Origin: Candidatus Edwardsbacteria bacterium RifOxyA12_full_54_48
Lineage (GTDB): Bacteria > Edwardsbacteria > AC1 > EtOH8
Assembly (NCBI GenBank): GCA_001777915.1
Contig: MFFN01000004.1
Location: 661,632-725,631 of the forward strand
Direction: 5' to 3'
DNA length: 64,000 nt
The translations under genes and the position numbers were made by a program. The notes beneath the pieces were generated by a model that was not told the origin of the DNA, made no database searches, and saw nothing but the letters and a program-made list of their open reading frames with translations. Numbering within the stretch: the first letter of the stretch is position 1; each line of letters opens with the position of its first letter. Below, piece by piece: positions 1 to 64,000 of this stretch.

Positions 1-30
1 TTGCATTTCCCGGCAACGCTGTGGTAATAT

Positions 31-783
31 ATGTCCATGGAGTTTTCACCCCATCTCATCGAAGCAATAAAAAAGGCCCGGAGCTGTCTGGTCCTGACCG
101 GGGCCGGGGTCTCGGCCGAGAGCGGCCTGCAGACCTTCCGGGGCATGCAGGGTTTATGGGATGATTTCGATCCCATGAAACTGGCCACCCCGGAGGCCTT
201 CGCCTGCGAGCCGAAAAAGGTCTGGGAATGGTACCAGTGGCGCCGGGAGAAACTGCCGCTGGTCCAGCCCAACCCTGCTCATAAGGCCATCGCGGAGATG
301 GAAAGATATTTCGACGATTTTCTGCTGGTCACCCAGAACATAGACGGCCTGCATCAACGGGCCGGCAGCACCAAGATGGTGGAGCTGCACGGAAATCTCA
401 ACCGCAACAAGTGCTCCCGCTGCGGCCTGATGATAGAGACCCTGCCGGCCTCCGACGAGATCCCGCCCCGCTGTCAGTGCGGCGGGCGCATTCGTCCGGA
501 CGTGGTCTGGTTCGGCGAGATGCTGCCGGAGGCGGTCCTCAGGCAAGCCTGGCGGGCGGCCGAGAATGCCGACCTGTTCCTTTCGATGGGCACCTCCTCG
601 GTGGTCCAGCCGGCGGCCTCCCTGGGACTGGTGGCCAAAAATAACGGGGCGGTCTTGATCGAGGTGAACCTGGAGAAAACTGAACTGAGCGGCATTTTCG
701 ACCAGGTCTTTTTGGGGAAGGGCGGCCAGGTAATGCCTTCGATCCTGGAGGAGATCATAAAGGCCAAGGCCGGCGGGAACTGA
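31..783 (+). CDS. cobB: Sir2-family NAD-dependent protein deacylase (sirtuin, class III type)
   Basis: This cytosolic enzyme removes acyl groups from protein lysines using NAD+. The NAD-binding GAGVSAESG motif is at residues 24-32, TQNID at 101-105 and the catalytic His of HGN at 120. Zinc cysteines are at 128, 131, 148 and 150. Tyr68 and Arg71 form a YxxR motif, which in class III sirtuins (SIRT5, CobB) recognises succinyl- or malonyl-lysine, so desuccinylase activity is plausible. Length (250 aa) is normal. The ATG at 31 was taken; an ATG two codons later is an alternative. It seems to be a single-gene unit, with 138 bp to the next start. Confidence 0.95.
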   Translation: MSMEFSPHLIEAIKKARSCLVLTGAGVSAESGLQTFRGMQGLWDDFDPMKLATPEAFACEPKKVWEWYQWRREKLPLVQPNPAHKAIAEMERYFDDFLLVTQNIDGLHQRAGSTKMVELHGNLNRNKCSRCGLMIETLPASDEIPPRCQCGGRIRPDVVWFGEMLPEAVLRQAWRAAENADLFLSMGTSSVVQPAASLGLVAKNNGAVLIEVNLEKTELSGIFDQVFLGKGGQVMPSILEEIIKAKAGGN

Positions 784-921
784 ATGATTGGCAATGGTTT
801 TGCAACGCTCAAGGGCTGGCTGTCGGCCTAAGTATTGTATTGACAGGGCCGGCTTTTTGTAATAATATGAAGATAAGATTTTCAGGGCCCGGGTCCATCA
901 CTGATGACGGGGGTGGCCGAT

Positions 922-2394
922 ATGAATCGGAAAGTCTTGAAAAATTCTTGGAGCAGCGGCAGGCATCAGCGCCTGATCTTTACGATGTCCGGCCTGATGC
1001 TTTTTATGTTTGCTGGATGCGCCACCACCTCTTTTTGGCAAAAATGGGATCAAACGGAACAGAAAAGATATTTCGGCCTTACTTTCATCGAGGGCGATTC
1101 CATCCCGGCCAGGTACCGCAGCATCCCGGATCAGGAATCGCGGGACGCTTGGTATAAGCTGTATTGGGCGGTAAAAGATCCGGAGGGATGGTTGCTGCCC
1201 CAGCACCAGGCCAGGCTGGACAAGGCCTGGAACGAATACGGCGGCAAAATGTTCTTTCGGGATGACCGCAGCCGCATCCTGGTAAGGTACGGCCCGCCGG
1301 AAAGCCAGGCCGGCAACCAGCCCTTCAGGCATGCCCTGGGCTCGGAGCGGCTGGCCGGAGGGGAATACATAAAGGAAAGAACCTGGATGATCTGGGAATA
1401 TCCCTCCCAGGGCCGCTATTACGATTTTCTGCTGAACCACAGCCGCTTTGAACTTATTGCCGCCACCTTCAGCGACAAGATGCATCCGGTGGCCTATTTT
1501 TCGGCCGACTCTGGCGGAAGGCGAACCGGGACATCCCCCAGGGCGGAGAGACCGCTGGATTGCGGTCATGGCCGGTTCAGGTCGGCCGACGGCAGCAAGG
1601 TCCGCTGGGAGATATATTGGCGGATCCCGGCGGCAGAGTACAAACAGCATGGTCAGGATAAAAGATATTCAGGTATATTCCAGCTGTATGGCAATGACAA
1701 ATTGATCTCCAGCGACACGGTGGATTATGCCATTAAATATACCGGGGAGGAGCTGCTGCTGCCCCGGGCCTACGGCCAGAGAAATTTAGATCTGATACCA
1801 GGGCGGTACAAAATGAAAATAGAGTTGATCCCCCAGCCCGGCGACACGGTTTATACCGGCGAGATGGAGGCCGAGCTGGTGGGATACCGTTCCGGGGTCC
1901 GGGAGGCCAGCGATGTCGAGATGGCTGTTCTGCAGGACAGCAGCTATGTCTCCTCCGATTTCCGCAAAGGGAAATTCCGCAGAATAATGCCGGCGGTCTC
2001 GGAAAAAATTAACCGGGGCCAGCCCTTCTACGTTTATTACGAGATTTACAGCCTGAGCATCAATTCATCAGGCGAACATCAGGCGGCCGTGGGACACGGG
2101 ATATTTTTAAGCGATACCACCGGGGTGCTTAAAGAATGCATCGTCGATACCAGGGACCTGTTCTACCAGGATAAAGGTGATCAGTTGGATGCCTGCCACA
2201 AGGTGCATCCCATGGGCCTGGAGCCGGGAGAATACATACTGGTGATCGACGTCAAGGACCTGATCTCGGGAAGGATCAGCAAGATAACCCATCCCTTCCA
2301 GATAACTGGCGCTCCCGGTGACCGGATCATGGCGGATAAAAAAAATACCACCCTGCCGGTGTATGCCCCTCCCAAATCTCCGCTGAGGTATTGA
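922..2394 (+). CDS. GWxTD domain-containing lipoprotein (first of a tandem pair)
   Basis: This is a predicted exported lipoprotein of 490 aa. The N-terminus has a basic stretch, a hydrophobic core and a lipobox FAGC, so it should be lipid-anchored. The region around FFRDDRSRILVRYGPP is a divergent copy of the GWxTD motif block (consensus GWxTDRGRxYIxYGxP). The ATG at 922 was preferred over 904 because GGGGTGG lies 6 bases before it. The next gene starts 4 bases after the stop and is a paralogue, so the two are cotranscribed. GWxTD proteins are common in FCB-type phyla; their function is unknown. Confidence 0.8.
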   Translation: MNRKVLKNSWSSGRHQRLIFTMSGLMLFMFAGCATTSFWQKWDQTEQKRYFGLTFIEGDSIPARYRSIPDQESRDAWYKLYWAVKDPEGWLLPQHQARLDKAWNEYGGKMFFRDDRSRILVRYGPPESQAGNQPFRHALGSERLAGGEYIKERTWMIWEYPSQGRYYDFLLNHSRFELIAATFSDKMHPVAYFSADSGGRRTGTSPRAERPLDCGHGRFRSADGSKVRWEIYWRIPAAEYKQHGQDKRYSGIFQLYGNDKLISSDTVDYAIKYTGEELLLPRAYGQRNLDLIPGRYKMKIELIPQPGDTVYTGEMEAELVGYRSGVREASDVEMAVLQDSSYVSSDFRKGKFRRIMPAVSEKINRGQPFYVYYEIYSLSINSSGEHQAAVGHGIFLSDTTGVLKECIVDTRDLFYQDKGDQLDACHKVHPMGLEPGEYILVIDVKDLISGRISKITHPFQITGAPGDRIMADKKNTTLPVYAPPKSPLRY

Positions 2395-2398
2395 TAAG

Positions 2399-3829
2399 AT
2401 GAAATATCGCAGCCCCTTATATTTCATGGCCTTTGCCTTGGCATTGATGGGCGGATGCGCCACTCTGAATTATCAAAAAGTACCCAAACCGGAGCGTAAA
2501 AGATATTTTGAGCTGGCGGCCGTCTCCTCCCAAAAAGCGGCCGATGAATATGCCGCCCTGGCCGATTCAACCGACCGGGAGATGTTCTGGCGGAAATTCT
2601 GGAAGGAGAAGGACCCCACCCCCACCACCCAGGGCAATGAAAGATACGACGAACATTTGCGCCGGGTGGCCTACGCCGACACCTTCTTCCCCCAGCTCAT
2701 CACCTTTTGGGACGACCGGGGGAGGACATATATCAGATACGGCGAGCCGGACTACCGGGAAGTGAATCCCATGGGGGATGCCTTGTACGGCCATGATCCC
2801 TTTGATGTTAGCATTGATGCAGACATTGAAAAAGGATCGCGCCGAAAGATTTCCGGCACCTACGGCTGGGAGAAGTGGACCTATAGCCAGCTGGCCCAGA
2901 CCTTCTCCTTTCTCCAAAGGGACGTGGGATATTTTTTGGTCAGGGACCTGGATGCCGCCAAAAGCGGTATCGCTGCGGCCACCATAATGTCTATGCAGGC
3001 CATTGATGCCCCGATGCCGACCCTGTCCGATACCATGGCCTCCGATTTATACCGGCATGACTACGGACAGCCGCTGAATTTTCCCTTCGACCTAGCCAGG
3101 TTCGCCGCCCGGGGAAAAGCCGAGGTGTGGATAAGCTACAGCATCCCCCTGGGGAAGATAGATTATGATACGGCAGACGGCCGGGGTCTCTTGAACAGAA
3201 GCATCGTGATATTTGATGAAAAGATGGCGGAGGTCGGCTGGGAAGAAAGCGTGCTTGCCCCCCAAGGGCCGGGAGGCGCAGTAAAAGGGGACGAGCTCCA
3301 GGCAGTGGATCTGGTCAAATTCAGCCTAAACCCGGGCGGGTACACCATGGCCATCAGTTTGATGGACCTTAATTCCGGGAAGACCGGGATATACAAATAT
3401 AAGTTCTCGGTGATCGATTATAAAACCGGGGCCGAGGAGACCAGCGATCTGCTGCTGTGCAGCGATATCCGGCAGGACAGCAGCCAAGGGAGATTCAGCA
3501 AAGGGGGATACCGGCTGATACCCCAGCCCGGGAAGTCCTTTAAAAAGGACCGGGATATATATTTCTATTGCGAGTTATATAATATAAAATACTCTCCGGC
3601 CGAACCCCGGATGTTGCGGGTCAGACACCTGATATTTCCCAAAAAGGGAAACAAGGTCATGGCATCCCAGCCGGTATTGATCCGGGCCGGCAGCGAAACG
3701 CTGGCGCTGACCAGCGGCATAGCAACCGGGGACCTGCCGGCAGGGGATTATATCCTGGTGGTCGAGATCTGGGATCAAGATAACGGAAAAGTAAAAAATG
3801 TGGCGACCTCCTTCCGGATCCATAAGTAA
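2399..3829 (+). CDS. GWxTD domain-containing lipoprotein (second of a tandem pair)
   Basis: This 476-aa lipoprotein has a signal peptide ending in the lipobox MGGC. The GWxTD block is clearer than in the preceding gene: FWRKFWKEKDPTP, then NERYDEHLRR, then DDRGRTYIRYGEPD. The C-terminal half is probably beta-rich, ending in a LPAGDYILVVEIWD segment that resembles the end of the upstream paralogue. The 4-bp gap to that gene points to one transcript and perhaps a heteromeric envelope complex, which is an inference. The gene is complete. Confidence 0.85.
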   Translation: MKYRSPLYFMAFALALMGGCATLNYQKVPKPERKRYFELAAVSSQKAADEYAALADSTDREMFWRKFWKEKDPTPTTQGNERYDEHLRRVAYADTFFPQLITFWDDRGRTYIRYGEPDYREVNPMGDALYGHDPFDVSIDADIEKGSRRKISGTYGWEKWTYSQLAQTFSFLQRDVGYFLVRDLDAAKSGIAAATIMSMQAIDAPMPTLSDTMASDLYRHDYGQPLNFPFDLARFAARGKAEVWISYSIPLGKIDYDTADGRGLLNRSIVIFDEKMAEVGWEESVLAPQGPGGAVKGDELQAVDLVKFSLNPGGYTMAISLMDLNSGKTGIYKYKFSVIDYKTGAEETSDLLLCSDIRQDSSQGRFSKGGYRLIPQPGKSFKKDRDIYFYCELYNIKYSPAEPRMLRVRHLIFPKKGNKVMASQPVLIRAGSETLALTSGIATGDLPAGDYILVVEIWDQDNGKVKNVATSFRIHK

Positions 3830-3849
3830 TGATTGGACGAAATCCCTTC

Positions 3850-3879
3850 TTGACAAGGATGTTGCCATAGTTGTATATT
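3850..3879 (+). promoter_or_regulatory. Sigma70-type promoter for the 43-aa basic protein
   Basis: A perfect TTGACA (3850-3855) and TATATT (3874-3879) are separated by 18 bases and end 46 bases before the ATG at 3926. Confidence 0.65.
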
Positions 3880-3925
3880 AATACCGGTAAACCGATAACT
3901 ATAACAATCAGCTACAGGAGCGAAC

Positions 3926-4057
3926 ATGGCCAGGAGCAAGAATAAACAGAAAAAGAAAAGTCTGGATTTCAAGAGAAAACGAACCCGCCGTATCCAGAGG
4001 AAAAAAGCCATCACGGCGGTAGCCGGCGGAATCAACAAGGCGTCAGCCAAAAAGTAA
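3926..4057 (+). CDS. Very basic 43-aa protein, unknown function
   Basis: The ORF encodes 43 residues starting MARSKNKQKKKS. The first 27 residues are dominated by Lys and Arg; the rest is a short Ala/Gly/Ile segment ending AKK. AGGAG lies about 6 bases before the ATG and a TTGACA/TATATT promoter lies upstream, so expression is well supported. The composition suggests nucleic-acid binding, as in small ribosome-associated or nucleoid proteins, but I recognise no family. Next is the MTH1187-type gene, 94 bases downstream. Confidence 0.6.
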   Translation: MARSKNKQKKKSLDFKRKRTRRIQRKKAITAVAGGINKASAKK

Positions 4058-4151
4058 ATCCGGCCGGCGCCGTCAGCAGCCCCATAAAATACAGCGGCTG
4101 GCTTCGATAAGCCGGCCGCCGGAATTTCCAACGTTTTTTAGGAGACAGGAC

Positions 4152-4457
4152 ATGGCCATTGCCGAGATCACCCTCGTGCCGGTGGGCACCGGGAGTCCCA
4201 GCGTTTCCAGTTTTGTGGTGGACACCATCAAGCTGGCAAAAAGCACCGGGCTGAAGCTGGAGATAACCTCCATGGGCACCAATATCGAGGGCCCGCTGGA
4301 AGATATTCTGGCCGTGGCCCAGGCCATGCATCAGCGCTGCCTTTCCACCGGGGCCGAACGGGTGTTCACCTCCATCAAGATCGACGACCGCAGGGACAAG
4401 CCGGTCACCATCGAAGGAAAGCGGGCCCGGGTGGTGGAGGGGCTCAAGAAAAAATAA
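4152..4457 (+). CDS. MTH1187/UPF0045 family thiamine-binding-type protein
   Basis: This 101-aa protein matches the MTH1187/YkoF-like UPF0045 family: a start of the type AIAEITLVPVGTGSPSVSSFV and a later TSMGTNIEGPLEDILAV segment. The family is a small ferredoxin-like alpha/beta fold, forms oligomers and is annotated as thiamine binding. AGGAGA precedes the ATG. The cysteine desulfurase gene starts 29 bases after its stop, so the two are probably cotranscribed; a link through sulfur or thiamine metabolism is possible but is inference. Confidence 0.85.
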   Translation: MAIAEITLVPVGTGSPSVSSFVVDTIKLAKSTGLKLEITSMGTNIEGPLEDILAVAQAMHQRCLSTGAERVFTSIKIDDRRDKPVTIEGKRARVVEGLKKK

Positions 4458-4486
4458 TTCCCGACGCAGCTGTTTCACTTAGGGTA

Positions 4487-5686
4487 ATGAAAATGGAACA
4501 TATCTATCTTGATCACAACGCCACCACGCCGGTGCGGCCCGAGGTCCTGCAGGCCATGCTTCCCTTTTACGGCCCCGAGTACGGGAACCCCTCCAGCATC
4601 CATTGGCTGGGCCGCGAGGCCCGCCAGTCCATCGAGAAATCCCGGGAACAGGTGGCGGCGGCCCTGGCCTGCGATCCCTCGGAGGTGGTCTTCACCGGCT
4701 CCGGGACCGAGTCCGACAACCAGGCCATCAAGGGGGCGGTCTTTGCCAACCGGGACCGGGGCGACCACATCATCACCACCAGGATCGAGCATCATGCGGT
4801 GCTCCACAGCTTTGAGTACCTGCAAAAACATTTCAACATCCGGACCACCTTTCTGGGGGTGGACCGATACGGCCTGGTGGATCCCGAAGAACTGCGACGG
4901 ACGATAAACCAGAAGACCATACTGGTCTCGGTGATGCAGGCCAACAACGAGGTCGGCACCATCCAGCCCCTGCCGGAGCTGGCCGATATCTGCCGGGAGA
5001 ACAAGGCGTTGTTTCACAGCGATGCCGTCCAGGCCTTCGGCAAACTGGAGACGGATGTGAAAACCCTGGGGGTGGATCTGCTGTCGGTATCGGCCCACAA
5101 AATATACGGCCCCAAGGGGACCGGGGCGCTGTATGTCAAAAAGGGAACCCGCCTGCATCCCCTGATCCACGGGGGCGGGCACGAGAGGAACCGCCGGGCC
5201 GGCACCGAGAACGCCGCCGGGATCGTAGGGCTGGGGGCGGCCTCCGAGCTGGCGGCCGGCGAAAGGCTGGCCCAATGGGACCGCCTGACCGCCCTGCGGG
5301 AAAGATTGTGGCGGGGCATCGAGCGGAACATCCCCCATGTCCGGCGGAACGGGCATCCGGAAAAATCGCTGCCCGGCACCCTGAATGTCTCATTCGAATA
5401 CGTCGAGGGGGAGGGCATCCTGCTGTCGCTGGACATGAAGGGGATCGCGGCCTCCTCCGGCTCGGCCTGCACCTCCGGCAGCCTGGAGCCGTCCCATGTG
5501 CTGGCGGCCATGGGCGTGCCCACCGAGATCGCCCAGGGGTCATTGCGTTTTTCCCTGGGAAGGGACAACACCGAACAACAGATGGATTACGCCGTGGAGG
5601 TGCTGGCCCAGGCGGTGGCCCGCTTGCGGGAGATGTCGCCCATCGCCCCCCGGGCATCCTGCGGCATCGAGGGCAAATCCAGCTGA
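4487..5686 (+). CDS. iscS: Cysteine desulfurase, NifS/IscS family
   Basis: This cytosolic PLP enzyme converts cysteine to alanine and a protein-bound persulfide that supplies sulfur for Fe-S clusters and thio-cofactors. The PLP Lys is in SAHKIYGPKG (residue 205). The persulfide Cys328 sits in SSGSACTSGSLEPSHVL, the class I loop of NifS/IscS. HHAVLHS and NNEVGTIQP are also typical. The length of 399 aa is normal. Initiation could be at 4487 or two codons later at 4493. No scaffold (iscU) gene follows in this window. Confidence 0.95.
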   Translation: MKMEHIYLDHNATTPVRPEVLQAMLPFYGPEYGNPSSIHWLGREARQSIEKSREQVAAALACDPSEVVFTGSGTESDNQAIKGAVFANRDRGDHIITTRIEHHAVLHSFEYLQKHFNIRTTFLGVDRYGLVDPEELRRTINQKTILVSVMQANNEVGTIQPLPELADICRENKALFHSDAVQAFGKLETDVKTLGVDLLSVSAHKIYGPKGTGALYVKKGTRLHPLIHGGGHERNRRAGTENAAGIVGLGAASELAAGERLAQWDRLTALRERLWRGIERNIPHVRRNGHPEKSLPGTLNVSFEYVEGEGILLSLDMKGIAASSGSACTSGSLEPSHVLAAMGVPTEIAQGSLRFSLGRDNTEQQMDYAVEVLAQAVARLREMSPIAPRASCGIEGKSS

Positions 5687-5742
5687 GCTGTTTGACCCAA
5701 AGATTTTTAACAGGCCATCATCAATATCAGATGAGGTAAGTT

Positions 5743-6594
5743 ATGAAATCCCGCAAGAACAATTTCACCAAGGAGGTCATTTCATCCCTGGGCCAGGACA
5801 ACGGAGAGACCGCGGAAATATTGAAACAGGTGGAGGCGGTGCGCCGGGAGAAGGCCGACAGCCTGTACAGCGATCTGATATTCACCCTGGTCCACCTTCA
5901 CTTCAGCGAGAACCAGGCCAAACAGCACTGGGAGAAGGTGCTGCAGCACAAGCAGGAGATGAGCCGGAAGCTGGGCCGCAATGTGGGGGTCAGGGTGGCC
6001 CTGCTGGATTATTTCATCAACCTCCAGCAGCAGATCCAGAATCCCAAGATCATCGAGATTGACCTGTTCGAGAAGACCCTGCTGTCGGCGGTGACCGACG
6101 GCCTGACCGGGCTCTACAATCACCGTTTTTTCCAGGACCGTCTGGACGAGGAGGTGGAGAGGGCCCGGCGCTACGGGATGTCCTTCTCCCTGCTGATGAT
6201 CGATGTGGACGATTTCAAGATCTACAACGACACCAACGGGCATATCGCCGGAGATGTGCTGCTGGTTGAGATCTCCAAGATCCTGCTGCGGGCGGTGCGC
6301 AAGGTGGATGCCACCTCCCGCTACGGGGGCGAAGAATTCACCATCATCCTGCCCTCCACCAAAAAGAAGGGGGCCCTGACCATCGCCGGGCGGATCTGCC
6401 AGAAGATAGCCGCTGGACGTTTTCCCAATCAGAAGGTGATGCCGGGCGGCAAAATCACGGTCAGCGCTGGGGTGGCCTCGTTCCCCGATGACGGGGCCAG
6501 CAAGATCGAGCTGCTGGATTGCGCCGACAAACTGTTGTATAGGGCCAAGGCCATGGGAAAGAACCAGGCTTTTGGGATCTGCGTGGAGGAGTGA
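5743..6594 (+). CDS. Diguanylate cyclase (GGDEF domain)
   Basis: The 283-aa protein makes cyclic di-GMP from two GTP. The C-terminal GGDEF domain begins near residue 115 (TDGLTGLYNHRFF) and has an intact GGEEF at 195-199. An RxxD (186-189) five residues ahead of it is a product-inhibition I-site. The N-terminal 110 residues are helical with no recognised sensor and no membrane segment, so the enzyme is soluble. Its stop overlaps the next gene's GTG start by 4 bases (GTGA), which indicates translational coupling. Confidence 0.93.
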   Translation: MKSRKNNFTKEVISSLGQDNGETAEILKQVEAVRREKADSLYSDLIFTLVHLHFSENQAKQHWEKVLQHKQEMSRKLGRNVGVRVALLDYFINLQQQIQNPKIIEIDLFEKTLLSAVTDGLTGLYNHRFFQDRLDEEVERARRYGMSFSLLMIDVDDFKIYNDTNGHIAGDVLLVEISKILLRAVRKVDATSRYGGEEFTIILPSTKKKGALTIAGRICQKIAAGRFPNQKVMPGGKITVSAGVASFPDDGASKIELLDCADKLLYRAKAMGKNQAFGICVEE

Positions 6595-7766
6595 AGTTGA
6601 TAAAAAGGCCGGCGAACATCGATAATTATGTCATAGAATGGCGCAGACATTTCCATAAAAATCCCGAGCTCTCCTTCGGAGAATTTCAAACCTCCCGGGC
6701 GGTGGCGGCCGAATTGAAAAAGCTGGGAATGGCCGTCAAAACCAGGGTGGGCGGCACCGGGGTGGTGGGCCTGCTGCGGGGCGGCCGCAAAGGGAGGACC
6801 CTGGCATTGAGGGCCGACATGGACGCCCTGCCGGTCAAGGAGGAGAACAAAACATCCTATATTTCTAAAAATCCCGGGGTAATGCATGCCTGCGGGCACG
6901 ACGGACACATGGCCATGCTGCTGGGTGCGGCAAAAATGTTGTCCTCCCAAAGAAACCAGATCAGGGGCCAGGTGAAATTCCTTTTCCAGCCGGGGGAGGA
7001 AACGCCCCCCGGCGGCGCCCTGGGAATGATTAGGGACGGGGCCATGGAGGGTCCAAAAGTGGATGCCGTCTTCGCCCTGCATCTTGATTCATCCCTTCCC
7101 ACAGGTAAGGTGGGGCTCTGCAGGGGGCCGATGATGGCGGCCTCTGACAACTTCGAGATAACCATCGCCGGAAAGGGCGGCCATGCCGCCCGGCCCCATG
7201 ACTGCCTGGACCCGGTGACCGCTGCGGCCCAGATAATCATGGGCCTGCAGACCATAGTCAGCCGAAAGGTCGATCCGGTACATCCGGCGGTGGTGACCGT
7301 GGGTAAGATCCGGGCCGGCAGCAAGCACAATATAATCCCCCAGGAAGCCATCTTGATCGGCACCGCCCGCACCATCGATCCCTATTCCACCAAAATGATG
7401 CCCCTCTGGATCAGACAGTTGGCCGAAGGGATCGCCCGGGCCAACGGCCTGAAAGCCAGGGTTGGTTATGAGAGGGGCTATCCGGTGCTGTTCAACGATC
7501 CGGACATGGTCGATTTCTGTGAAAAGGCGATAGCTTCGCGGTACGGCAAAAAGGCGCCGGTCCGCATCACCCAGCCCATGATGGGCGGCGAGGACATGGC
7601 TTATTTTTTACAAAAGGTGCCGGGGGCCTTTTTGAGGCTGGGCAGCCGCCAAGGCCGGGAGACCGCCTTCCCCTGGCACCACCCCAAATTCAGCATCGAC
7701 GAAAAAAGCCTTTCCCTGGGGGCCGGGATCCTGACGGAAATAGCATTAAATTTTCTATCCCAATAG
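6591..7766 (+). CDS. M20 family metal-dependent amidohydrolase
   Basis: This 391-aa protein belongs to the M20D peptidase family (N-acyl-amino-acid or hippurate hydrolase type). Metal-binding signatures seen are LRADMDALPVKEE, MHACGHDGHMAMLLGAA and FQPGEE, with MGGEDMAYFL near the C-terminus. It should hydrolyse N-acyl or N-carbamoyl amino acids; the substrate cannot be told from sequence. The start is GTG at 6591, overlapping the upstream GGDEF gene, or TTG at 6597, which has better spacing from GGAGGA at 6585-6590. Confidence 0.92.
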   Translation: MKLIKRPANIDNYVIEWRRHFHKNPELSFGEFQTSRAVAAELKKLGMAVKTRVGGTGVVGLLRGGRKGRTLALRADMDALPVKEENKTSYISKNPGVMHACGHDGHMAMLLGAAKMLSSQRNQIRGQVKFLFQPGEETPPGGALGMIRDGAMEGPKVDAVFALHLDSSLPTGKVGLCRGPMMAASDNFEITIAGKGGHAARPHDCLDPVTAAAQIIMGLQTIVSRKVDPVHPAVVTVGKIRAGSKHNIIPQEAILIGTARTIDPYSTKMMPLWIRQLAEGIARANGLKARVGYERGYPVLFNDPDMVDFCEKAIASRYGKKAPVRITQPMMGGEDMAYFLQKVPGAFLRLGSRQGRETAFPWHHPKFSIDEKSLSLGAGILTEIALNFLSQ

Positions 7767-7780
7767 CGAGGAGCAATCAG

Positions 7781-8338
7781 ATGTCAGGCAGAATCAATAA
7801 TCTTTATTTCTGGGTAACGGTAGGTTATCTTTTTTTATCCTGCGCCAAGCCGGTGGAGATCATAATTCCGGATGATCCGGTATATCCCACAGCGGGTACC
7901 GCCACCGTAGATAACAAGGCTGTGGCAAATTACACCGGGAGCGGATTTCTCTTTTCAACCGCCCAGGTGATATTCTATCCCAACACCAGCGAGGTCTTTC
8001 CGGACATTTCGGCAAGAGTATCTGCGGCCCCCGCATATATGCCGCAATTTTGGTCGATAGACGGCAGTTCGGCCTTCAAATTGCTGGATAGTTCTCCGGA
8101 CTCATCAACCGCCTTTGCCTTTTTCGACTCTTTGGCGGCCATTGGGGATACCTCGGGGTTTGGCTCCCCGATATCCGGCCTGGCGGCATACCGGACCGTT
8201 GCGGTCAGGGCACACCAGAACAAATATGCCAAGATCCTGATCACCAAAATAACGGTCGACAGCAGCAACAGCATTATCGAGACGACCTTCAAATGGGTCT
8301 ACCAGCCCGACGGCAGCCTGATCTTCCCGTCACCCTGA
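7781..8338 (+). CDS. Lipoprotein of unknown function
   Basis: The 185-aa product has an N-terminal hydrophobic segment ending in the lipobox LFLSC, then a short linker (PDDPVYPTAG). The mature part looks beta-rich and I recognise no family. AGGAG lies about 9 bases before the ATG. It lies 14 bases after the M20 gene and 20 before the propeller gene, so it belongs to the same string of genes. Confidence 0.7.
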   Translation: MSGRINNLYFWVTVGYLFLSCAKPVEIIIPDDPVYPTAGTATVDNKAVANYTGSGFLFSTAQVIFYPNTSEVFPDISARVSAAPAYMPQFWSIDGSSAFKLLDSSPDSSTAFAFFDSLAAIGDTSGFGSPISGLAAYRTVAVRAHQNKYAKILITKITVDSSNSIIETTFKWVYQPDGSLIFPSP

Positions 8339-8358
8339 ATGATGCAATTGATAGGCCT

Positions 8359-9915
8359 ATGAATCACCCTTCAAGAACAACCATCCTGCTGCTGGCCTGG
8401 GCCTTGATCTGGTCCGGTGCAGCGGCCTTCCGGGCGGAATGGCGCCAGTACCGGAGCTTCGGCGGCGCTACCTTCGAGGGCGACATCAGGACCATCATCT
8501 CCGATACCCGCTTTGTCTACGCCTTTTCCTCCGTCTCCGGGGCCAGATACGACAAGCTGTTCGACCAGTGGGATTTTTCGTTCATCGGGCATCTGCCGCC
8601 CGGCAGCTACCAGTTTGCGGCCTTGGACCATTACTTCAACGACCTCTATTTTGTCTATGCCGACAAAATGATCCCCTACCGCCTGATATCCGACATGCAG
8701 AACCCCGCCATCTATCTTCCCGAAGCCATCATCCGGGTGGCCTTCGACGGCCGGGGCATCTGGGTCCAGACCTCCGGAGGGTATTACCTGTGCGACCGCT
8801 GGTCCGGAAAGTGCAATAAGAATGCGTCCGTCCCCCAGCAGCTGGAATGGTTCGGCCGGGTTGATGCTGAATCGCTCAGAAGCAACAGCCGGCTGTATTT
8901 TTTGGCCCAGCCGATCTGGGACAGCTGGGCCGGCCGGCACTATCTGACCGCCTATGCCACGGAGTTTGCCGGCAACTATGCCTGGGCGGCCTATTCCGGA
9001 TTGGGGCTGTGGAAGTATGACCTGATAACCAAGGAAAAGACCCAGTTGACCAGCGGGTTTTTGGCCAGCACCGGGGTTGCCGGACTGTACGCCAGCGGCG
9101 GCACCGTGGGCATGACCGGTCCGGGCGGGGTGACGCTGGTGGACGCCGGACGCGACCACTGGCAGCAGCTGAACAAGCTGTTCAACCTGGACCTGACTGG
9201 CTACAGCCTGAACTGTCTAGCCTTTGACGATAAGAAAATATTCATCGGGACCGACCGGGGGATTATTGTCCTCAAGAGGGGGGACGATTTCGCCTCCACC
9301 CTGACCCGTTATGACGGGCTGCCCGACGATGCGGTCACGGCCCTGCTGCTGCAATCCGACACCCTTTGGATCGGCACCAGGTATGGCCCGGCGGTCTACC
9401 TGATTAAAGCCGGGAGAAAGGCCGAAAGTTGGGAGGGGCAGGAGGACAGGACAATTCACCAGATGGCCGCCGATCAGAGATTCCTTTACCTGGCCACCAG
9501 CCGGGGGGGCCTGATGTTGGACCGGACGGACAGCCTTAAGATATTCCGTTACGATGCCAGCTCCCCGCCGGAGCTGGATGAAGAAATCCTGGGGGTGGCC
9601 GTCGACGGGGCTTGGGTCTGGTGGCTGGCCCCGGACCTGCTGATGCGTTATGACCGGAAAAACTTCGTCTGGGAAAAATATCCCCGGGCGGGCAATTATA
9701 ACGCCGGCCGGGCACTATGCCTGGCGGTGGATGACAGGAACCTTTGGATCGGCACCGATGCCGGGTTGGTGCGACTCAATAAAGATAAAAACCTGTGGAC
9801 GGTGTACCGCAAGGAGGATGGATTGCTGAATGATTATGTGACCAGTCTGGCCTCGGTGGACGGAGCATTGTGGATCGGGGGAGAGACCGGCCTGACAAAA
9901 TTTTTCTGGAAATAA
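8359..9915 (+). CDS. Exported beta-propeller protein (Reg_prop-like repeats)
   Basis: The product is 518 aa if it starts at ATG 8359, where a signal peptide begins (MNHPSRTTILLLAWALIWSGAAA). The mature region carries repeated propeller blades of the form LWIGTxxGLxxL followed by a stretch like YRKEDGLLNDYVTSLASVDG, typical of the two-component-regulator propeller (Reg_prop) family. No kinase or membrane output domain follows, so this is a free periplasmic or secreted propeller. An upstream in-frame extension (to 8293) overlaps the preceding gene and lacks a signal sequence, so it was rejected. Confidence 0.8.
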   Translation: MNHPSRTTILLLAWALIWSGAAAFRAEWRQYRSFGGATFEGDIRTIISDTRFVYAFSSVSGARYDKLFDQWDFSFIGHLPPGSYQFAALDHYFNDLYFVYADKMIPYRLISDMQNPAIYLPEAIIRVAFDGRGIWVQTSGGYYLCDRWSGKCNKNASVPQQLEWFGRVDAESLRSNSRLYFLAQPIWDSWAGRHYLTAYATEFAGNYAWAAYSGLGLWKYDLITKEKTQLTSGFLASTGVAGLYASGGTVGMTGPGGVTLVDAGRDHWQQLNKLFNLDLTGYSLNCLAFDDKKIFIGTDRGIIVLKRGDDFASTLTRYDGLPDDAVTALLLQSDTLWIGTRYGPAVYLIKAGRKAESWEGQEDRTIHQMAADQRFLYLATSRGGLMLDRTDSLKIFRYDASSPPELDEEILGVAVDGAWVWWLAPDLLMRYDRKNFVWEKYPRAGNYNAGRALCLAVDDRNLWIGTDAGLVRLNKDKNLWTVYRKEDGLLNDYVTSLASVDGALWIGGETGLTKFFWK

Positions 9916-10344
9916 TCCGCCGGACAAAATAATAAAATGCCTTGGGTCATCAAGAGGCGACGAAACAACGCGGTGCAATATTCAGGCTGCTTAGGGCCGG
10001 GCCCAAACCAGCCGGGATTGAAAACAGAATCTTTTGTCTGGTAGGAGATTTACTTTAAAGTGTGACATTTAATAAAATATGTGCCATAATGTCGCAAATT
10101 TATTAAATCTATAAATAACAATACCTTAACATATCTAATCCTTTCGACAATAAGAGCCAGTGAGACATAATGTCTCATTGGCTTTTGTGTTTTAATATAA
10201 AGGCAACATATATAAATTATAACATATTGTGATGCATCGTCTTGATTAAATAGAAAAAGAATTGCTTCTTGGCATGAATATTGGAAACCTTAATAAATGA
10301 CAGTCATTTTAAAGTCATTCAAGAAACAGCTAATTTGAAAGCAG
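9916..10344 (+). promoter_or_regulatory. Intergenic region with a three-site enhancer-like array and a sigma54-like promoter
   Basis: No gene is seen here. TTAAAGTGTGACATT at 10055-10069 is identical to 53219-53233. Three 17-bp sites related to TGAGACATAATGTCTCA lie at 10061-10077 (left half only), 10080-10096 (14/17) and 10161-10177 (exact). The last is flanked by further pairing bases (10156-10182) and followed by TTTTGTGTTTT, so it could also terminate the 8359-9915 transcript. TTGGCATGAATATTGGAA at 10269-10286 resembles a sigma54 -24/-12 element but has GG instead of GC at -12. Confidence 0.6.
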
Positions 10345-10446
10345 ATGAAACTCAGTCTCCGGTGGTTCCCACGGGAATCGTTCCAGATGTTTGATCACTT
10401 AGCGGTACCAAAGGCCCATCCAGCTTCCATGACAAAGGTGGCATAA
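10345..10446 (+). CDS. Possible 33-aa leader ORF before the LCAT-like gene
   Basis: An ORF starting MKLSLRWFPRES and ending SMTKVA stops one base before the ATG of the hydrolase gene. It lies about 50 bases downstream of the expected start point of the sigma54-like promoter. The ribosome-binding site is weak (GAAAG) and there is no recognised domain or signal peptide. It may be a translated leader that couples to the hydrolase, or chance. Confidence 0.3.
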   Translation: MKLSLRWFPRESFQMFDHLAVPKAHPASMTKVA

Positions 10447-10447
10447 A

Positions 10448-11692
10448 ATGGAGCAGAATATTTATCCCGTGATATTTGTCCCCGGGATCATGGAGACGGA
10501 GTTGTCCGGCCCCTGCCCGTTGGACCACCGGGCGGCCTGCCATCCGACCTTCGACAAGATGACGGCCGATCTTGATACCGTGAAGCTGGACGACCATGGC
10601 GATTACCACCGCCCGCCGAACCGGCGGATATGCCGGAATGAGGTGTTCTCTTTGGTTTACGGCGAGATGATTGCCGCGCTGCGGGAGAGCCTGCCGCTGG
10701 ATCAGGAAGAATGCGCCAGGGTCTATGTCTTTCCCTACGACTGGAGGCGCTCCATCAGCCATAACGCCGCCCGGCTGGCGGATTTCGTGGAGCGGATCAT
10801 CCGCAGCAGCCAGGCCCATCCCCCGTACCGCCGGCGGGGGATCAAGCCGGACAAGGTGAATATCGTCGGCCACAGCGTGGGGGGATGTCTGGCCAAGCAT
10901 TACGCCACGGCGCTGTTGGGCGAGGGCCGGGTAAATCGGATGGTGATGCTGGCTTCCCCGCTACGGGGCTCATTGTGCGCCTTGAAGCACCTGATAACGG
11001 GCGAAACCTGGTTCTTCGACTGGTTGAACGGCAAAAGTCAGCGGCGCTATGCCCGGACCCTTCCCGGGATATACCATCTGCTGCCCTATGACGGCTTTGC
11101 CAATCCAGAGGAGAAGCTGATGTGGCCCAGCCCGGCGGCAGAGAGAAGGGGCCAGCCGGTCAATATCTTCGATCCCTCCGGCTGGCAGGACAATGTGGCC
11201 GCCCAGGTCGGGCCGGAGGTGTTGGCCAGCCACCTGGACAATGCCTACAATTACTACCGCAACGCCCGGGATTTCTCCCCGGAGTTCCGAAAGAACGTCC
11301 TGATGGTTTACGGCAAGGGGGAGCGGACCCTGCGTGAGGTCAATATCGGCAGCCGCCAGCCGGTGGAGTACAACTTTCCCCGGGAGGATGGTTGCGGCGC
11401 CATCGGCGACGGCACGGTGCCGGCGGTCAGCACCTACAGCCAGGGCATCTACCAAGCCTGTGTCACCAAGAAAAAGATGGGTGACTGGGAGCTGGACCTG
11501 GGTCGGGTGGCCGGTTTCCATGCCTCTTTCTGCGCCTACGACCTGGTCCAGGACCTGGTGATATCCTTCCTGACCGGAAGGGTTATCAGGACGGTGCGGA
11601 GGGAATTCAAGCTGACCGAGATAGAACAACTGCCCAAGTTCACTCCGGACCAGGTGGACAAGCTGGACCGGGAGCCCATCTGCCGGTTCTGA
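10448..11692 (+). CDS. LCAT-like alpha/beta hydrolase (lipase/acyltransferase)
   Basis: The 414-aa protein resembles the lecithin:cholesterol acyltransferase family. It has the oxyanion region VIFVPGIMETEL, YVFPYDWRRS near 93-101, the nucleophile elbow GHSVGG (Ser143), a probable acid Asp321 in DGTVPAVS and a probable His358 in GFHASFCAYD. There is no signal peptide, so it is likely cytosolic. GGTGG lies 7 bases before the ATG. It is preceded by the enhancer-like array at 10055-10286 that also occurs behind the sigma54 activator gene near 53 kb, so it is a candidate target of that activator. Confidence 0.8.
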   Translation: MEQNIYPVIFVPGIMETELSGPCPLDHRAACHPTFDKMTADLDTVKLDDHGDYHRPPNRRICRNEVFSLVYGEMIAALRESLPLDQEECARVYVFPYDWRRSISHNAARLADFVERIIRSSQAHPPYRRRGIKPDKVNIVGHSVGGCLAKHYATALLGEGRVNRMVMLASPLRGSLCALKHLITGETWFFDWLNGKSQRRYARTLPGIYHLLPYDGFANPEEKLMWPSPAAERRGQPVNIFDPSGWQDNVAAQVGPEVLASHLDNAYNYYRNARDFSPEFRKNVLMVYGKGERTLREVNIGSRQPVEYNFPREDGCGAIGDGTVPAVSTYSQGIYQACVTKKKMGDWELDLGRVAGFHASFCAYDLVQDLVISFLTGRVIRTVRREFKLTEIEQLPKFTPDQVDKLDREPICRF

Positions 11693-11865
11693 TACCGGAT
11701 GGCGGGCTGTCCCTGTGCCGGCAGAGGAGTTAAGCGCTGCATCCTGCCCGTGCTGGGGGCCATTCCCCCCAATCGGGCGGACTCCGCAGTCGGGGCTGGT
11801 CGAGCCTGATGATCGACCGGAGAACCCGGTTGATAAAAACCAACATATAAACGAAAGGAAAAAGC

Positions 11866-12201
11866 ATGAACGGCAATCCCGAAGAGGAAAAAACCAAGGA
11901 CGCCCCGGCGGCGGCCAGGATCGTCAAGGGACCGGGGCTTTTTGAGACCACCCGGGGGAATGCCTCCGAGGCCTATCTCATCCTGCGCAGCAAGGGCAAG
12001 ACCGTCCCATATGCCTGGGTGAAGTCAGCGCAGGAATCCAGAAAAAAAAGGCAGGACGAGCTGGGGATCAAACTGAAAGAGAAAAGCCTGGACGCCTTCC
12101 CCATATTGCGGCAATGGGAGAGTGCGCTGGAGAAGGAACGGTTTTATTACGGGCTTCGGGCCCTGTTCGATCTGGAGCAGAACGGGGAGACCAAGCTGTA
12201 G
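11866..12201 (+). CDS. Hypothetical protein, 111 aa
   Basis: A soluble, charged protein with no recognised family. The N-terminus is acidic and Pro/Ala-rich; the rest (from LFETTRGNASEAYLILRSKG) looks alpha/beta with two probable helices ending at LFDLEQNGETKL. AAAGGA precedes the ATG. It sits 173 bases after the hydrolase and 62 before the zinc-ribbon gene and may share a transcript with them. Confidence 0.6.
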   Translation: MNGNPEEEKTKDAPAAARIVKGPGLFETTRGNASEAYLILRSKGKTVPYAWVKSAQESRKKRQDELGIKLKEKSLDAFPILRQWESALEKERFYYGLRALFDLEQNGETKL

Positions 12202-12263
12202 ACAGGCAACAGGGGACAGGGATCAGGACGGCAAGCATCAATGAATATAATGGAGGCTCCACC

Positions 12264-12899
12264 ATGGCATCTTCAGGCAATCAAGCGCAAAAGTACAAAT
12301 GCCCCTGCGGCAAGAGTTATTACACCGTCCACAGCTACTACGATCAGGCCGGCTTGTTTGACGAGCATTGGGAGATGAACTGCTGCCGATGCAAACAGCG
12401 CTACCAGCTCAGTTCGCTCCTCAAGGAGAGCGGCCGGGGCCTCAACGAGGCCTATCTCTGGGCCCCAATAAACATCTTCAGCGAGCTGGCCATCGTGGAG
12501 GACCAGTTGCACCGGGCCCAGGGCGATATGCTGGCCCTGGCCCGGGAGCTGTATCTGGATCGCTGGCTTGGGCACTTCTCCGGGGTTAAGGCCAGAAAAG
12601 ATATCTGGCGGCGCCTGACCGACGGCGGGAAACGGGAGCCCAGCTACCGGCTGTTCGTTCGTTCGGCGCCCCGGGACAATCTGGAGGACTATCTGCAGAG
12701 ATACTTCCACTATTTCAACGTGGACCATATCCTGGAGAAGCTGGGGGTGCGGGACATCCGGCTGGATGAGATGAAAGGCCGGATCGCCGAACTGCAGACC
12801 GGCCGGGAAAGGGCCCAGGGCCTGCTGAGGATGGAAGGTTTTGCTGGACGGAGCGAATACCGGTGGGGATCATCAATAAAAACCGATAGGCGTGTATAG
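12264..12899 (+). CDS. Zinc-ribbon hypothetical protein, 211 aa
   Basis: The N-terminal 45 residues carry cysteines at 13, 15, 40, 41 and 43 (CPCGKSYY and NCCRCKQRY), consistent with a zinc ribbon. The rest is helical and Arg/Asp-rich with no recognised domain. The ATG at 12264 was chosen because GGAGG lies 7 bases upstream; a longer in-frame ORF from 12114 would overlap the preceding gene and lacks such a site. Role unknown; a DNA- or RNA-binding function is only suggested by the ribbon. Confidence 0.65.
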   Translation: MASSGNQAQKYKCPCGKSYYTVHSYYDQAGLFDEHWEMNCCRCKQRYQLSSLLKESGRGLNEAYLWAPINIFSELAIVEDQLHRAQGDMLALARELYLDRWLGHFSGVKARKDIWRRLTDGGKREPSYRLFVRSAPRDNLEDYLQRYFHYFNVDHILEKLGVRDIRLDEMKGRIAELQTGRERAQGLLRMEGFAGRSEYRWGSSIKTDRRV

Positions 12900-13218
12900 T
12901 AGGGTCGGGATTCAGCCCCGACCCCGGCTATCATGTCATCCCGGTTCCGCAGCAAGTGCGGGATAAATTCCGACAGGGATGACGGGATTTAACTACCAAG
13001 ACACTAAGACGCCAAGAATTTTTACTTAATACCGGACTAAGGTGTCATTCCTGCCCATCCCTCACTCCCTCACCGCTGCGGGGAGAGCCTGCACTGAGGA
13101 CGGCAGTTATTTTTGCCGACCGAAGTGGAGGCCGATAGGCAGTGAGGGGTCAGGATAGGCGGGGAACCGGGGGCCGTCCCACATCTCTGACGCGGATATA
13201 ACCACAGGAGACAGGGAA
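12900..13218. repeat. Intergenic dispersed-repeat region
   Basis: No gene is seen. An inverted repeat GGTCGGG/CCCGACC lies just after the preceding stop (about 12903-12922). A segment around 12940-12985 (AAGTGCGGGATAAATTCCG core) recurs at about 55843-55870. The last 65 bases match the region before the second copy of the 89-aa gene at 55346. Confidence 0.6.
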
Positions 13219-13488
13219 ATGTATAGCATCGAGGTAAGCGAAAGGGAAAAAATGTTGGGCTACGCCCTGAGCCCCGTTCCGAATCCCGCCGGTAAACTGC
13301 CGGGGGAGCCGGAGCAGGTCCTGGCGGTGGCCTATACACTGGACGAAGAGAACCTGATCGTCAAAAAGCTGTATCCCATGGGGGGTTGCCGGTATTGGCA
13401 TTTGAAAAAGGCCAGCGATGACTGGAGAACGGTGAGCAATGTGGAGCCCGACCCGGGAAAGGCCATCGAGCGGGCCAGGCTAGGATGA
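13219..13488 (+). CDS. Hypothetical 89-aa protein, copy 1 of a duplicated gene
   Basis: A soluble 89-aa protein, identical at 81 of 89 positions to the product at 55346-55615; the changes cluster at residues 3-6 plus 18, 40, 43 and 88. Conserved stretches include SEREKMLGYAL, NLIVKKLYPMGG, CRYWHLKKASDDW and NVEPDPGKAIERAR. AGGAGACAGGGAAATG gives a good start. The matching DNA begins about 65 bases upstream and stops at the stop codon, so gene and leader were copied together. Family unknown. Confidence 0.7.
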   Translation: MYSIEVSEREKMLGYALSPVPNPAGKLPGEPEQVLAVAYTLDEENLIVKKLYPMGGCRYWHLKKASDDWRTVSNVEPDPGKAIERARLG

Positions 13489-14176
13489 CCGCCTCCTCAC
13501 TCCATCCAATTTGCCTGCCGGCACCAGTTGCTTGAGACCATCGGACAGGGGATGATTTTTTTATGCCGGGATGAAGGCCTTGGCCGGGCCTGCGGCCAGA
13601 TCAAAGGCCGGAAGCGCAAGGCTAAAAAATCTCCCGGGGGTTCAGCGGCAAAACAGTTTTCATTTGACAAGCCATATCCAAAGCGGTATATTAATACTTG
13701 TAAAAGTATTTTTAAACCGCTTTTTTAACGCCTCGGCTCAGGGGAAACCGATGTTCAACCAACCCAGTATTAAGTTCAAAGATTAAAGAATAAAAGCCTT
13801 TGTGTATTTTGTGCACCTTTCGACTTGGCTCCGGGAATTCTTTGTGGTTAAAAGGTACCTGAGATTGCTTCGGCTGTGAATCTTTGGTGCCATCCCCGCA
13901 ATGACACGGAAGGCAGGCAGAAAGCCGGTAAATAATGAAAGCCTTTGTGTCTTTGTGCTTAAAAGATTCTAAGGCTTGGCGGGTAGGCTGCCGGGCTCAG
14001 AATGACGAAAGCAATGACATAGGGCCGGAAATATCAGTGAAAATCCGTATTCCATTAAGCCTGGATTCCCGACTTCTCGGGAATGACACCTGGTGCAGGT
14101 TAAAAGAGTAAAAGTCTTTGTGCCTTAGTGTCTTGGTGGTTAATTCCGGTTTAAAATTAAAAATAAAGGAGCAGCC
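13489..14176. repeat. Gene-poor spacer with dispersed repeats
   Basis: No convincing gene is seen. The stretch from 13780 holds degenerate copies of a repeat with cores like AAGCCTTTGTGTCTTTGTG. The block 13841-13964 is a diverged copy of 14880-15004. A strong promoter at 13664-13692 is listed separately. An ORF at 13528-13728 has poor coding character. Confidence 0.6.
13664..13735 (+). promoter_or_regulatory. Strong sigma70-type promoter with hairpin transcript, no gene
   Basis: TTGACA (13664-13669) and TATATT (13687-13692) are 17 bases apart. The transcript would begin near a small hairpin (AATACTT, loop GTAA, AAGTATT) followed by TTT and, 10 bases later, TTTTTT, so any RNA would be very short. 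It may be a relic or a short non-coding RNA. Confidence 0.45.
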
Positions 14177-14581
14177 ATGATAGACCGCATGAACGAAGCC
14201 GTGATCAAGGCCCTGCTGGAGGCCATGCCGGGCGAGATCTCGGTGATCGACCACAACGACGAGGTGATCGGCTGGAACAAGCATGACACCCGGCTGTTCC
14301 ATAGGCCCATGGACAGCATGGGCATCAACTTCCGCAGCTGCCACCCCAAAAGCAGCCTGGCCAAGGTGGAGCAGATCGTGGAGGAGATGAAAAGCGGGAA
14401 GCGAGACAGCGCCAGGTTCTGGATAGACCTGCCGCTGGGACCCAACCAGGAGAAGCACAAGGTGCTGATAGAATTCTTCGCCCTGCGTGACCAGGATAAA
14501 AAATACCTGGGCTGCCTGGAGCACACCATGGATGTCCAGTACATCCGGGAGCTGGAGGGCGAGAAGCGGCTGCTGTCGTAA
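14177..14581 (+). CDS. Single-domain PAS protein
   Basis: The 134-aa protein is essentially one PAS domain. Residues 12-40 (LLEAMPGEISVIDHNDEVIGWNKHD) match the PAS core start, and ALRDQDKKYLGCLEHTMDV matches the terminal strands, as in the PAS part of DUF438 proteins. No output domain is attached, so it probably senses a small ligand or redox state and acts through a partner. AAAGGAG precedes the ATG. It is isolated between repeat-rich spacers. Confidence 0.8.
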   Translation: MIDRMNEAVIKALLEAMPGEISVIDHNDEVIGWNKHDTRLFHRPMDSMGINFRSCHPKSSLAKVEQIVEEMKSGKRDSARFWIDLPLGPNQEKHKVLIEFFALRDQDKKYLGCLEHTMDVQYIRELEGEKRLLS

Positions 14582-15259
14582 AAGTTCATAAAGCTTAAAG
14601 TTTAAAGAATAGAAGCCTCTGCGTCTCTGCGGTGAAATGACCCTGGATTCCTGCCTTCGCCGGAATGACACGCAGGACAGGTTAAAAGTGAAAAAGTCTT
14701 TGTGTCTTTTATGCGCTTTGTGGCAAAACCAGTTTAATGTTCAAAGCTTGTCACACTGAGAAGGCATTCGTGCCCTGCAAGTTGAATGTGTGAAGGGGAA
14801 TTCGGGAAACATAATATTGTCGCCCGTTCAACTTGGCAAGAGTAAAGAATTCTCAGGGTGACAACAACCACTCTGCGTTTCGTGGCTAAAAGACACCTGA
14901 GATTGCTTCGCTTGTGAATCTTCGGCGCCATGCTCGCAATGACAAGAAAGGCAGGTACAAAGCCGGAAAAGAATAAAAGCCTTTGTACGCTTTGTGGTTA
15001 AAAGGGACCCTGGATTCCAGCTGGAGTTTATGCTGAATGCAATGAAGTGCTGGAATGACAAACGCATCAGCGTAAAGCTATAAAGTCTCTCTGTGACCCA
15101 GTGTCTCTGTGGCAAAACCTCAGCCCAGAAGTTAAATAAACCGCTCCGGAAAGGGGCGGCCTTTTTTGTTGATTATTTCTCTTTTATCCGACCCCTTTTT
15201 ATGTTACTATTTCTACCGGAAAGCCGAAGCCTTAAATTTTAAATCACCAGCCTATAAAA
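14582..15259. repeat. Gene-poor spacer with dispersed repeats
   Basis: No gene is seen. The stretch is made of diverged repeats of the types seen at 13780-14150, including the 14880-15004 copy of 13841-13964. It ends in the terminator at 15141-15167. Confidence 0.65.
15141..15167 (+). terminator. Rho-independent terminator
   Basis: CCGCTCC and GGGGCGG form a 7-bp stem (one T-G pair) with a 5-base loop, followed by CC and six T. Confidence 0.7.
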
Positions 15260-15889
15260 ATGAACTCCGCCCATAACATATTGACCCCGGTCCAGCAGGA
15301 CGCCCTCAAGGAGATATTCAACATCGGCTCCGGCAACGCTGCCACCACCCTGTCCGAGGCCATTCATCAGCCAGTGCTGGTATCGGTGCCCCAGATCAAG
15401 GTCAGCACCGTGGAGGAGGCCCTGTCCTCGCTGGTCAAGCCCGACCTGCCGGTGGTCTGCCTGGTCAACATCTTCGTGGGCGACCTCTCCGGCTGCACCC
15501 TGTGGCTGATGCCGGGCGATAGCGCTTTGGCCTTCGCCCAGGAGTGCTGGCACAAGATGCCCCGGGCCAAGAACGAGGCCGAGTTCCATTTCGGGCACAT
15601 CCATCTGGAGATCTCCTCGGTGCTGACCGAGTCCTACCTGAACACCCTGGGCGACATGCTGGAGCTGACCGCCATCCCCTCGCCCCCCCTGATGCTGTCC
15701 GGGCCCATGCAGAAGGTGATGGGGAGGATACTGGGAGAGTACGCCCGTTTCGGCGAGATCCTGGCCTACGTCCAGAACCGGTTCCGTTTCCCCGGCGAGG
15801 CCGGGACGGCCAGCGGCTATTTCATGATGCTGCCGGATGCCGCCTCGCTCAAGCGGATCATGACTGCCATGAAGCTGGAGGGGTCATAG
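15260..15889 (+). CDS. cheC: CheC-family chemotaxis phosphatase
   Basis: The 209-aa protein matches CheC/CheX-type phosphatases, which dephosphorylate CheY-P. The first active-site helix is DALKEIFNIGSGNAATTLSEAI (E and N three residues apart). The second, near SSVLTESYLNTLGDMLELT, keeps the same E/N pattern. The length fits CheC (about 200 aa). No other che gene is in the window and no strong ribosome-binding site is seen before the ATG. Confidence 0.85.
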   Translation: MNSAHNILTPVQQDALKEIFNIGSGNAATTLSEAIHQPVLVSVPQIKVSTVEEALSSLVKPDLPVVCLVNIFVGDLSGCTLWLMPGDSALAFAQECWHKMPRAKNEAEFHFGHIHLEISSVLTESYLNTLGDMLELTAIPSPPLMLSGPMQKVMGRILGEYARFGEILAYVQNRFRFPGEAGTASGYFMMLPDAASLKRIMTAMKLEGS

Positions 15890-16003
15890 GCCCCGGGAGG
15901 GACCAGGTTCCTTTTATCTTGCAGGGAACCGGGTTAATATTGTAAAATCGTTTGTCAAAGAAACGCCACCCGCTTAAGCTTCAATGATAATCAAGAGAGA
16001 TCG

Positions 16004-17323
16004 ATGACCTATCAGCAAGCCGTAGAATATCTGATGTCCTTTGTGGACCGGGAAAAAATTCCGGGCCAGAAATACCATGAGGAGCAGTATGACCTGCAGG
16101 GCTTCCGGCAGTTTTTGACCGAGCTGGGCAGCCCCCAGAATTCCTTCAAATCCATCCTGGTGGCCGGGACCAAGGGCAAGGGCTCCACCGCGGCCATGAT
16201 AGAATCGGTGCTGCGCCAGCAGAGGCTGAAGACCGGGCTGTACACCTCGCCCCACCTGATCAGCTTCTGCGAACGGATAAAAAGAGACGGCAAGAATATT
16301 CTGGAGCGGGATTTCGCCCAGCGTCTGGAATGGCTGAAGCCCTTTCTGGAGAAGTCCCGGGCCGAAGGCCGGCCGCGTACGGTGTTCGAGATCCTGACCG
16401 CCATGGCCTTTTTGTATTTCCAGGAGGTGGGGGTGGAATGGGCGGTATTGGAGGTGGGGGTGGGCGGCCGGCTGGACTGCACCAATGTGGTCAATCCCCG
16501 GGCGGCGGTTATCACCAACCTCAGCCTGGACCATACCGAGATCCTGGGGGAAACCATCGCCCGGATCGCCGCCGAGAAGGCCGGCATCATCCGGCAGGAC
16601 GCCCTGGTCATCACCTCTCCCCAGCCGGCCGAGGCCATCAAGGTGATTCTGAAGAAATGCCAGGATTCGCTGGCCCGGCTGTTCCAGGTGGGCCGGGATG
16701 TGGGCTTCCGGATAACCGACCAGACGCCGCACAGCGTGACCATCGACCTGGCCGGGACCTTCGGCTCCATGACCAACCTGGAGGTGGGCCTGCCGGGCGA
16801 TTTTCAGGCCGAGAATGCCGCCGCGGCCTTCGCCGCGCTGCGCAGCCTGCAGTACCGCAACCTGATCCTGAGCGACAACGTCATCCGGGAGGGGTTCCGC
16901 TCGGTCAACTGGCCGGGCAGAATGCAGCAGGTATCGCAGGAGCCGGCGATCATCATCGATGGGGCCCACAACGGCCACTCCGCCAAGTGCCTGATGGACG
17001 CCCTGGAGAAGACCTATCCCGGGGCCGGGAGGGTGGCGGTGCTGGGCATCTCTGCCAACAAGGACATAGCCGGGATAGTGGACAGCCTGGCGCCGGGTTG
17101 CCGGGCGTTGGTGATCACCAAGGCCCGGCACTCCCGGGCGGCATCTCCCGAGATCATCAGGGAACAAGCGGCCCGGCACGGGGTGGCGGCCATAGTCACC
17201 GAGAACCTGGGCGAAGCCCTGGAGAAGGCCAAACAGCTGGTGGCCGTCAGTGATCTGATAGTCATCACCGGGTCGCTGTTTTTGGCCGGAGAGGCGTTGG
17301 AGATGTTCGGGGAGAAGGCGTAG
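16004..17323 (+). CDS. folC: Folylpolyglutamate synthase / dihydrofolate synthase
   Basis: This cytosolic ligase adds glutamate to dihydropteroate or folates with ATP. The P-loop is AGTKGKGST at residues 54-62. TGLYTSPHL, EVGVGGRLDCTNV and SLDHTEILG are family signatures, and GAHN (IIDGAHNGHSAK) marks the C-terminal domain. The length of 439 aa is normal for the FolC/MurC family. It stands alone, between cheC and a repeat-bearing spacer. Confidence 0.95.
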   Translation: MTYQQAVEYLMSFVDREKIPGQKYHEEQYDLQGFRQFLTELGSPQNSFKSILVAGTKGKGSTAAMIESVLRQQRLKTGLYTSPHLISFCERIKRDGKNILERDFAQRLEWLKPFLEKSRAEGRPRTVFEILTAMAFLYFQEVGVEWAVLEVGVGGRLDCTNVVNPRAAVITNLSLDHTEILGETIARIAAEKAGIIRQDALVITSPQPAEAIKVILKKCQDSLARLFQVGRDVGFRITDQTPHSVTIDLAGTFGSMTNLEVGLPGDFQAENAAAAFAALRSLQYRNLILSDNVIREGFRSVNWPGRMQQVSQEPAIIIDGAHNGHSAKCLMDALEKTYPGAGRVAVLGISANKDIAGIVDSLAPGCRALVITKARHSRAASPEIIREQAARHGVAAIVTENLGEALEKAKQLVAVSDLIVITGSLFLAGEALEMFGEKA

Positions 17324-17678
17324 GGGCCGATAGAACGCAGATCAGACGGATTTAGACGGATTCACACGGATACAAACAGGGGTATTCTCGCACTGGTCTA
17401 TTAGGCAACCTATGCCCAGTCATCGCGAGACGGCTTTTTATTTCAGCCGAAGCGATCTCAGCTGGGACCTCTGCAAAACTAACCGCCGAAGCACGGAAAT
17501 TTTAAAAACACGGAATGATATCCATCAGATATTCATTCCTTTGGTGATTCCCTTCCGAAAATCAGTGTTTCCGTGCCTGCACGCTGTAGCGCGGAGTTTA
17601 CACCGATGCAAGAGGTGGCGCGCAAGCTTGGTAAAAGGTACGTTTAGCCCCTAAATGAAATAATCACTGGAGGAGTTA
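17324..17678. other. Intergenic spacer, no gene seen
   Basis: It holds decayed dispersed repeats: an inverted pair with GCACGGAAATTTT (about 17491) and AAAATCAGTGTTTCCGTGC (about 17557), and tandem GACGGATT-type units near 17344-17372. Confidence 0.5.
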
Positions 17679-18224
17679 ATGGACAGACAACAGGCTAAGG
17701 AGCTTTTGGAGCAGACCATACCCAACAAGAACCTGCAGAAGCACATGCTGGCGGCCGAGGCCTGCATGAAAGGACTGGCGGAGCATTTCGGCGAGGATCA
17801 GGATAAGTGGGCCCTGGCCGGTTTGCTGCACGACCTGGATTACGACCGGACCGCCAACGATTTCCCCAACCACGGGCTGGTCACCGCCCAGATGCTGGAG
17901 GGCCAGGACATCTCCGAGGACATCATCTACGCCATCAAGGCCCATCCCGGGCATGTGGAGGCCAAATCGAAGATGGACTTTGCCCTGTATGCGGTGGACC
18001 CGCTGACCGGCCTGATCGTGGCCGCGGCCCTGATGCATCCCACCAAAAAACTGGCCAATGTGGACGTACCGTTTATCATGAAACGCTACAAGGAAAAGCG
18101 CTTTGCGGCCGGGGCCAACCGGGATCAGATCCAGACCTGCGATAGGTTGGGATTATCGTTGGAGGATTTCATTGGCAAGTGCCTGACGGCCATGCAGGGG
18201 ATAGCTCCAGAGCTTGGGCTTTAA
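17679..18224 (+). CDS. HD-domain protein
   Basis: The 181-aa protein contains an HD phosphohydrolase core: His at HMLAAEACM, the paired LLHDLDYD, a further His in NHGLVTAQML and the AIKAHPGH segment. This is the HDIG-type arrangement found in metal-dependent phosphohydrolases. The substrate is unknown. GGAGGAG precedes the ATG. The gamma carbonic anhydrase gene follows 50 bases later on the same strand. Confidence 0.85.
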   Translation: MDRQQAKELLEQTIPNKNLQKHMLAAEACMKGLAEHFGEDQDKWALAGLLHDLDYDRTANDFPNHGLVTAQMLEGQDISEDIIYAIKAHPGHVEAKSKMDFALYAVDPLTGLIVAAALMHPTKKLANVDVPFIMKRYKEKRFAAGANRDQIQTCDRLGLSLEDFIGKCLTAMQGIAPELGL

Positions 18225-18274
18225 TAGGTTTAAACTGTTGAAAATGTTTTAAAAAGGTTCACGAAGGGGATAAA

Positions 18275-18796
18275 ATGCTAAAATCATATAAAGATAAAAC
18301 ACCAAAAATCGATAAGTCGGCCTTTGTGGCCGAGACCGCTGTCATCATCGGCGATGTGGAGATCGGGGAAAGAGCCAGCATCTGGTACGGGGTGGCCATC
18401 CGGGCCGACATCAACCATGTCCGGATCGGCCAGGAGACCAACATCCAGGAGAACACCGTCATCCATGTCGATCTGAATGATAGGGGGCTGGGCGACTGCG
18501 CCACCATAATTGGCGACCGGGTCACCGTGGGACACGGGGCCATATTGCACGGCTGCAAGATCGGCGACGACTGCCTGATCGGCATGGGGGCCATCGTGCT
18601 CTCCGGGGCCAGCGTCGGGGCCGGGTCGGTGGTGGCGGCCGGGGCTTTGGTCAAGGAAGGCCAGCAGATCCCGCCCCGCTCCATGGTGATGGGCATGCCG
18701 GCCGAGGTCAAGCGGCAGCTGCCGGAGGAGGCAATAGAAAAGATACGCGCCAGCGCCCAGCACTACGTGGATCTGGCCAAGGAATATAAAAAATAG
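18275..18796 (+). CDS. Gamma carbonic anhydrase family protein
   Basis: The 173-aa protein is a left-handed beta-helix of hexapeptide repeats (VIIGDVEIGERASIWYGVAIRAD and later repeats). Probable metal-binding His residues occur in VGHGAILHGC. The end (PPRSMVMGMPAEVKR) is typical of the YrdA/PaaY group. Members hydrate CO2 or are inactive metal-binding homologues; which applies here cannot be told. GAAGGGG precedes the ATG. Confidence 0.9.
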   Translation: MLKSYKDKTPKIDKSAFVAETAVIIGDVEIGERASIWYGVAIRADINHVRIGQETNIQENTVIHVDLNDRGLGDCATIIGDRVTVGHGAILHGCKIGDDCLIGMGAIVLSGASVGAGSVVAAGALVKEGQQIPPRSMVMGMPAEVKRQLPEEAIEKIRASAQHYVDLAKEYKK

Positions 18797-18810
18797 AATT
18801 TATGTTTATT

Positions 18811-19644
18811 ATGAAAAGATATTTGCTTTTATTTATACTGATTCTATCAGTCTCGCCCATTGTGAATGCCCTGGATTTGAAAGGCACATTTTGGACGGAT
18901 GAAAGCAATGCATATTTTTTCTTTCAAGATACAACAGTGCTTTTTGAGCATGGGGGGCGTGCTGATAAATTCAAATATTTAATAAAAAATGATAGCCTAT
19001 ACCTTTTTAAAAACTACTGGATTGATAAGGACAGTATTAAGCATATTCAATCGTATGGTTTGATATGTGGAATAAAATCAAAGGATTCCTTGTCATTACG
19101 GCCATACTTGCCCGTAGATAATGAATGGGAAAAAGATATCATTGATCCAGTATTAACTGATACAATGAAAACATCAAGGTTTTACAACGTAGAAAAATAT
19201 TATGATCCATCCTTGCTTGTCTTTGATAAATTATATTTCATGTTGAATGAATATGACTATAAAGTGGAAATCATAATAGATAAGAACAGAAACTATTATT
19301 ACCATGGAAAAGGCGATATTAAAAATAAGGGGTATTACCAAGGCATAATTAGCGATTCGCTTTTTAAAGTACTGGGGAATTTGCTTGAGAAAAGTTGTTT
19401 AAGACTAATTACATTAGAGCCTGTTTGTTATGATATTGACACCACAGGAAAAGTATCAAATATTATATTTGTTAAAGATGGTCCCGATTATACATTAAAT
19501 TTATATGTAGATAAGGAAATAATCAATCTTCAAGGCAATAGTTTGCCATACGTGGCTAAAAATCTTTTTAATTTTCTTTCCAAGTCTAATCGTGATGTTA
19601 AATTGTTAAAATCAAAGAGTGCAAAAAAAGCTTTTGGCCAATAA
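18811..19644 (+). CDS. AT-rich exported protein, unknown
   Basis: A 277-aa product with a clear signal peptide (KRYLLLFILILSVSPIVNA). The mature part is rich in Asp, Tyr, Lys and Phe (for example FWTDESNAYFFFQDTTVLFEHG) and probably beta-rich; no family is recognised. Base composition is much more AT-rich than the genes on either side, which suggests recent acquisition. It starts 15 bases after the carbonic anhydrase stop; the in-frame ATG at 18802 is an alternative. Confidence 0.65.
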   Translation: MKRYLLLFILILSVSPIVNALDLKGTFWTDESNAYFFFQDTTVLFEHGGRADKFKYLIKNDSLYLFKNYWIDKDSIKHIQSYGLICGIKSKDSLSLRPYLPVDNEWEKDIIDPVLTDTMKTSRFYNVEKYYDPSLLVFDKLYFMLNEYDYKVEIIIDKNRNYYYHGKGDIKNKGYYQGIISDSLFKVLGNLLEKSCLRLITLEPVCYDIDTTGKVSNIIFVKDGPDYTLNLYVDKEIINLQGNSLPYVAKNLFNFLSKSNRDVKLLKSKSAKKAFGQ

Positions 19645-19732
19645 AACTATCTACATATTTATAACTTTTAGTTTTCGTGTGTTTTGTGGGAAGATTTCTC
19701 TGCGTAGAAGATAATATTAAGGAGGCTCTATC

Positions 19733-20614
19733 GTGAGGCTCAATTATTACTGGCGGGAGGCCCTGGCCGGCCTGAAGCGGGCCAAGCTGATGACCTTTTT
19801 GTCGGTATCCAGCATCACCTCGGCCCTGTTCATCCTGGGCTCGTTCCTGCTGGTGACCCTGAATTTCCAGAGGGCCATCGACCAGGTGAAAGGCAAGTTC
19901 GAGATCCAGGCATTTTTAAGGGACAATGTGGCCAACAGCCAGGCCCTGGTGATAGGCAGCCGCATCCGGGACATCCCCGGGATACAGGAGACGGAATACA
20001 TCTCCAAGCAGGAGGCCCTAAAGCAGTTCCGGCAGGAGCTGGCCGACAAGGCCGACCTGCTGAATGCCATCGAGACCAACCCCCTGCCCCAGTCTTTCAA
20101 GGTCAAGCTCAAGGCGGAGCACCGCAATCCCGAATCCATCACCCAGATCGCCGAAAAGATCAAACAATTAAGCGGGGTGGAGGAGGTGGAATACGGCAAG
20201 GCCTGGCTGGGCCGGCTGTACCGGATGGTGCGCCTGCTGATCGTGATAGACTTCTCCCTGATGGTGATCGTCAGCCTGGCGGCGGTGATGGTGGTCTTCA
20301 ACACCATCCAGCTGACATTGTATGCCAGGCGGCAGGCCATAGAGATCATGAAGCTGGTGGGGGCCGACGGGGCCCACATCCGCCGGCCGTTCCTCCTGGA
20401 GGGGATGCTGCAGGGGCTGGCCGGCAGCCTGGCCGGTCTGGCCCTGCTGTACCTGGCCTATCGCCTGCTGTCTTCATACTTTGATATGTTCGGATTCTTC
20501 ACCGGCCAGCAGCTGCTGGGCTTGCTGGCCTTCGGGGTCTGCCTGGGCGGGCTGGGCAGTTTGATAGCCGTTCAAAAGTTCCTGTTCCGGACCGTACAGC
20601 CGGGAAACAGCTGA
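19733..20614 (+). CDS. ftsX: FtsX-family permease
   Basis: The 293-aa membrane protein has an N-terminal TM segment (about 22-45), a periplasmic domain, and three C-terminal TM segments with the cytoplasmic loop IEIMKLVGADGAHIRRPFLLEG typical of FtsX. In cell division FtsX pairs with the ATPase FtsE to control cell-wall hydrolases. The start is GTG with a strong AAGGAGG 8 bases upstream. FtsE, usually immediately upstream, is absent; an unrelated AT-rich gene sits there instead. Confidence 0.9.
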   Translation: MRLNYYWREALAGLKRAKLMTFLSVSSITSALFILGSFLLVTLNFQRAIDQVKGKFEIQAFLRDNVANSQALVIGSRIRDIPGIQETEYISKQEALKQFRQELADKADLLNAIETNPLPQSFKVKLKAEHRNPESITQIAEKIKQLSGVEEVEYGKAWLGRLYRMVRLLIVIDFSLMVIVSLAAVMVVFNTIQLTLYARRQAIEIMKLVGADGAHIRRPFLLEGMLQGLAGSLAGLALLYLAYRLLSSYFDMFGFFTGQQLLGLLAFGVCLGGLGSLIAVQKFLFRTVQPGNS

Positions 20615-20625
20615 GAAATTTGCTC

Positions 20626-20654
20626 TTTACTTTTGGGAAAGATGATTGTATAAT
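20626..20654 (+). promoter_or_regulatory. Sigma70-type promoter, candidate for tRNA-Val
   Basis: TTTACT (4/6 match to -35) and a perfect TATAAT (20649-20654) are 17 bases apart. The next feature downstream is tRNA-Val, with an intervening hairpin at 20722-20759. Confidence 0.4.
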
Positions 20655-20721
20655 TAACCCTGTCTTGAGGGAAACTGCCCAGGTTTGTCCGTCTATAGAT
20701 GCCAGCTTGATATATGACGGG

Positions 20722-20759
20722 AAACACGCGAAAATAAATTTTTGATTTTTCGTGTTTTT
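20722..20759 (+). terminator. Possible rho-independent terminator
   Basis: An AAACACG...GAAAAT / ATTTTTCGTGTTT stem is followed by T residues. Confidence 0.45.
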
Positions 20760-20776
20760 AGCGGGAGAGAAAAACA

Positions 20777-20892
20777 AGGGGTGTCCTTCTGAAGCAAGGC
20801 AAGTGGCATTTCTCAGGATGACGAAGCAATAATATTAGTTGGGGCGTCCTTCGGAAGTAAGGCAAGTAGTACAGCTCAGGATGACGAAGCAA
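20777..20892 (+). repeat. Tandem duplication of about 60 bp
   Basis: Two diverged copies (about 20777-20829 and 20840-20892) share GTCCTTC-GAAG-AAGGCAAGT and CTCAGGATGACGAAGCAA, immediately before tRNA-Val. The CTCAGGATGACGAAGC core is the style of dispersed repeat seen elsewhere in the backbone. Confidence 0.6.
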
Positions 20893-20904
20893 TTCTCTGG
20901 AGTA

Positions 20905-20983
20905 GGGCGATTAGCTCAGTTTTGGTTAGAGCGCATGCTTGACATGCATGAGGTCACAGGTTCAAGTCCTGTATCGCCCACCA
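20905..20983 (+). tRNA. tRNA-Val (anticodon GAC)
   Basis: A complete cloverleaf is visible. The acceptor stem GGGCGAT pairs with ATCGCCC, followed by A and an encoded CCA. The D-stem is GCTC/GAGC. The anticodon stem CATGC/GCATG encloses TTGACAT, giving GAC at 34-36. The T-arm is ACAGG-TTCAAGT-CCTGT. Its 3' end overlaps the end of the recombinase gene on the other strand and serves as the integration site of the downstream element. Confidence 0.95.
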
Positions 20984-22558
20984 TTCCGGATTTTCACCAA
21001 GTTTGTCAGTGTAAGTCATTGCAATATCAACGCCTTTAACAGGTTCAAGGACATGAGATAGCTCTCTCACAAGGAGGGCTATCTTTTTTAGTGCCTCAAA
21101 CACTGGAAACAGCGTAAATAGGGGCTTGCGGCCGATTACCAATGGGTTCAAGGATAACATAAAAGCAGCGTAGCGTTTCTCCTCTGAATCTCCTGTCATG
21201 AAGCGTCCCTTAGCCAGTTCCGCAAAGCTAAACACCTTGTCAGCCTCCTTTAGGTAGTCCTCGATCTTCTTTTCAGCCGTTACCATAAGATCGGATAGCC
21301 GCTCCTGTTCTTTTCTTAATTCAGCCTGCTTGCGGTCATAAGCCTCTTGGTTGATTGCCTGGCCCAATAGGAGGTCGAGTAGTTTTTCCGACTTGGCCTT
21401 GCTGATCTCCAGCGCCCGCTGCCTAGACTGCAATAATTCAATGGTATAGTCCTCTGACCGTTGGACATCATCCCTTAAGGTATCCATAGCCCATTGGTGG
21501 AACTGGGGCGGGATCTCAAGCTCTCCAAGGATACGGGCAATCTCTGCGTCAATCATTCCTTCCCCTAATTGGGGCTCATGACAATGCCGGTCCTTGCCCC
21601 TGGCGCATATATAATAGGTCCAGCTATGGACGTTTCCATTATTTTGCTTTTTGGTCTTCCGGTAACCGCTCATAAGGGATCCACACCGCCCACACCTAAA
21701 CACTCCTCGGTATGTGAAGTCATGGCTATGCTTCCGGGGCTTCTGGTCACCGCTTAAAATGGCCTGGGCCTGGTCAAACTCTTCCTTGGTAATCATCGGT
21801 TCATGCTGCCCCTTGTTCAGCTTGGGATTCCCATCAATCATATATTGAAAGTAGCCATAATAGAAGGGATTCTGAAATAGTTTGTAGAAGTTACTGCGGC
21901 AGTATTTTCCACCATTCCTATTGGTCAAACCATCTTCAATCGCCATCTCATATACCTGTTGAAGGGAATAACGGCGTTCTAAAAGACGTTGCCAGCATTT
22001 CTTCAGGATAGTGAATCTTTCGGGGTCTTTGACCACAGTGCTGATGGTGTCGTCACTGGTTCTAAGGTTCAAATACCCAACCGGGACACGGCCAGGGCAC
22101 CATCCCAGACGGATTTTAGTATTCATGCCGACCTTAACTGATGACGATAAATCCCTTTTATACTGGTCTGCCATACCGAATTCGACGTAAAGCAAAATTA
22201 CATTCTCGTTATAGTTATAAGTGCGTTCCAGCGTCTGTATCCGCTGAATAGCTCCACTTTCTAACCTGGAGAGTATGGCGGCGGTATCAATAGAATTACG
22301 GGATAATCTGTCTGTTTTCCAGACTATAATACCATTTGCCTCGCCCTGGTCGATCATGTTCAGCATTTGCTTGAAAACAGGCCTCCCGACCTTTTTAGCA
22401 GTATGTCTTTCCTCCAACGGCTCCCCGACAACGGTTAATCCTTCCCTTAGGATCAGTTTTTGCAGTTCCGCTCTCTGGGATTCAATAGAGAGTAGCTGCT
22501 TGTTCTTTTCGTCCGTGCTTTTGCGGCAGTAGACGACGTACCGAAGCTGTTTTTCCAT
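20954..22558 (-). CDS. Large serine recombinase (integrase of the element)
   Basis: The 534-aa protein has the serine recombinase catalytic domain (Ser14 in CRKSTDE), a central recombinase domain, a zinc ribbon (FRCGRCGSLMSGYR to CHEPQLGE) and a C-terminal coiled-coil region. It should integrate and excise the element through short att sites. Its stop codon lies inside tRNA-Val, so its last residues, WWAIQDLNL, are encoded by the antisense of the tRNA 3' end. This is usual for integrases of tRNA-inserted elements and marks attL. The ATG at 22558 begins MEKQLRYVVYC. Confidence 0.95.
   Translation of the reverse strand: MEKQLRYVVYCRKSTDEKNKQLLSIESQRAELQKLILREGLTVVGEPLEERHTAKKVGRPVFKQMLNMIDQGEANGIIVWKTDRLSRNSIDTAAILSRLESGAIQRIQTLERTYNYNENVILLYVEFGMADQYKRDLSSSVKVGMNTKIRLGWCPGRVPVGYLNLRTSDDTISTVVKDPERFTILKKCWQRLLERRYSLQQVYEMAIEDGLTNRNGGKYCRSNFYKLFQNPFYYGYFQYMIDGNPKLNKGQHEPMITKEEFDQAQAILSGDQKPRKHSHDFTYRGVFRCGRCGSLMSGYRKTKKQNNGNVHSWTYYICARGKDRHCHEPQLGEGMIDAEIARILGELEIPPQFHQWAMDTLRDDVQRSEDYTIELLQSRQRALEISKAKSEKLLDLLLGQAINQEAYDRKQAELRKEQERLSDLMVTAEKKIEDYLKEADKVFSFAELAKGRFMTGDSEEKRYAAFMLSLNPLVIGRKPLFTLFPVFEALKKIALLVRELSHVLEPVKGVDIAMTYTDKLGENPEWWAIQDLNL
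20972..20984 (+). other. attL candidate (tRNA-Val 3' end)
   Basis: TATCGCCCACCAT covers the acceptor stem end and CCA of the tRNA and recurs with one change at 48241-48253. Confidence 0.6.
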
Positions 22559-22625
22559 GGTCGTTCTCCTTATTTGTGGTGATTATAGTAAATTTTTGTT
22601 AAACAGGCAATGCCTACCTGGGGAA

Positions 22626-22677
22626 AGCCCAGTAAGGCCAGTAAGCCCAGTATCGGGGAGGCTTACTGGCTTTCCTG
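22626..22677 (+). repeat. Short-repeat array next to the recombinase promoter
   Basis: Units of GCCCAGTAA, GGCCAGTAA and GCCCAGTAT run in tandem at about 22627-22652, followed by the inverted unit CTTACTGGC. The 18 bases at 22635-22652 occur exactly, inverted, at 48083-48100. The array lies in the 127-bp gap between primase and recombinase genes, so it may bind a regulator, the recombinase or a replication initiator. Confidence 0.65.
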
Positions 22678-22685
22678 GCGTTTGA

Positions 22686-25175
22686 TTAGGCGGCAAATCG
22701 CTGCCGGATGTCCTCGATTATCTGTTGTTCCCAAACGATGCCGGAATTACCGTTTGGCATGGTGCAGGACGAGAAACCCATAGACCGGAGCATGCGGGAT
22801 ATCTTGTGGGGTGTGAAATGGTAACGTTCTTGCCGATCCACATTGTATCCGTCTGTAATATCCTTGACAGCTAACATGCCGTGATCAACCCTCTGCTCCA
22901 AAAGGATCAATATATTGAATAACTGGGCTTCTGAACTGTTCCGCTGGGACATTTTCCGTTCTGCGTCAAGTTGCCGGGCAAATTGGACGAAATGGTCGCT
23001 ACCCTCGGGGTGGACCAGCATCAAGATTTGGTGTAATGGTTTTAGGATATCGCCCAGCCGGGATAACCCTGGGATTTTGTCCATATCCGGTAAGCCGGTG
23101 TCCAAGTGCTTGGCCCGGAAAGCAACGAGTTTTTCCCTAAGCGGCAGGGCGTCTTTTTCCAGTACGTCATTATTGAATGTACGGCGCGCTTCCCGCAGGC
23201 TGAGTGTAATGCACCGGCTTTCCAGGATATCGTCTATCGCTTCGTTGGAACTGACTATGGTGGGGCCAAAGGTCGAAAACGAGGTCATGTCCTCAAACGG
23301 GCCACGATCTGGATAAAGCACTCTGGTTATTTGATTCTTTTTTTCAAAGCGGCTTAGGAGCAGATCATCACTCTGTGTCGCCAAAAGTCGCTTCCATAGG
23401 TCCCGAACGTCAAAAAACAGCGTGGCTCCTAAGTAGGTGGCAAACCGCATAACGTTTGCTTCCCGTAGTGATTGTTCCTGAATGCCCCGATAGGAAACAA
23501 AAGTAATACCTGCCCCCGTTCTTGTTTTACCCCTGGCTGGCAGGGCCGAAAAACAGAGGATTGGGAAGTATTCGCAATGCTCCTGAAAATATGTGAGCAT
23601 ATCCCAGCAGGCCAATACCCCATAGTAATCATCGGACGGCAATTCGGATATCGAGCGGTGATATTCGGCCAATTCTGTATATAATTGATGGCCAAACTCA
23701 CCGGAGGTCATTTCCGGGCTGTTGTAATGCCGTAGCACTTCTTCGGCCCGAGGCAGCATCCAGCGGATACAATCCTTACGGGGTGGGATAAGGGCCTTTT
23801 CATCCTGCTCCACCAGGCGCTGGATTTTAAGCTCACCATCCTGTTTTATCAGGAAGACAACCTCCCCGTTATCGTCGGCCAAATCCACCAGGCCTTCGAA
23901 TTTGGCACACATTTGAAGTTTCTTACCATCATCGGCATCAACCGCCTTGCCATCGTCCAGGTTTTTCTGGAATTCCTTGACCTTTTTCCTGTAGGCTGTA
24001 ACCTCGGCCGTCGATAACCCAAACCGTTGCTTAATATCCCGGCTAAGGTATGTTTCAGCCTGCAATTTATCCAATAAGGCTAAATCCCTGAGGACAGGCT
24101 CAAGAACTGTTGGTAACTCTATCTTATCCGTATCCTGGGGAATCTGGAAGACGCGGTGCCGAATTATATCCTTGGCCTCTGCCATGAGGGTTTTGAACTC
24201 CTCCGGCGAATGTCCTTGAAAATACTCGTTCAGGTCGTTTCCCTCCGGCAAAGTCAGAATTCTCGCTTTACTGCCCAACATGGAACCAATTTTTAAAGCA
24301 GCCTGTTGTCCCGGGTTGTCAGCGTCCATAGCCACATATACCGTCTTGCACCTGGAAAAACGGTCAATGTACTCCGGTTTAAAGGACGACGTTCCTAGTA
24401 CGGCGACGGACGGAAAACCTGCCTGTATCGCTGAAAGGCAGTCGGGAATGCCCTCGGTCAAGACAACGATCTCATGCCGTAAATCATCCTCATTATAAAG
24501 ATATCGGATTTCGCCCTTGAGGTGTAAGTGTCTGGGTTCAATGTTCCCAAGGGCTCGGCCAGACATATGGACCACCTGACCGCGTTTGACGTTCGGGAAT
24601 ACGATCCGTCCGGCGAAATGGTCCTTATAATCCGCCCGCACTTTCACCAGGACACCGGCTTCAACGCATAATCCCGGTAGCTTATTACAGCCATCAATAA
24701 GATATTCGCCAAGAGTTCCGTCTCCATAGCCTACCTGGTGCCGTTTAATGGTATCTTCATTAAACCCGCGAATGTTAATCAAATATTCTTTGGCATCGGA
24801 AGATAACTGCTGGTGATGATACCAGGCGGCATGGTTTAAAATGGAGTCAATCTCTTTTTGCTTGGCAATCGCCAGTCGCTCTTCATCGGTAAAGGAGGGG
24901 AGGTCCATGCCGATTTCCCCTGCTGTCATCCTCAAGGCCTCCATGAAGCTCATGCCATCTTGTAATTCCAAAAAACGGAAGACATCACCGCCCCGGCCAC
25001 AACCAAAACATTTAAAGTACTGTCCTTTGGTGTTAACTGACAGGCTGGGGTTAGTATCGGTGTGAAAAGGGCAGAGGCCCTTATTATGACCGTCAAGTTT
25101 AACATACCGTCCAATCACCTCTGAGATGTCAATCCTTTCCTTGACCGTATCCACAAAATTCCTAATATCATTCAT
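22686..25175 (-). CDS. DnaG-like primase fused to a P-loop ATPase
   Basis: The 829-aa protein starts with a CHC2 zinc finger (Cys35, His38, Cys56, Cys59 in CPFHTD and KCFGCG). A TOPRIM domain follows: VVLTEGIPDCLSA with its Glu, then VYVAMDADNPGQQAA. The C-terminal half has a P-loop in LPARGKTRTG and a segment SNEAIDDILESRCITL resembling DUF927/D5-type ATPases. It probably primes and unwinds DNA for autonomous replication. The ATG at 25175 is chosen because AGGAGG lies 9 bases upstream; the ATG at 25184 abuts that site. Confidence 0.88.
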   Translation of the reverse strand: MNDIRNFVDTVKERIDISEVIGRYVKLDGHNKGLCPFHTDTNPSLSVNTKGQYFKCFGCGRGGDVFRFLELQDGMSFMEALRMTAGEIGMDLPSFTDEERLAIAKQKEIDSILNHAAWYHHQQLSSDAKEYLINIRGFNEDTIKRHQVGYGDGTLGEYLIDGCNKLPGLCVEAGVLVKVRADYKDHFAGRIVFPNVKRGQVVHMSGRALGNIEPRHLHLKGEIRYLYNEDDLRHEIVVLTEGIPDCLSAIQAGFPSVAVLGTSSFKPEYIDRFSRCKTVYVAMDADNPGQQAALKIGSMLGSKARILTLPEGNDLNEYFQGHSPEEFKTLMAEAKDIIRHRVFQIPQDTDKIELPTVLEPVLRDLALLDKLQAETYLSRDIKQRFGLSTAEVTAYRKKVKEFQKNLDDGKAVDADDGKKLQMCAKFEGLVDLADDNGEVVFLIKQDGELKIQRLVEQDEKALIPPRKDCIRWMLPRAEEVLRHYNSPEMTSGEFGHQLYTELAEYHRSISELPSDDYYGVLACWDMLTYFQEHCEYFPILCFSALPARGKTRTGAGITFVSYRGIQEQSLREANVMRFATYLGATLFFDVRDLWKRLLATQSDDLLLSRFEKKNQITRVLYPDRGPFEDMTSFSTFGPTIVSSNEAIDDILESRCITLSLREARRTFNNDVLEKDALPLREKLVAFRAKHLDTGLPDMDKIPGLSRLGDILKPLHQILMLVHPEGSDHFVQFARQLDAERKMSQRNSSEAQLFNILILLEQRVDHGMLAVKDITDGYNVDRQERYHFTPHKISRMLRSMGFSSCTMPNGNSGIVWEQQIIEDIRQRFAA

Positions 25176-25407
25176 TCTTTTCATCCTCCTGCGACTTACA
25201 AATTAATTGTTGGTATTGTTCCGCTGTCATCGGCCTGTATACAAATTTATATAATGCCAATAACCTGCGTCCGTGTTCCGCCGCCTCCGCCAGTGTAATA
25301 CGTTCCCCTATCAATTCCTGCCATAAGGTCTGAAACTGAAGGATGTCGGGATTTGACAAAGGCATATTTGCGGCTTGTTCCTGTTGCGATAATTCATTTT
25401 GTTTCAT
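25168..25407 (-). CDS. Small hypothetical protein, 79 aa
   Basis: A Gln/Glu/Leu-rich helical protein with no recognised family. Its end overlaps the primase start by a few bases, suggesting translational coupling and a role in element replication (inference). The ribosome-binding site is weak. Confidence 0.5.
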   Translation of the reverse strand: MKQNELSQQEQAANMPLSNPDILQFQTLWQELIGERITLAEAAEHGRRLLALYKFVYRPMTAEQYQQLICKSQEDEKNE

Positions 25408-25467
25408 CGTAAATAAAAATCCTTTGGGACGGGCCGCAATGAACGACCCGCCCCTTGTCGTTGGTAA

Positions 25468-26181
25468 CTAAGCGGGATATTCGTGGTGCTGAACACCATC
25501 AAGGATATCGCCGCCTTTGCCGTGTTTATTGCCGCCGTACTGCTTGAAGAAATAGGCAACCCCGGCCCGGGCACACTGGTCCCGTATCCCCCTAGCCCAG
25601 TCGGGATCCATGGGCCGGAAGATCTTGCCGCTCTCGCCGCCGGCAACTACCCAGTGAATCCCTTTTAGATCGAGATCCGGCAACGCCGACAGCAGGGGTT
25701 CCGCGCTTATCCACCGTATGGCCGCTGGGACCTGCCGTAGGTCGTCCAATCGGTGCAGGTATTCTGGCGACTCGACGGTAACCCCGGCCCAAATATTCGG
25801 GGTCCAGGTTAACCTTGGAGCCATCTCCGCCATCCGCTCGCTGCGTTTGGTCAATACCTGGAATTGGTGTTGTGGAAGACTGTTCATCACAGCGAAAATT
25901 TGCTGGATGAATACCTCCGGGACATCCCGATGGAAGAGGTCGGCCATCGAACAGACGAATATGCGGGTTGGACGCCGCAGTCTTGCCGGTTCGCCGAGCG
26001 TTGACGGGTGGGTTACCACCACATCGAAGCCAGCCCGGTATTTTTCCGTCTTGGGTGATCGCTGCAGGCGGTGCGTAATCCTTTCCGCATAACATCTGCC
26101 GCAACCGTCACTGGCGTGGGAACATCCTGAGATCGGGTTCCAGCTGGCTTCCGACCATGAGATCTTTGTGTTTTCGGACAT
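25468..26181 (-). CDS. DUF5131 (phage Gp37/Gp68) family protein
   Basis: The 237-aa protein begins KISWSEASWNPISGC with a cysteine cluster (SGCSHASDGCGRCYAE) resembling a radical-SAM-type iron-sulfur motif. FVCSMADLFHRDVPEVFI, VLTKRSERM, GVTVESPEY and VVAGGESG are the family's conserved blocks. It is common on phages and mobile elements and is predicted to act as a radical-SAM-like enzyme; the substrate is unknown. Its frequent partner TcmP is absent here. GGGAGAAAC precedes the ATG. Confidence 0.9.
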   Translation of the reverse strand: MSENTKISWSEASWNPISGCSHASDGCGRCYAERITHRLQRSPKTEKYRAGFDVVVTHPSTLGEPARLRRPTRIFVCSMADLFHRDVPEVFIQQIFAVMNSLPQHQFQVLTKRSERMAEMAPRLTWTPNIWAGVTVESPEYLHRLDDLRQVPAAIRWISAEPLLSALPDLDLKGIHWVVAGGESGKIFRPMDPDWARGIRDQCARAGVAYFFKQYGGNKHGKGGDILDGVQHHEYPA

Positions 26182-26381
26182 TTTGTTTCTCCCTTTGTTG
26201 TTGAGAAGGTTTTACTTCTCGATATTAATATTGAAAGCATCCCAGAGCGGGCGCTTTTTAAGGTCGCTCCATTGTAAGGCGAGTTGTTCAATAGAAGGTT
26301 CAAAGAATGTTCAAAAAAAGTTCAAGATTTATTATTGAACAATAATAAAAAGCAGATACAGCATAAACTTACTTTTTGAAC
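26182..26381 (-). promoter_or_regulatory. Leader and operator-like GTTCAA array before the DUF5131 gene
   Basis: GTTCAA occurs at 26286, 26298, 26309 and 26320, spaced 12, 11 and 11 bases, and inverted (TTGAAC) at 26335 and 26376. The hexamers therefore lie on one face of the helix upstream of the minus-strand gene. A GAGAAG/CTTCTC hairpin lies in the leader just before the gene. No gene is seen between 26182 and 26500. Confidence 0.5.
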
Positions 26382-26411
26382 AAAAAAAAGATGGGCTAAA
26401 AAAAGCCCACC
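26382..26411 (-). terminator. Rho-independent terminator (minus strand)
   Basis: GGTGGGCT / AGCCCATC form a stem with a T-rich loop and a run of eight T on the minus strand. It is the second of two tandem terminators after the winged-helix gene. Confidence 0.75.
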
Positions 26412-26445
26412 TTTTGCTGGTTTGCCCATTGAAGACCATATTTAA

Positions 26446-26478
26446 ATAAAAAGGGCACTCCATAATTATGGAATGCCC
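26446..26478 (-). terminator. Rho-independent terminator (minus strand)
   Basis: The stem spans 26453-26478 (GGGCATTCCATAA on one arm) and is followed by TTTTTATTT on the minus strand, 23 bases after the stop of the winged-helix gene. Confidence 0.8.
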
Positions 26479-26500
26479 TGTAACGGTATATCGTCAGCGA

Positions 26501-27250
26501 TTAAATGTTATCGCATTTTAACTGGTAGCCGATTTTATGTTTGGTAAAAACAACCTCGCGGCCAAAGCGATTATCTAATAATTTACTTAATGAATGGATA
26601 TGGGTATACAGAAGTCTGATTTGCTTGCGGGATAATTTTTCAACACCATCAATTCCTCTTATACAATCTGTAGTATGATTATCAATAATAGTACGATAAA
26701 GATCCAAGCTTGAGCAAGTACGACCGTGGTGACGCATTAAATAAGAGCAAAGCCGTTTGAGCTGCTGACCAGTTATAATGATTTCCTTGTCATAATAAAT
26801 ATTGCCATATTCGCCAATAGATAGAGGGTGATAGGGGGGATTGTTAATAATTTCCTGTTCTGGTATATTTAGTTGAACCGCAGATTCCGGTGGTGGCGGG
26901 TTATGACGGAATTCATAATCTTTGTTGATATCATCTAACCCCGAATTAAATTTACCAGGCTGGATATTGACGATATATTTTTCAATACCACCGTCCGGAA
27001 CAAATTCCATGGGCCCATCATCATTGGGGCCTGATATATAACCAGACGGAATAACTTCAGCAATCTCTATGCCATAATCAGATGCCACTCCCGTTATCAG
27101 ATCCCCTAAAGAAATATGCTCTAAGGACACATCGCTGGCCAATATTTCTAAATTGGAATCAGCCTTGGATAAGATTCGCTTTAGCTCAATCGCCTTTAAA
27201 AGCTGATATAGATCATCACGAAAATTATTGTCAACAATAGCGGGGCTCAT
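26501..27250 (-). CDS. Winged-helix (OmpR-like) DNA-binding protein
   Basis: The 249-aa protein has no receiver domain. Its last 90 residues (from GQQLKRLCSYLMRHHGR to VVFTKHKIGYQLKC) follow the OmpR-type winged-helix pattern, including the wing ending in GYQL. The N-terminal 150 residues are unrecognised and contain a Pro-rich linker. It likely regulates element genes. GGAGAAAA precedes the ATG. Confidence 0.65.
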   Translation of the reverse strand: MSPAIVDNNFRDDLYQLLKAIELKRILSKADSNLEILASDVSLEHISLGDLITGVASDYGIEIAEVIPSGYISGPNDDGPMEFVPDGGIEKYIVNIQPGKFNSGLDDINKDYEFRHNPPPPESAVQLNIPEQEIINNPPYHPLSIGEYGNIYYDKEIIITGQQLKRLCSYLMRHHGRTCSSLDLYRTIIDNHTTDCIRGIDGVEKLSRKQIRLLYTHIHSLSKLLDNRFGREVVFTKHKIGYQLKCDNI

Positions 27251-27638
27251 GGTTAAATTTTCTCCGATAAACTGTGTACATTACGGGGGTAGTAAGCGGT
27301 AAATCTCGGATCATGTAAGGCGCTGTAATCCATTGTGTTGGTCGTAACCTGTTGGTTATAAATAAGATAGCACGTAACACTTTCATCTATCAGACCAAAA
27401 GTAAGGTGTATGAGGTAAGTCCATGATTTTGACTAGGATACAGGCGTTTATTTACGGGATTTTTCGCTTTCTCTGTGCAGAGGACCCCAGAGGCTCGGAA
27501 TTGTGTCGAATGTAACTTATTATATACTATAGTCTTAGTAAAACTTTTCAAATTTCCCGTTTTTCCCCCAAGAAATTTCGATATTTTGGTATAGAAATTG
27601 GCAAAATCGGTCGGTGAGCGGCGGGGTGGGGTAATTGT
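27251..27638. other. Intergenic spacer, no gene seen
   Basis: This AT-rich spacer separates the end of the restriction-modification gene from the start of the winged-helix gene, both on the minus strand. It probably carries the latter's promoter (TATAAT-like bases near 27520-27530), but I cannot fix a -35 element. Confidence 0.35.
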
Positions 27639-30434
27639 CTATTTCCTGGGCCTGGATTTCTTTTTACCAATGCTCGCCATTAACGGTGCGGTTATTTTCT
27701 CGTACAGCCCGAATAAGTACTCTATCCGCTGGCGCTCACTATCAAAAGGCTGGGAACGATAACACAGATCTACCGCCCGATCCAATTCGGCATGGGCCTT
27801 TACCAATTTGGGCGGCATGGACAAGGGGTCATATAAGTCAGCCAAGGTAGAATCTGGGTATTCCATACGAACGTCCAGTACTGCCTGGGCAGCAACCTCC
27901 ACGGACTTACGTTGCTTGGGGGATGGGTCCTCCGGCCATGGATAATTATTATAAACCAAGTTGCTTGAATAACGATATCGGGACTCTAATCGCCCGCATA
28001 CTTGGCGAACCCAGACCATATGCATCATCGATGACAACACACCAAAATGGTACATACCAGCGTTAGGTACGCACGAACAACTATCATGAATAATAGTGGA
28101 TGCCGGGAAGTATCCAAAGGGAATGTATTTACGGGTCTCGGATGAATGCCGTGGTATTACGATATAACGTCCCTTTGGCTGCCTTATTTCCGCAAAAAGA
28201 GATGCCTCCGATGCCTTGCGACGGGTCGGCTCCTTCTTGCTGGCAAGCCTAAAATCACGGACAGCTTCAACCCGTTTCCGTATTCCTGGAATATTCTTAA
28301 TATCGGCCGGTGATGCATCTACCAACCAAAGACACCAACGGGGTATAGAATACAGGTATTCTTCGGCACACAACAACGGCTTTAGATACTTCTTCGCCTC
28401 GGGATTTTCGTTTAAAAACGACTGGCGATCCTTTTCTTCAATTATCAAATGGCCGCCATCCGTTGGTTTATTCCCATACTCACATAACGGCACATTACAA
28501 ATAGGTCTGCTCCTCGACAATACAGGTATATCACTGCCTTCGATCAAATAGGGGCTGATATTGCGTACAGTTTCAATTGTAACTTTACTGCCTTTGTCCT
28601 GGTAATCATAAAGACGCTTATTGGGTATATCATTGGTAGCAAAACCTATAATAACGACATGAACGTGGGCTTTGCCTCTTGCCTCGCTTTCCCACGGAAA
28701 CGTGCGATGGGCAAAAAGTATTTTTATCTTATAATTAGCAAAAAGAAGCGACCAAAGTGCCCCAACCTGCTCGCCCTGGCTTATGGAACTGGTAGACACA
28801 AAACCAACTACTATTTGGGTGCCTTGTATGTATTCGGCAGCTTTACGATACCAACCAGTCACATAATCTAATACACCAGTGCCTTTAGCTTTATCCCAAA
28901 CTAAATCCATGTCTTCATTTTGATCTTCCGACATTAGATGTTTGCCAATGAATGGCGGATTGCCCAAAACATAACTGCACTTGCCCACCGGCAAGACCTT
29001 TTTCCAGTCCAATCGCAGGGCATTATCGCAAACGATGGTTGGGCTCTTCCGCAACGGCAGTCGTACATAATATTCGCCAAAAGCCGCCGATAAAAGATTG
29101 TTCATCTGATGGTCCATCAGCCACATGGCAACCTCGGCAATGCGGGACGGCCATTCTTTGATCTCGATACCATAAAAAGCATCCACATCCAGTATAGACA
29201 AATGGCCGATATCGTGCACCTGTTGACCGCCGTACATCTCTTTCAGCATGTCAATTTCCAACAATCGTAATTCTCGGTAAGTGATTACCAGGAAATTGCC
29301 GCAACCGCAAGCCGGGTCCAGGAACCTTAAACCGGTTAGCTTCTGATGGAACCGCTTTAACTCGGGTTTGTTCTTCTTTATTTTCTCAAACTCGGCCCGC
29401 AAGTCGTCAAGGAACAAGGACCGAACCACTTTTAAAATGTCTCTCTCTGAAGTATAATGACCTCCGGTCTGCCTGCGCTCCTTCGGTTCCATAACGGCCT
29501 GGAACAGGGAACCAAATACCGCTGGGGATATCTGCGCCCAATCAAAATGGGTCGAGGCCAGCAGAGCATTTCTCATATCCCGGTTGAAATCGGCAAAGCC
29601 CAGATGTTCAGAGAAAAGATCGCCATTTACATAGGGAAAGGCGGCCAGAGTCTCGTCCAGGTTTTTCTGTCTCTTCTCTAGTGGCGTATTAAGCACTTCA
29701 AACAAACGGGCCAGGTGCAATCCTAAATCTGACCCATCGGCCGCCGTGCGATTTTCCAAATATAGGTGGAAAGCTTCCCGGTCAAATATTCCAGTGTCCT
29801 CGGCAAACAGGCAGAATAGCACTCGAACCAGAAAACGCTCCAACTCATGGCCGGAATATCCTCCAGCTTCCAACGCATCATGCAGATTACCAAGTCTGCC
29901 TACCGCTTCGATGTTGATCGGGTCCTGGGCCTCAAAGACCTGCTGTTTGTAGCCTGGTATAAAGGCGAAAGAATGGATATTCTTGTGGAAGTCGGCCAAT
30001 GTAAACTCGGTGGTCTGCACCCGCCATTGGTCGAATAAGGGAAGGTCAAGCTGTCTATCCGGCTCCAGGTCATGCAGGGCAACTCGGGCGAAATCGGAAA
30101 CAATCACATATCGGGGTATTTCGTTGTGCCGGCCGGACCGGGCTAAATCTTGTATATACTGGAAGGCCTGGGAACCAGCTTTGCTCAGGTCTTTTCCCCG
30201 GCTTTTATGCTCCACCAATAAAAGTCCGCTCCAAAAAAGGTCAATATACCCGTATTGGCCTTTTATGTTTTTTACTGGCTCCTCAAAGCTGGCCACCACC
30301 CGGCGCTTGATACCAAAAACGGCAAAAAACTCATCCCAGAATGTCTTGGCCTCGGCATCCTCGCGGGTTTCCGTGGCCCAATCGTGGGAAAAGGCTATGG
30401 CGTTATGTCTTATTTCGTTCCAGCTTAGAGGCAT
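27639..30434 (-). CDS. MmeI-like bifunctional restriction-modification enzyme (type IIL)
   Basis: This single 931-aa chain should carry both endonuclease and adenine-N6 methyltransferase activities, like MmeI (919 aa). The N-terminal nuclease motif is Asp65, then nine residues, then Glu75-x-Lys77 (IDLFWSGLLLVEHK), the same spacing as D70-X9-EXK82 of MmeI. The methyltransferase has motif I DPACGCGNFL near residue 372 and NPPF near 491. A target-recognition region follows. Such enzymes need no partner and cut about 20 bp from an asymmetric site. The ATG is at 30434 with only a weak ribosome-binding site. Confidence 0.9.
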   Translation of the reverse strand: MPLSWNEIRHNAIAFSHDWATETREDAEAKTFWDEFFAVFGIKRRVVASFEEPVKNIKGQYGYIDLFWSGLLLVEHKSRGKDLSKAGSQAFQYIQDLARSGRHNEIPRYVIVSDFARVALHDLEPDRQLDLPLFDQWRVQTTEFTLADFHKNIHSFAFIPGYKQQVFEAQDPINIEAVGRLGNLHDALEAGGYSGHELERFLVRVLFCLFAEDTGIFDREAFHLYLENRTAADGSDLGLHLARLFEVLNTPLEKRQKNLDETLAAFPYVNGDLFSEHLGFADFNRDMRNALLASTHFDWAQISPAVFGSLFQAVMEPKERRQTGGHYTSERDILKVVRSLFLDDLRAEFEKIKKNKPELKRFHQKLTGLRFLDPACGCGNFLVITYRELRLLEIDMLKEMYGGQQVHDIGHLSILDVDAFYGIEIKEWPSRIAEVAMWLMDHQMNNLLSAAFGEYYVRLPLRKSPTIVCDNALRLDWKKVLPVGKCSYVLGNPPFIGKHLMSEDQNEDMDLVWDKAKGTGVLDYVTGWYRKAAEYIQGTQIVVGFVSTSSISQGEQVGALWSLLFANYKIKILFAHRTFPWESEARGKAHVHVVIIGFATNDIPNKRLYDYQDKGSKVTIETVRNISPYLIEGSDIPVLSRSRPICNVPLCEYGNKPTDGGHLIIEEKDRQSFLNENPEAKKYLKPLLCAEEYLYSIPRWCLWLVDASPADIKNIPGIRKRVEAVRDFRLASKKEPTRRKASEASLFAEIRQPKGRYIVIPRHSSETRKYIPFGYFPASTIIHDSCSCVPNAGMYHFGVLSSMMHMVWVRQVCGRLESRYRYSSNLVYNNYPWPEDPSPKQRKSVEVAAQAVLDVRMEYPDSTLADLYDPLSMPPKLVKAHAELDRAVDLCYRSQPFDSERQRIEYLFGLYEKITAPLMASIGKKKSRPRK

Positions 30435-30585
30435 TAATTATATCTCAATTGTATTATAACAAGAACGCCGTTGTCTTCCGTCATAATCAAGGCAATAATA
30501 AATAATATTAAAAGAGACCAGCGCATATTATTGTTAATACGATGGCCCTAAAATACATGTGTTTTAAAAGGAAAGGACTCTCTTT

Positions 30586-32562
30586 TCATTTTACCAACCA
30601 CTCTTGCGGAACAAGTTTTTTGCCACCTCTCCATTCTTCCACCATATTCACATTGGGCAACTTCCCCCAAATGGATTCCGGGGCATGATCTAATACAACA
30701 ATTTGGAAATCTTTATTTGCATCAGAAATCACCTTAGAAAACACTTCAAATGCTTTGCGAACAGCTTCAACATCTTCATCAAGATACTGTGGATCATCAT
30801 CGACCAAATTTCTTTTGCCTGCTAATTTTTTTGGGAAATATACTTGGCTTGGTTGGTCAAATACTATGAAATTTGGAACGGGGTTTTGTTTTAATCCCTG
30901 AAAATATTGATGAAGCCCTAACAGCACGGCAATATGATAAGATAGCCAATTTGAACCACTGCCAATTTCCCACAGGAAATCTTTTCTGTCTACGTTTTGT
31001 ATGGAAATAGTCAAATCATCAATTGATAACATAATGGGAAGTTCCGGCTTTTCGCAATCTAAGTTTGGTAATAATTTACCAGCATTTAGGTTCACGGCGT
31101 TAACCGCACGATTTGTTCTTTCCTTAACATTTCCCACGGAGATTAATTTTTCTAATTTTGTGACTCTCTCCTGAAGGTCAACAATTTCTACAGTTAGATC
31201 TTTATCTGTACCAAGACTTTCATATACTTCTAACGCTTGTTCAATATTACCTATGAATCGTGATATCGTCAAAGTGTCGTATTGCCTTTTACGAGCCTCA
31301 TCTGATGTATTTTCAAGTTGGCGGATTCGAATACGTATACCTTTCAATTTATCGCACACAATGTCCAACTCATTTCGGACCCGCTCATACTCACGATCAA
31401 ACACAATTGGGATCGTATCAAAATCCCCACTATTAGATTCAATATCTTGTAAAGCATTTTGTAACTTTTGCAATTCTGATGTAGCTTTTTCCATTTGACT
31501 CCCACATAAAGGACAGTCATGCTTGGGTGTATTCAATGTCCCCATCCAATTGGATACCTTTAAGCGCTCACGTTGTATCGCCAATGCAGATTTGTACTCA
31601 CTTACAGTTTCACGAAGGTTAGTCATTTCCAACAATCGTTGGCGAAGACTTGAAACCTCAAAAGCAATAGATTTTTCTTCTTTATTTAGGGCCATCAACT
31701 CCGTTATAGCTTCAGTTACTGTTGTTGAAGTTGTTCGTGCTTCCCATTCATGTGATTTTACAATTTCATTTAAAATATCAATTAACTCAGATACTGTGGT
31801 GGTAGAAATCACACTTTTTGTTGTCAACCCATATTCTTTTGCTTCAGAGACCCTAGTTTTGATATCTGCAATCCAACGTTCTGATGTTTGACGTAGATTC
31901 TTTAATTCACTTTGCTTTTTCCGAAGATCTCTTCTTAACGTAGAGAGTTCATGCTGTTTAGCTAATAAGCCAGCTGTTATTGCCCCAAGAATATAAGGGA
32001 AAATGCTTTTCAACTTTTCTCTATGTTCATAGGTATCAGCTTTATAAAATAAAACATCTGGATTGGCAATTATATTCTGTGGCTGAAAAATAAAAGCTCC
32101 AAGATCACGGAAACTGGGCCGCCCACTGAAACCAGAGCCTGTTTCTGCAAAATCGAAATTGAGCGCCGTCAAGCCTGACAACGAATCAAGAGTATGCTTG
32201 ACAACATCGCTCGTTGTGTTTTTTTCTTTGATATATTTAGGTATAAGAATGTTCTTACCTTCCAATATGTACATATCACTCGTCGATTTCTGAATGCCTG
32301 GTTCCCTCCTGGCAAATAGCTTTTGATCAGTTTCGGTTTCCACAAGCAAACCGAACCAGCCACATGCATCTCTAATCGTGTTCACCGGAATAGTACATTT
32401 TTCAGAACCCAAGCAATAGTCTATGATAGGTATAATCGCTGATTTGCCAGTTCTGGAGGCCCCGGTTATTACATTAATACTGCCGCTTTGAAACGGTAAT
32501 ATTCTAGGATCGTGGGAGAAATCCTTAGGCCATAGAATTATACTTTTAATCTGTAATTTCAT
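30586..32562 (-). CDS. ABC-3C system ATPase (DUF3732, SMC-like)
   Basis: The 658-aa ATPase has a Walker A GASRTGKSA at residues 34-42, long coiled-coil arms, a CPLCG zinc-hook-like motif near 349 and a C-terminal DUF3732 region with the Walker B-like FIVFDQPSQVYFP near 562. It is the ATPase of an ABC-three-component conflict system. The ATG at 32562 lies one base after the stop of the middle-component gene. The predicted role is to sense foreign DNA or stress and license the effector encoded two genes upstream. Confidence 0.88.
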   Translation of the reverse strand: MKLQIKSIILWPKDFSHDPRILPFQSGSINVITGASRTGKSAIIPIIDYCLGSEKCTIPVNTIRDACGWFGLLVETETDQKLFARREPGIQKSTSDMYILEGKNILIPKYIKEKNTTSDVVKHTLDSLSGLTALNFDFAETGSGFSGRPSFRDLGAFIFQPQNIIANPDVLFYKADTYEHREKLKSIFPYILGAITAGLLAKQHELSTLRRDLRKKQSELKNLRQTSERWIADIKTRVSEAKEYGLTTKSVISTTTVSELIDILNEIVKSHEWEARTTSTTVTEAITELMALNKEEKSIAFEVSSLRQRLLEMTNLRETVSEYKSALAIQRERLKVSNWMGTLNTPKHDCPLCGSQMEKATSELQKLQNALQDIESNSGDFDTIPIVFDREYERVRNELDIVCDKLKGIRIRIRQLENTSDEARKRQYDTLTISRFIGNIEQALEVYESLGTDKDLTVEIVDLQERVTKLEKLISVGNVKERTNRAVNAVNLNAGKLLPNLDCEKPELPIMLSIDDLTISIQNVDRKDFLWEIGSGSNWLSYHIAVLLGLHQYFQGLKQNPVPNFIVFDQPSQVYFPKKLAGKRNLVDDDPQYLDEDVEAVRKAFEVFSKVISDANKDFQIVVLDHAPESIWGKLPNVNMVEEWRGGKKLVPQEWLVK

Positions 32563-32563
32563 A

Positions 32564-33073
32564 CTATAATCCAATCTTAAGGGTTAGGCCTATTTCATGA
32601 TTTGTTAGTGGGGCACACCAAGTGCCTAATTTTTCAGCCAGTGTGATCAATATTTTTATAGATTCTGAGAGCCCCGCTTTAGGGGGTGTTATTGATAAAG
32701 GGATGACAGTGGCTTTATCAACGTTGATGATTAGTAGATTTGATGCTACGGCAAGCATCAATGAATTGAGCGTAAGATCTTTAGTGCAATTGATTTTTGA
32801 GTTCAGCGAAACAAGCAGATCATTTTTTGAAACTGCAGACGGTGAAAACTTATCCGTAAATGCCCTCAAACCAGAAGAGCCTCTTGTCGCAACCATTATT
32901 TTAGCTGTTTCATCATGAAAAAGTAACGGAAGCACAATGAAAAGTAGCGGCAAATCGGGGTGTTTTCTATTTGATTCGCTACTTTCAAAACCAGCAACAA
33001 AACGCCATAAGAGTAGAGCCCCTAACGCTGGATTTTGGACATTATTAACTTCTTTATTTAGTGCTCGTATCAT
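32564..33073 (-). CDS. ABC-3C system middle component (MC)
   Basis: The 169-aa protein matches the three-component ABC system middle-component family, with a start of the NNVQNPALGALLLWRFVAGF type and a PLLFIVLPLLFHDETAK segment. Its role is thought to be adaptor between the ATPase and the effector. It overlaps the upstream effector gene by 20 bases and is followed by the ATPase gene after one base, a tight three-gene operon. Confidence 0.85.
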   Translation of the reverse strand: MIRALNKEVNNVQNPALGALLLWRFVAGFESSESNRKHPDLPLLFIVLPLLFHDETAKIMVATRGSSGLRAFTDKFSPSAVSKNDLLVSLNSKINCTKDLTLNSLMLAVASNLLIINVDKATVIPLSITPPKAGLSESIKILITLAEKLGTWCAPLTNHEIGLTLKIGL

Positions 33074-34286
33074 TCTCGCTCGGATCTATCATGTCATTTT
33101 TTAGTAGTTGTAAATAATCAGGATGCCATCCAACTTTTTCGATATCCGCAAGTGCATTGTAGCTGCCAGGTATAAAATGAGAAGGTGTTTCCATTGCTTG
33201 TAAATGTGCGCGATGTAATGAACACTCAGAATAGAGAATCTGGCCTTTTGCAGATGGTGATGCATTATTCTGGTTAAGAAATGTTTTAGTCCGTAGGTTC
33301 TTCCAGGTTCTAATCAAATTATCTTCAAATTCATTAAAGCTTTCTTCAAAAACCAATCCCTTTTCACTCCATTCCGTTCTAGCACTTGAAGCTTTTAAAA
33401 AATCTATAATTGCTCTTATTTTTTGATCGTCAGGTGATTCAATAAATTCAAGTTGACGAACGTATTTCTTCAACCTCTCTGCATTAATTTCTGTAGGATC
33501 CGGATCCCGAGCAAAGCTGCTGAGAATCGATTTGGAGCTACGTTTACCAATAAAACTTACCAATGTAGTTCTGAATTCAGAAACCTTAATAATTGCAGCT
33601 TCGTTATTTTCTATCGCACGATCAATTTTATCTTTAACCCACCCCAAAGCATATTTATTTAAATCTTCAATTATCTCATCCGGGCAAAGCAATTTTGAAA
33701 ATATATCACGCAAATCACTTTGTGGACTACCACTACCTGTTTCAAGTTCAAAGGAGCATATTATCTTACTGATAAGATCTTTGTCATCGTTAAATATATG
33801 TTCTACAAAAGCACTGATTCCCAGAGCTACTGAACTACGTTTTTCAAATGCAGGTGCCTTGCCCCACAATTCCGTTTGGGCGCTTATTAGAGCTTCTTTA
33901 GCTTGAGCAATAGTTTTTGCGTTGCTGAATGATTCAGCAATTGGCCCTGTAACCTTTTTTGACACATAAATCTTAAAAAGGGTATTATCGGGATCGAGTT
34001 CGCCTTTTTCAACAGCAGTTAACCAATTATGAAATGTTTTCCAAAAATCTATAGAACGATCCGATACTGGGTTCCCATTTGAAGTACTTTTCGATTGAAC
34101 AGCAAGTTTCCCCTCGCCAGGTGTTTCAACGCCAATATCCTCAAATACTTCAAGGCTCACAATTGATTCTTTTCTGCTCTGAAGTAATAAAGACACGAAT
34201 AGTGTTTGTTGAAGCGAATACCCCAAGAACGATCCGGGTACGTGAGGAGTGCGCTTCTGATGTGCATCAGTACTTGATTCTTTCAT
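33054..34286 (-). CDS. ABC-3C effector with nuclease-like N-terminus and ABC-3C C-terminal domain
   Basis: The 410-aa protein is the first gene of the ABC-3C operon. Residues 16-70 (SFLGYSLQQTLFVSLLL, then SLEVFEDIGVE and LAVQSKST) fit the E...D...QxK pattern of Cap4/DUF4297-like PD-(D/E)XK nucleases. The rest, with the closing FIPGSYNALADIEKVGWHPDYL, resembles the ABC-3C C-terminal domain that docks to the other components. It is probably the DNA-cutting effector, released when the ATPase senses invasion. The nuclease call comes from motifs only. Confidence 0.75.
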   Translation of the reverse strand: MKESSTDAHQKRTPHVPGSFLGYSLQQTLFVSLLLQSRKESIVSLEVFEDIGVETPGEGKLAVQSKSTSNGNPVSDRSIDFWKTFHNWLTAVEKGELDPDNTLFKIYVSKKVTGPIAESFSNAKTIAQAKEALISAQTELWGKAPAFEKRSSVALGISAFVEHIFNDDKDLISKIICSFELETGSGSPQSDLRDIFSKLLCPDEIIEDLNKYALGWVKDKIDRAIENNEAAIIKVSEFRTTLVSFIGKRSSKSILSSFARDPDPTEINAERLKKYVRQLEFIESPDDQKIRAIIDFLKASSARTEWSEKGLVFEESFNEFEDNLIRTWKNLRTKTFLNQNNASPSAKGQILYSECSLHRAHLQAMETPSHFIPGSYNALADIEKVGWHPDYLQLLKNDMIDPSENDTSTK

Positions 34287-34856
34287 TTTATCTAAAAGAA
34301 ACTTAACTATACCATATATTTATATACCCAATTGTATAATAACTTAAATGTCATATTTTGTCAACAGCAAATATGCATATCAAATATTATTAATAATATT
34401 TATGCAATATATAACTATTAAAGCTAATAGTTTAGAAATGATACTCAAATATAAATTCCGAAGAAGATATAAATATAGTGTTACGATTAAAAAGCATGGC
34501 AGGGCAGTTTGCATAACGCCGGTTATGTAAACCCTCTGGGCGTAGCACTGGGGTAAGGCAAGGGACAAGGGACCATAATGCGCATTATGGGTCAGGCGGC
34601 GGAATAGCGACAGGTGGAACGATCGACCTGGAGCTGGCCTGGAGCCGCCGTCTTTCCCGGTGGCTATACGGTGCCATGCCGAAACCCAGCGCCGCTACCC
34701 TGCAAGCGATTCAAGGATATCTGCCGGCCTGGAGTAATAAAGCAAAGGCCCAGGATCGGCTTTAGCCAACCATGTGCCTGAGCGGAGCCCGATGTAGATT
34801 AAGTAGCGGAATGAAGAAGGTCGAAGGCTTTTGATTTTATCAACACCCTGCCAATA
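34287..34856. other. Spacer with a GC-rich relic between AT-rich genes
   Basis: A GC-rich patch at 34500-34830 stands out from its surroundings. It contains an 18-bp perfect palindrome at 34573-34590 (CCATAATGC and its complement) and a short frame at 34613-34765 (GTIDLELAWSRRLSRW onward to a stop) that looks like the end of a broken gene. I recognise no family. The 34348-34530 ORF is AT-driven and doubtful. Confidence 0.4.
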
Positions 34857-36839
34857 CTAATATTCCTCTTTGATTTGATAAACATTACCAATTAAAGGAT
34901 TATTTATTTCACTTTTTATAGCATAGTATTGATATGTATCTAATGTATCGAACACTATCTTCGCCTTCTCGATTACACCATCGTACATCTCATTTTCTTG
35001 CCCATCTAAAACCACAAGGCATTTATCGCCTATCTGAGCAAAGTATGCTATGTGTATGCTATCTGGACTAAAAGTAAGTGTTGCTTCCCCAATGGCATCA
35101 CACATCTTCTCCTCTGTGCCATCAACAACTACACATTGTTTATCACCTAGTAATGCCACATAACCAACCCGCTCGCTGTTCGGGCTAAAACAAAGATGGC
35201 CGATGCCATCATACGGTTTCCCTTCTACTCCATCCACAACTACACGCTGTTTGTTGCCCGATTTAGCCAAATACGCTATGTGTTGGCTATCTAAACTAAA
35301 AACAGGGCATCCTTCACCAATGCCATCGTATTTTTTCTCTTCTTTTTCATCTACAACTACAAACACTTTTTTATCGTATTGCGCCACGTATGCAATGTGC
35401 CTGCTATCAGGGCTAAAAACAGATTGCCCCAACCCGATGCCATCAAAATGTCTCCCCTCCTTACTATCGATAACATAAAAGTATTTATCACCCATTCTAG
35501 ACCCATAAGCCAAATGCTTACTATCAGGGCTAAAAACAATACTTCCTTCTAATATTTGATCATACTTCTCCCCCTCTTTACCATCTACAACAACGAAACG
35601 ATCAACTCCCAATCTTGCCATATAAGCTATTTTCTTGCTATCCGAACTAAATATCGGTCGAATACCATAGTGAGTAAAATCATAGATTTTATCTTCTTTT
35701 CCATCCGCCACAGCAAACTGTTTATCACCCATCCTCGCACCATAAGCCAAGCGCTTACTATCAGGGCTAAAACTTAAACTGTCCTCTGAAATGCGATCAT
35801 ACTCTCTCTCCTCAAATCCATCAATGACCATAAACTCTTTTATACCCGTCCTAGCCACATAAACGATGCGATTGCTATCTGGACTGAAACAAAGATTATC
35901 AATGTGATCATACTGTTTGCCTTCCACCCCATCTGCTACCACAACATACTTCTTACCCATTTGTGCCAAGTAAGCAAACCGACGACTATCTGAACTAAAT
36001 GATATTTCAAAGATACAATCATATTGTTTCTCCTCTATTCCATCCACAATGACAAACGACTTCTTAACTGATCCTGCTATATATGCAAATCGCTTACTAT
36101 CATTGCTGAAGATAGGTGTGCAAACACCACGATATTGCTTTCCTTCTTTTCCATCAATAACTGCAATGAGTTGCTTACCTGATTGTGCAACATACGCCAC
36201 ACGTTCGCTATCAGGGCTGAAAATGGGATATTTAAACAGTGTATCATACCGTTTGTCTTCTTTCCCGTCGATAATTACACTCTGTTCGTTATTGTATTTA
36301 TTGACATAGGCTATTCGCCTGCCGTTTGGGCTTACTGTGAATAAGTCTTCCATCCATGTATGATATTTTAATTGTCTATCCTCCGCTCTATAGAAGTGGG
36401 TATGGTGCCACACAGAAAAATCGATTCGAGCAATAAATGACTTTGCTATTTTTTTTCTGCTTTTATTATCATTATTCATCTCGGCACATGAAGGATACGA
36501 TGTTTTAGCCGAATTCTCTATCGTTGTTCTTATATCAGATTTTGAGTTACTTTCATCAATATCATTTAATAGTTCCCCATCCTCAGAATAAATTTCATTA
36601 AATGAATAGTTACACTGAGGACACAGGGGCGAGACTTCAGGAACTCCCCGGTAAGAACATCTAGGGCACACTTTTACTTCATCATAAGCACTTGTAGGAT
36701 AGTTTGGCTTACAACTTCTTTCACCAGAATATTCACCTGTCTTTTGATAATTTACGCCGACAGAAGTTGAATCTATGTTATCCTTGGACTTAAAAATCAT
36801 ATAGAGGACAGCACCAATGATAAAAATAACCCATTCCAT
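34857..36839 (-). CDS. Membrane-anchored zinc-ribbon protein with a 12-repeat TolB-like propeller
   Basis: The 660-aa protein starts with one TM segment (MEWVIFIIGAVLYMIF). A zinc ribbon follows (CPRCSYRGVPEVSPLCPQCNY). After a linker come about 12 repeats of roughly 42 residues with an FSPDSxRIAYVAxxGxK core and a VVDGxEGKxYD turn, as in TolB/WD40-like (PD40) propellers. With a single N-terminal anchor its orientation is uncertain; the ribbon suggests the cytoplasm. GGAGAAA precedes the ATG. It is divergent from the XRE gene. Confidence 0.8.
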   Translation of the reverse strand: MEWVIFIIGAVLYMIFKSKDNIDSTSVGVNYQKTGEYSGERSCKPNYPTSAYDEVKVCPRCSYRGVPEVSPLCPQCNYSFNEIYSEDGELLNDIDESNSKSDIRTTIENSAKTSYPSCAEMNNDNKSRKKIAKSFIARIDFSVWHHTHFYRAEDRQLKYHTWMEDLFTVSPNGRRIAYVNKYNNEQSVIIDGKEDKRYDTLFKYPIFSPDSERVAYVAQSGKQLIAVIDGKEGKQYRGVCTPIFSNDSKRFAYIAGSVKKSFVIVDGIEEKQYDCIFEISFSSDSRRFAYLAQMGKKYVVVADGVEGKQYDHIDNLCFSPDSNRIVYVARTGIKEFMVIDGFEEREYDRISEDSLSFSPDSKRLAYGARMGDKQFAVADGKEDKIYDFTHYGIRPIFSSDSKKIAYMARLGVDRFVVVDGKEGEKYDQILEGSIVFSPDSKHLAYGSRMGDKYFYVIDSKEGRHFDGIGLGQSVFSPDSRHIAYVAQYDKKVFVVVDEKEEKKYDGIGEGCPVFSLDSQHIAYLAKSGNKQRVVVDGVEGKPYDGIGHLCFSPNSERVGYVALLGDKQCVVVDGTEEKMCDAIGEATLTFSPDSIHIAYFAQIGDKCLVVLDGQENEMYDGVIEKAKIVFDTLDTYQYYAIKSEINNPLIGNVYQIKEEY

Positions 36840-36929
36840 AGTATTTCTCCACGTAATAATAATATAATAAGGGTAGCAATATTCTTACCAATAGTCAAGA
36901 TATAATATTAACACTATAGGTTGGTTTTT

Positions 36930-36968
36930 ATCCCCCTTGTCAAAATGGTAATATTCATAAAAAGGGGG
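36930..36968 (+). promoter_or_regulatory. Inverted repeat enclosing the XRE gene ribosome-binding site
   Basis: CCCCCTT at about 36932 can pair with AAGGGGG at about 36961-36967; the latter is the Shine-Dalgarno of the XRE gene. It could be an operator for the regulator or an RNA stem that hides the start. Confidence 0.35.
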
Positions 36969-36971
36969 AAT

Positions 36972-37292
36972 ATGGACATATACCAACAAATAGGCAAACA
37001 GATCAAAGTCATCCGTAAAAAGACCGGATACACCCAGGAAAGACTGGCGGAAAGCGCCGGATTGAGCCTGAATTACATCCATATGATAGAATCCGGCAAA
37101 CGTGCGCCTACGGTGGACACGCTTAATAAGATCGCTGGTTGCCTGAAGGTCAAGCTCAGGGACCTTTTCTCAACGGACCTCCCGGCACCGATCCTAAAGA
37201 AGCAAAAGACCATAGAACTTACATCAGAAGAATACAAACAATTGCTGACAACCATCAAAACACTTAAGAAAAAGACCCGCAAAAACCTGTGA
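36972..37292 (+). CDS. XRE-family helix-turn-helix regulator
   Basis: The 106-aa protein has an HTH_3 domain at residues 5-62 (IGKQIKVIRKKTGYTQERLA, then LNYIHMIESGKRAPTVDTL), with a basic C-terminal tail. It is probably a repressor of element genes. The ATG at 36972 follows AAAGGGGG with good spacing; a longer upstream extension to 36921 lacks a ribosome-binding site. It is the only plus-strand gene in the left two thirds of the element. Confidence 0.88.
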   Translation: MDIYQQIGKQIKVIRKKTGYTQERLAESAGLSLNYIHMIESGKRAPTVDTLNKIAGCLKVKLRDLFSTDLPAPILKKQKTIELTSEEYKQLLTTIKTLKKKTRKNL

Positions 37293-37310
37293 AATTATCA
37301 CGGGTTTTTT
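37284..37310 (+). terminator. Rho-independent terminator of the XRE gene
   Basis: AACCTGTGA and TCACGGGTT pair (one wobble) with a 5-base loop and six T follow; the stem overlaps the stop codon. Confidence 0.75.
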
Positions 37311-37357
37311 AGTGCCTCAGCGTTCATTCCCCCTACACCGCCACCCGGCCGGATTAA

Positions 37358-37783
37358 CTACTTATTCTCTTCCTCTGAATAATACCCGCTTGATCCGATA
37401 ACCATATTATCCAGCACCCGAATCCCCAATAACTGGCAAGCCTCTCGCATCGTGCCCCAAAGCTGTCTATCCTCCGGCGATGGGTTGGTCTCTCCGCTAG
37501 GGTGGTTATGCACCGTTATAATGCTTGGTGCTCCGCTGGCCACCACTCCCCTTAAAACAAGCCCTGGCATCACCCGGCAGCTATCGGCGCAACCCATGGC
37601 AGTCATCTCCTTCTTTACCACCTTGTTCTTAGTGTTGACGTGCAGAACCCAAAATATCTCCCTATCAGCCAAAGCCTCCTTTTGCATGTATTCATATACC
37701 GCCTGCGGGCTGCATAACGGCCTTTTAGAGATGGCTTCGGATACTTTGATCAACTCCAATGGGGTCGCTTTGTAACGTTTCAT
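37358..37783 (-). CDS. radC: RadC-like JAB/MPN-domain protein
   Basis: The 141-aa protein is the JAMM domain alone: metal ligands His92, His94 and Asp105 in HNHPSGETNPSPED. It lacks the N-terminal helix-hairpin-helix of full-length RadC, as is usual for copies on mobile elements. Function is uncertain; it is a putative metal-dependent hydrolase. The ATG at 37783 was chosen because AAGGAGG lies 5 bases upstream; a GTG at 37804 precedes that site. Confidence 0.9.
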   Translation of the reverse strand: MKRYKATPLELIKVSEAISKRPLCSPQAVYEYMQKEALADREIFWVLHVNTKNKVVKKEMTAMGCADSCRVMPGLVLRGVVASGAPSIITVHNHPSGETNPSPEDRQLWGTMREACQLLGIRVLDNMVIGSSGYYSEEENK

Positions 37784-37803
37784 ATTTTCCTCCTTTTTGG
37801 GCA

Positions 37804-37837
37804 CAAAAAAAGAGCCACTCCGTTATTGGAATGGCTC
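37804..37837 (-). terminator. Rho-independent terminator (minus strand)
   Basis: GAGCCATTCC / GGAGTGGCTC form the stem, followed by seven T on the minus strand, 13 bases after the stop of the 60-aa gene. Confidence 0.8.
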
Positions 37838-37850
37838 TTATTCATGCTGT

Positions 37851-38033
37851 TTATTCTTCATGGCGATCCTTGCAATTGGGACAGTACTTGTCCGGACAGT
37901 AGACCTCCGTTTCCCTTCCCATATAGACAATAATCGCTGTGTGGCCGCAAAGTGGACACGCGGCCCTGACCTCTAGCCTTTCGGTAAAAACTTTCTTTCG
38001 CCCCGTCTTAAGGGCTATGGCTATAGAATGCAT
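37851..38033 (-). CDS. Small zinc-finger protein, 60 aa
   Basis: Two CxxC pairs (CPLCGH and CPNCKD) and further cysteines give a probable zinc ribbon. The start is basic (KTGRKKVFTERLEVR). It follows the ArdC gene by 8 bases and ends at a terminator, so it is the last gene of the 39336-37851 operon. Function unknown. Confidence 0.65.
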   Translation of the reverse strand: MHSIAIALKTGRKKVFTERLEVRAACPLCGHTAIIVYMGRETEVYCPDKYCPNCKDRHEE

Positions 38034-38041
38034 ATTCCCTC

Positions 38042-38941
38042 CTATAAGTTAAAGTAATCGCCTAACCACAGGCAATTGTTGTAATTGATTTGTCCGGGTT
38101 CGTGAAGAATGTAATCCACAGCCTTTTGAGCCGCTGATGCCGCACAAATGATAAGCTTCTTATCGCCCTTGAGCCGCTTTAACCAATGGTCGATGTAGGC
38201 GGCCTGGTTCCGGATAGTGATGGGGGCTATTCCAGCATAAGCACATAGGAAGGAGGATCCAATCTCCGCTATCAGCTCCTCGTTGCTGTAAGCGGCATTA
38301 AACCCTGCCTTGTCATAGCTATTATTCCGGTCTAACCTTTTTTGGTGGCCTGTGGAATGAACGGACTCGTGCCAAAGGGTGCTGTAAAACTCCTCCGGGC
38401 TGTCAAACCACTCCCGGGCCGGCATCCCGATCAAGTCTTCTTTCCTATCGTAGTAAGCCCCTCTTGAGCCTATCAATCCCGGTTTATTTGGCATATTGGC
38501 AAACACCGTTTCGCAAGCCTCGATGGGATTAATCTCCTTTCCTATTTGGGGAATCTTCTCCGCCGGGATCCCTGTAGTCTGCTCTAAGTTGAAAACACAG
38601 TAGTACCTCATCAACGGCACCTCGGTTATCTCCCCGGATTGTGAATTGATGTGTTCCAACAACCGCCAGTAAACGATCCTGAATGCCCTCGATCCCGGCT
38701 TAACTTGTCCGCCCAATTCCGTTATCTGGTTAAAGGTCGCATAAAAAGGGCTGACATGTTCCGATAGGGACAGAATAAGTAAATTGATTCCGTGATACTG
38801 CCTCTTGCTGATCATGTTCATTGGTAGGCGGGTCTTCCAAGGTTTTTGCCAGGGTATGGTGCCCTTCTCAAATGCCTCCAATATCTGATCCGTTACGATT
38901 TGGGCGACATCGGGCTTAAATTCCTTGGTCCTGGTGATCAT
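38042..38941 (-). CDS. ardC: ArdC-family antirestriction protein (ssDNA-binding, zincin-like)
   Basis: The 299-aa protein has the N-terminal ArdC domain (IVTDQILEAFEKGTIPWQKPW, then GINLLILS) that binds ssDNA. The C-terminal zincin-like metallopeptidase region has HESVHSTGH as its metal motif and EELIAEIGSSFL after it. ArdC proteins protect incoming plasmid DNA from host restriction. A hairpin shared with the 39336 gene lies 25-45 bases upstream of its ATG. Confidence 0.9.
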   Translation of the reverse strand: MITRTKEFKPDVAQIVTDQILEAFEKGTIPWQKPWKTRLPMNMISKRQYHGINLLILSLSEHVSPFYATFNQITELGGQVKPGSRAFRIVYWRLLEHINSQSGEITEVPLMRYYCVFNLEQTTGIPAEKIPQIGKEINPIEACETVFANMPNKPGLIGSRGAYYDRKEDLIGMPAREWFDSPEEFYSTLWHESVHSTGHQKRLDRNNSYDKAGFNAAYSNEELIAEIGSSFLCAYAGIAPITIRNQAAYIDHWLKRLKGDKKLIICAASAAQKAVDYILHEPGQINYNNCLWLGDYFNL

Positions 38942-38965
38942 GGCTTTCTCCTTTGTTTTAGGTTA

Positions 38966-38988
38966 CGACCTGCCGATATGACAGGCCC
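38966..38988 (-). promoter_or_regulatory. Conserved leader hairpin before ardC
   Basis: On the minus strand GGGCCTG and CAGGTC(G) pair around TCATATCGG. Nearly the same hairpin and loop lies at 39366-39390 before the 41-aa gene. Confidence 0.45.
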
Positions 38989-39173
38989 TAGAACTTTTCA
39001 TGCCATTGTTTCGGGGTGGCTTCCTTACGGCCCTTGCACTTGTCCTTAGCCTTGAGCTCCTTGGGACATCCGTAGGCCGACACGTTGTACCCGGCATTGA
39101 TGAACACAGCAAACTTACACCCAATGCAGGTCTGACTTTCCGGCCATTGGTTGATCCTGAGTTTGGTTGACAT
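38988..39173 (-). CDS. Small cysteine-containing protein, 61 aa
   Basis: Cysteines occur in CIGCKFAVF, YGCPKE and KCKGRK, a possible zinc-binding set. AAAGGAG lies 7 bases before the ATG. It lies between the 41-aa gene and ardC on one strand, in the element's accessory operon. Family unknown. Confidence 0.6.
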   Translation of the reverse strand: MSTKLRINQWPESQTCIGCKFAVFINAGYNVSAYGCPKELKAKDKCKGRKEATPKQWHEKF

Positions 39174-39210
39174 GAATTTTCTCCTTTTAGTGGTTTAGAT
39201 TTTGTTACCA

Positions 39211-39336
39211 TTAGTGACTCAGAGCTTCGAGTATGTGCTCCGACCAGCTTACGGCCAGTTCTAAATTACCGGCGTTGTAAGCCTCGTCCTGCGCTCTTTG
39301 GCAAGCCTGGATAAAGTCCCATAGCTCGTGTGACAT
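39211..39336 (-). CDS. Small hypothetical protein, 41 aa
   Basis: The product starts MSHELWDFIQACQRAQDEAY and is predicted to be two helices. AAGGAGG lies 6 bases before the ATG at 39336, which decides this start over a longer ORF from 39498 that runs through two terminators. It is the first gene of the operon that continues through ardC to 37851. Confidence 0.6.
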   Translation of the reverse strand: MSHELWDFIQACQRAQDEAYNAGNLELAVSWSEHILEALSH

Positions 39337-39360
39337 AGGTTCCTCCTTGTTACGGTTAAT

Positions 39361-39390
39361 AAAAAAGGGCCTGCCGATTTGACAGACCCT
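39361..39390 (-). terminator. Leader terminator with conserved hairpin
   Basis: On the minus strand GGGTCTG and CAGGCCC pair around TCAAATCGG and are followed by six T, only about 25 bases before the ATG at 39336. Its hairpin sequence recurs before ardC without the T run. Confidence 0.6.
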
Positions 39391-39397
39391 GGGGGAA

Positions 39398-39435
39398 ACA
39401 AAAAAAAGCCCCACCTCGGTTAAGAGATGGGGCTT
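39398..39435 (-). terminator. Rho-independent terminator (minus strand)
   Basis: AAGCCCCATCTC and GAGGTGGGGCTT pair with a 6-base loop; a long T run follows on the minus strand. No minus-strand gene lies upstream of it, so it may control a leader RNA. Confidence 0.75.
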
Positions 39436-39735
39436 TCTAAACGTTCTACAGTTCAACCTTAGCAAGAAATTCGGTGGATTTGCAGAAACATATGACATTC
39501 GAAAACGAATATGTATTGGCTCAACGGACAGGACTGGGATGATAGTACAAGCAATTATGTTTTGATTGGCTAAAGTAATTCCGTTGAAGAGGAGGAGCCG
39601 CCGCTGGTCAACACGAATAACAACGATCTACACCATTCTTCTAAATTTGGTTTGTTTCACAGATCTAGTGGTTGCATCTGGCTTTTGTAATATTTAAAAA
39701 ATGCCATATTAACATTATCATCTCAAAGAATTTTA
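39436..39735. other. AT-rich spacer between divergent operons
   Basis: No gene is seen. It lies between the small-gene operon (minus) and the exported-protein operon (plus) and probably holds the minus-strand promoter. Confidence 0.4.
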
Positions 39736-39764
39736 TTGACAAATCATCCTTGTTATATTATTAT
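39736..39764 (+). promoter_or_regulatory. Sigma70-type promoter of the exported-protein operon
   Basis: Perfect TTGACA (39736-39741) and TATTAT (39759-39764) with a 17-base spacer, 64 bases before the ATG at 39829. Confidence 0.7.
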
Positions 39765-39828
39765 ATGGACTGGTTATAGTGCTATATTGGTTAAAGTAGC
39801 ATCAATAATAAATATAGGGGTAAAAATA

Positions 39829-40956
39829 ATGCTGGGAAGAGAACGTTTATTAATATTTGCTATGTTATCCAGTGTGTTAATGCTATTATTTGTCGGTTGT
39901 GGTACAAGCGGTGCAGGCCCCGGGACAGATACTGAATCGGGCGATGCCGGTGTTCTAACATTACAGGCGCATCCGATAACAGATAGCACTTCGGTTGAAG
40001 GAGAACAAAGGAATAAAATATATGTTTCCTTAACAACCAACCCAATAGCAGCGGGTGCTTCAATTACTTTTACTGCTGCACGAGTAAATGATGTTTTAGT
40101 AGATATTTTCCCAAAGTCAATAACAGTAACAACTGATAATAATGGTGTTGCGAAATGTTCTTTTGTGGTTAGTATTCATGGAGAGACAGATTTCACTTGG
40201 TCGTCTAAAGAGTATTGGCCTGGTGAGGAATTTACAATAAAAGCTACGAAAGGTAGCGTCTTTACCATAATTAACTGTAAACAATGGAGATTTCTCAGGG
40301 TTGAATATGATTATATGGCAAATTGCCAAGTATTGTTTGAATGGATGTCTAATCCGAACGAAGTTGGGTATACACAAAGCCAAAATATATTCTCCGGTTG
40401 GAGTATCTATAAATCACAATATCCTGAAAGGAATTGTTATTCGGACTTTAAAAAAGACCTAACCACTTATCTAAAAACAGACCAGATAAATTTAAATGCG
40501 AATATATTTGCAACTGAAGATGACCGTAATACGTTTTTAAAAAATAATGCAAATCGTGGTCCTGGGGTAGCTTCACCAGCATCCAATTATACAAGCTATC
40601 CATTATATATAGCTGGTGCCCAAGGTGTTGCCTGGACAACAGGATCAGGAAGTCAGATATACGGACAAGCCTCCGTTGATACATGGCCTGGCTGGGCAAT
40701 GGTATATGTTGGGCGTATAAGGAGCGATATATCATCTCCAACACAACAAGAAAAGGTAATTAAATATGCGGTGGTTCATGAAATGGGCCATCAACTGGGT
40801 GGTCTTACGGATTGGACAAGCGTTAATCATAGCGGAACTGTGACTACGGATTGTGTAATGGGATCGTATCCGTTTTCAAACGATGATTTATATGACCCTA
40901 AATTTTGTTTAAAATGTGTAAATACAATGAAAATTAGCCTGTTCAATAATTATTAA
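39829..40956 (+). CDS. Lipoprotein with zinc-metalloprotease motif
   Basis: The 375-aa product has a lipoprotein signal peptide (lipobox LFVGC). A probable Ig-like domain follows (residues 45-130, SLTTNPIAAGASITFTAARV). The C-terminal domain carries VVHEMGHQLGGLTDW, a HExxH zinc motif with a further downstream His as in zincins. It is likely a surface protease. The ATG at 39829 begins the signal peptide; the longer ORF from 39736 would run through the promoter. It is the first gene of a four-gene operon. Confidence 0.75.
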   Translation: MLGRERLLIFAMLSSVLMLLFVGCGTSGAGPGTDTESGDAGVLTLQAHPITDSTSVEGEQRNKIYVSLTTNPIAAGASITFTAARVNDVLVDIFPKSITVTTDNNGVAKCSFVVSIHGETDFTWSSKEYWPGEEFTIKATKGSVFTIINCKQWRFLRVEYDYMANCQVLFEWMSNPNEVGYTQSQNIFSGWSIYKSQYPERNCYSDFKKDLTTYLKTDQINLNANIFATEDDRNTFLKNNANRGPGVASPASNYTSYPLYIAGAQGVAWTTGSGSQIYGQASVDTWPGWAMVYVGRIRSDISSPTQQEKVIKYAVVHEMGHQLGGLTDWTSVNHSGTVTTDCVMGSYPFSNDDLYDPKFCLKCVNTMKISLFNNY

Positions 40957-40974
40957 GTATTAGGAGGAAATAAA

Positions 40975-41922
40975 ATGATTAAGAACCTTGTTTTTCTATT
41001 TCTGATTGTATTTCAATCAATTAGCTTTGCCGGTGAGGTGTCTTTTAAAGTACAGGTGGAAAAGGATACGTATTTGTTAAAAGAACCAATATTTATTAGA
41101 TGGTCTGTAGTTAATAATGGAAAGGAAGTCCTAAGGTATGAGGATGTAGGACCAACTTATGGCAATATGAAATATATTTTAGTTAATGATAGAGGATCAA
41201 GTATCCCTTGGAATGGTGTTCATACGGATTACTTGCGCGAAGCATTGTGGCATGGAGCAATACCCGTTGGGGATTCTTTAGTAAATGATTTTTATATGCA
41301 AGATAAAAATTTACTTAATGGCACAAGAAACCTGATAGAAGGAAAATATTCTTTTACGGTTATTATTGATGAAAACACATTTATCCATCAACCTCAAATA
41401 ATATCAAACACCGTCCACTTTGCAGTTATTAAACCGAAAGACACTAAAAGCAGTGGCTATGATGATTATGCGACTATAATGAGTAAAAAATATACGAGAG
41501 CAACGGATGAAGTTAATGATTGGGAAATTTTTGTTGTAACCTACCCCCACAGTGTTTATACCCCCAATGCCATACGGCAAATAATTTCCATTTATCGGAC
41601 TATTCTGAACGATAAAATTTCTGTACATAAGTGGGATCAAACATTATTTAAAGGATACCCAGATAATCTCATAACGGCAGAGTATCTTACCTACATGCTC
41701 TACTATTATGAATCTACTATAGATTCTAAAGAGCGAAAAAGATTGATGTCGTTGTTAAATAAAATGATTGAAGAATCCCCCAAATCAAAATCCGGGATTC
41801 TGGCAAAGGCTGCCTTGGATCGTAAAAAAAGGACAGGTAAGTTTTGTGGTTTTGGCGCTTGGCCATGGGTGCCGGTACCCCTGAATGAAAGGGTTAATGG
41901 TTTTAAATATATTGAAAAATAA
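40975..41922 (+). CDS. Exported protein, unknown
   Basis: A 315-aa protein with a signal peptide (MIKNLVFLFLIVFQSISFA). The N-terminal part (VEKDTYLLKEPIFIRWSVVNNGKEVLRY) looks like a beta-sandwich; the C-terminal 140 residues are helical (TPNAIRQIISIYRTILND and KERKRLMSLLNKMIEESP) and may be TPR-like. AGGAGG precedes the ATG. It follows the metalloprotease gene by 18 bases. Confidence 0.65.
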   Translation: MIKNLVFLFLIVFQSISFAGEVSFKVQVEKDTYLLKEPIFIRWSVVNNGKEVLRYEDVGPTYGNMKYILVNDRGSSIPWNGVHTDYLREALWHGAIPVGDSLVNDFYMQDKNLLNGTRNLIEGKYSFTVIIDENTFIHQPQIISNTVHFAVIKPKDTKSSGYDDYATIMSKKYTRATDEVNDWEIFVVTYPHSVYTPNAIRQIISIYRTILNDKISVHKWDQTLFKGYPDNLITAEYLTYMLYYYESTIDSKERKRLMSLLNKMIEESPKSKSGILAKAALDRKKRTGKFCGFGAWPWVPVPLNERVNGFKYIEK

Positions 41923-41948
41923 CATATAAAAAAGCGATGGGGAATAAA

Positions 41949-42536
41949 ATGAAAATAAATATAATATTTTTTAGTTTACAAATGCTATTATTTGTAAACA
42001 TAGCTGAGATATATGCTCAACAAAGTAAAGCAGCTTTGCATAATGATAAATCGACAGCAACATCGAAAAGCATTGAAAATCTATGCAACACAATTCCATC
42101 AATGCCGGAAGAAGGAAAAATACAGGCTGTAATAAATTCTTTTTTTATGGGTATTGTGCTTGGGGACAGTGATAGAGTAGTGGCAGCATGTCGTTTTTCT
42201 AAAGAAGATAAATCAAAAAGACAGTCGCTTGTAAAATTTACACAATTGTATAAAAATGTAAAATCCAACGAGGGGAAAGGCAGTCAATATATAGAAAAAC
42301 CATTGTGGGATTTGATCTGGAAAGTAAATAAAACTATAAATATAAAAAATAATATTCAAGACATACCTGTCCAAATAGGGTTTAAGACGAGCCCTAAAAA
42401 ACAAATAATGGTAAAAGTAACAAAATCTGGAACCTTGTGGTATATAACCGATTATCAGCAAATTATTAATTTTATTGAAGCAAATAGAAAGATTATAAAA
42501 TCTATAAACAAGGATTCACGAAATGAAATGCAATAA
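41949..42536 (+). CDS. Exported protein, unknown, 195 aa
   Basis: The signal peptide is KINIIFFSLQMLLFVNIAEIYA. The mature part is basic and helical, with no recognised family. The ATG at 41949 follows GGGGA with good spacing; 41937 is an alternative. It overlaps the start of the giant secreted protein by 14 bases, so the two are coupled. Confidence 0.6.
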   Translation: MKINIIFFSLQMLLFVNIAEIYAQQSKAALHNDKSTATSKSIENLCNTIPSMPEEGKIQAVINSFFMGIVLGDSDRVVAACRFSKEDKSKRQSLVKFTQLYKNVKSNEGKGSQYIEKPLWDLIWKVNKTINIKNNIQDIPVQIGFKTSPKKQIMVKVTKSGTLWYITDYQQIINFIEANRKIIKSINKDSRNEMQ

Positions 42537-45500
42537 TTTTATATTATATTGTTTGATATTATGTATATCAACTATGTGCTTAGCCGAGCAAACAACTTTG
42601 ATTTTTGAAACAGCTGTTGATGTTGATAATACTTGGCCAATACCTGATATTTATTCAGATAAAATATGCGATAATCTAATAAAAGATAATATGGGTGGTT
42701 TGATTTTATTTAAAATTCCCTGGGGTGTTGCCGCACTTTATAAGCAAAGAACGGATGGGAAGTGGTTGGCTTCGACAATAATCGCAGATAATGGATTCAA
42801 TAGGCTAGTGTGTGGTGAGAGTTATAATGGTTCGATAAATACATATGGCAGTTATGGAACCGGAAATGGGCAATTTCAATTTCCACAGGGAATTGCTGCG
42901 GATGTTAATGGAAATATATTTGTTGCAGATTTTCGGGGAAGTCGTATTGTATGGTTAACCTACGACATTACTACAAATACAATATCATTCAAACAAAATA
43001 TAACGGGAGGGAATCTTCTAAATCCTAAAGATGTAGACATTGATGATCGAGGCACTCCAACAGATCCTGCTGACGATGCAATATGGGTTACGGACTGGAC
43101 GGGAAATAAATTGATAAAATATAAGCGTTCTGGCAATATTTTTATATATGATAGGTCTATCAGCGAATTAAATGGTATTGAAATGCGCACACCATCAGGC
43201 ATAAGTCTGGTATCATTTACGGAAGAGGAACCCAGGCTTTATGTAATCAATGATAATGGTAAAAAGATAAATGGTTGGGAGGCGCCAACGGGTAGTTGTT
43301 TGACCTCTGTGGAAACTGATCATTTTGGAAACGTCTGGGCTGTTGATGCAATCGGCAAAATACATAAATTTGGATACTATTTAAATTATTTAACATCAAT
43401 TGGAAATGCAGGTTCAAATGTGGGACAGTTTTTGGTGCCTAAAGATTTTGCTGTAGCCAGATCCTTAACAAACAATGGTAATTTTTATAAGTCTGGATCT
43501 GTTGTGATTTCGGAAAAATGGACAAGTAATACAGGCGGACAAACATGGGTTATTGGAGCTGATATTGTTAACCTAACGGGAACGTATGATGAACATTATC
43601 GAATAGTTTCCTGGGATTGTATAGTGACAGATAACGCAGAAATCACAGCTCAAGTGATTAATTATAATACCGGGGCAATAGTAGCTACTCTTATTGATGA
43701 AGGATGGCATTTCGCAGGTGCATTGCGCCTGAACTGGTATGAACCTCCCGAAACATATGGCAAGTATTATTTGAGGATGACAATTACATCTTCATATAGC
43801 AGCAATGGTGTGCCTACGGTGAATAATAAAGTGATCACGAGTAGTATCATTGAAGTGCCAGTTGGTTATGCAATAAATTTCCATTCTGGTTTTGAGTCGA
43901 ACTATATTTGGCCAATAGATGCTGAGTATCCTGCTTGTGAAAACGTGGTTGAATATAATAATAATATTACTTCATACGATGCTTCGGGGATCTGGGCTAT
44001 ACCTATGTGGTATATTCCACATAGTGGATTATATTCTTATTTAGTTAAAGGTTATGATCAAAGCAGCTCAACAACAAATGATTATATATATTGGCGTTTA
44101 TTTAATCGTGACATCAAAATAACAGAGAACTCGGTTTTATATTTTTGGAGAAGGGTAAGAACTTCACCTGGTGGTCAAGGCCGGATTTTTATTGATGCAA
44201 AATTAAAAAATGGAAAAGTAATAAGGGATATTTTTAATAATGGCACTTATTTGTGTGATCAGAAGGGGAAGAGAATACATCCTTCTTTTGCGCGACCTGA
44301 TCCTGTAGATTGGAATTCATGGTGTTTCTATGCGATAAATTTAAGCTCTTTAACGGGAGAATATATTGATTATATTATGATAGGATATGATGATGATAAT
44401 AATGAAAGTGGCTCTTTTGAAGTGTTTTTTGATGATGTTACAATAGAACAATATTATCCGTATAAAAATCAGTGGTATGCCGAGAGGTTTGGTGGGAATT
44501 CCAAAATAGATTTAAGTTTTAATACTGATAATTACGAAGGTGGCGCCGAACTTAAACTTAATGTTCTGGAAACAACAAGTCCGGGCACATGGGTTAACGG
44601 ACCATTGCTGCGTAATAATATTGATGATGTGCCGGTCGCTCCCAATATGCGCGTAACCTGGGAACAGTATGACAGGAACCATTCATTATTATTTGAATTA
44701 TTAGTTCAAGGCTCAGACGGACAGGATAGATGGCTGATATACGGGGCTAATGCCAGCAATCATTGGGATACTGACCAGGGCTTTGTTGATATGGGTATCG
44801 GGCAAAAGTTACCTGAAGGATCTGGCATGCCGCGCGCCAGTAGGTTAAATGTTTGGGAAAAATTCAGCCGCAATATTAATGACGATTATTTTGCAGAATT
44901 TGACGTTTCAGCATCAAGCATTAAAGAGCTTAGGTTAGGCCACTTCTCATATACCGGTTGGAGCGTTGGTGATCACGGCGGAACGGTAAAGAATATAGAG
45001 TTTACGGATGTTCCTGTGACTTCTTTTGTTAGCGGTTTCGAAGAAGGGCAATATACGCCCTTTGCCGACACTACTTATGAAAATACCATTGTTCCATATT
45101 TTGCAGGTCCTGTAGGCGCGGAAAACGGGGTAAACCCTCATGCGGGTAATAAAATGTATAAAATCCAGGGAACAGATGTTAATTTACCTATTGCTAAAGT
45201 TGCGGCCGTATCGGGGGCGATTGACGGTAAGACCTTTTGGAATGTTTATGATCCATATGTAAAAATCGGAAAAGGGTCTTGCCTGTCATTCTGGATGCAT
45301 GTATATGCATCGCCAACAAATTATGGACAGATATTTGTCGATGCTACTACAAAGAGCGGAAAGCGTTTCAGTCAACTTATCGCACCTTCGAATATTTATC
45401 TCTGCGATAACAGCGGCATGAGAATAACCCCATCGGTTCATAAAGCGGCCATGGGCGAATGGGTCAACTATGTGGTCAACCTATCCAACAGTACCGCTTA

Positions 45501-48000
45501 TCCCACGGGGTTGGAAAACGAGATCATCGATCGATTGATGATAGGTTATGACGATGCTGTAAACGACCAGAAGGGTAATTTTGTAGCGTATATTGATGAT
45601 ATCCAAATATTACCCAACTTGCCGGTTTACGATCAATGGTCGGTAGCTCATTTCGGCGGGGATCCCAATGCTACTATCGGCTGGCAGGAACAGACTGGAG
45701 GCGGAGCCAAACTTGTTATGGACAATAATGGCGGTTCGGTGGGTTGGGTTAATGGACCATGGGCGATAAAAGAATTATTTTTGCCGGTATCTGTTCTTTT
45801 TGACGGTATCGTCAATTGGAGCCAATATGATCCCACTCATGCCTTATTGTTTGCCTTGAAAATATCCGGCGCCGATGGTAAGGAAAGATGGTTATGTTAT
45901 TCATCCAACGGCCAGAACCACGCCGGGGAAATAAGCAACGACGGGACTTTTGGATATGTCAATATGGAAACGACAGAAGCGTATAATGTTTGGCAGGATT
46001 TCAGCAGAAATATTTATACTGACTATAATAACCTTTTTACTGTTGTTCCAAGAAAAGTTGTTGCCATTGGATTAGGCCACTTCTCGTATGCTTCCTGGGA
46101 TGGTGATTTAGGCGGTGCAGTTAGAGACATTGCTTTCCGCCGCCAGGATCGCAGATGGTATACATTAGTTGATATTCAAAATGAATTGGCATTGGCATAC
46201 AATAATGCTGAAAAGATTACAGTATCCACGGATGGACTGCTGCATTTAAGCTATTCTGGGGAAGACAGTGTTTATTACACTTCCTCTGGGGACGACGGTC
46301 AGACTTGGACGACACCATATGCTATTGAAGGCGGCAGTTTGCCCGTCATTGCCGTTGACAGTAAGAATGCACCGGCTATTTCCTGGATAAAACAATGGGA
46401 ACCAAACCTGGGTGGTGGTGTATATTTTAGCTATAAAACTGCTTCCGGATGGAGCCCTGCAGATACATTAACCTTTATGGATGCTGTGCCATGGGATTAC
46501 ATCTGTGGGTATTCGCCACCGTCAATGTCCATAACAAATGATACAGTATCTCTGGTTTATGAGAAATCGTATGGTGGTGGTATTCCACCATACATATCAA
46601 AGGGCTGGGCTTTGCATCAAATAAGATTTGCCCTAGGCAATGTCAACGCTAAAAAAGATACAGTATTAGACCAATATACTTATACAGTGCCGCCTCCCTG
46701 GGCTGTGCCAACATCTGCTTCAATGGCTACGGATTACAAGGGAAATGATCATATCGCCTGGCATAAGCTAGGGAAGATATATTATTCGATGCGGAAAATA
46801 GACGGGACATACAGTCCGATAGTAGAAATATCCGGACCGGGTTCGGCGGAAAACCCCTCGATAAATATATCCGGTGTAGCCAATGTGGTCTGGGAAGAAG
46901 ACGGTGATATATACAAACGAACCGGTTATGACCAGAAATGGGATCCGATCATAAATATCAGCCAGTCTTCATCTGCATCGATGATGCCTTATATATGCGG
47001 CAGCGATATTCTATGGACCGAAGATGTCTCGAACGATTATGAGGTATTTAAGACTACATACAGCACGGAAAAGATGACATATGTTGCGCCGGATAATTTG
47101 TCGAGTACCGATTATGCATCAATATTCCCCCATGAATTTAAAGTACAGACAGCAATTGGCACAAAAACGTATTGCATTTGGGCGGAAGAGATTGAACCAG
47201 CGGTGCTGTGGGGTCTGACTTTTATGGTAGATACAACGGCCTTGGAGCCTGTTTATGCTGTTGACGTCGGACAAGAAACGCCTTCAATATTCAATGTGCA
47301 AAGAAATGGCTTCATTATCTATGAATCGCAAGCCAAAACTGACGACAATGCAGTAGAGCCTTATAAGACCGTAGATTATGATTCTACGGAATTGATATAT
47401 TGTTTTGATAACGTTGATCCCAATAAAAAGCATAAGATATTGCTTAGTTTTTATCATGAAAGCGGTGATGATATTAAGATGAAACCATATGTCAACGATT
47501 TGCCGCTGGGTGAGATAAAGGTGAAGTCCGGTGAAGAAGTGATATTGGACAAGCAGTTATCGGAAGCAAGCAATAGGGATGGTCAGATAATAGTGCGTAT
47601 TGAGAAAAGTAAAGGAACAATGGCTGTTTGCGGAAAGATACTTATTCATGAAGTCATCAAGGGCAATGGAAACGGGAAGGGTGGCGCACAGCTTGCCGAG
47701 CTTGGCAACATTGGTCAAACCTTTATATACAAGCTATTTCAGAACGCGCCAAATCCGTTCAACGGCCAGACCAGGATCAGCTACCAGTTGGCAAAACCCG
47801 GCAATGTCAGCCTGAAGATCTACAATACGCTGGGGCAATTGGTAAACACCCTAGTTGAGGGCCATCAGCAGCCAGGCATTTATGCCGCGATATGGAATGG
47901 TAGGGACAATTCAGGGAGAACAACAGCCAACGGGGTTTACTTCTATCGTTTGGAAGCAGGCGATTTCAAGGCAACAAAGAAAATGGTCATTCTTAAATAG
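42523..48000 (+). CDS. Giant secreted protein with NHL-type propeller and C-terminal sorting domain
   Basis: The 1825-aa protein has a signal peptide. An NHL-like propeller spans roughly 100-310 (GTGNGQFQFPQGIAADVNGNIFVAD). Two tandem modules of about 370 residues start at SGFESNYIW and SGFEEGQYTP and share LYFW/LSFW, IFIDA/IFVDA and MIGYDD. A second propeller-like region lies near 1210-1560. The end (FQNAPNPFNGQTRISYQL, then NGVYFYRLEAGDFKATKKMVILK) is a FlgD-like/type IX-style sorting domain. It is probably exported to the surface, perhaps by a type IX-like system not in this window. Codon bias shifts from AT-rich to more GC-rich after about 45 kb. Confidence 0.85.
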   Translation: MKCNNFILYCLILCISTMCLAEQTTLIFETAVDVDNTWPIPDIYSDKICDNLIKDNMGGLILFKIPWGVAALYKQRTDGKWLASTIIADNGFNRLVCGESYNGSINTYGSYGTGNGQFQFPQGIAADVNGNIFVADFRGSRIVWLTYDITTNTISFKQNITGGNLLNPKDVDIDDRGTPTDPADDAIWVTDWTGNKLIKYKRSGNIFIYDRSISELNGIEMRTPSGISLVSFTEEEPRLYVINDNGKKINGWEAPTGSCLTSVETDHFGNVWAVDAIGKIHKFGYYLNYLTSIGNAGSNVGQFLVPKDFAVARSLTNNGNFYKSGSVVISEKWTSNTGGQTWVIGADIVNLTGTYDEHYRIVSWDCIVTDNAEITAQVINYNTGAIVATLIDEGWHFAGALRLNWYEPPETYGKYYLRMTITSSYSSNGVPTVNNKVITSSIIEVPVGYAINFHSGFESNYIWPIDAEYPACENVVEYNNNITSYDASGIWAIPMWYIPHSGLYSYLVKGYDQSSSTTNDYIYWRLFNRDIKITENSVLYFWRRVRTSPGGQGRIFIDAKLKNGKVIRDIFNNGTYLCDQKGKRIHPSFARPDPVDWNSWCFYAINLSSLTGEYIDYIMIGYDDDNNESGSFEVFFDDVTIEQYYPYKNQWYAERFGGNSKIDLSFNTDNYEGGAELKLNVLETTSPGTWVNGPLLRNNIDDVPVAPNMRVTWEQYDRNHSLLFELLVQGSDGQDRWLIYGANASNHWDTDQGFVDMGIGQKLPEGSGMPRASRLNVWEKFSRNINDDYFAEFDVSASSIKELRLGHFSYTGWSVGDHGGTVKNIEFTDVPVTSFVSGFEEGQYTPFADTTYENTIVPYFAGPVGAENGVNPHAGNKMYKIQGTDVNLPIAKVAAVSGAIDGKTFWNVYDPYVKIGKGSCLSFWMHVYASPTNYGQIFVDATTKSGKRFSQLIAPSNIYLCDNSGMRITPSVHKAAMGEWVNYVVNLSNSTAYPTGLENEIIDRLMIGYDDAVNDQKGNFVAYIDDIQILPNLPVYDQWSVAHFGGDPNATIGWQEQTGGGAKLVMDNNGGSVGWVNGPWAIKELFLPVSVLFDGIVNWSQYDPTHALLFALKISGADGKERWLCYSSNGQNHAGEISNDGTFGYVNMETTEAYNVWQDFSRNIYTDYNNLFTVVPRKVVAIGLGHFSYASWDGDLGGAVRDIAFRRQDRRWYTLVDIQNELALAYNNAEKITVSTDGLLHLSYSGEDSVYYTSSGDDGQTWTTPYAIEGGSLPVIAVDSKNAPAISWIKQWEPNLGGGVYFSYKTASGWSPADTLTFMDAVPWDYICGYSPPSMSITNDTVSLVYEKSYGGGIPPYISKGWALHQIRFALGNVNAKKDTVLDQYTYTVPPPWAVPTSASMATDYKGNDHIAWHKLGKIYYSMRKIDGTYSPIVEISGPGSAENPSINISGVANVVWEEDGDIYKRTGYDQKWDPIINISQSSSASMMPYICGSDILWTEDVSNDYEVFKTTYSTEKMTYVAPDNLSSTDYASIFPHEFKVQTAIGTKTYCIWAEEIEPAVLWGLTFMVDTTALEPVYAVDVGQETPSIFNVQRNGFIIYESQAKTDDNAVEPYKTVDYDSTELIYCFDNVDPNKKHKILLSFYHESGDDIKMKPYVNDLPLGEIKVKSGEEVILDKQLSEASNRDGQIIVRIEKSKGTMAVCGKILIHEVIKGNGNGKGGAQLAELGNIGQTFIYKLFQNAPNPFNGQTRISYQLAKPGNVSLKIYNTLGQLVNTLVEGHQQPGIYAAIWNGRDNSGRTTANGVYFYRLEAGDFKATKKMVILK

Positions 48001-48014
48001 AGTTGGTACCAACC

Positions 48015-48047
48015 AAACGAGGTGGTTTTTAAAAGACCACCTCGTTT
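48015..48047 (+). terminator. Terminator of the exported-protein operon
   Basis: AAACGAGGTGGT and ACCACCTCGTTT form a perfect 12-bp stem with a 9-base loop, 15 bases after the stop. Just before it is the 12-bp palindrome GTTGGTACCAAC. Confidence 0.7.
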
Positions 48048-48072
48048 CAATATGTCCCCATAGAATCCACTA

Positions 48073-48100
48073 TTACTGGCTTTACTGGGCTTACTGGCCT
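48073..48100 (+). repeat. Short-repeat array near the right end of the element
   Basis: TTACTGGC-type units (TTACTGGCT, TTACTGGGC, TTACTGGCC) in tandem. Bases 48083-48100 are the exact reverse complement of 22635-22652. Confidence 0.65.
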
Positions 48101-48240
48101 TTGCTACAAGGGTACCCCATAGTTTGAAAAATTTACGTTTTGGCAAGATAGGCGGGAGCCGTGCAGTATTATCACTTATTCGGTGGATAAGGTGGTAAAG
48201 TCTGCCCCTCCTCTATAAAATAGGTTCTAAATACACGGAC

Positions 48241-48253
48241 TACCGCCCACCAT
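48241..48253 (+). other. attR candidate
   Basis: TACCGCCCACCAT matches the tRNA-Val end TATCGCCCACCAT at 12 of 13 bases. It lies where the GC-rich backbone resumes, just before a terminator. Confidence 0.55.
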
Positions 48254-48270
48254 AATGAACATAATTAGAA

Positions 48271-48296
48271 CCCGGCAGCACGGCTGCCGGGTTTTT
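48271..48296 (+). terminator. Strong terminator, probably the displaced tRNA-Val terminator
   Basis: CCCGGCAGC, loop ACG, GCTGCCGGG, then TTTTT. It stands 18 bases after the proposed attR and follows no intact plus-strand gene other than one already ended at 48047. Without the element it would sit just downstream of tRNA-Val. Confidence 0.8.
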
Positions 48297-48492
48297 CATT
48301 AAAAAGCCGGTTTTTCTTGTTGCGCAAAAGACTATTTTCATGTAATATTATCGGGCCGTATTTTGCCAGAAGAAATGCCCCGGCAGACCGATGTTTCTTC
48401 TGGGTGGACCGGCCCATGGGAAATTCAGGCGGTCTGCGGCCGGCCAATGTCTGGTGTTTTCAATTGACAGAATGATCACGGGAAGGAACGAT

Positions 48493-51400
48493 ATGGAGAA
48501 CGACGGATTTCCCCGGCGCTATAAGATGATCCGGACCCTGGGGCAGGGCGGCTTCGGTCGGGTATTCCTGGCCAGGGACCTGGCGGCCGGCAGGGACGTG
48601 GCATTGAAGATGGCCTCCGGGCCATTTTGTCATTTGTTGAGGAACGAGTACATCCGGCTGCACCGGTTCCGGCATCCCGGGCTTCCGGAGGTTTACGACT
48701 TTTCGCTTTCCCCCCAAGGGGAAAGCGGGTATCTGTCCCTGGAATACTGCCCCGGGGAGTCCCTTTCCCAGATGCTGGCCCCGGGGGCCATGCCCCCGGC
48801 CGACGCCCTGCCCATTCTGGAAAAGCTTTGCCGGATCCTGTCGTACCTTCATCAGCGGGGCCTGGTCCATGGTGATATAAAACCCGATAACGTCATGGTC
48901 TCCGGCCTTTCGGTCAAATTGCTGGATCTGGGACAGGCCGGAACCGCCGGGGCCGCCCCGGGCTGCGGCACGCCGGCCTATGCCCCGCCCGAATCGCTGT
49001 CGGGACAGGGCGCCATTATCCGGGCGTCAGACGTCTACAGTCTGGGCCTGCTGCTGTTCCAGATGCTGACCGGGGAACTTCCCCGCCCGGAGGTCAGGCT
49101 CAACCGGAACGAGCCCCTGGCGGTCCAAATAAAAGAACGCTTTTCGGGGCCGGTGGCTGATCTGCTGGTAAAAATGCTTCGTTACGATCCCATCGAGCGG
49201 TACGATTCTGCCGGGTCTCTGCTGGAGGCGGGCTGCCAGGCCGGGATATTTTCCCCGGATCAGGAACTGGTGAGGTTCGCTTACGCATCGTCCCCGGCGG
49301 CTTTGCGGGAAGCCTTGGGTCATGATGACCCGGCCAAACCACGTCTGGTGAAGCTGGCCGGCGGGCAGGGAAGCGGCCGGACCGGCCTGTTGAAAGAGAT
49401 CGATTTTATCAGCCGGCTCAGGGGCCGGGACAGCTATTACCTGGACCTGAAAAGCCTCCCGAAAAACGATATCCCGGATTTTGATTTCGCCGAAGGCGCC
49501 CTTCTTCTGATCGACCATATAAAGCCTTTCGATCCCCGGCTGGAAAAACTGTCCGGGACGGGGCGCTGGAGCATAATCTGCGCCGGAGGGGGCCCCGACG
49601 ATCCTTCAGTCCCATCCACGGCGCGAGAGATTTCAATTGGGCCGGCCACGGAAGATCTTTATCGCCGTATCTTAAAAGGCTGTTTTGAGGATATCAGCCT
49701 CTATGACCTGGGTCTGCTGGCATGCCGGATTTGCGAGGAAACCGGCGATGATGTTGGGCGGGCCGAGGAGCTGATCCAATTTTACCTGCGGAGCGGGTGG
49801 ATCTCAAAAAAGGAGAAGATCCGGCAGGTCAAATGGCCGGAGATCCTGGCCAATCAGGACCTTCCGGAAAACGGTGCCAGGAGGCTGTCCGATTGGTGGC
49901 AGGACCTGTCGGCCGACCAGAAAACCCTGGCTGGGGCCGCAGCCCTGGGCCAGCTTCCTGCCGGGCAGCCCCTACCGGACCGGTTAAGATACAGGATCGT
50001 AAAACGGGGCGAAAGGTACGCCATAAGCGATGAACAATGTTTAAGGCTGGTGATGGCCGGCTGGGGGCCGGACCAACGCCGGGAACTGATCGGACAGATC
50101 GAGCACCAGCCGGACCCCACCAGCGATTTTTTCTGCCGGGAGGCATACCGGACCTGGTTGCCGGATGGCGAACAGCGGATCCGCCTGACCACCCGGCTGT
50201 ATGCCAAGATCCGGCAGCGGGGCGACATCCATCGCACCCTGTTGTTGGCCCGGGAGCTTTTGGCAACGGAAACAACCGATGGGGCCTTTTACCGGGAACT
50301 GGCAGAGCAGATCACCGACCTGTGCTGCCGGATGGGCCGCTGGAGCGAGGCCCTGGAGTCTTGGCAAAAACTGGAAAATTCCCGGGGCCGGGACTGGAAA
50401 TACTGGAAGCGGCTGTTCTATATCATTTCCAACGGCAAGTTTTATGAGGAGGCGGAGAACAAGATAAAACTTCTGGCCGGGAGGATCGGTGAGCTGGATC
50501 CGGAATTGGCCCTTTTAGGCCAGAGTTATCAGGGATATCTCCGGGGGATCAGGGACGGCTCCGATGATTCGGACCGGATCCTGCGGGAATGCCTGAGCAG
50601 AGGAAAGGAACTGGGCAGCCCCAGGGCCATGATGGCTGCCGCCGAGCTGCAGGGCATATATCATTATCAGAAAAGCCGCTGGGATCTGGCCATAGAACCC
50701 CTGGAGACGGCAATGCAGCTATGGAACCAGGATACCGCTGGTTATGAAAAATCCCGGATCCTGGCTTTTTACGGGAACACCCTGGGGATACTGGGTTCCC
50801 CGGAGAAGGCCAGGGACAGACTGGAAGAGGCCGTCTCCCATGCCGCCTCAGCGATCCCGGATCAGGCCCTGGGAAAGATGCACTACAGCTTGGGGTCGGT
50901 ATATTTTAACCTCCGGGATTGGGACCGGGCCGAGGAGGCATATCGGCAGAGCATGTACCACCTGATGGGCGTCGGCAGCCAGCAGTATTTAACAGAAGCC
51001 CTGACCGGCCTGGCAAACATCGCCATGAACAAGGGCGGCTATGCGGCGGCCCACCGGTTCCTTCTGGCGCTTTTGGCCGGAGCCGGCAAAGGGGACCGGG
51101 AGCGCGGCCTGACAGCCAGTCTGTCCAACCTGAGCATCGTCGAAAGCCTGTTGGGCCAAAAGGAGCTGGCGGCAATCCATATCGCCAAGGCGCTGGAGAT
51201 CAGCCGACGACCGGACAGCGTTTGCGGTCCGGCGGCAGTGCTGAAGGTCAGGGCCGGTCTGGAGCTGGAACAGGGTAAGTGGCCCCGGGCCATTGCCACC
51301 TATCAAGAAGCAATGGAGAATTATCACCAGCTGGGCATTGCTCCGGATCCCGAGATATTGGCCGACCTGTCCTTTGCCGAGCACCGGAACGGCAATACCA

Positions 51401-53229
51401 GCCTGGCCCGGGAATACCTGTCCCGGGCGAAAGAAAATCCCCAGAATAACAGCATATTAACCGGTCAGATAAAAATCGTGGAGGGCATTCTGCAAATGGT
51501 CGATGATAACACCGGAAAACAGGGTTTGAAAACAGCGATCGAGGCCGGACGGGAGCTTATGGAGAAAGGAGATAGATTCAATGCCGCCAACTGTTGGCTG
51601 CGGGCGGCCGAGGAAGCGGTCGAGCGGGGCCGCCCGGAGTTGCTGGAAAAAGTCCTGCCCTGGCTGGTCCGGGCCGAATCTCTATTCATCGAAATGGGAA
51701 CCCCCGATCACTTGGGCAGGGCCCGGGAGATGATGCTTCGGGCGAACCGCATCTGCTTCGACCGGCCGGACCGGGAAACATTTTCACCAAACCTGCTGAA
51801 CGGCATCTATCGGCTGGCCGGCCTGCTGGCCACCGAAGTGGGCCAGCGGGATCTGGCTGGCGAATCGCTCAAGCTGGCGCTGGAGATGACCGGCGCGGAA
51901 CGCGGGGCCCTTTTCCTGCTGGACCAAGACCTGCAGATAACCATGGTCGCTCAGATAGACCTGGATGACCAGACCAGAAAGGACGCCCTGGAATTTTCGG
52001 CCACCGCCGTCCGGGCCGCCGCCGGCCAGGGCCGGCTGATCATATCCAATGACGCCTCTTTGGATGAGGCCTTCCGCTCGCGGCTCAGCGTGCAGCGAAA
52101 CATCATCCGCTCGCTGCTGTGCGTCCCCCTGCATTTTCGGGAAGGGGCGGCCGGGGCCGTCTATCTGGACTCCCGGGTCACCAGCGGCCTGTTCGGGGAC
52201 AGACAGAGGGAGTTCCTGCTGGCCCTGGCCGGCATCATCGGGGCGGTCCTGGAAAGCGGCCAGCTGATCAGCCGGCTCCGTTTCGATCAAGCGGCGGCCG
52301 GATCCCAGGAGAACGACATCTCCGACTTGATCATCGGCCAATCTCCCCCGGTCAGGCAGATGATCCAGCGGATCAAGACCGTTGCCCAGGCGGACATCAC
52401 CGTCATGCTGGACGGCGAATCAGGATCCGGCAAGGAACTGGCGGCTTTGGCGGTCCACAGATTATCGTTCCGGGGGAAGCGCAAGTTCCTGGCCCTGGAT
52501 TGCGGCTCGCTTCCGGAGACCCTGTTGGAATCGGAGCTGTTCGGTTATGTTAGGGGTGCCTTCACCGGCGCCGGCAAAGACAAGCCCGGACTGTTCGAAT
52601 CGGCCGATGGCGGCACGGTATTCTTGGACGAGATCGCCAGCGCCAGCCAGGCGGTTCAGTCCCGCTTGCTGAGGGTGCTGGAGAGTGGGGAGATCAGAAG
52701 GGTGGGAGAGTCCGAGAGCCGGACGGTGGACGTCCGGGTGATCTGCGCCACCAATAAAGATCTGGAGACAGAGATCAACGAAGGCCGTTTTAGGGAGGAC
52801 CTGTACTATCGGCTTAAGGTGATGACCATTCCCATTCCCCCGTTAAGGGAAAGGAGCGGAGACATACTGCTGTTGACCGAATATTTCAAAGAAAAGTATT
52901 GCCGCAAATTCGGCAAGATCGGGCTCCGGTTTGATTCCGAGGCCAAGCAGCAGATGATCGGACATGTCTGGCCGGGCAACGTCCGTGAATTGGAGAATAC
53001 CGTCCAAAGGGCGGTGCTGCTGACGAATAAAAAGGCCATCACCCCCAGGGAACTGGAGATATCCCCGGGTTTGAGCGAAGGCCAGAATAAATATCAGAAC
53101 GATCGTCGCCCGGATATACTCGAGGCCGTTAAAAATTTTAATGGAAATATCTCTCAAGCGGCCAAAGCATTAGGGGTATCCCGCCGTCATCTGTACCGGC
53201 TGATGGAAAAACACAATATTAAAGTGTGA
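48493..53229 (+). CDS. Ser/Thr kinase - P-loop - TPR - GAF - sigma54 AAA+ - Fis regulator
   Basis: A 1578-aa soluble regulator. Residues 10-260 form a Hanks-type kinase: GQGGFGRV loop, VALK lysine near 38, HGDIKPDN near 126 and DLG (for DFG) near 143. A second P-loop GGQGSGRTG (about 290) and ALLLIDHI suggest a STAND-like ATPase. TPR-like helices fill about 570-1085, a GAF domain 1119-1256. The sigma54 activator domain has GESGSGKE (about 1307), GAFTGA (about 1354), FLDEI (about 1377) and FREDLYYRL. A Fis-type HTH ends the protein. All core motifs look intact. The ATG at 48493 follows GGAAGG. Its last codons enter the enhancer-like array. Confidence 0.93.
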   Translation: MENDGFPRRYKMIRTLGQGGFGRVFLARDLAAGRDVALKMASGPFCHLLRNEYIRLHRFRHPGLPEVYDFSLSPQGESGYLSLEYCPGESLSQMLAPGAMPPADALPILEKLCRILSYLHQRGLVHGDIKPDNVMVSGLSVKLLDLGQAGTAGAAPGCGTPAYAPPESLSGQGAIIRASDVYSLGLLLFQMLTGELPRPEVRLNRNEPLAVQIKERFSGPVADLLVKMLRYDPIERYDSAGSLLEAGCQAGIFSPDQELVRFAYASSPAALREALGHDDPAKPRLVKLAGGQGSGRTGLLKEIDFISRLRGRDSYYLDLKSLPKNDIPDFDFAEGALLLIDHIKPFDPRLEKLSGTGRWSIICAGGGPDDPSVPSTAREISIGPATEDLYRRILKGCFEDISLYDLGLLACRICEETGDDVGRAEELIQFYLRSGWISKKEKIRQVKWPEILANQDLPENGARRLSDWWQDLSADQKTLAGAAALGQLPAGQPLPDRLRYRIVKRGERYAISDEQCLRLVMAGWGPDQRRELIGQIEHQPDPTSDFFCREAYRTWLPDGEQRIRLTTRLYAKIRQRGDIHRTLLLARELLATETTDGAFYRELAEQITDLCCRMGRWSEALESWQKLENSRGRDWKYWKRLFYIISNGKFYEEAENKIKLLAGRIGELDPELALLGQSYQGYLRGIRDGSDDSDRILRECLSRGKELGSPRAMMAAAELQGIYHYQKSRWDLAIEPLETAMQLWNQDTAGYEKSRILAFYGNTLGILGSPEKARDRLEEAVSHAASAIPDQALGKMHYSLGSVYFNLRDWDRAEEAYRQSMYHLMGVGSQQYLTEALTGLANIAMNKGGYAAAHRFLLALLAGAGKGDRERGLTASLSNLSIVESLLGQKELAAIHIAKALEISRRPDSVCGPAAVLKVRAGLELEQGKWPRAIATYQEAMENYHQLGIAPDPEILADLSFAEHRNGNTSLAREYLSRAKENPQNNSILTGQIKIVEGILQMVDDNTGKQGLKTAIEAGRELMEKGDRFNAANCWLRAAEEAVERGRPELLEKVLPWLVRAESLFIEMGTPDHLGRAREMMLRANRICFDRPDRETFSPNLLNGIYRLAGLLATEVGQRDLAGESLKLALEMTGAERGALFLLDQDLQITMVAQIDLDDQTRKDALEFSATAVRAAAGQGRLIISNDASLDEAFRSRLSVQRNIIRSLLCVPLHFREGAAGAVYLDSRVTSGLFGDRQREFLLALAGIIGAVLESGQLISRLRFDQAAAGSQENDISDLIIGQSPPVRQMIQRIKTVAQADITVMLDGESGSGKELAALAVHRLSFRGKRKFLALDCGSLPETLLESELFGYVRGAFTGAGKDKPGLFESADGGTVFLDEIASASQAVQSRLLRVLESGEIRRVGESESRTVDVRVICATNKDLETEINEGRFREDLYYRLKVMTIPIPPLRERSGDILLLTEYFKEKYCRKFGKIGLRFDSEAKQQMIGHVWPGNVRELENTVQRAVLLTNKKAITPRELEISPGLSEGQNKYQNDRRPDILEAVKNFNGNISQAAKALGVSRRHLYRLMEKHNIKV

Positions 53230-53345
53230 CATTGTGTAAAAAGTGAGACCCAGGGACACATATTTTGTTACTTAAGTAAAATGAACAAGTTATAATATAT
53301 TATAGTCGTTTAATTAAAGCGACTGAGACATAATGTCTCAGTCGC
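53219..53345 (+). promoter_or_regulatory. Three-site enhancer-like array behind the sigma54 activator gene
   Basis: Sites of 17 bp lie at 53225-53241 (TGTGACAT half-site), 53244-53260 (11/17 to the consensus) and 53324-53340 (TGAGACATAATGTCTCA, exact). Centres are 19 and 80 bp apart; at 10 kb they are 19 and 81. The last site is extended to 13-bp arms and followed by TTTTTGTTTTTTT, so it also looks like the terminator of the activator gene. Confidence 0.65.
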
Positions 53346-53425
53346 TTTTTGTTTTTTTCTCCCATCTGAACCACCGTGAAATGGTAAAGACCGTAAAATC
53401 AATGAGTTGTAATAAATATATATTT

Positions 53426-53443
53426 TTGGCACGATTAATGAAA
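53426..53443 (+). promoter_or_regulatory. Sigma54-like promoter for the 47-aa peptide
   Basis: TTGGCACGATTAATGAAA has the -24 GG and its TTGGCACG matches the consensus, but GA replaces GC at -12. It aligns with 10269-10286 as TTGGCAYGAWTAWTGRAA. Confidence 0.5.
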
Positions 53444-53492
53444 CTATAAAAGACAGATGCTCAAACAATCAATCAATAAAATCGGAGACAAA

Positions 53493-53636
53493 ATGAAAAA
53501 ACTGATTTCCTCTTTACTGCTGGCAATTCTGCTGGCTTCCCTGGCTGGAACCACTATCGGCTTTGCCGATGACGATCCGCCCCCCACCCCTAACGTGGTC
53601 TACCCGGTGCCTCCGCCTCCTCCGGACGAATTTTAA
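53493..53636 (+). CDS. Small exported proline-rich peptide, 47 aa
   Basis: The peptide has a full signal sequence (KKLISSLLLAILLASLAGTTIGFA). The mature part is only about 22 residues, acidic then Pro-rich (DDDPPPTPNVVYPVPPPPP). GGAGA precedes the ATG. It is preceded by the sigma54-like promoter and the three-site array that follow the kinase/sigma54 activator gene. It is therefore a candidate output, and perhaps a secreted signal or envelope peptide, of that regulator. No family is recognised. Confidence 0.65.
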   Translation: MKKLISSLLLAILLASLAGTTIGFADDDPPPTPNVVYPVPPPPPDEF

Positions 53637-53717
53637 CCAAAGGTGAAAGGCCGATCAATTTACTGCCGGTCAGGTGGAATTGCCGGCCCGGCAGTAAATA
53701 AAGCTTGAGGAATAAAT

Positions 53718-53906
53718 ATGTACGATAGAATCCACATATACCATTTTCTGCTTAACAACGGCAGGGAATATTATGGAAAGGTGCTGGCCCACGACCGGGA
53801 CAAGATCGTGATCAGCGCCCTGAGGCTGGCCGAGCAGCCTCGCCGGGTGATCCTGTACCAGAACTCAATGGTAATGGCCGAAAGGATGGATGGACGGGGC
53901 TTTTAA
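53718..53906 (+). CDS. Sm/Hfq-like small protein, 62 aa
   Basis: The sequence follows the Sm fold pattern. FLLNNGREYYGKVLAHDRDKIVI resembles the Sm1 motif of Hfq (hydrophobic, NG, G, Asp, then strand). RVILYQNSMVMAERM resembles Sm2 (YKHAIST in Hfq). An RNA-binding or ring-forming role is possible, but this is pattern matching and the Hfq YKHA is not kept. GAGGAA lies 7 bases before the ATG. It overlaps the next gene by 17 bases, so the two are coupled. Confidence 0.5.
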   Translation: MYDRIHIYHFLLNNGREYYGKVLAHDRDKIVISALRLAEQPRRVILYQNSMVMAERMDGRGF

Positions 53907-54543
53907 GGCCGGCTCAAACCCGGCCCCGGTCGGATCATCAGGGCCAGGCGGTCAGGAGGCGGATAAAACCATTCTGCTGGCGGGGGACCAGAAAGCCATG
54001 CGGGAGGTGGAGGCTTTTCTTCTCCAGAACAAGGGTTATGCCGTTCTGACCGCCGACAGCATTAGTCGGGCCGAACAGCTTTTTGGAGAGAACCGGCAAG
54101 CGGTCCGGCTGTTGCTCACCGACCTGGTCCTGCCGGACGGCAGCGGCGTCGAATTGCACCGGAAATTGACCGGGATCAAGCCGGAGTTGGTGACCCTGAT
54201 AGTTTCCGGCAGCCGGCCCGGCCCGGGAGAGATCCCCCGGGAAGCCCAATTCATGAAGAAGCCGTTCGCCCTGGCGGAGCTGCACCAAAGATTGACCCAG
54301 GCCCTGGAACGCCCCGATGGTTTCGGCAAAAAGCCGCCGCCGGTCTGCGGGCTGGCTCATCGGTTTCCGGCCGATCAGACCGATCTGTTTGCCCGGGGAT
54401 TTGAATTTGCCTGTTGTGATTCCCGGGATTGCCCCTACAAGAAGGTACACCAGCGCCGCAAGTACTGCTTCTATCCACGGGCCGGCGGCGACGAGAATTT
54501 AAACGAGGAGGTTAACGGATGTTCTTTTCCGAGCAGACCCTGA
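53890..54543 (+). CDS. Receiver-domain protein with Cys-rich tail
   Basis: Residues 26-140 form a response-regulator receiver: phospho-acceptor Asp78 in LLLTDLVLPDGSG, Ser106 and the Lys of FMKKPF (123-124). The usual N-terminal acidic pair is reduced to one Asp (33). There is no known output domain. The tail has cysteines at 153, 175, 176, 181 and 193 (CCDSRDCPYKK, KYCFYP), a possible zinc or iron-sulfur site. AAAGGA lies just upstream of the ATG. It overlaps both neighbours. Confidence 0.75.
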   Translation: MDGAFKAGSNPAPVGSSGPGGQEADKTILLAGDQKAMREVEAFLLQNKGYAVLTADSISRAEQLFGENRQAVRLLLTDLVLPDGSGVELHRKLTGIKPELVTLIVSGSRPGPGEIPREAQFMKKPFALAELHQRLTQALERPDGFGKKPPPVCGLAHRFPADQTDLFARGFEFACCDSRDCPYKKVHQRRKYCFYPRAGGDENLNEEVNGCSFPSRP

Positions 54544-54776
54544 AAAAAGCCTGGGCCAGGGCCGAAGGAAAGTGTGAATCGACCAAGGTGGTTGATGGGC
54601 GTAAAGTGCCCTGCAGTCGCGGCCTGCATTGGGACAAGCACGGCATGCTGCATGAACCGGAGGGCTGGCTTGCCCGCCATCGGGTGCAACTGGCCAACGG
54701 TATCATCGACATCGCCGCCAACTGTGAGGTTGTTTGCCGGGAGTGCCACCGGCAGGCAACATTGGAGACCGGCTGA
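54519..54776 (+). CDS. HNH-like zinc protein, 85 aa
   Basis: Cysteines 19, 32, 69, 73 and 76 and His77 (KCESTK, PCSRGL, VVCRECHRQ) give the pattern of a small HNH-type zinc finger nuclease or its inactive relative. The start overlaps the receiver gene by 25 bases; AGGAGG lies about 9 bases before the ATG. Whether it cuts DNA cannot be told because the central catalytic His is not clear. Confidence 0.55.
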   Translation: MFFSEQTLKKAWARAEGKCESTKVVDGRKVPCSRGLHWDKHGMLHEPEGWLARHRVQLANGIIDIAANCEVVCRECHRQATLETG

Positions 54777-55345
54777 AACCGGGAGACCCCTTACTTTTCT
54801 GTAGGCCAGAAAAGTAACAAAAGCCTGTCCTGAGCAGGACCCATGCAAAGCAAACGAAGGAAGCCTTTACCGCCCGGCAGGATGAACAGGCGGTAATTGT
54901 CAACCAACAAACCGTTAAGCCTCTAAGTGTGCTCAGGATGACAAGATCTTTTTCTCGCCAAAGCAAAATTGCCGCAGGCGGGGAGCCGGGGGTCTGAACT
55001 CATCCCTGCCCTTCTCTTGGCAAGAGAAGGGAAAGAGGGTTGAGTTGGTGTAATTTAATTGCCGAAGGCAAAAGAGTTTTTTACCTTCGACGCTTCCCCG
55101 GCCAAGCTTGGGTTTCCTATAGTGTTACTTTCTTGTGACCAAGAAAGTAACCAAAGAAGTCTTGCCCGCCCGACAATTTCCGGCAGGAATGATATCCCCG
55201 GACTAAATTCCTTGACCGGGGCGGGGAGCCAGGCTCCGCAATGAATTTTATACGTCCGCTTCAGCCTAAGCAAAATTGTCGCAGGCGGGGAACGGGGGAC
55301 GGTCCCATACCTCTGAGTCGAATATAACCCATAGGAGACAGGGAG
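54777..55345. repeat. Repeat-rich spacer
   Basis: No gene is seen. Two hairpin repeats of the type ACTTTTCT...AGAAAAGT (about 54794) and TTACTTTCTTG...CAAGAAAGTAA (about 55124) are present. Direct repeats with AGCAAAATTG-CGCAGGCGGGGA occur at about 54962 and 55269; the second leads into the 89-aa gene copy 2. Confidence 0.6.
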
Positions 55346-55615
55346 ATGTATACCACCGGGATAAGCGAAAGGGAAAAAATGTTGGGCTACGCCCTGTGCC
55401 CCGTTCCGAATCCCGCCGGAAAACTGCCGGGGGAGCCGGAGCAGGTCCTGGCGGTGGCCTATAAACTGGACGATGAGAACCTGATCGTCAAAAAGCTGTA
55501 CCCCATGGGGGGCTGCCGGTATTGGCATTTGAAAAAGGCCAGCGATGACTGGAGAACGGTGAGCAATGTGGAGCCCGACCCGGGAAAGGCCATCGAGCGG
55601 GCCAGGATGGGCTGA
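55346..55615 (+). CDS. Hypothetical 89-aa protein, copy 2 of a duplicated gene
   Basis: This copy is 81/89 identical to the 13219-13488 product, with Thr-Thr-Gly-Ile at 3-6 and Cys18, Lys40, Asp43, Met88 as differences. AGGAGACAGGGAGATG provides the start. The changes are mostly outside the conserved core, and both copies are intact, which suggests both are under selection. Function unknown. Confidence 0.7.
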   Translation: MYTTGISEREKMLGYALCPVPNPAGKLPGEPEQVLAVAYKLDDENLIVKKLYPMGGCRYWHLKKASDDWRTVSNVEPDPGKAIERARMG

Positions 55616-56009
55616 GGCGCCCTTTGGCCACCGCCAATAATGTGAAAGGGGAATATCGCAGGGGCGGGTTTGTAGCCTGCCCCCGACTGCAATATCCGGC
55701 TATCCTGTCATTCCCGACCTGATTGGGAATCCAGTGTACCTGCCCTTACTTTTTTTTGACCTCACCCCTAAAGCTATGGCACTTGAAGAAGCCATAAAAT
55801 TAGCGAAAGCGGAAGTAATCCACGGTTGTCATTCCTGTCCCGCATCAAGTGCGGGATAAATTCCGACAGGAATCCAGAGCGTTCCTTACTTTACCTTATG
55901 CTGTTTTTATGGAGAGTGAATCGCAAAGAAACGGCGTTTTGTCTTCGTTGGTAGTTGATAAAACACTTACGTTGCGCCGTAATATTAAATTATAACGGAG
56001 GTGCCCAGC
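55616..56009. repeat. Repeat-bearing spacer
   Basis: No gene is seen. It contains a copy of the AAGTGCGGGATAAATTCCG repeat (about 55848), also at about 12952, and inverted fragments of ATTCCC/GGGAAT type. It ends with GGAGG before the lipoprotein start. Confidence 0.55.
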
Positions 56010-56501
56010 ATGGTAAAAATCAAATCATCAACTCAAGCGCTTAAAATCGGGGCAATGTTCATTTTGGCTGTAACACTGATTAGTTGCGGCTCGATGAAAG
56101 TGCGAATGGTCGGGCAGTATGACCAGATGATCGATAGGCAGGTGACGGAGCTTCAGGAAAGCACCATGGGGTTCTTCAATAAAATGGAAAGAGGTCTGGG
56201 AACGGATGCTGCCAAATATGAAAGCAACAAACAATTTTATTATGATGCAAAAGTCATAGCGCAATGCGCCCGAACAAGAGCGGAAGCCCACGAATACGGC
56301 TTGAAATTCAAACCATTGAGCGACAATCTCAAATCGCTTGAAGAACAATATGTCGATCTGGAAACGCTGCATAAAATGAATTTTAACGAACAGGTCCTGG
56401 AATCAAGCCGGAAAGCCTTTGAACAATCCTTTACCGCCGTTATTAGATATCTGCTGGCACTAAACGGTGAAAAGGAACAAACAAATAAGGAAGGAGAATA
56501 A
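56010..56501 (+). CDS. Lipoprotein of unknown function, 163 aa
   Basis: The signal peptide ends in a lipobox TLISC. The mature part is helical and probably coiled-coil (KSLEEQYVDLETLHKMNFNEQ). No family is recognised. The ATG at 56010 lies 9 bases after GGAGG at 55996-56000; the GTG at 56001 directly abuts that site. The next gene starts 1 base after its stop, so they are one operon. Confidence 0.65.
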   Translation: MVKIKSSTQALKIGAMFILAVTLISCGSMKVRMVGQYDQMIDRQVTELQESTMGFFNKMERGLGTDAAKYESNKQFYYDAKVIAQCARTRAEAHEYGLKFKPLSDNLKSLEEQYVDLETLHKMNFNEQVLESSRKAFEQSFTAVIRYLLALNGEKEQTNKEGE

Positions 56502-56502
56502 C

Positions 56503-56835
56503 ATGAAGCCGCTGGAAATAAAGGGAATAGCCGGTAAAATAATCGGCATATATAAGTCTGTTTTCGCTAAAAAATGGAAAGAGGTGGGAATGTATGCCGA
56601 GAACGAAGCCTTGAAATACGCCAATAATATCGCCCAGATAGATCTTTGGAAAAAATCCGGCCAAGTAACCGAAGAACAGGCTCGAGCGCTAATGAGCCTA
56701 CATGCCCGTTCCATGAAGATGGTATTGACATCGACTGCGGGAATGAGCCTGGTGCTGGTGGAAAAAGCGGTTAACCAAGCCATAGACGAAATTAAAGGCG
56801 TTGTCAATAAAATAATCGGATGGAAATTGTTATAG
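56503..56835 (+). CDS. Hypothetical helical protein, 110 aa
   Basis: A soluble, Lys/Ala-rich, probably all-helical protein (KIIGIYKSVFAKKWKEVGMY and following). GGAAGGAG precedes the ATG at 56503, which decides this start over one at 56467. No family is recognised. It belongs to the 56010-57599 gene string. Confidence 0.6.
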   Translation: MKPLEIKGIAGKIIGIYKSVFAKKWKEVGMYAENEALKYANNIAQIDLWKKSGQVTEEQARALMSLHARSMKMVLTSTAGMSLVLVEKAVNQAIDEIKGVVNKIIGWKLL

Positions 56836-56888
56836 AAATCATGAATGACAAAAAAGTTTTCAACCAACCATTACGAAAGGAGAGACCC

Positions 56889-57599
56889 ATGATCACCACT
56901 TTAGCCCATGACGAATTAATGTCCATGGGCGAACGCTACCGCACCGACTATCTCATAGAACAGGGCGGCTATACCCTGGGGATCGCCACCAAGGAGGGCA
57001 AGTCCCTGGTCGCCCTGCTGCCGGCCGATTTTCTGACCGAGGTGCGGGCCGCTTTAGACAGCGTTTCGGCGGCCCTGAAGGACAAGACCGTGGCGGCGGC
57101 CGACGCCAAAAGCGCCACCGCCTCCCAGAACGCCGCCTTTGCCGGCGCCAAATTATGGCGCTCCAGGGTCATGCATCGCTGTCGCCGGGCGGCCAGCATG
57201 GGAAACCCCATGCCGGAGGAGCTGGTCCACGTCGCCCGGGCCAAAACTGTTCCGGCCGTCATCGGCCAGATGGACAAGATGACCAAGCTGTTGGAGGCCA
57301 ACAAGGCGATTCTGGCGGCCGACACCGCCGCCCTGATCAAACAGGGTCAGGAACTGACCGTGGCCTTAAAGGCGGCCGACGCCAGCCAGGAGGTGAAACG
57401 CTTTAAGGACCTGCCTGATGCGGTCCAGGCCTTTTACAAGAACAAGGGCCTGCTGTACATAGGATTGAAGGTGATCAACGACGCCGGGCGGGAGCTTCAT
57501 GCCGGTGAGCCGGAAAAGGCGGCCCAGTATAATTTGGGCATCCTGCGGCGCAACCATGGCAAAAAGACCACCGAGACCGGGGCCGAACCGGGCAAGTAG
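56889..57599 (+). CDS. Hypothetical helical protein, 236 aa
   Basis: The product is rich in Ala, Lys and Asp and probably forms long helices (LDSVSAALKDKTVAAADAKSA). No family is recognised. AAAGGAGAG lies 7 bases before the ATG at 56889; a longer ORF from 56820 would overlap the previous gene. A perfect 13-bp inverted repeat (57613-57640) follows the stop. Confidence 0.6.
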   Translation: MITTLAHDELMSMGERYRTDYLIEQGGYTLGIATKEGKSLVALLPADFLTEVRAALDSVSAALKDKTVAAADAKSATASQNAAFAGAKLWRSRVMHRCRRAASMGNPMPEELVHVARAKTVPAVIGQMDKMTKLLEANKAILAADTAALIKQGQELTVALKAADASQEVKRFKDLPDAVQAFYKNKGLLYIGLKVINDAGRELHAGEPEKAAQYNLGILRRNHGKKTTETGAEPGK

Positions 57600-57612
57600 G
57601 AAGTATATTATT

Positions 57613-57640
57613 CCCCTCTCCCAATAAATTGGGAGAGGGG
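57613..57640. terminator. Perfect inverted repeat after the 236-aa gene
   Basis: CCCCTCTCCCAAT, loop AA, ATTGGGAGAGGGG. The hairpin is strong but no T run follows on the plus strand. Confidence 0.4.
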
Positions 57641-57666
57641 GCTTACAAAAGGCGGTGTTCGACCCA

Positions 57667-57855
57667 CATCTGGAATGATCCGCCGTACATGAGGAATGGT
57701 TCGCCCCACACGGGATCTGGACCGCCGCAGAGGTGGAATTGCCCGCTCAGCATAAAAAATGGCCCACCGTAGATAAGGAATGGTTTGCCAAACACGGTGT
57801 ATGGCTGGCCGGAGATGCGGAATAGGCCGCCGAACATGGGGCAGAAAACACAACA
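57667..57855 (+). repeat. 21-bp minisatellite encoding a degenerate heptad, interrupted by stops
   Basis: Eight clear 21-bp units and a ninth degenerate one run from 57667. Read in frame with the downstream gene they give heptads such as HEEWFAP, HGIWTAA, HKKWPTV, DKEWFAK and HGVWLAG, with Trp (TGG) at position 4. In unit 1 that codon is TGA and in unit 8 TAG. It looks like a decayed N-terminal repeat region. Confidence 0.7.
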
Positions 57856-57870
57856 CACAAGGATGGAGCG

Positions 57871-58197
57871 ATGATAGACGCCAAAAAACTGCTGGCAGAG
57901 ATAGAAAAGGAGATGACCCTGGAGGCCAAGAGCGTATTCCTTAGGTACGGTCGGGACGCCGCCCGGGACGGCCGGGAATTCTTGTCCGCCATAGGAACGG
58001 ACCTAAAGCAATGGTCCGCAAAACTGGATTCCGGGGCTTTGAGCCGGGAGGGCTATATTGCCCTGGTGAACGGGGCCAAGGAGCTGGCCGGGATGCCGGC
58101 CCTTAAGCGGAGGGGCATCGGGCGGGTGATGTTAAAAGAGTTCCGGGACCGGATGGCGGAGATGATAATAAACAGGACGATGGGGATGCTGGGGTGA
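57871..58197 (+). CDS. Hypothetical protein, 108 aa
   Basis: A helical, charged protein (AKKLLAEIEKEMTLEAKSVFLRYG) with no recognised family. GGATGGAG ends 2 bases before the ATG. The 21-bp minisatellite lies immediately upstream in the same frame, separated by two stops, so the gene may be the remains of a longer one. Confidence 0.55.
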   Translation: MIDAKKLLAEIEKEMTLEAKSVFLRYGRDAARDGREFLSAIGTDLKQWSAKLDSGALSREGYIALVNGAKELAGMPALKRRGIGRVMLKEFRDRMAEMIINRTMGMLG

Positions 58198-58256
58198 ATA
58201 GGCTGAATTTTGGCAGGCTAAGAACAAAGATAAAATAAAAGAAAAGGGGCGGGGAG

Positions 58257-58469
58257 ATGAAATACGCAGGCTTGACCGATGATCCGATCAAGAGGAAACA
58301 GGCGCACGGGAACCCGGTGGATTGGCGGGTGGAGAAAATGTTCACCTCTGAGGAGGAGGCCCGGAAATGGGAGAAGGGGATACGGGTTTTGGGGTACCAG
58401 GCCGGGACCGGGGGATCGGGCTGGAGGTATGGTTATACCTATACCATAACCGAGGGGACGAAGCAGTGA
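58257..58469 (+). CDS. Small GIY-YIG-like protein, 70 aa
   Basis: The start (MKYAGLTDDPIKRKQAHGNP) resembles the first strands of a GIY-YIG fold with a short helix containing basic residues, and VEKMFTSEEEARKWEKGI fits the following helix. The key GIY-YIG tyrosines and glutamate cannot be confirmed, so activity is doubtful. GGGGAG precedes the ATG. Confidence 0.45.
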   Translation: MKYAGLTDDPIKRKQAHGNPVDWRVEKMFTSEEEARKWEKGIRVLGYQAGTGGSGWRYGYTYTITEGTKQ

Positions 58470-58594
58470 GGGGCGGGCATAAGGCCGGGGCGTAGGACAC
58501 CTTTTACCACAAAGACACCAAGGCACAAATGGTATATTTCAATTGGCACCACCCTTCGCAGGGCACCTTTTACCACCAATAAGAATGAAGCACC

Positions 58595-58822
58595 ATGACA
58601 TTGAATATTCGAAATGGATTGCACCGGATCGGCATTATCTTTACCATCGCGTCATTGGCGGGCTATCTCTTTTATTTCATAGCCAAAGGCCCGCGGGATA
58701 GGGACTCTATAGCCCTGGCGGCGTGTTTAATTGCCAGCGGTATTTTGACGGTCCTTACCACGAAAGAGCCGTGGAGAAAAAAGCGCGGCCCTGGTCCAGC
58801 CGGCGGCCTTGAAGGAATTTAA
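58595..58822 (+). CDS. Small membrane protein, 75 aa
   Basis: Two hydrophobic segments (GIIFTIASLAGYLFYFIA and SIALAACLIASGILTVL) suggest a hairpin membrane protein with a basic C-terminal tail. No strong ribosome-binding site and no recognised family. Confidence 0.45.
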   Translation: MTLNIRNGLHRIGIIFTIASLAGYLFYFIAKGPRDRDSIALAACLIASGILTVLTTKEPWRKKRGPGPAGGLEGI

Positions 58823-58829
58823 TGAGTAG

Positions 58830-58967
58830 ATGGCGAAGTTCGTTAAGATCGCCAGGGTGGCGTTGAGGAGCAAGCGGGAGTATCTGGAGAAGATAGGGGT
58901 GCCGGCCGAAAAAAAAGCGCCAGTCCTGGCGCCATGCTCCGGACCTATGGGGAAGGGGGGAAGGTGA
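58830..58967 (+). CDS. Possible 45-aa basic protein
   Basis: The product starts MAKFVKIARVALRSKREYLEKI, a basic amphipathic helix, and ends in a Cys/Gly segment. It follows the small membrane protein gene by 7 bases. The ribosome-binding site is poorly placed. Confidence 0.35.
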   Translation: MAKFVKIARVALRSKREYLEKIGVPAEKKAPVLAPCSGPMGKGGR

Positions 58968-59040
58968 AGTGAGAAGCGGAGAACGGAAATGGGGAATCGT
59001 GCATCGTTATTCGGGGAGCGGGGCAGGGGGAATATTTCGT

Positions 59041-59070
59041 TTGACATTAACTTGTGATTAATAGTATTAT
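59041..59070 (+). promoter_or_regulatory. Sigma70-type promoter of the second defence cluster
   Basis: Perfect TTGACA (59041-59046) and TATTAT (59065-59070), 18 bases apart. The leader to the DUF3800 gene is about 140 bases and contains only very short ORFs. Confidence 0.6.
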
Positions 59071-59216
59071 AATGAAGATCATGTGGTAAATAGTTTTGCG
59101 TATTATGAATCAAGATGGTAGCAAAAAAAGGGGAGACATTAACCTTCGGACGAGCCTTAGGTGTGGTCCCCCATCGTGATTCAACCTGAATAAATATCGC
59201 ATAACTGGCAAGTCAA

Positions 59217-60038
59217 GTGGAAAATACAGATATAATCAATCAACAAGAAAAATATCGTCTTTATATTGACGAATCCGGAGATCATGTTTTTCATGATATA
59301 GAGACACTTGCCAAGCCGCCGCATAGGTTTTTAGCATTGCTCGGCTGTATATTTTGCCTGAAAAATTATCTGTTATTTCAGGGGAAATTAGAGGAATTGA
59401 AACGGACCCATTTTAATCATAACCCGGATGAACCGCTGATATTTCATCGCAAAGAAATGGTAAATTGCCAAGGGCCGTTTTGGAGGCTGAGGGATATCGG
59501 TTTTAGAGATAATTTCAATCAGGCGCTGCTGAAAACCATCAGCGAAGCAAAGTTTGGATTGATCTTGGTTGTTATTGACAAACTTTCATATAAGAACAGG
59601 TACCCGGATCCATTTCACCCTTACCATATATGCCTTGATTTTATGCTTCAAAGATATGCAGGATTGATGAATCACTACAACCGTCAGGGGGATGTGATGG
59701 CTGAAAGCCGGGGAAAAAAAGAGAATGGTTTGCTGGCCAATGCTTATGATCATATTTACACCCACGGAGACATGCACCACGATGCCGGCTTTTATAAAAG
59801 GGCTTTGACCAGCCGGGAAATAAAGCTTAAAGGGAAATCCGCCAATATCGCCGGTTTACAATTGGCCGATATTTTGGCATATCCGCTTAAGCAGGCATAT
59901 CTGGCTGAAAACGGAATATGCGAGGAAGCGGCGGATACCTTTGGCAATCTGCTGGTTGAAGCCGTTTCAGACAAATATAACCGGCATATCTACCATAAAT
60001 ATGTAAACGGTTACGGGAAGGTATTTTTTCCAAAATGA
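59217..60038 (+). CDS. DUF3800 domain protein
   Basis: The 273-aa protein starts with the DUF3800 signature YRLYIDESGDH; FLALLGCIF, an acidic HRKEMV region and the end motif GLQLADILAYPLK are also typical. DUF3800 proteins are predicted RNase H-fold nucleases found in phages, mobile elements and defence islands. The start is a GTG without a clear ribosome-binding site. A restriction-type helicase-nuclease follows on the same strand. Confidence 0.85.
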   Translation: MENTDIINQQEKYRLYIDESGDHVFHDIETLAKPPHRFLALLGCIFCLKNYLLFQGKLEELKRTHFNHNPDEPLIFHRKEMVNCQGPFWRLRDIGFRDNFNQALLKTISEAKFGLILVVIDKLSYKNRYPDPFHPYHICLDFMLQRYAGLMNHYNRQGDVMAESRGKKENGLLANAYDHIYTHGDMHHDAGFYKRALTSREIKLKGKSANIAGLQLADILAYPLKQAYLAENGICEEAADTFGNLLVEAVSDKYNRHIYHKYVNGYGKVFFPK

Positions 60039-60045
60039 AAAAGAC

Positions 60046-60122
60046 CTTAGGAGCAAAACTCCCAGGCCTTTCTCACGCTAGCCCTGCACGGGCTATCCTC
60101 CTCCAAGTAATTGGATTGAGTG
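60046..60122. terminator. Hairpins between DUF3800 and restriction genes
   Basis: Two adjacent inverted repeats are present: GACCTTAGGAG / CTCCCAGGCC and TAGCCC / GGGCTA. On the minus strand the first is followed by TTTTTC. Confidence 0.35.
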
Positions 60123-60187
60123 CATTATAGCTCCACCCGGCCGGTTTGTCAAGGAAAATTTACAAGTAAATATATTGATCATTAAAC

Positions 60188-63100
60188 ATGCCATCAATTA
60201 CCATAGAAGACCCCATCATAAACTCACCCTTCATGAAGCCCCAGCGGCATTTCCGCTTTGACGATCAGGGCAGTACCAACCAGATCGTAGAGGGCCGGAG
60301 GGAGAGTTTTTATTTCATGCCGGTGGCCAGGCCCAGGGGGCAGAACCGGGACCAGCAGATAATAGAAAGCTTTTGGACCGAGAACCGGAAGGAAGAGAAC
60401 AAGTTCATCAATCATGTTCGGAGCCGGGTGACCCAATGGCGCAACAGCGGACTACAGATGACCTCGGTCACCCCGGTCACCCGGCAATTGCTGGAATACT
60501 GGAAGAACAAAGACCGGGAGAAAAGATTATATTTTTGCCAGATCGAAGCGGTGGAGACGGCCATCTATTTAACCGAGGCAGCCAAGAAATTCAACGATGC
60601 CGCGCTGGAGAACCAGCTAAGGGAATTCAACATCCAGGGCAACTCCGATCTTAACCGCATAGCCTTTAAGATGGCCACCGGCAGCGGCAAGACGCTGGTA
60701 ATGGCCATGCTGATGGCCTGGCATGTGCTTAACAAGCTGGCCTATCCCCAGGATAACCGGTTCAGCGACACTTTTCTGATAGTAACGCCGGGGATTACCA
60801 TTAAAGACCGGTTGCGGGTGCTGCTGCCCAACGACCCGGATAATTTCTACCGGGCTTTGGACATCGTGCCGGCCGAGCTGTTAAGCCGGATGCAGAACGC
60901 CAAGATCGTGATCACCAATTTTCACGCATTCAAACAGCGGGAGCGGGGCGCCGCCGGTAAGCTTACCAAATCAATTCTGAATACAGGCAAGAAGGTCAGT
61001 GCCTTTATTGAAACCCCGGATCAGATGGTCCGCCGGGTATGCCGGAGCCTGGGCAACAAGGGCAATGTCATCGTCATCAATGATGAGGCCCACCACTGTT
61101 ACCGGCGCAAGGAACAGGGACTGGAAGAGGTCTTAAAAGGCGAGGAAAAGGCCGAGGCCAAGAAGCGGGAAGAGGAAGCTCGGCTTTGGATCAACGGCCT
61201 GGAAGCGGTAAAGCGCAAACTGGGGGTGCGGGCGGTCTATGACCTGTCGGCCACCCCGTTCTTTTTGAAAGGTTCGGGGTTCTCCGAGGGAACGCTGTTT
61301 CCCTGGGTGGTCTCGGATTTCTCGCTGATAGACGCCATTGAGTGCGGAATAGTAAAGGTTCCCAGAGTGCCCATCGAGGACAACGCCAACCCCGGACAGA
61401 TGCCCACCTACCGGAACCTGTGGTATAAGATCCGCGATGACCTGCCCCGGAAAGGCCGGGGGAGCGAGCAGAAAACACCCGATCCCAAAGTTCCGGTCCA
61501 ATTAGAAGGGGCCTTGCGCAGTCTTTACGAGAATTACCAGAAACATTATCAATCTTGGGAACAGAATACCGAGGCCCGAGCGCGCGGGTTGACCCAGCCG
61601 GTTTTCATAGTGGTCTGTAACAATACCAGCGTTTCCAAGATGGTTTACGATTTCATTTCGGGTTACGAAAAGGAGGTAAAGGGCCAAAAGGTTGTAGTGC
61701 CGGGCAAGCTCGATCTGTTCAGCAATGTGGTCAACAACGCCTGGACCGACCGGCCCAGCACCATCTTAGTCGACAGCGAGGAGTTGGAATCCGGCGAGGC
61801 CATGAGCGCTGAGTTCAAAAAAGTGGCGGCGGTGGAGATAGAGGAATTTAAGCGGGAATATACCCAGCGTTTTGAGGGGCGGTCTGCGGAGAACCTGACC
61901 GACGAAGATCTGTTGCGCGAGGTGATGAATACCATCGGCAAGCAGGGCAAGCTGGGCGAGCAGGTAAAATGCGTGGTCTCGGTCTCGATGCTGACCGAGG
62001 GCTGGGACGCCAACACCGTCACCCATATCCTGGGGGTGCGGGCCTTTGGCACCCAATTGCTTTGCGAACAGGTGGTGGGCCGGGGATTAAGGCGGATGGG
62101 CCGGGGCCTGGTTACCAAAACCATCAATGGCGCTACTTTTGAGACCTACCCGGTGGAATATGCCGAGGTTTACGGGGTGCCGTTCTCGTTCATACCCTGC
62201 GCCGGTTCCACCATCCAAATACCGATACCTGTTCAAGCGACCAGGGTGCGGGCCTTGGAGGAACGCAATCACTTGGAGATCACCTTCCCCCGGCTGGCGG
62301 GTTACAAATACGACATGCCCACGGAGAAGCTGACGGCCAGTTTCGGGCCGGAGTCAAAAATGGAATTGTCCACCCTGCAAGTACCGACAATTACGGTGGT
62401 GGCACCGATAGTGGGTCAAAAGGAAGTGCATAACTTAGACGAGTTGAAAGCCCACCGTATCCAGGAGGTGGAATTCTTATTAGCCAAGCATGTATTGGAG
62501 AAATATTACCGGGACGATCAGGGCAATCTTAAGCAATACCTGTTTCCCCAGGTGCTGGGCATTGTGCGGCAGTGGCTGGACGGCTCGGTGGTTCTAAAGG
62601 ACGATACCTTTATCCAGTTGCTTTTGTTGATAGAGCACGGCAACCTGGCGGCGGACAAGATATACGGGGCCATATCAAAATCCATGTCGGGCCAAAGCAC
62701 CATCAAGCCGATATTAAAGCCCTACGATACCATTGGCAGCACCAAGCACGTGGATTTTGACACCACCAAGCCGGTGTTTGCCACCAGCCCGGATAAATGC
62801 CATATCAGCCATGTGGTGGCCGATACCGAAAGCTGGGAGCAGAAGCTGGCTCATTCGCTGGAGCAGATGGAGCAGGTAAAAGCTTATGTTAAGAACCAAA
62901 GCCTGGGGTTCTTTATACCCTACCAGATGAACGGGGAGGAGAAGAATTATATCCCGGATTTTATTGTTAGAATTGACGATGGGCATGGCACGCCCGACTA
63001 CGCCGATACAACACCCGGCGATGAAAAGAGGCTACGTACGGGCAAGGATGATCTGTTGAACCTGATAGTGGAGGTGACCGGGGAGAAGCGGGCCGATAAG

Positions 63101-63235
63101 GAAATAAAGGTGGCCACGGCGCGGGATCTGTGGGTTCCGGCGGTGAATAATCACGGGGGGTTTGGGAGATGGAAGTTTTTGGAGATCAGGGATCCGTGGA
63201 ATGCGAAGAATGAGATTTTTAAACAATTCAACTAG
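60188..63235 (+). CDS. Type III-like restriction helicase-nuclease (BPTD_3080 family)
   Basis: The 1015-aa enzyme has an N-terminal specific region, then a superfamily 2 helicase: Walker A in MATGSGKTL (about 161), INDEAHHCY (about 297), LSATPFF and QVVGRGLRRM. The C-terminus (IPDFIVRIDD near 923, LLNLIVEVTGEKR near 957) fits a PD-(D/E)XK nuclease. It resembles the Res subunit of type III systems, but no methyltransferase is seen next to it; the family is usually solitary or in defence islands. The ATG has no clear ribosome-binding site. The next gene starts 12 bases after its stop. Confidence 0.88.
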   Translation: MPSITIEDPIINSPFMKPQRHFRFDDQGSTNQIVEGRRESFYFMPVARPRGQNRDQQIIESFWTENRKEENKFINHVRSRVTQWRNSGLQMTSVTPVTRQLLEYWKNKDREKRLYFCQIEAVETAIYLTEAAKKFNDAALENQLREFNIQGNSDLNRIAFKMATGSGKTLVMAMLMAWHVLNKLAYPQDNRFSDTFLIVTPGITIKDRLRVLLPNDPDNFYRALDIVPAELLSRMQNAKIVITNFHAFKQRERGAAGKLTKSILNTGKKVSAFIETPDQMVRRVCRSLGNKGNVIVINDEAHHCYRRKEQGLEEVLKGEEKAEAKKREEEARLWINGLEAVKRKLGVRAVYDLSATPFFLKGSGFSEGTLFPWVVSDFSLIDAIECGIVKVPRVPIEDNANPGQMPTYRNLWYKIRDDLPRKGRGSEQKTPDPKVPVQLEGALRSLYENYQKHYQSWEQNTEARARGLTQPVFIVVCNNTSVSKMVYDFISGYEKEVKGQKVVVPGKLDLFSNVVNNAWTDRPSTILVDSEELESGEAMSAEFKKVAAVEIEEFKREYTQRFEGRSAENLTDEDLLREVMNTIGKQGKLGEQVKCVVSVSMLTEGWDANTVTHILGVRAFGTQLLCEQVVGRGLRRMGRGLVTKTINGATFETYPVEYAEVYGVPFSFIPCAGSTIQIPIPVQATRVRALEERNHLEITFPRLAGYKYDMPTEKLTASFGPESKMELSTLQVPTITVVAPIVGQKEVHNLDELKAHRIQEVEFLLAKHVLEKYYRDDQGNLKQYLFPQVLGIVRQWLDGSVVLKDDTFIQLLLLIEHGNLAADKIYGAISKSMSGQSTIKPILKPYDTIGSTKHVDFDTTKPVFATSPDKCHISHVVADTESWEQKLAHSLEQMEQVKAYVKNQSLGFFIPYQMNGEEKNYIPDFIVRIDDGHGTPDYADTTPGDEKRLRTGKDDLLNLIVEVTGEKRADKEIKVATARDLWVPAVNNHGGFGRWKFLEIRDPWNAKNEIFKQFN

Positions 63236-63247
63236 TAGATAATCATC

Positions 63248-64000
63248 ATGCCAATTATTGACAGATTCAAAGGCCCCGAAGGGCGAAAACGCCTTATAAA
63301 GTCGTTGTGTTCTCAACAAATTATTAAAGATAATATTAAAATAGCTTCGCAATTTTGCCAGTCTGTAATCTTACACGAATATTCAGCAGGAAGTATTTTG
63401 ATTAAACAAGAGGATGTTGATAATGAATTACATTTTATTATTTCCGGGCGTGTAGCTATTCGTGTTAATCATCGAGACATTGCTTATAGGTGCACAAATA
63501 CACATGTAGGCGAAATGGCTTTGATTGATACTGGAGCAACAAGGAGTGCTTCCGTTATCGCAGTTGAGAACACTTTAACAGCTAAAATCTCAGAACACGA
63601 GTTTACAAAAATTGCAAATAAATATCCCTCAATTTGGCGTTATTTAGCAATTGAATTGGGAGCAAGGCTGCGTCAGAGAAATCAATTTGTGAGAAAACCT
63701 AATAGCAAACCAAGAATGTTTTTTGGATCCTCAAAAGAATCTATTCCATTGGTGAAGGAAATTATTCACAATTTAGACACAGACAAAGTAGAACCAATCC
63801 CCTGGACTAAAGATATATTCTGGCCTTCACATTCTACACTTGAGGATCTTGAAAGGCAGTTGCCAACCTTTGATTTTGCCGTTTTCATTTTTGGTCCGGA
63901 GGATAGCATTATCAGTAGAGGGAAAAAGAAAGAAGGGCCACGTGATAACGTTGTTTTAGAGTACGGAATGTTTGTCGGTGCAATAGGTAGAGATAGGACC
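63248..64000 (+). CDS. Cyclic-nucleotide-binding - TIR effector (PycTIR-like), 3' end cut by window
   Basis: 251 codons are visible without a stop. Residues 30-145 form a CRP-like cyclic-nucleotide domain with an intact phosphate-binding cassette: VGEMALIDTGATRSASV, Glu89 and Arg99. From about 155 a PF10137-type TIR begins (PRMFFGSSKES), with DFAVFIFGPEDS and RDNVVLEYGMFVGAIGRDRT, catalytic Glu238. This cNMP-TIR order is that of Pycsar PycTIR effectors, which degrade NAD+ when cCMP or cUMP is made. The partner cyclase would have to lie beyond 64000; none is visible in the window. Confidence 0.85.
   Translation, partial: MPIIDRFKGPEGRKRLIKSLCSQQIIKDNIKIASQFCQSVILHEYSAGSILIKQEDVDNELHFIISGRVAIRVNHRDIAYRCTNTHVGEMALIDTGATRSASVIAVENTLTAKISEHEFTKIANKYPSIWRYLAIELGARLRQRNQFVRKPNSKPRMFFGSSKESIPLVKEIIHNLDTDKVEPIPWTKDIFWPSHSTLEDLERQLPTFDFAVFIFGPEDSIISRGKKKEGPRDNVVLEYGMFVGAIGRDRT

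Follow-up and report, generated by a model that had tools for sequence, protein, structure and literature searches.

A predicted sigma-54 enhancer–promoter array with an embedded terminator-like hairpin precedes an LCAT-like hydrolase unit in Candidatus Edwardsbacteria

The stretch of DNA analysed here (the window) comprises 64,000 nucleotides of Candidatus Edwardsbacteria bacterium RifOxyA12_full_54_48, whose genome has 2.74 Mb; coordinates that begin with C4 or C6 are positions in that genome. It was compared with other genomes of its family, ten in all, which fall into the genera g1 (the source genome, G000, with G001, G002 and G003), g2 (G004 and G007), g3 (G005) and g4 (G006, G008 and G009). 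Near 10 kb, an array of short sites precedes a unit of three genes:

10055..10069, + strand: site A, TTAAAGTGTGACATT, with the half-site TGTGACAT at 10061-10068
10080..10096, + strand: site B, TGTGCCATAATGTCGCA, an imperfect palindrome with a 14/17 match to site C; predicted upstream activator-type site
10150..10188, + strand: 18-bp intrinsic-terminator-like hairpin with the T-rich tail GTTTTAAT, containing site C; its 37-nt core folds at -23.6 kcal/mol
10161..10177, + strand: site C, TGAGACATAATGTCTCA, an exact 17-bp palindrome inside the hairpin; predicted promoter-proximal activator site
10269..10286, + strand: sigma-54-like promoter TTGGCATGAATATTGGAA, that is TTGGCATG-AATA-TTGGAA, with a good -24 element and a -12 element without the C
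10448..11692, + strand: LCAT-like alpha/beta hydrolase, the first conserved gene of the unit (PF02450, 34.6 bits, cut-off 21)
11866..12201, + strand: 111-aa protein with no assigned family, following the hydrolase (83-90% identity)
12261..12899, + strand: third of the unit's genes; its homologues in G001, G002 and G003 follow the 111-aa gene (presumed start, at the onset of the homology)

The first-pass annotation had placed four elements between 10055 and 10286, and all four are there; it had missed that the palindrome sits at the heart of a terminator-like hairpin. Within the family, hydrolase orthologues occur in genus g1 only, and the 111-aa gene lies close downstream of the hydrolase in G001, G002 and G003 as well. 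The 33-aa open reading frame at 10345, proposed earlier as a possible further target, is not conserved in G002, and the proposed tie to lipid or acyl chemistry, whose sole basis is the LCAT/alpha-beta-hydrolase family match, is conjectural.

A second array of the same kind lies near 53 kb, at the end of the gene for the presumed activator and in front of a unit of small genes:

48391..53229, + strand: presumed activator of 1612 aa, with protein kinase, TPR, GAF, sigma-54 AAA+ (Sigma54_activat) and Fis-type HTH domains
53219..53260, + strand: sites A (53219-53233, overlapping the activator stop) and B (53244-53260)
53316..53348, + strand: hairpin with site C (53324-53340) and the T-run TTGTTTTTTT
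53426..53443, + strand: promoter TTGGCACGATTAATGAAA
53493..53636, + strand: gene for a 47-aa secreted proline-rich peptide, the first of the unit
53718..53906, + strand: 62-aa Sm/Hfq-fold protein
53890..54543, + strand: response-regulator receiver protein
54519..54776, + strand: HNH-like small protein, below the Pfam cut-off

The 62-aa protein has an Sm fold in an AlphaFold2 model (pLDDT 84), with Listeria Hfq as the best PDB match (TM 0.74, E 1.6e-3); since Pfam and NCBIfam gave no Hfq match, it is called "Sm/Hfq fold" here rather than "Hfq". No such Sm-like gene was found outside the family among the 386 genomes searched.

The order of elements claimed for the two arrays holds, since 53219-53233 repeats the 15-mer of site A and, further along, 53324-53340 repeats the exact 17-mer. 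Their spacing, described earlier as the same, is approximately so, with 81 and 80 bp from B to C and 109 and 103 bp from C to the promoter at 10 kb and 53 kb, respectively. The 14/17 site is present at 10 kb, whereas its counterpart at 53 kb, TGAGACCCAGGGACACA, matches at 11 of the 17 positions. Site A abuts site B, with a start-to-start distance of 18-19 bp in the arrays of genus g1, and its 15-mer recurs less exactly in the arrays of G001, G002 and G003. Site B has no extended stem and is conserved in G002 at 15/17 positions. With up to three mismatches, the palindromic 17-mer has five matches in the window against 0.08 expected by chance, and its exact form occurs three times in the whole genome (10 kb, 53 kb and C6:350957), a number of exact copies that ruled out uptake-signal repeats. 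A search with the pattern BSGACATNNATGTCSV returned mostly scattered matches, and an Rfam search of the window matched a tRNA alone.

Four arrays were identified in the source genome, two in the window and two outside it (C6:351 kb and C4:827 kb). More occur in relatives, and 15 arrays from three genera were compared, many of them related by descent and hence not independent. The third array (C6:350957) lies between recR and the genes for a type IX-type sorting-domain protein and a 1443-aa RHS-repeat protein, and the fourth (C4:827034-827137), with counterparts in G002 and G003, has the hairpin GCGGGACATTATGTCCCGC and the canonical promoter CGGCACAGGTTTTGC. Three further candidates were rejected, namely C4:79592 (a hairpin that follows a gene and shows neither B site nor promoter), C4:779552 (a weak site inside a coding region) and a site on G003 C18 (without hairpin or promoter). 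In nine of the ten family genomes, an activator orthologue is directly followed by the palindrome hairpin, a TGGCA-type promoter and a gene for a short exported peptide, and a type-B upstream site was located in all of these activator-adjacent arrays but that of G009. G005, the remaining genome, lacks a close activator orthologue, and the hairpin model matches it only weakly.

In 11 arrays, the centres of B and C lie 79.5-82 bp apart, while the intervening DNA diverges; in those of the C4:827 kb type, the distance is 66.5-68.5 bp. Between the hydrolase array and that of G002, the sites are 80-89% identical, compared with 42-57% for the B-C spacer, the C-promoter spacer, the leader and the upstream DNA, and the promoter is conserved in G002 as TTTGGCATGAATCTTGGGA.

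The activator-type sites lie 80-200 bp upstream of the promoter, as in enhancer-activated sigma54 promoters. The -24 element TTGGCAYG is conserved, and both the 10-kb and the 53-kb promoters fit it well; in their -12 GC, the usual C is missing. The -12 element reads TTGGAA, ATGAAA and TTGAGT at three of the genome's own arrays and is without the usual GC in most arrays; the C4:827 kb array type, G003 (L095) and genus g2 have the canonical TTGC. Taken as a bare motif, the promoter is hardly commoner in the window than expected (12 matches against 11.7 at two mismatches), so what lends the match weight is where it stands in the array. A -24/-12-like site lies 80-150 bp downstream of site C in 15/15 arrays, compared with 0.07 expected from shuffles, a figure that serves as a guide since the search pattern was tuned on the same 15 arrays. 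In most arrays, the distance from the palindrome centre to the promoter steps by about 10 bp (86-88, 95.5, 105.5 and 117-119 bp). The hydrolase array, at 101.5-102.5 bp, is off these steps, which is a weak point of the case together with the many -12 elements that lack the usual C.

The hairpin around site C has the characteristics of an intrinsic terminator, with a stable GC-containing stem, a short loop, a U-run directly 3' and compensatory changes. The hairpins of the arrays fold at -14 to -25 kcal/mol compared with -3 to -6 kcal/mol for shuffles, and the T-run (U-run in RNA) lies on the promoter side in 15/15 arrays. Over the 13-bp stem of 14 aligned hairpins, 95% of positions are paired and 9 of the 13 pairs covary, compared with 35-51% pairing in slid controls. 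The GACA..TGTC core is fixed or nearly so, and the outer arms vary yet stay paired. A symmetric dimer site always yields a foldable inverted repeat whose inner pairs covary for that reason alone, and in a rival reading, which is improbable, the palindrome is purely a protein site whose hairpin is a by-product of symmetry; the outer arms thus matter as the test. Beyond the 17/18-bp site, 5.2 of the 6 positions flanking C are paired, compared with 3.1 by permutation and with 2.4 of the 6 flanking site B, and the flanking pairs at C number 78 against 47 +/- 6 by permutation (maximum 71 in 20,000 permutations). Moreover, where the 53-kb array and its G002 orthologue differ in the outer arms, A-T pairs have become G-C pairs or the reverse while the core is intact, and the T-run is always toward the promoter.

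The palindrome might, conversely, do no more than terminate the upstream gene, which would make the array a repeated terminator without an enhancer, considering that all arrays have a perfect or near-perfect stem with a T-run and that other terminator-like hairpins of these genomes share the CTTTTTTGTTTTT style of ending. However, those other hairpins, among them one that follows a tRNA gene in G006, share the tail style, lack the GACA..TGTC core and score far lower with the hairpin model. The core stays invariant or almost so while the arms vary freely, and it recurs in site B, which has no extended stem. The B-C spacing is fixed, whereas the distance from the upstream stop codon to the hairpin is about 87, 240 and 560 nt at three of the genome's own arrays, suggesting that the hairpin belongs to the module and not to the upstream gene; a terminator and nothing else is very improbable. 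Instead, the promoter-proximal enhancer site appears to double as an intrinsic terminator that insulates the promoter.

The strongest evidence for the predicted co-regulation of the hydrolase comes from the way the operon is divided. In G001 and G003, the activator gene is followed by a single array and, behind it, an undivided operon of genes for the peptide, the Sm-fold protein, the response regulator, a Cys-rich small protein, an extra gene in G003, the hydrolase, the HNH-like protein (here after the hydrolase) and the 111-aa protein. In the source genome and in G002, the operon exists as two units, each with its own array in front: the 53-kb unit has the peptide, Sm, response-regulator and HNH-like genes, and the 10-kb unit has the hydrolase, the 111-aa protein and its neighbour. 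The expectation that the array would be conserved before hydrolase orthologues is thus borne out, directly in G002 and, in G001 and G003, by the operon headed by the activator-adjacent array. One array over the joint operon in two genomes and an array on each half in the other two point to the hydrolase as a second target of the same control, and the earlier proposal of a second target of the same activator is very probably right, judged from the conserved array and the operon split.

Several sigma54 activators are encoded in each of the 10/10 family genomes, and the source genome has one copy of rpoN and seven AAA activator matches, the neighbouring activator among them. The latter was chosen as the regulator because its gene adjoins an array, lying directly 5' of it, in 9/9 genomes that have it, because G005, without a close orthologue, has only weak hairpin matches, and because the recognition helix and the outer operator letters (TGAGACAT, CGGGACAT, TGCGACAT) change together by genus. 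The same adjacency and the same joint change by genus make it very improbable that a CRP/FNR-type regulator binds TGTGA-like sites here in place of the neighbouring activator; some B sites do resemble TGTGA-N6-TCACA, such as TGTGACATATGTCACA in G003, but the part conserved in every genus is GACA..TGTC and not TGTGA..TCACA.

A hairpin with a U-tail is the kind of RNA end bound by Hfq, and an Hfq-like protein is encoded in the co-regulated unit. A sigma70 promoter over A and B (GTGACA-17-CATAAT at 10062-10090) could then start a short RNA that ends at the hairpin and is a partner of the Sm/Hfq-fold protein. Against such an RNA, for which the odds are very long, the -10-like hexamer is missing in several arrays, and the sequence between B and C shows no conservation from one array to the next. 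Candidate sigma70 promoters overlapping A/B and C were rejected, as the CATAAT within the palindrome accounts for these matches and other arrays lack them.

The preferred reading, to which a probability of roughly 80% is given, is that 10055-10286 is an enhancer-promoter module through which the activator encoded at 48391-53229 controls the hydrolase unit (from 10448 to about 12899), with site C doubling as an insulating terminator. Activator dimers would bind the adjacent sites A and B as well as site C, about 80 bp further on, and by DNA looping would reach the RNA polymerase-sigma54 at TTGGCATG-N4-TTGGAA, about 100 bp downstream. Site C would also form the stem of an intrinsic terminator pointing toward the promoter, at which transcripts coming from upstream (the activator mRNA at 53 kb, those of unrelated genes elsewhere) would stop. 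With read-through stopped in this manner, the target genes would be expressed only when the activator fires. Binding of the activator to A, B and C, use of the promoter by sigma54 and termination at the hairpin are all predicted from sequence.

NtrC-type sigma54 enhancers consist of paired palindromic upstream activating sites 80-200 bp upstream of a -24/-12 promoter. The arrays resemble them in the number of sites, the distance and the promoter class, and differ in that the promoter-proximal site lies inside a terminator-like hairpin and that the -12 element is often non-canonical. The functionally nearest known system is the PEP-CTERM PrsK/PrsR/PrsT regulon, which was found by comparative genomics and likewise combines a Fis-type sigma54 activator with a repeated module of an activator motif and a -24/-12 motif, placed ahead of genes that encode exported proteins and have large stretches of non-coding DNA upstream (PMC1569441, 2006). 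Its components differ: PrsR carries a receiver domain and its histidine kinase is a separate protein, whereas the activator here is a kinase-TPR-GAF-AAA-HTH fusion that scores 322.6 bits against the PrsR model TIGR02915, below the cut-off of 502.6. The arrays here have three sites and an embedded terminator-like hairpin, with an array beside the activator gene, and the targets encode the proline-rich peptide, the Sm-fold protein and the LCAT-like hydrolase; those targets that were searched gave no PEP-CTERM match. In the uptake-signal-sequence terminators of Neisseria and Pasteurellaceae, an inverted pair of DNA-recognition words also forms an intrinsic terminator (PMC1852404, 2007), so that a recognition word doubles as a terminator there as well; however, uptake signals number hundreds to thousands per genome and serve DNA uptake, whereas the element here has one to four copies, each tied to one promoter module.

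In a literature search, which fell short of the whole literature, no description of a terminator with an enhancer site built into it turned up, and nothing relevant on kinase-TPR-sigma54 activators or on regulation in Edwardsbacteria was found with the same partial coverage. The arrays would define a small, sharply bounded regulon of a kinase-TPR-sigma54 activator, in a phylum that has seen hardly any functional study. A terminator made from an enhancer site would be a compact route to strict activator dependence, and the array on both operon halves clearly exemplifies how an operon can break up with its regulatory module retained. For the family as a whole, the balance tips slightly toward a single element serving as enhancer site and terminator, in a module copied to new targets and possibly involved in autoregulated peptide signalling via the TPR of the activator.

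A short exported peptide is encoded after every activator-adjacent array (53493-53636; orthologues L044-L046, L049-L051 and L018), and its mature part is acidic and then proline-rich (DDPPP...PPPP). The leader is a Sec-type signal peptide in g1 and g4 and a double-glycine leader (MKVLDKAMLSRIKGGDTIDPPLPPPPPPIIP) in g2, and C39 peptidase genes are found in 2/2 g2 genomes. It is possible that the product is a signalling peptide whose export route has switched. Downstream of the third array (L005:3734-8862, C6), the RHS-repeat protein is of the RHS/YD type and is accompanied by the type IX-type sorting-domain protein. Beyond the fourth array (L139:1530-2555, C4:827 kb) come DNA rich in repeats (ACTTTCTCTT...), which recur nearby, and small secreted proteins. 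Upstream of the activator, the region 42523-48000 encodes a 1825-aa NHL-repeat protein with a FlgD_ig/type IX sorting domain.
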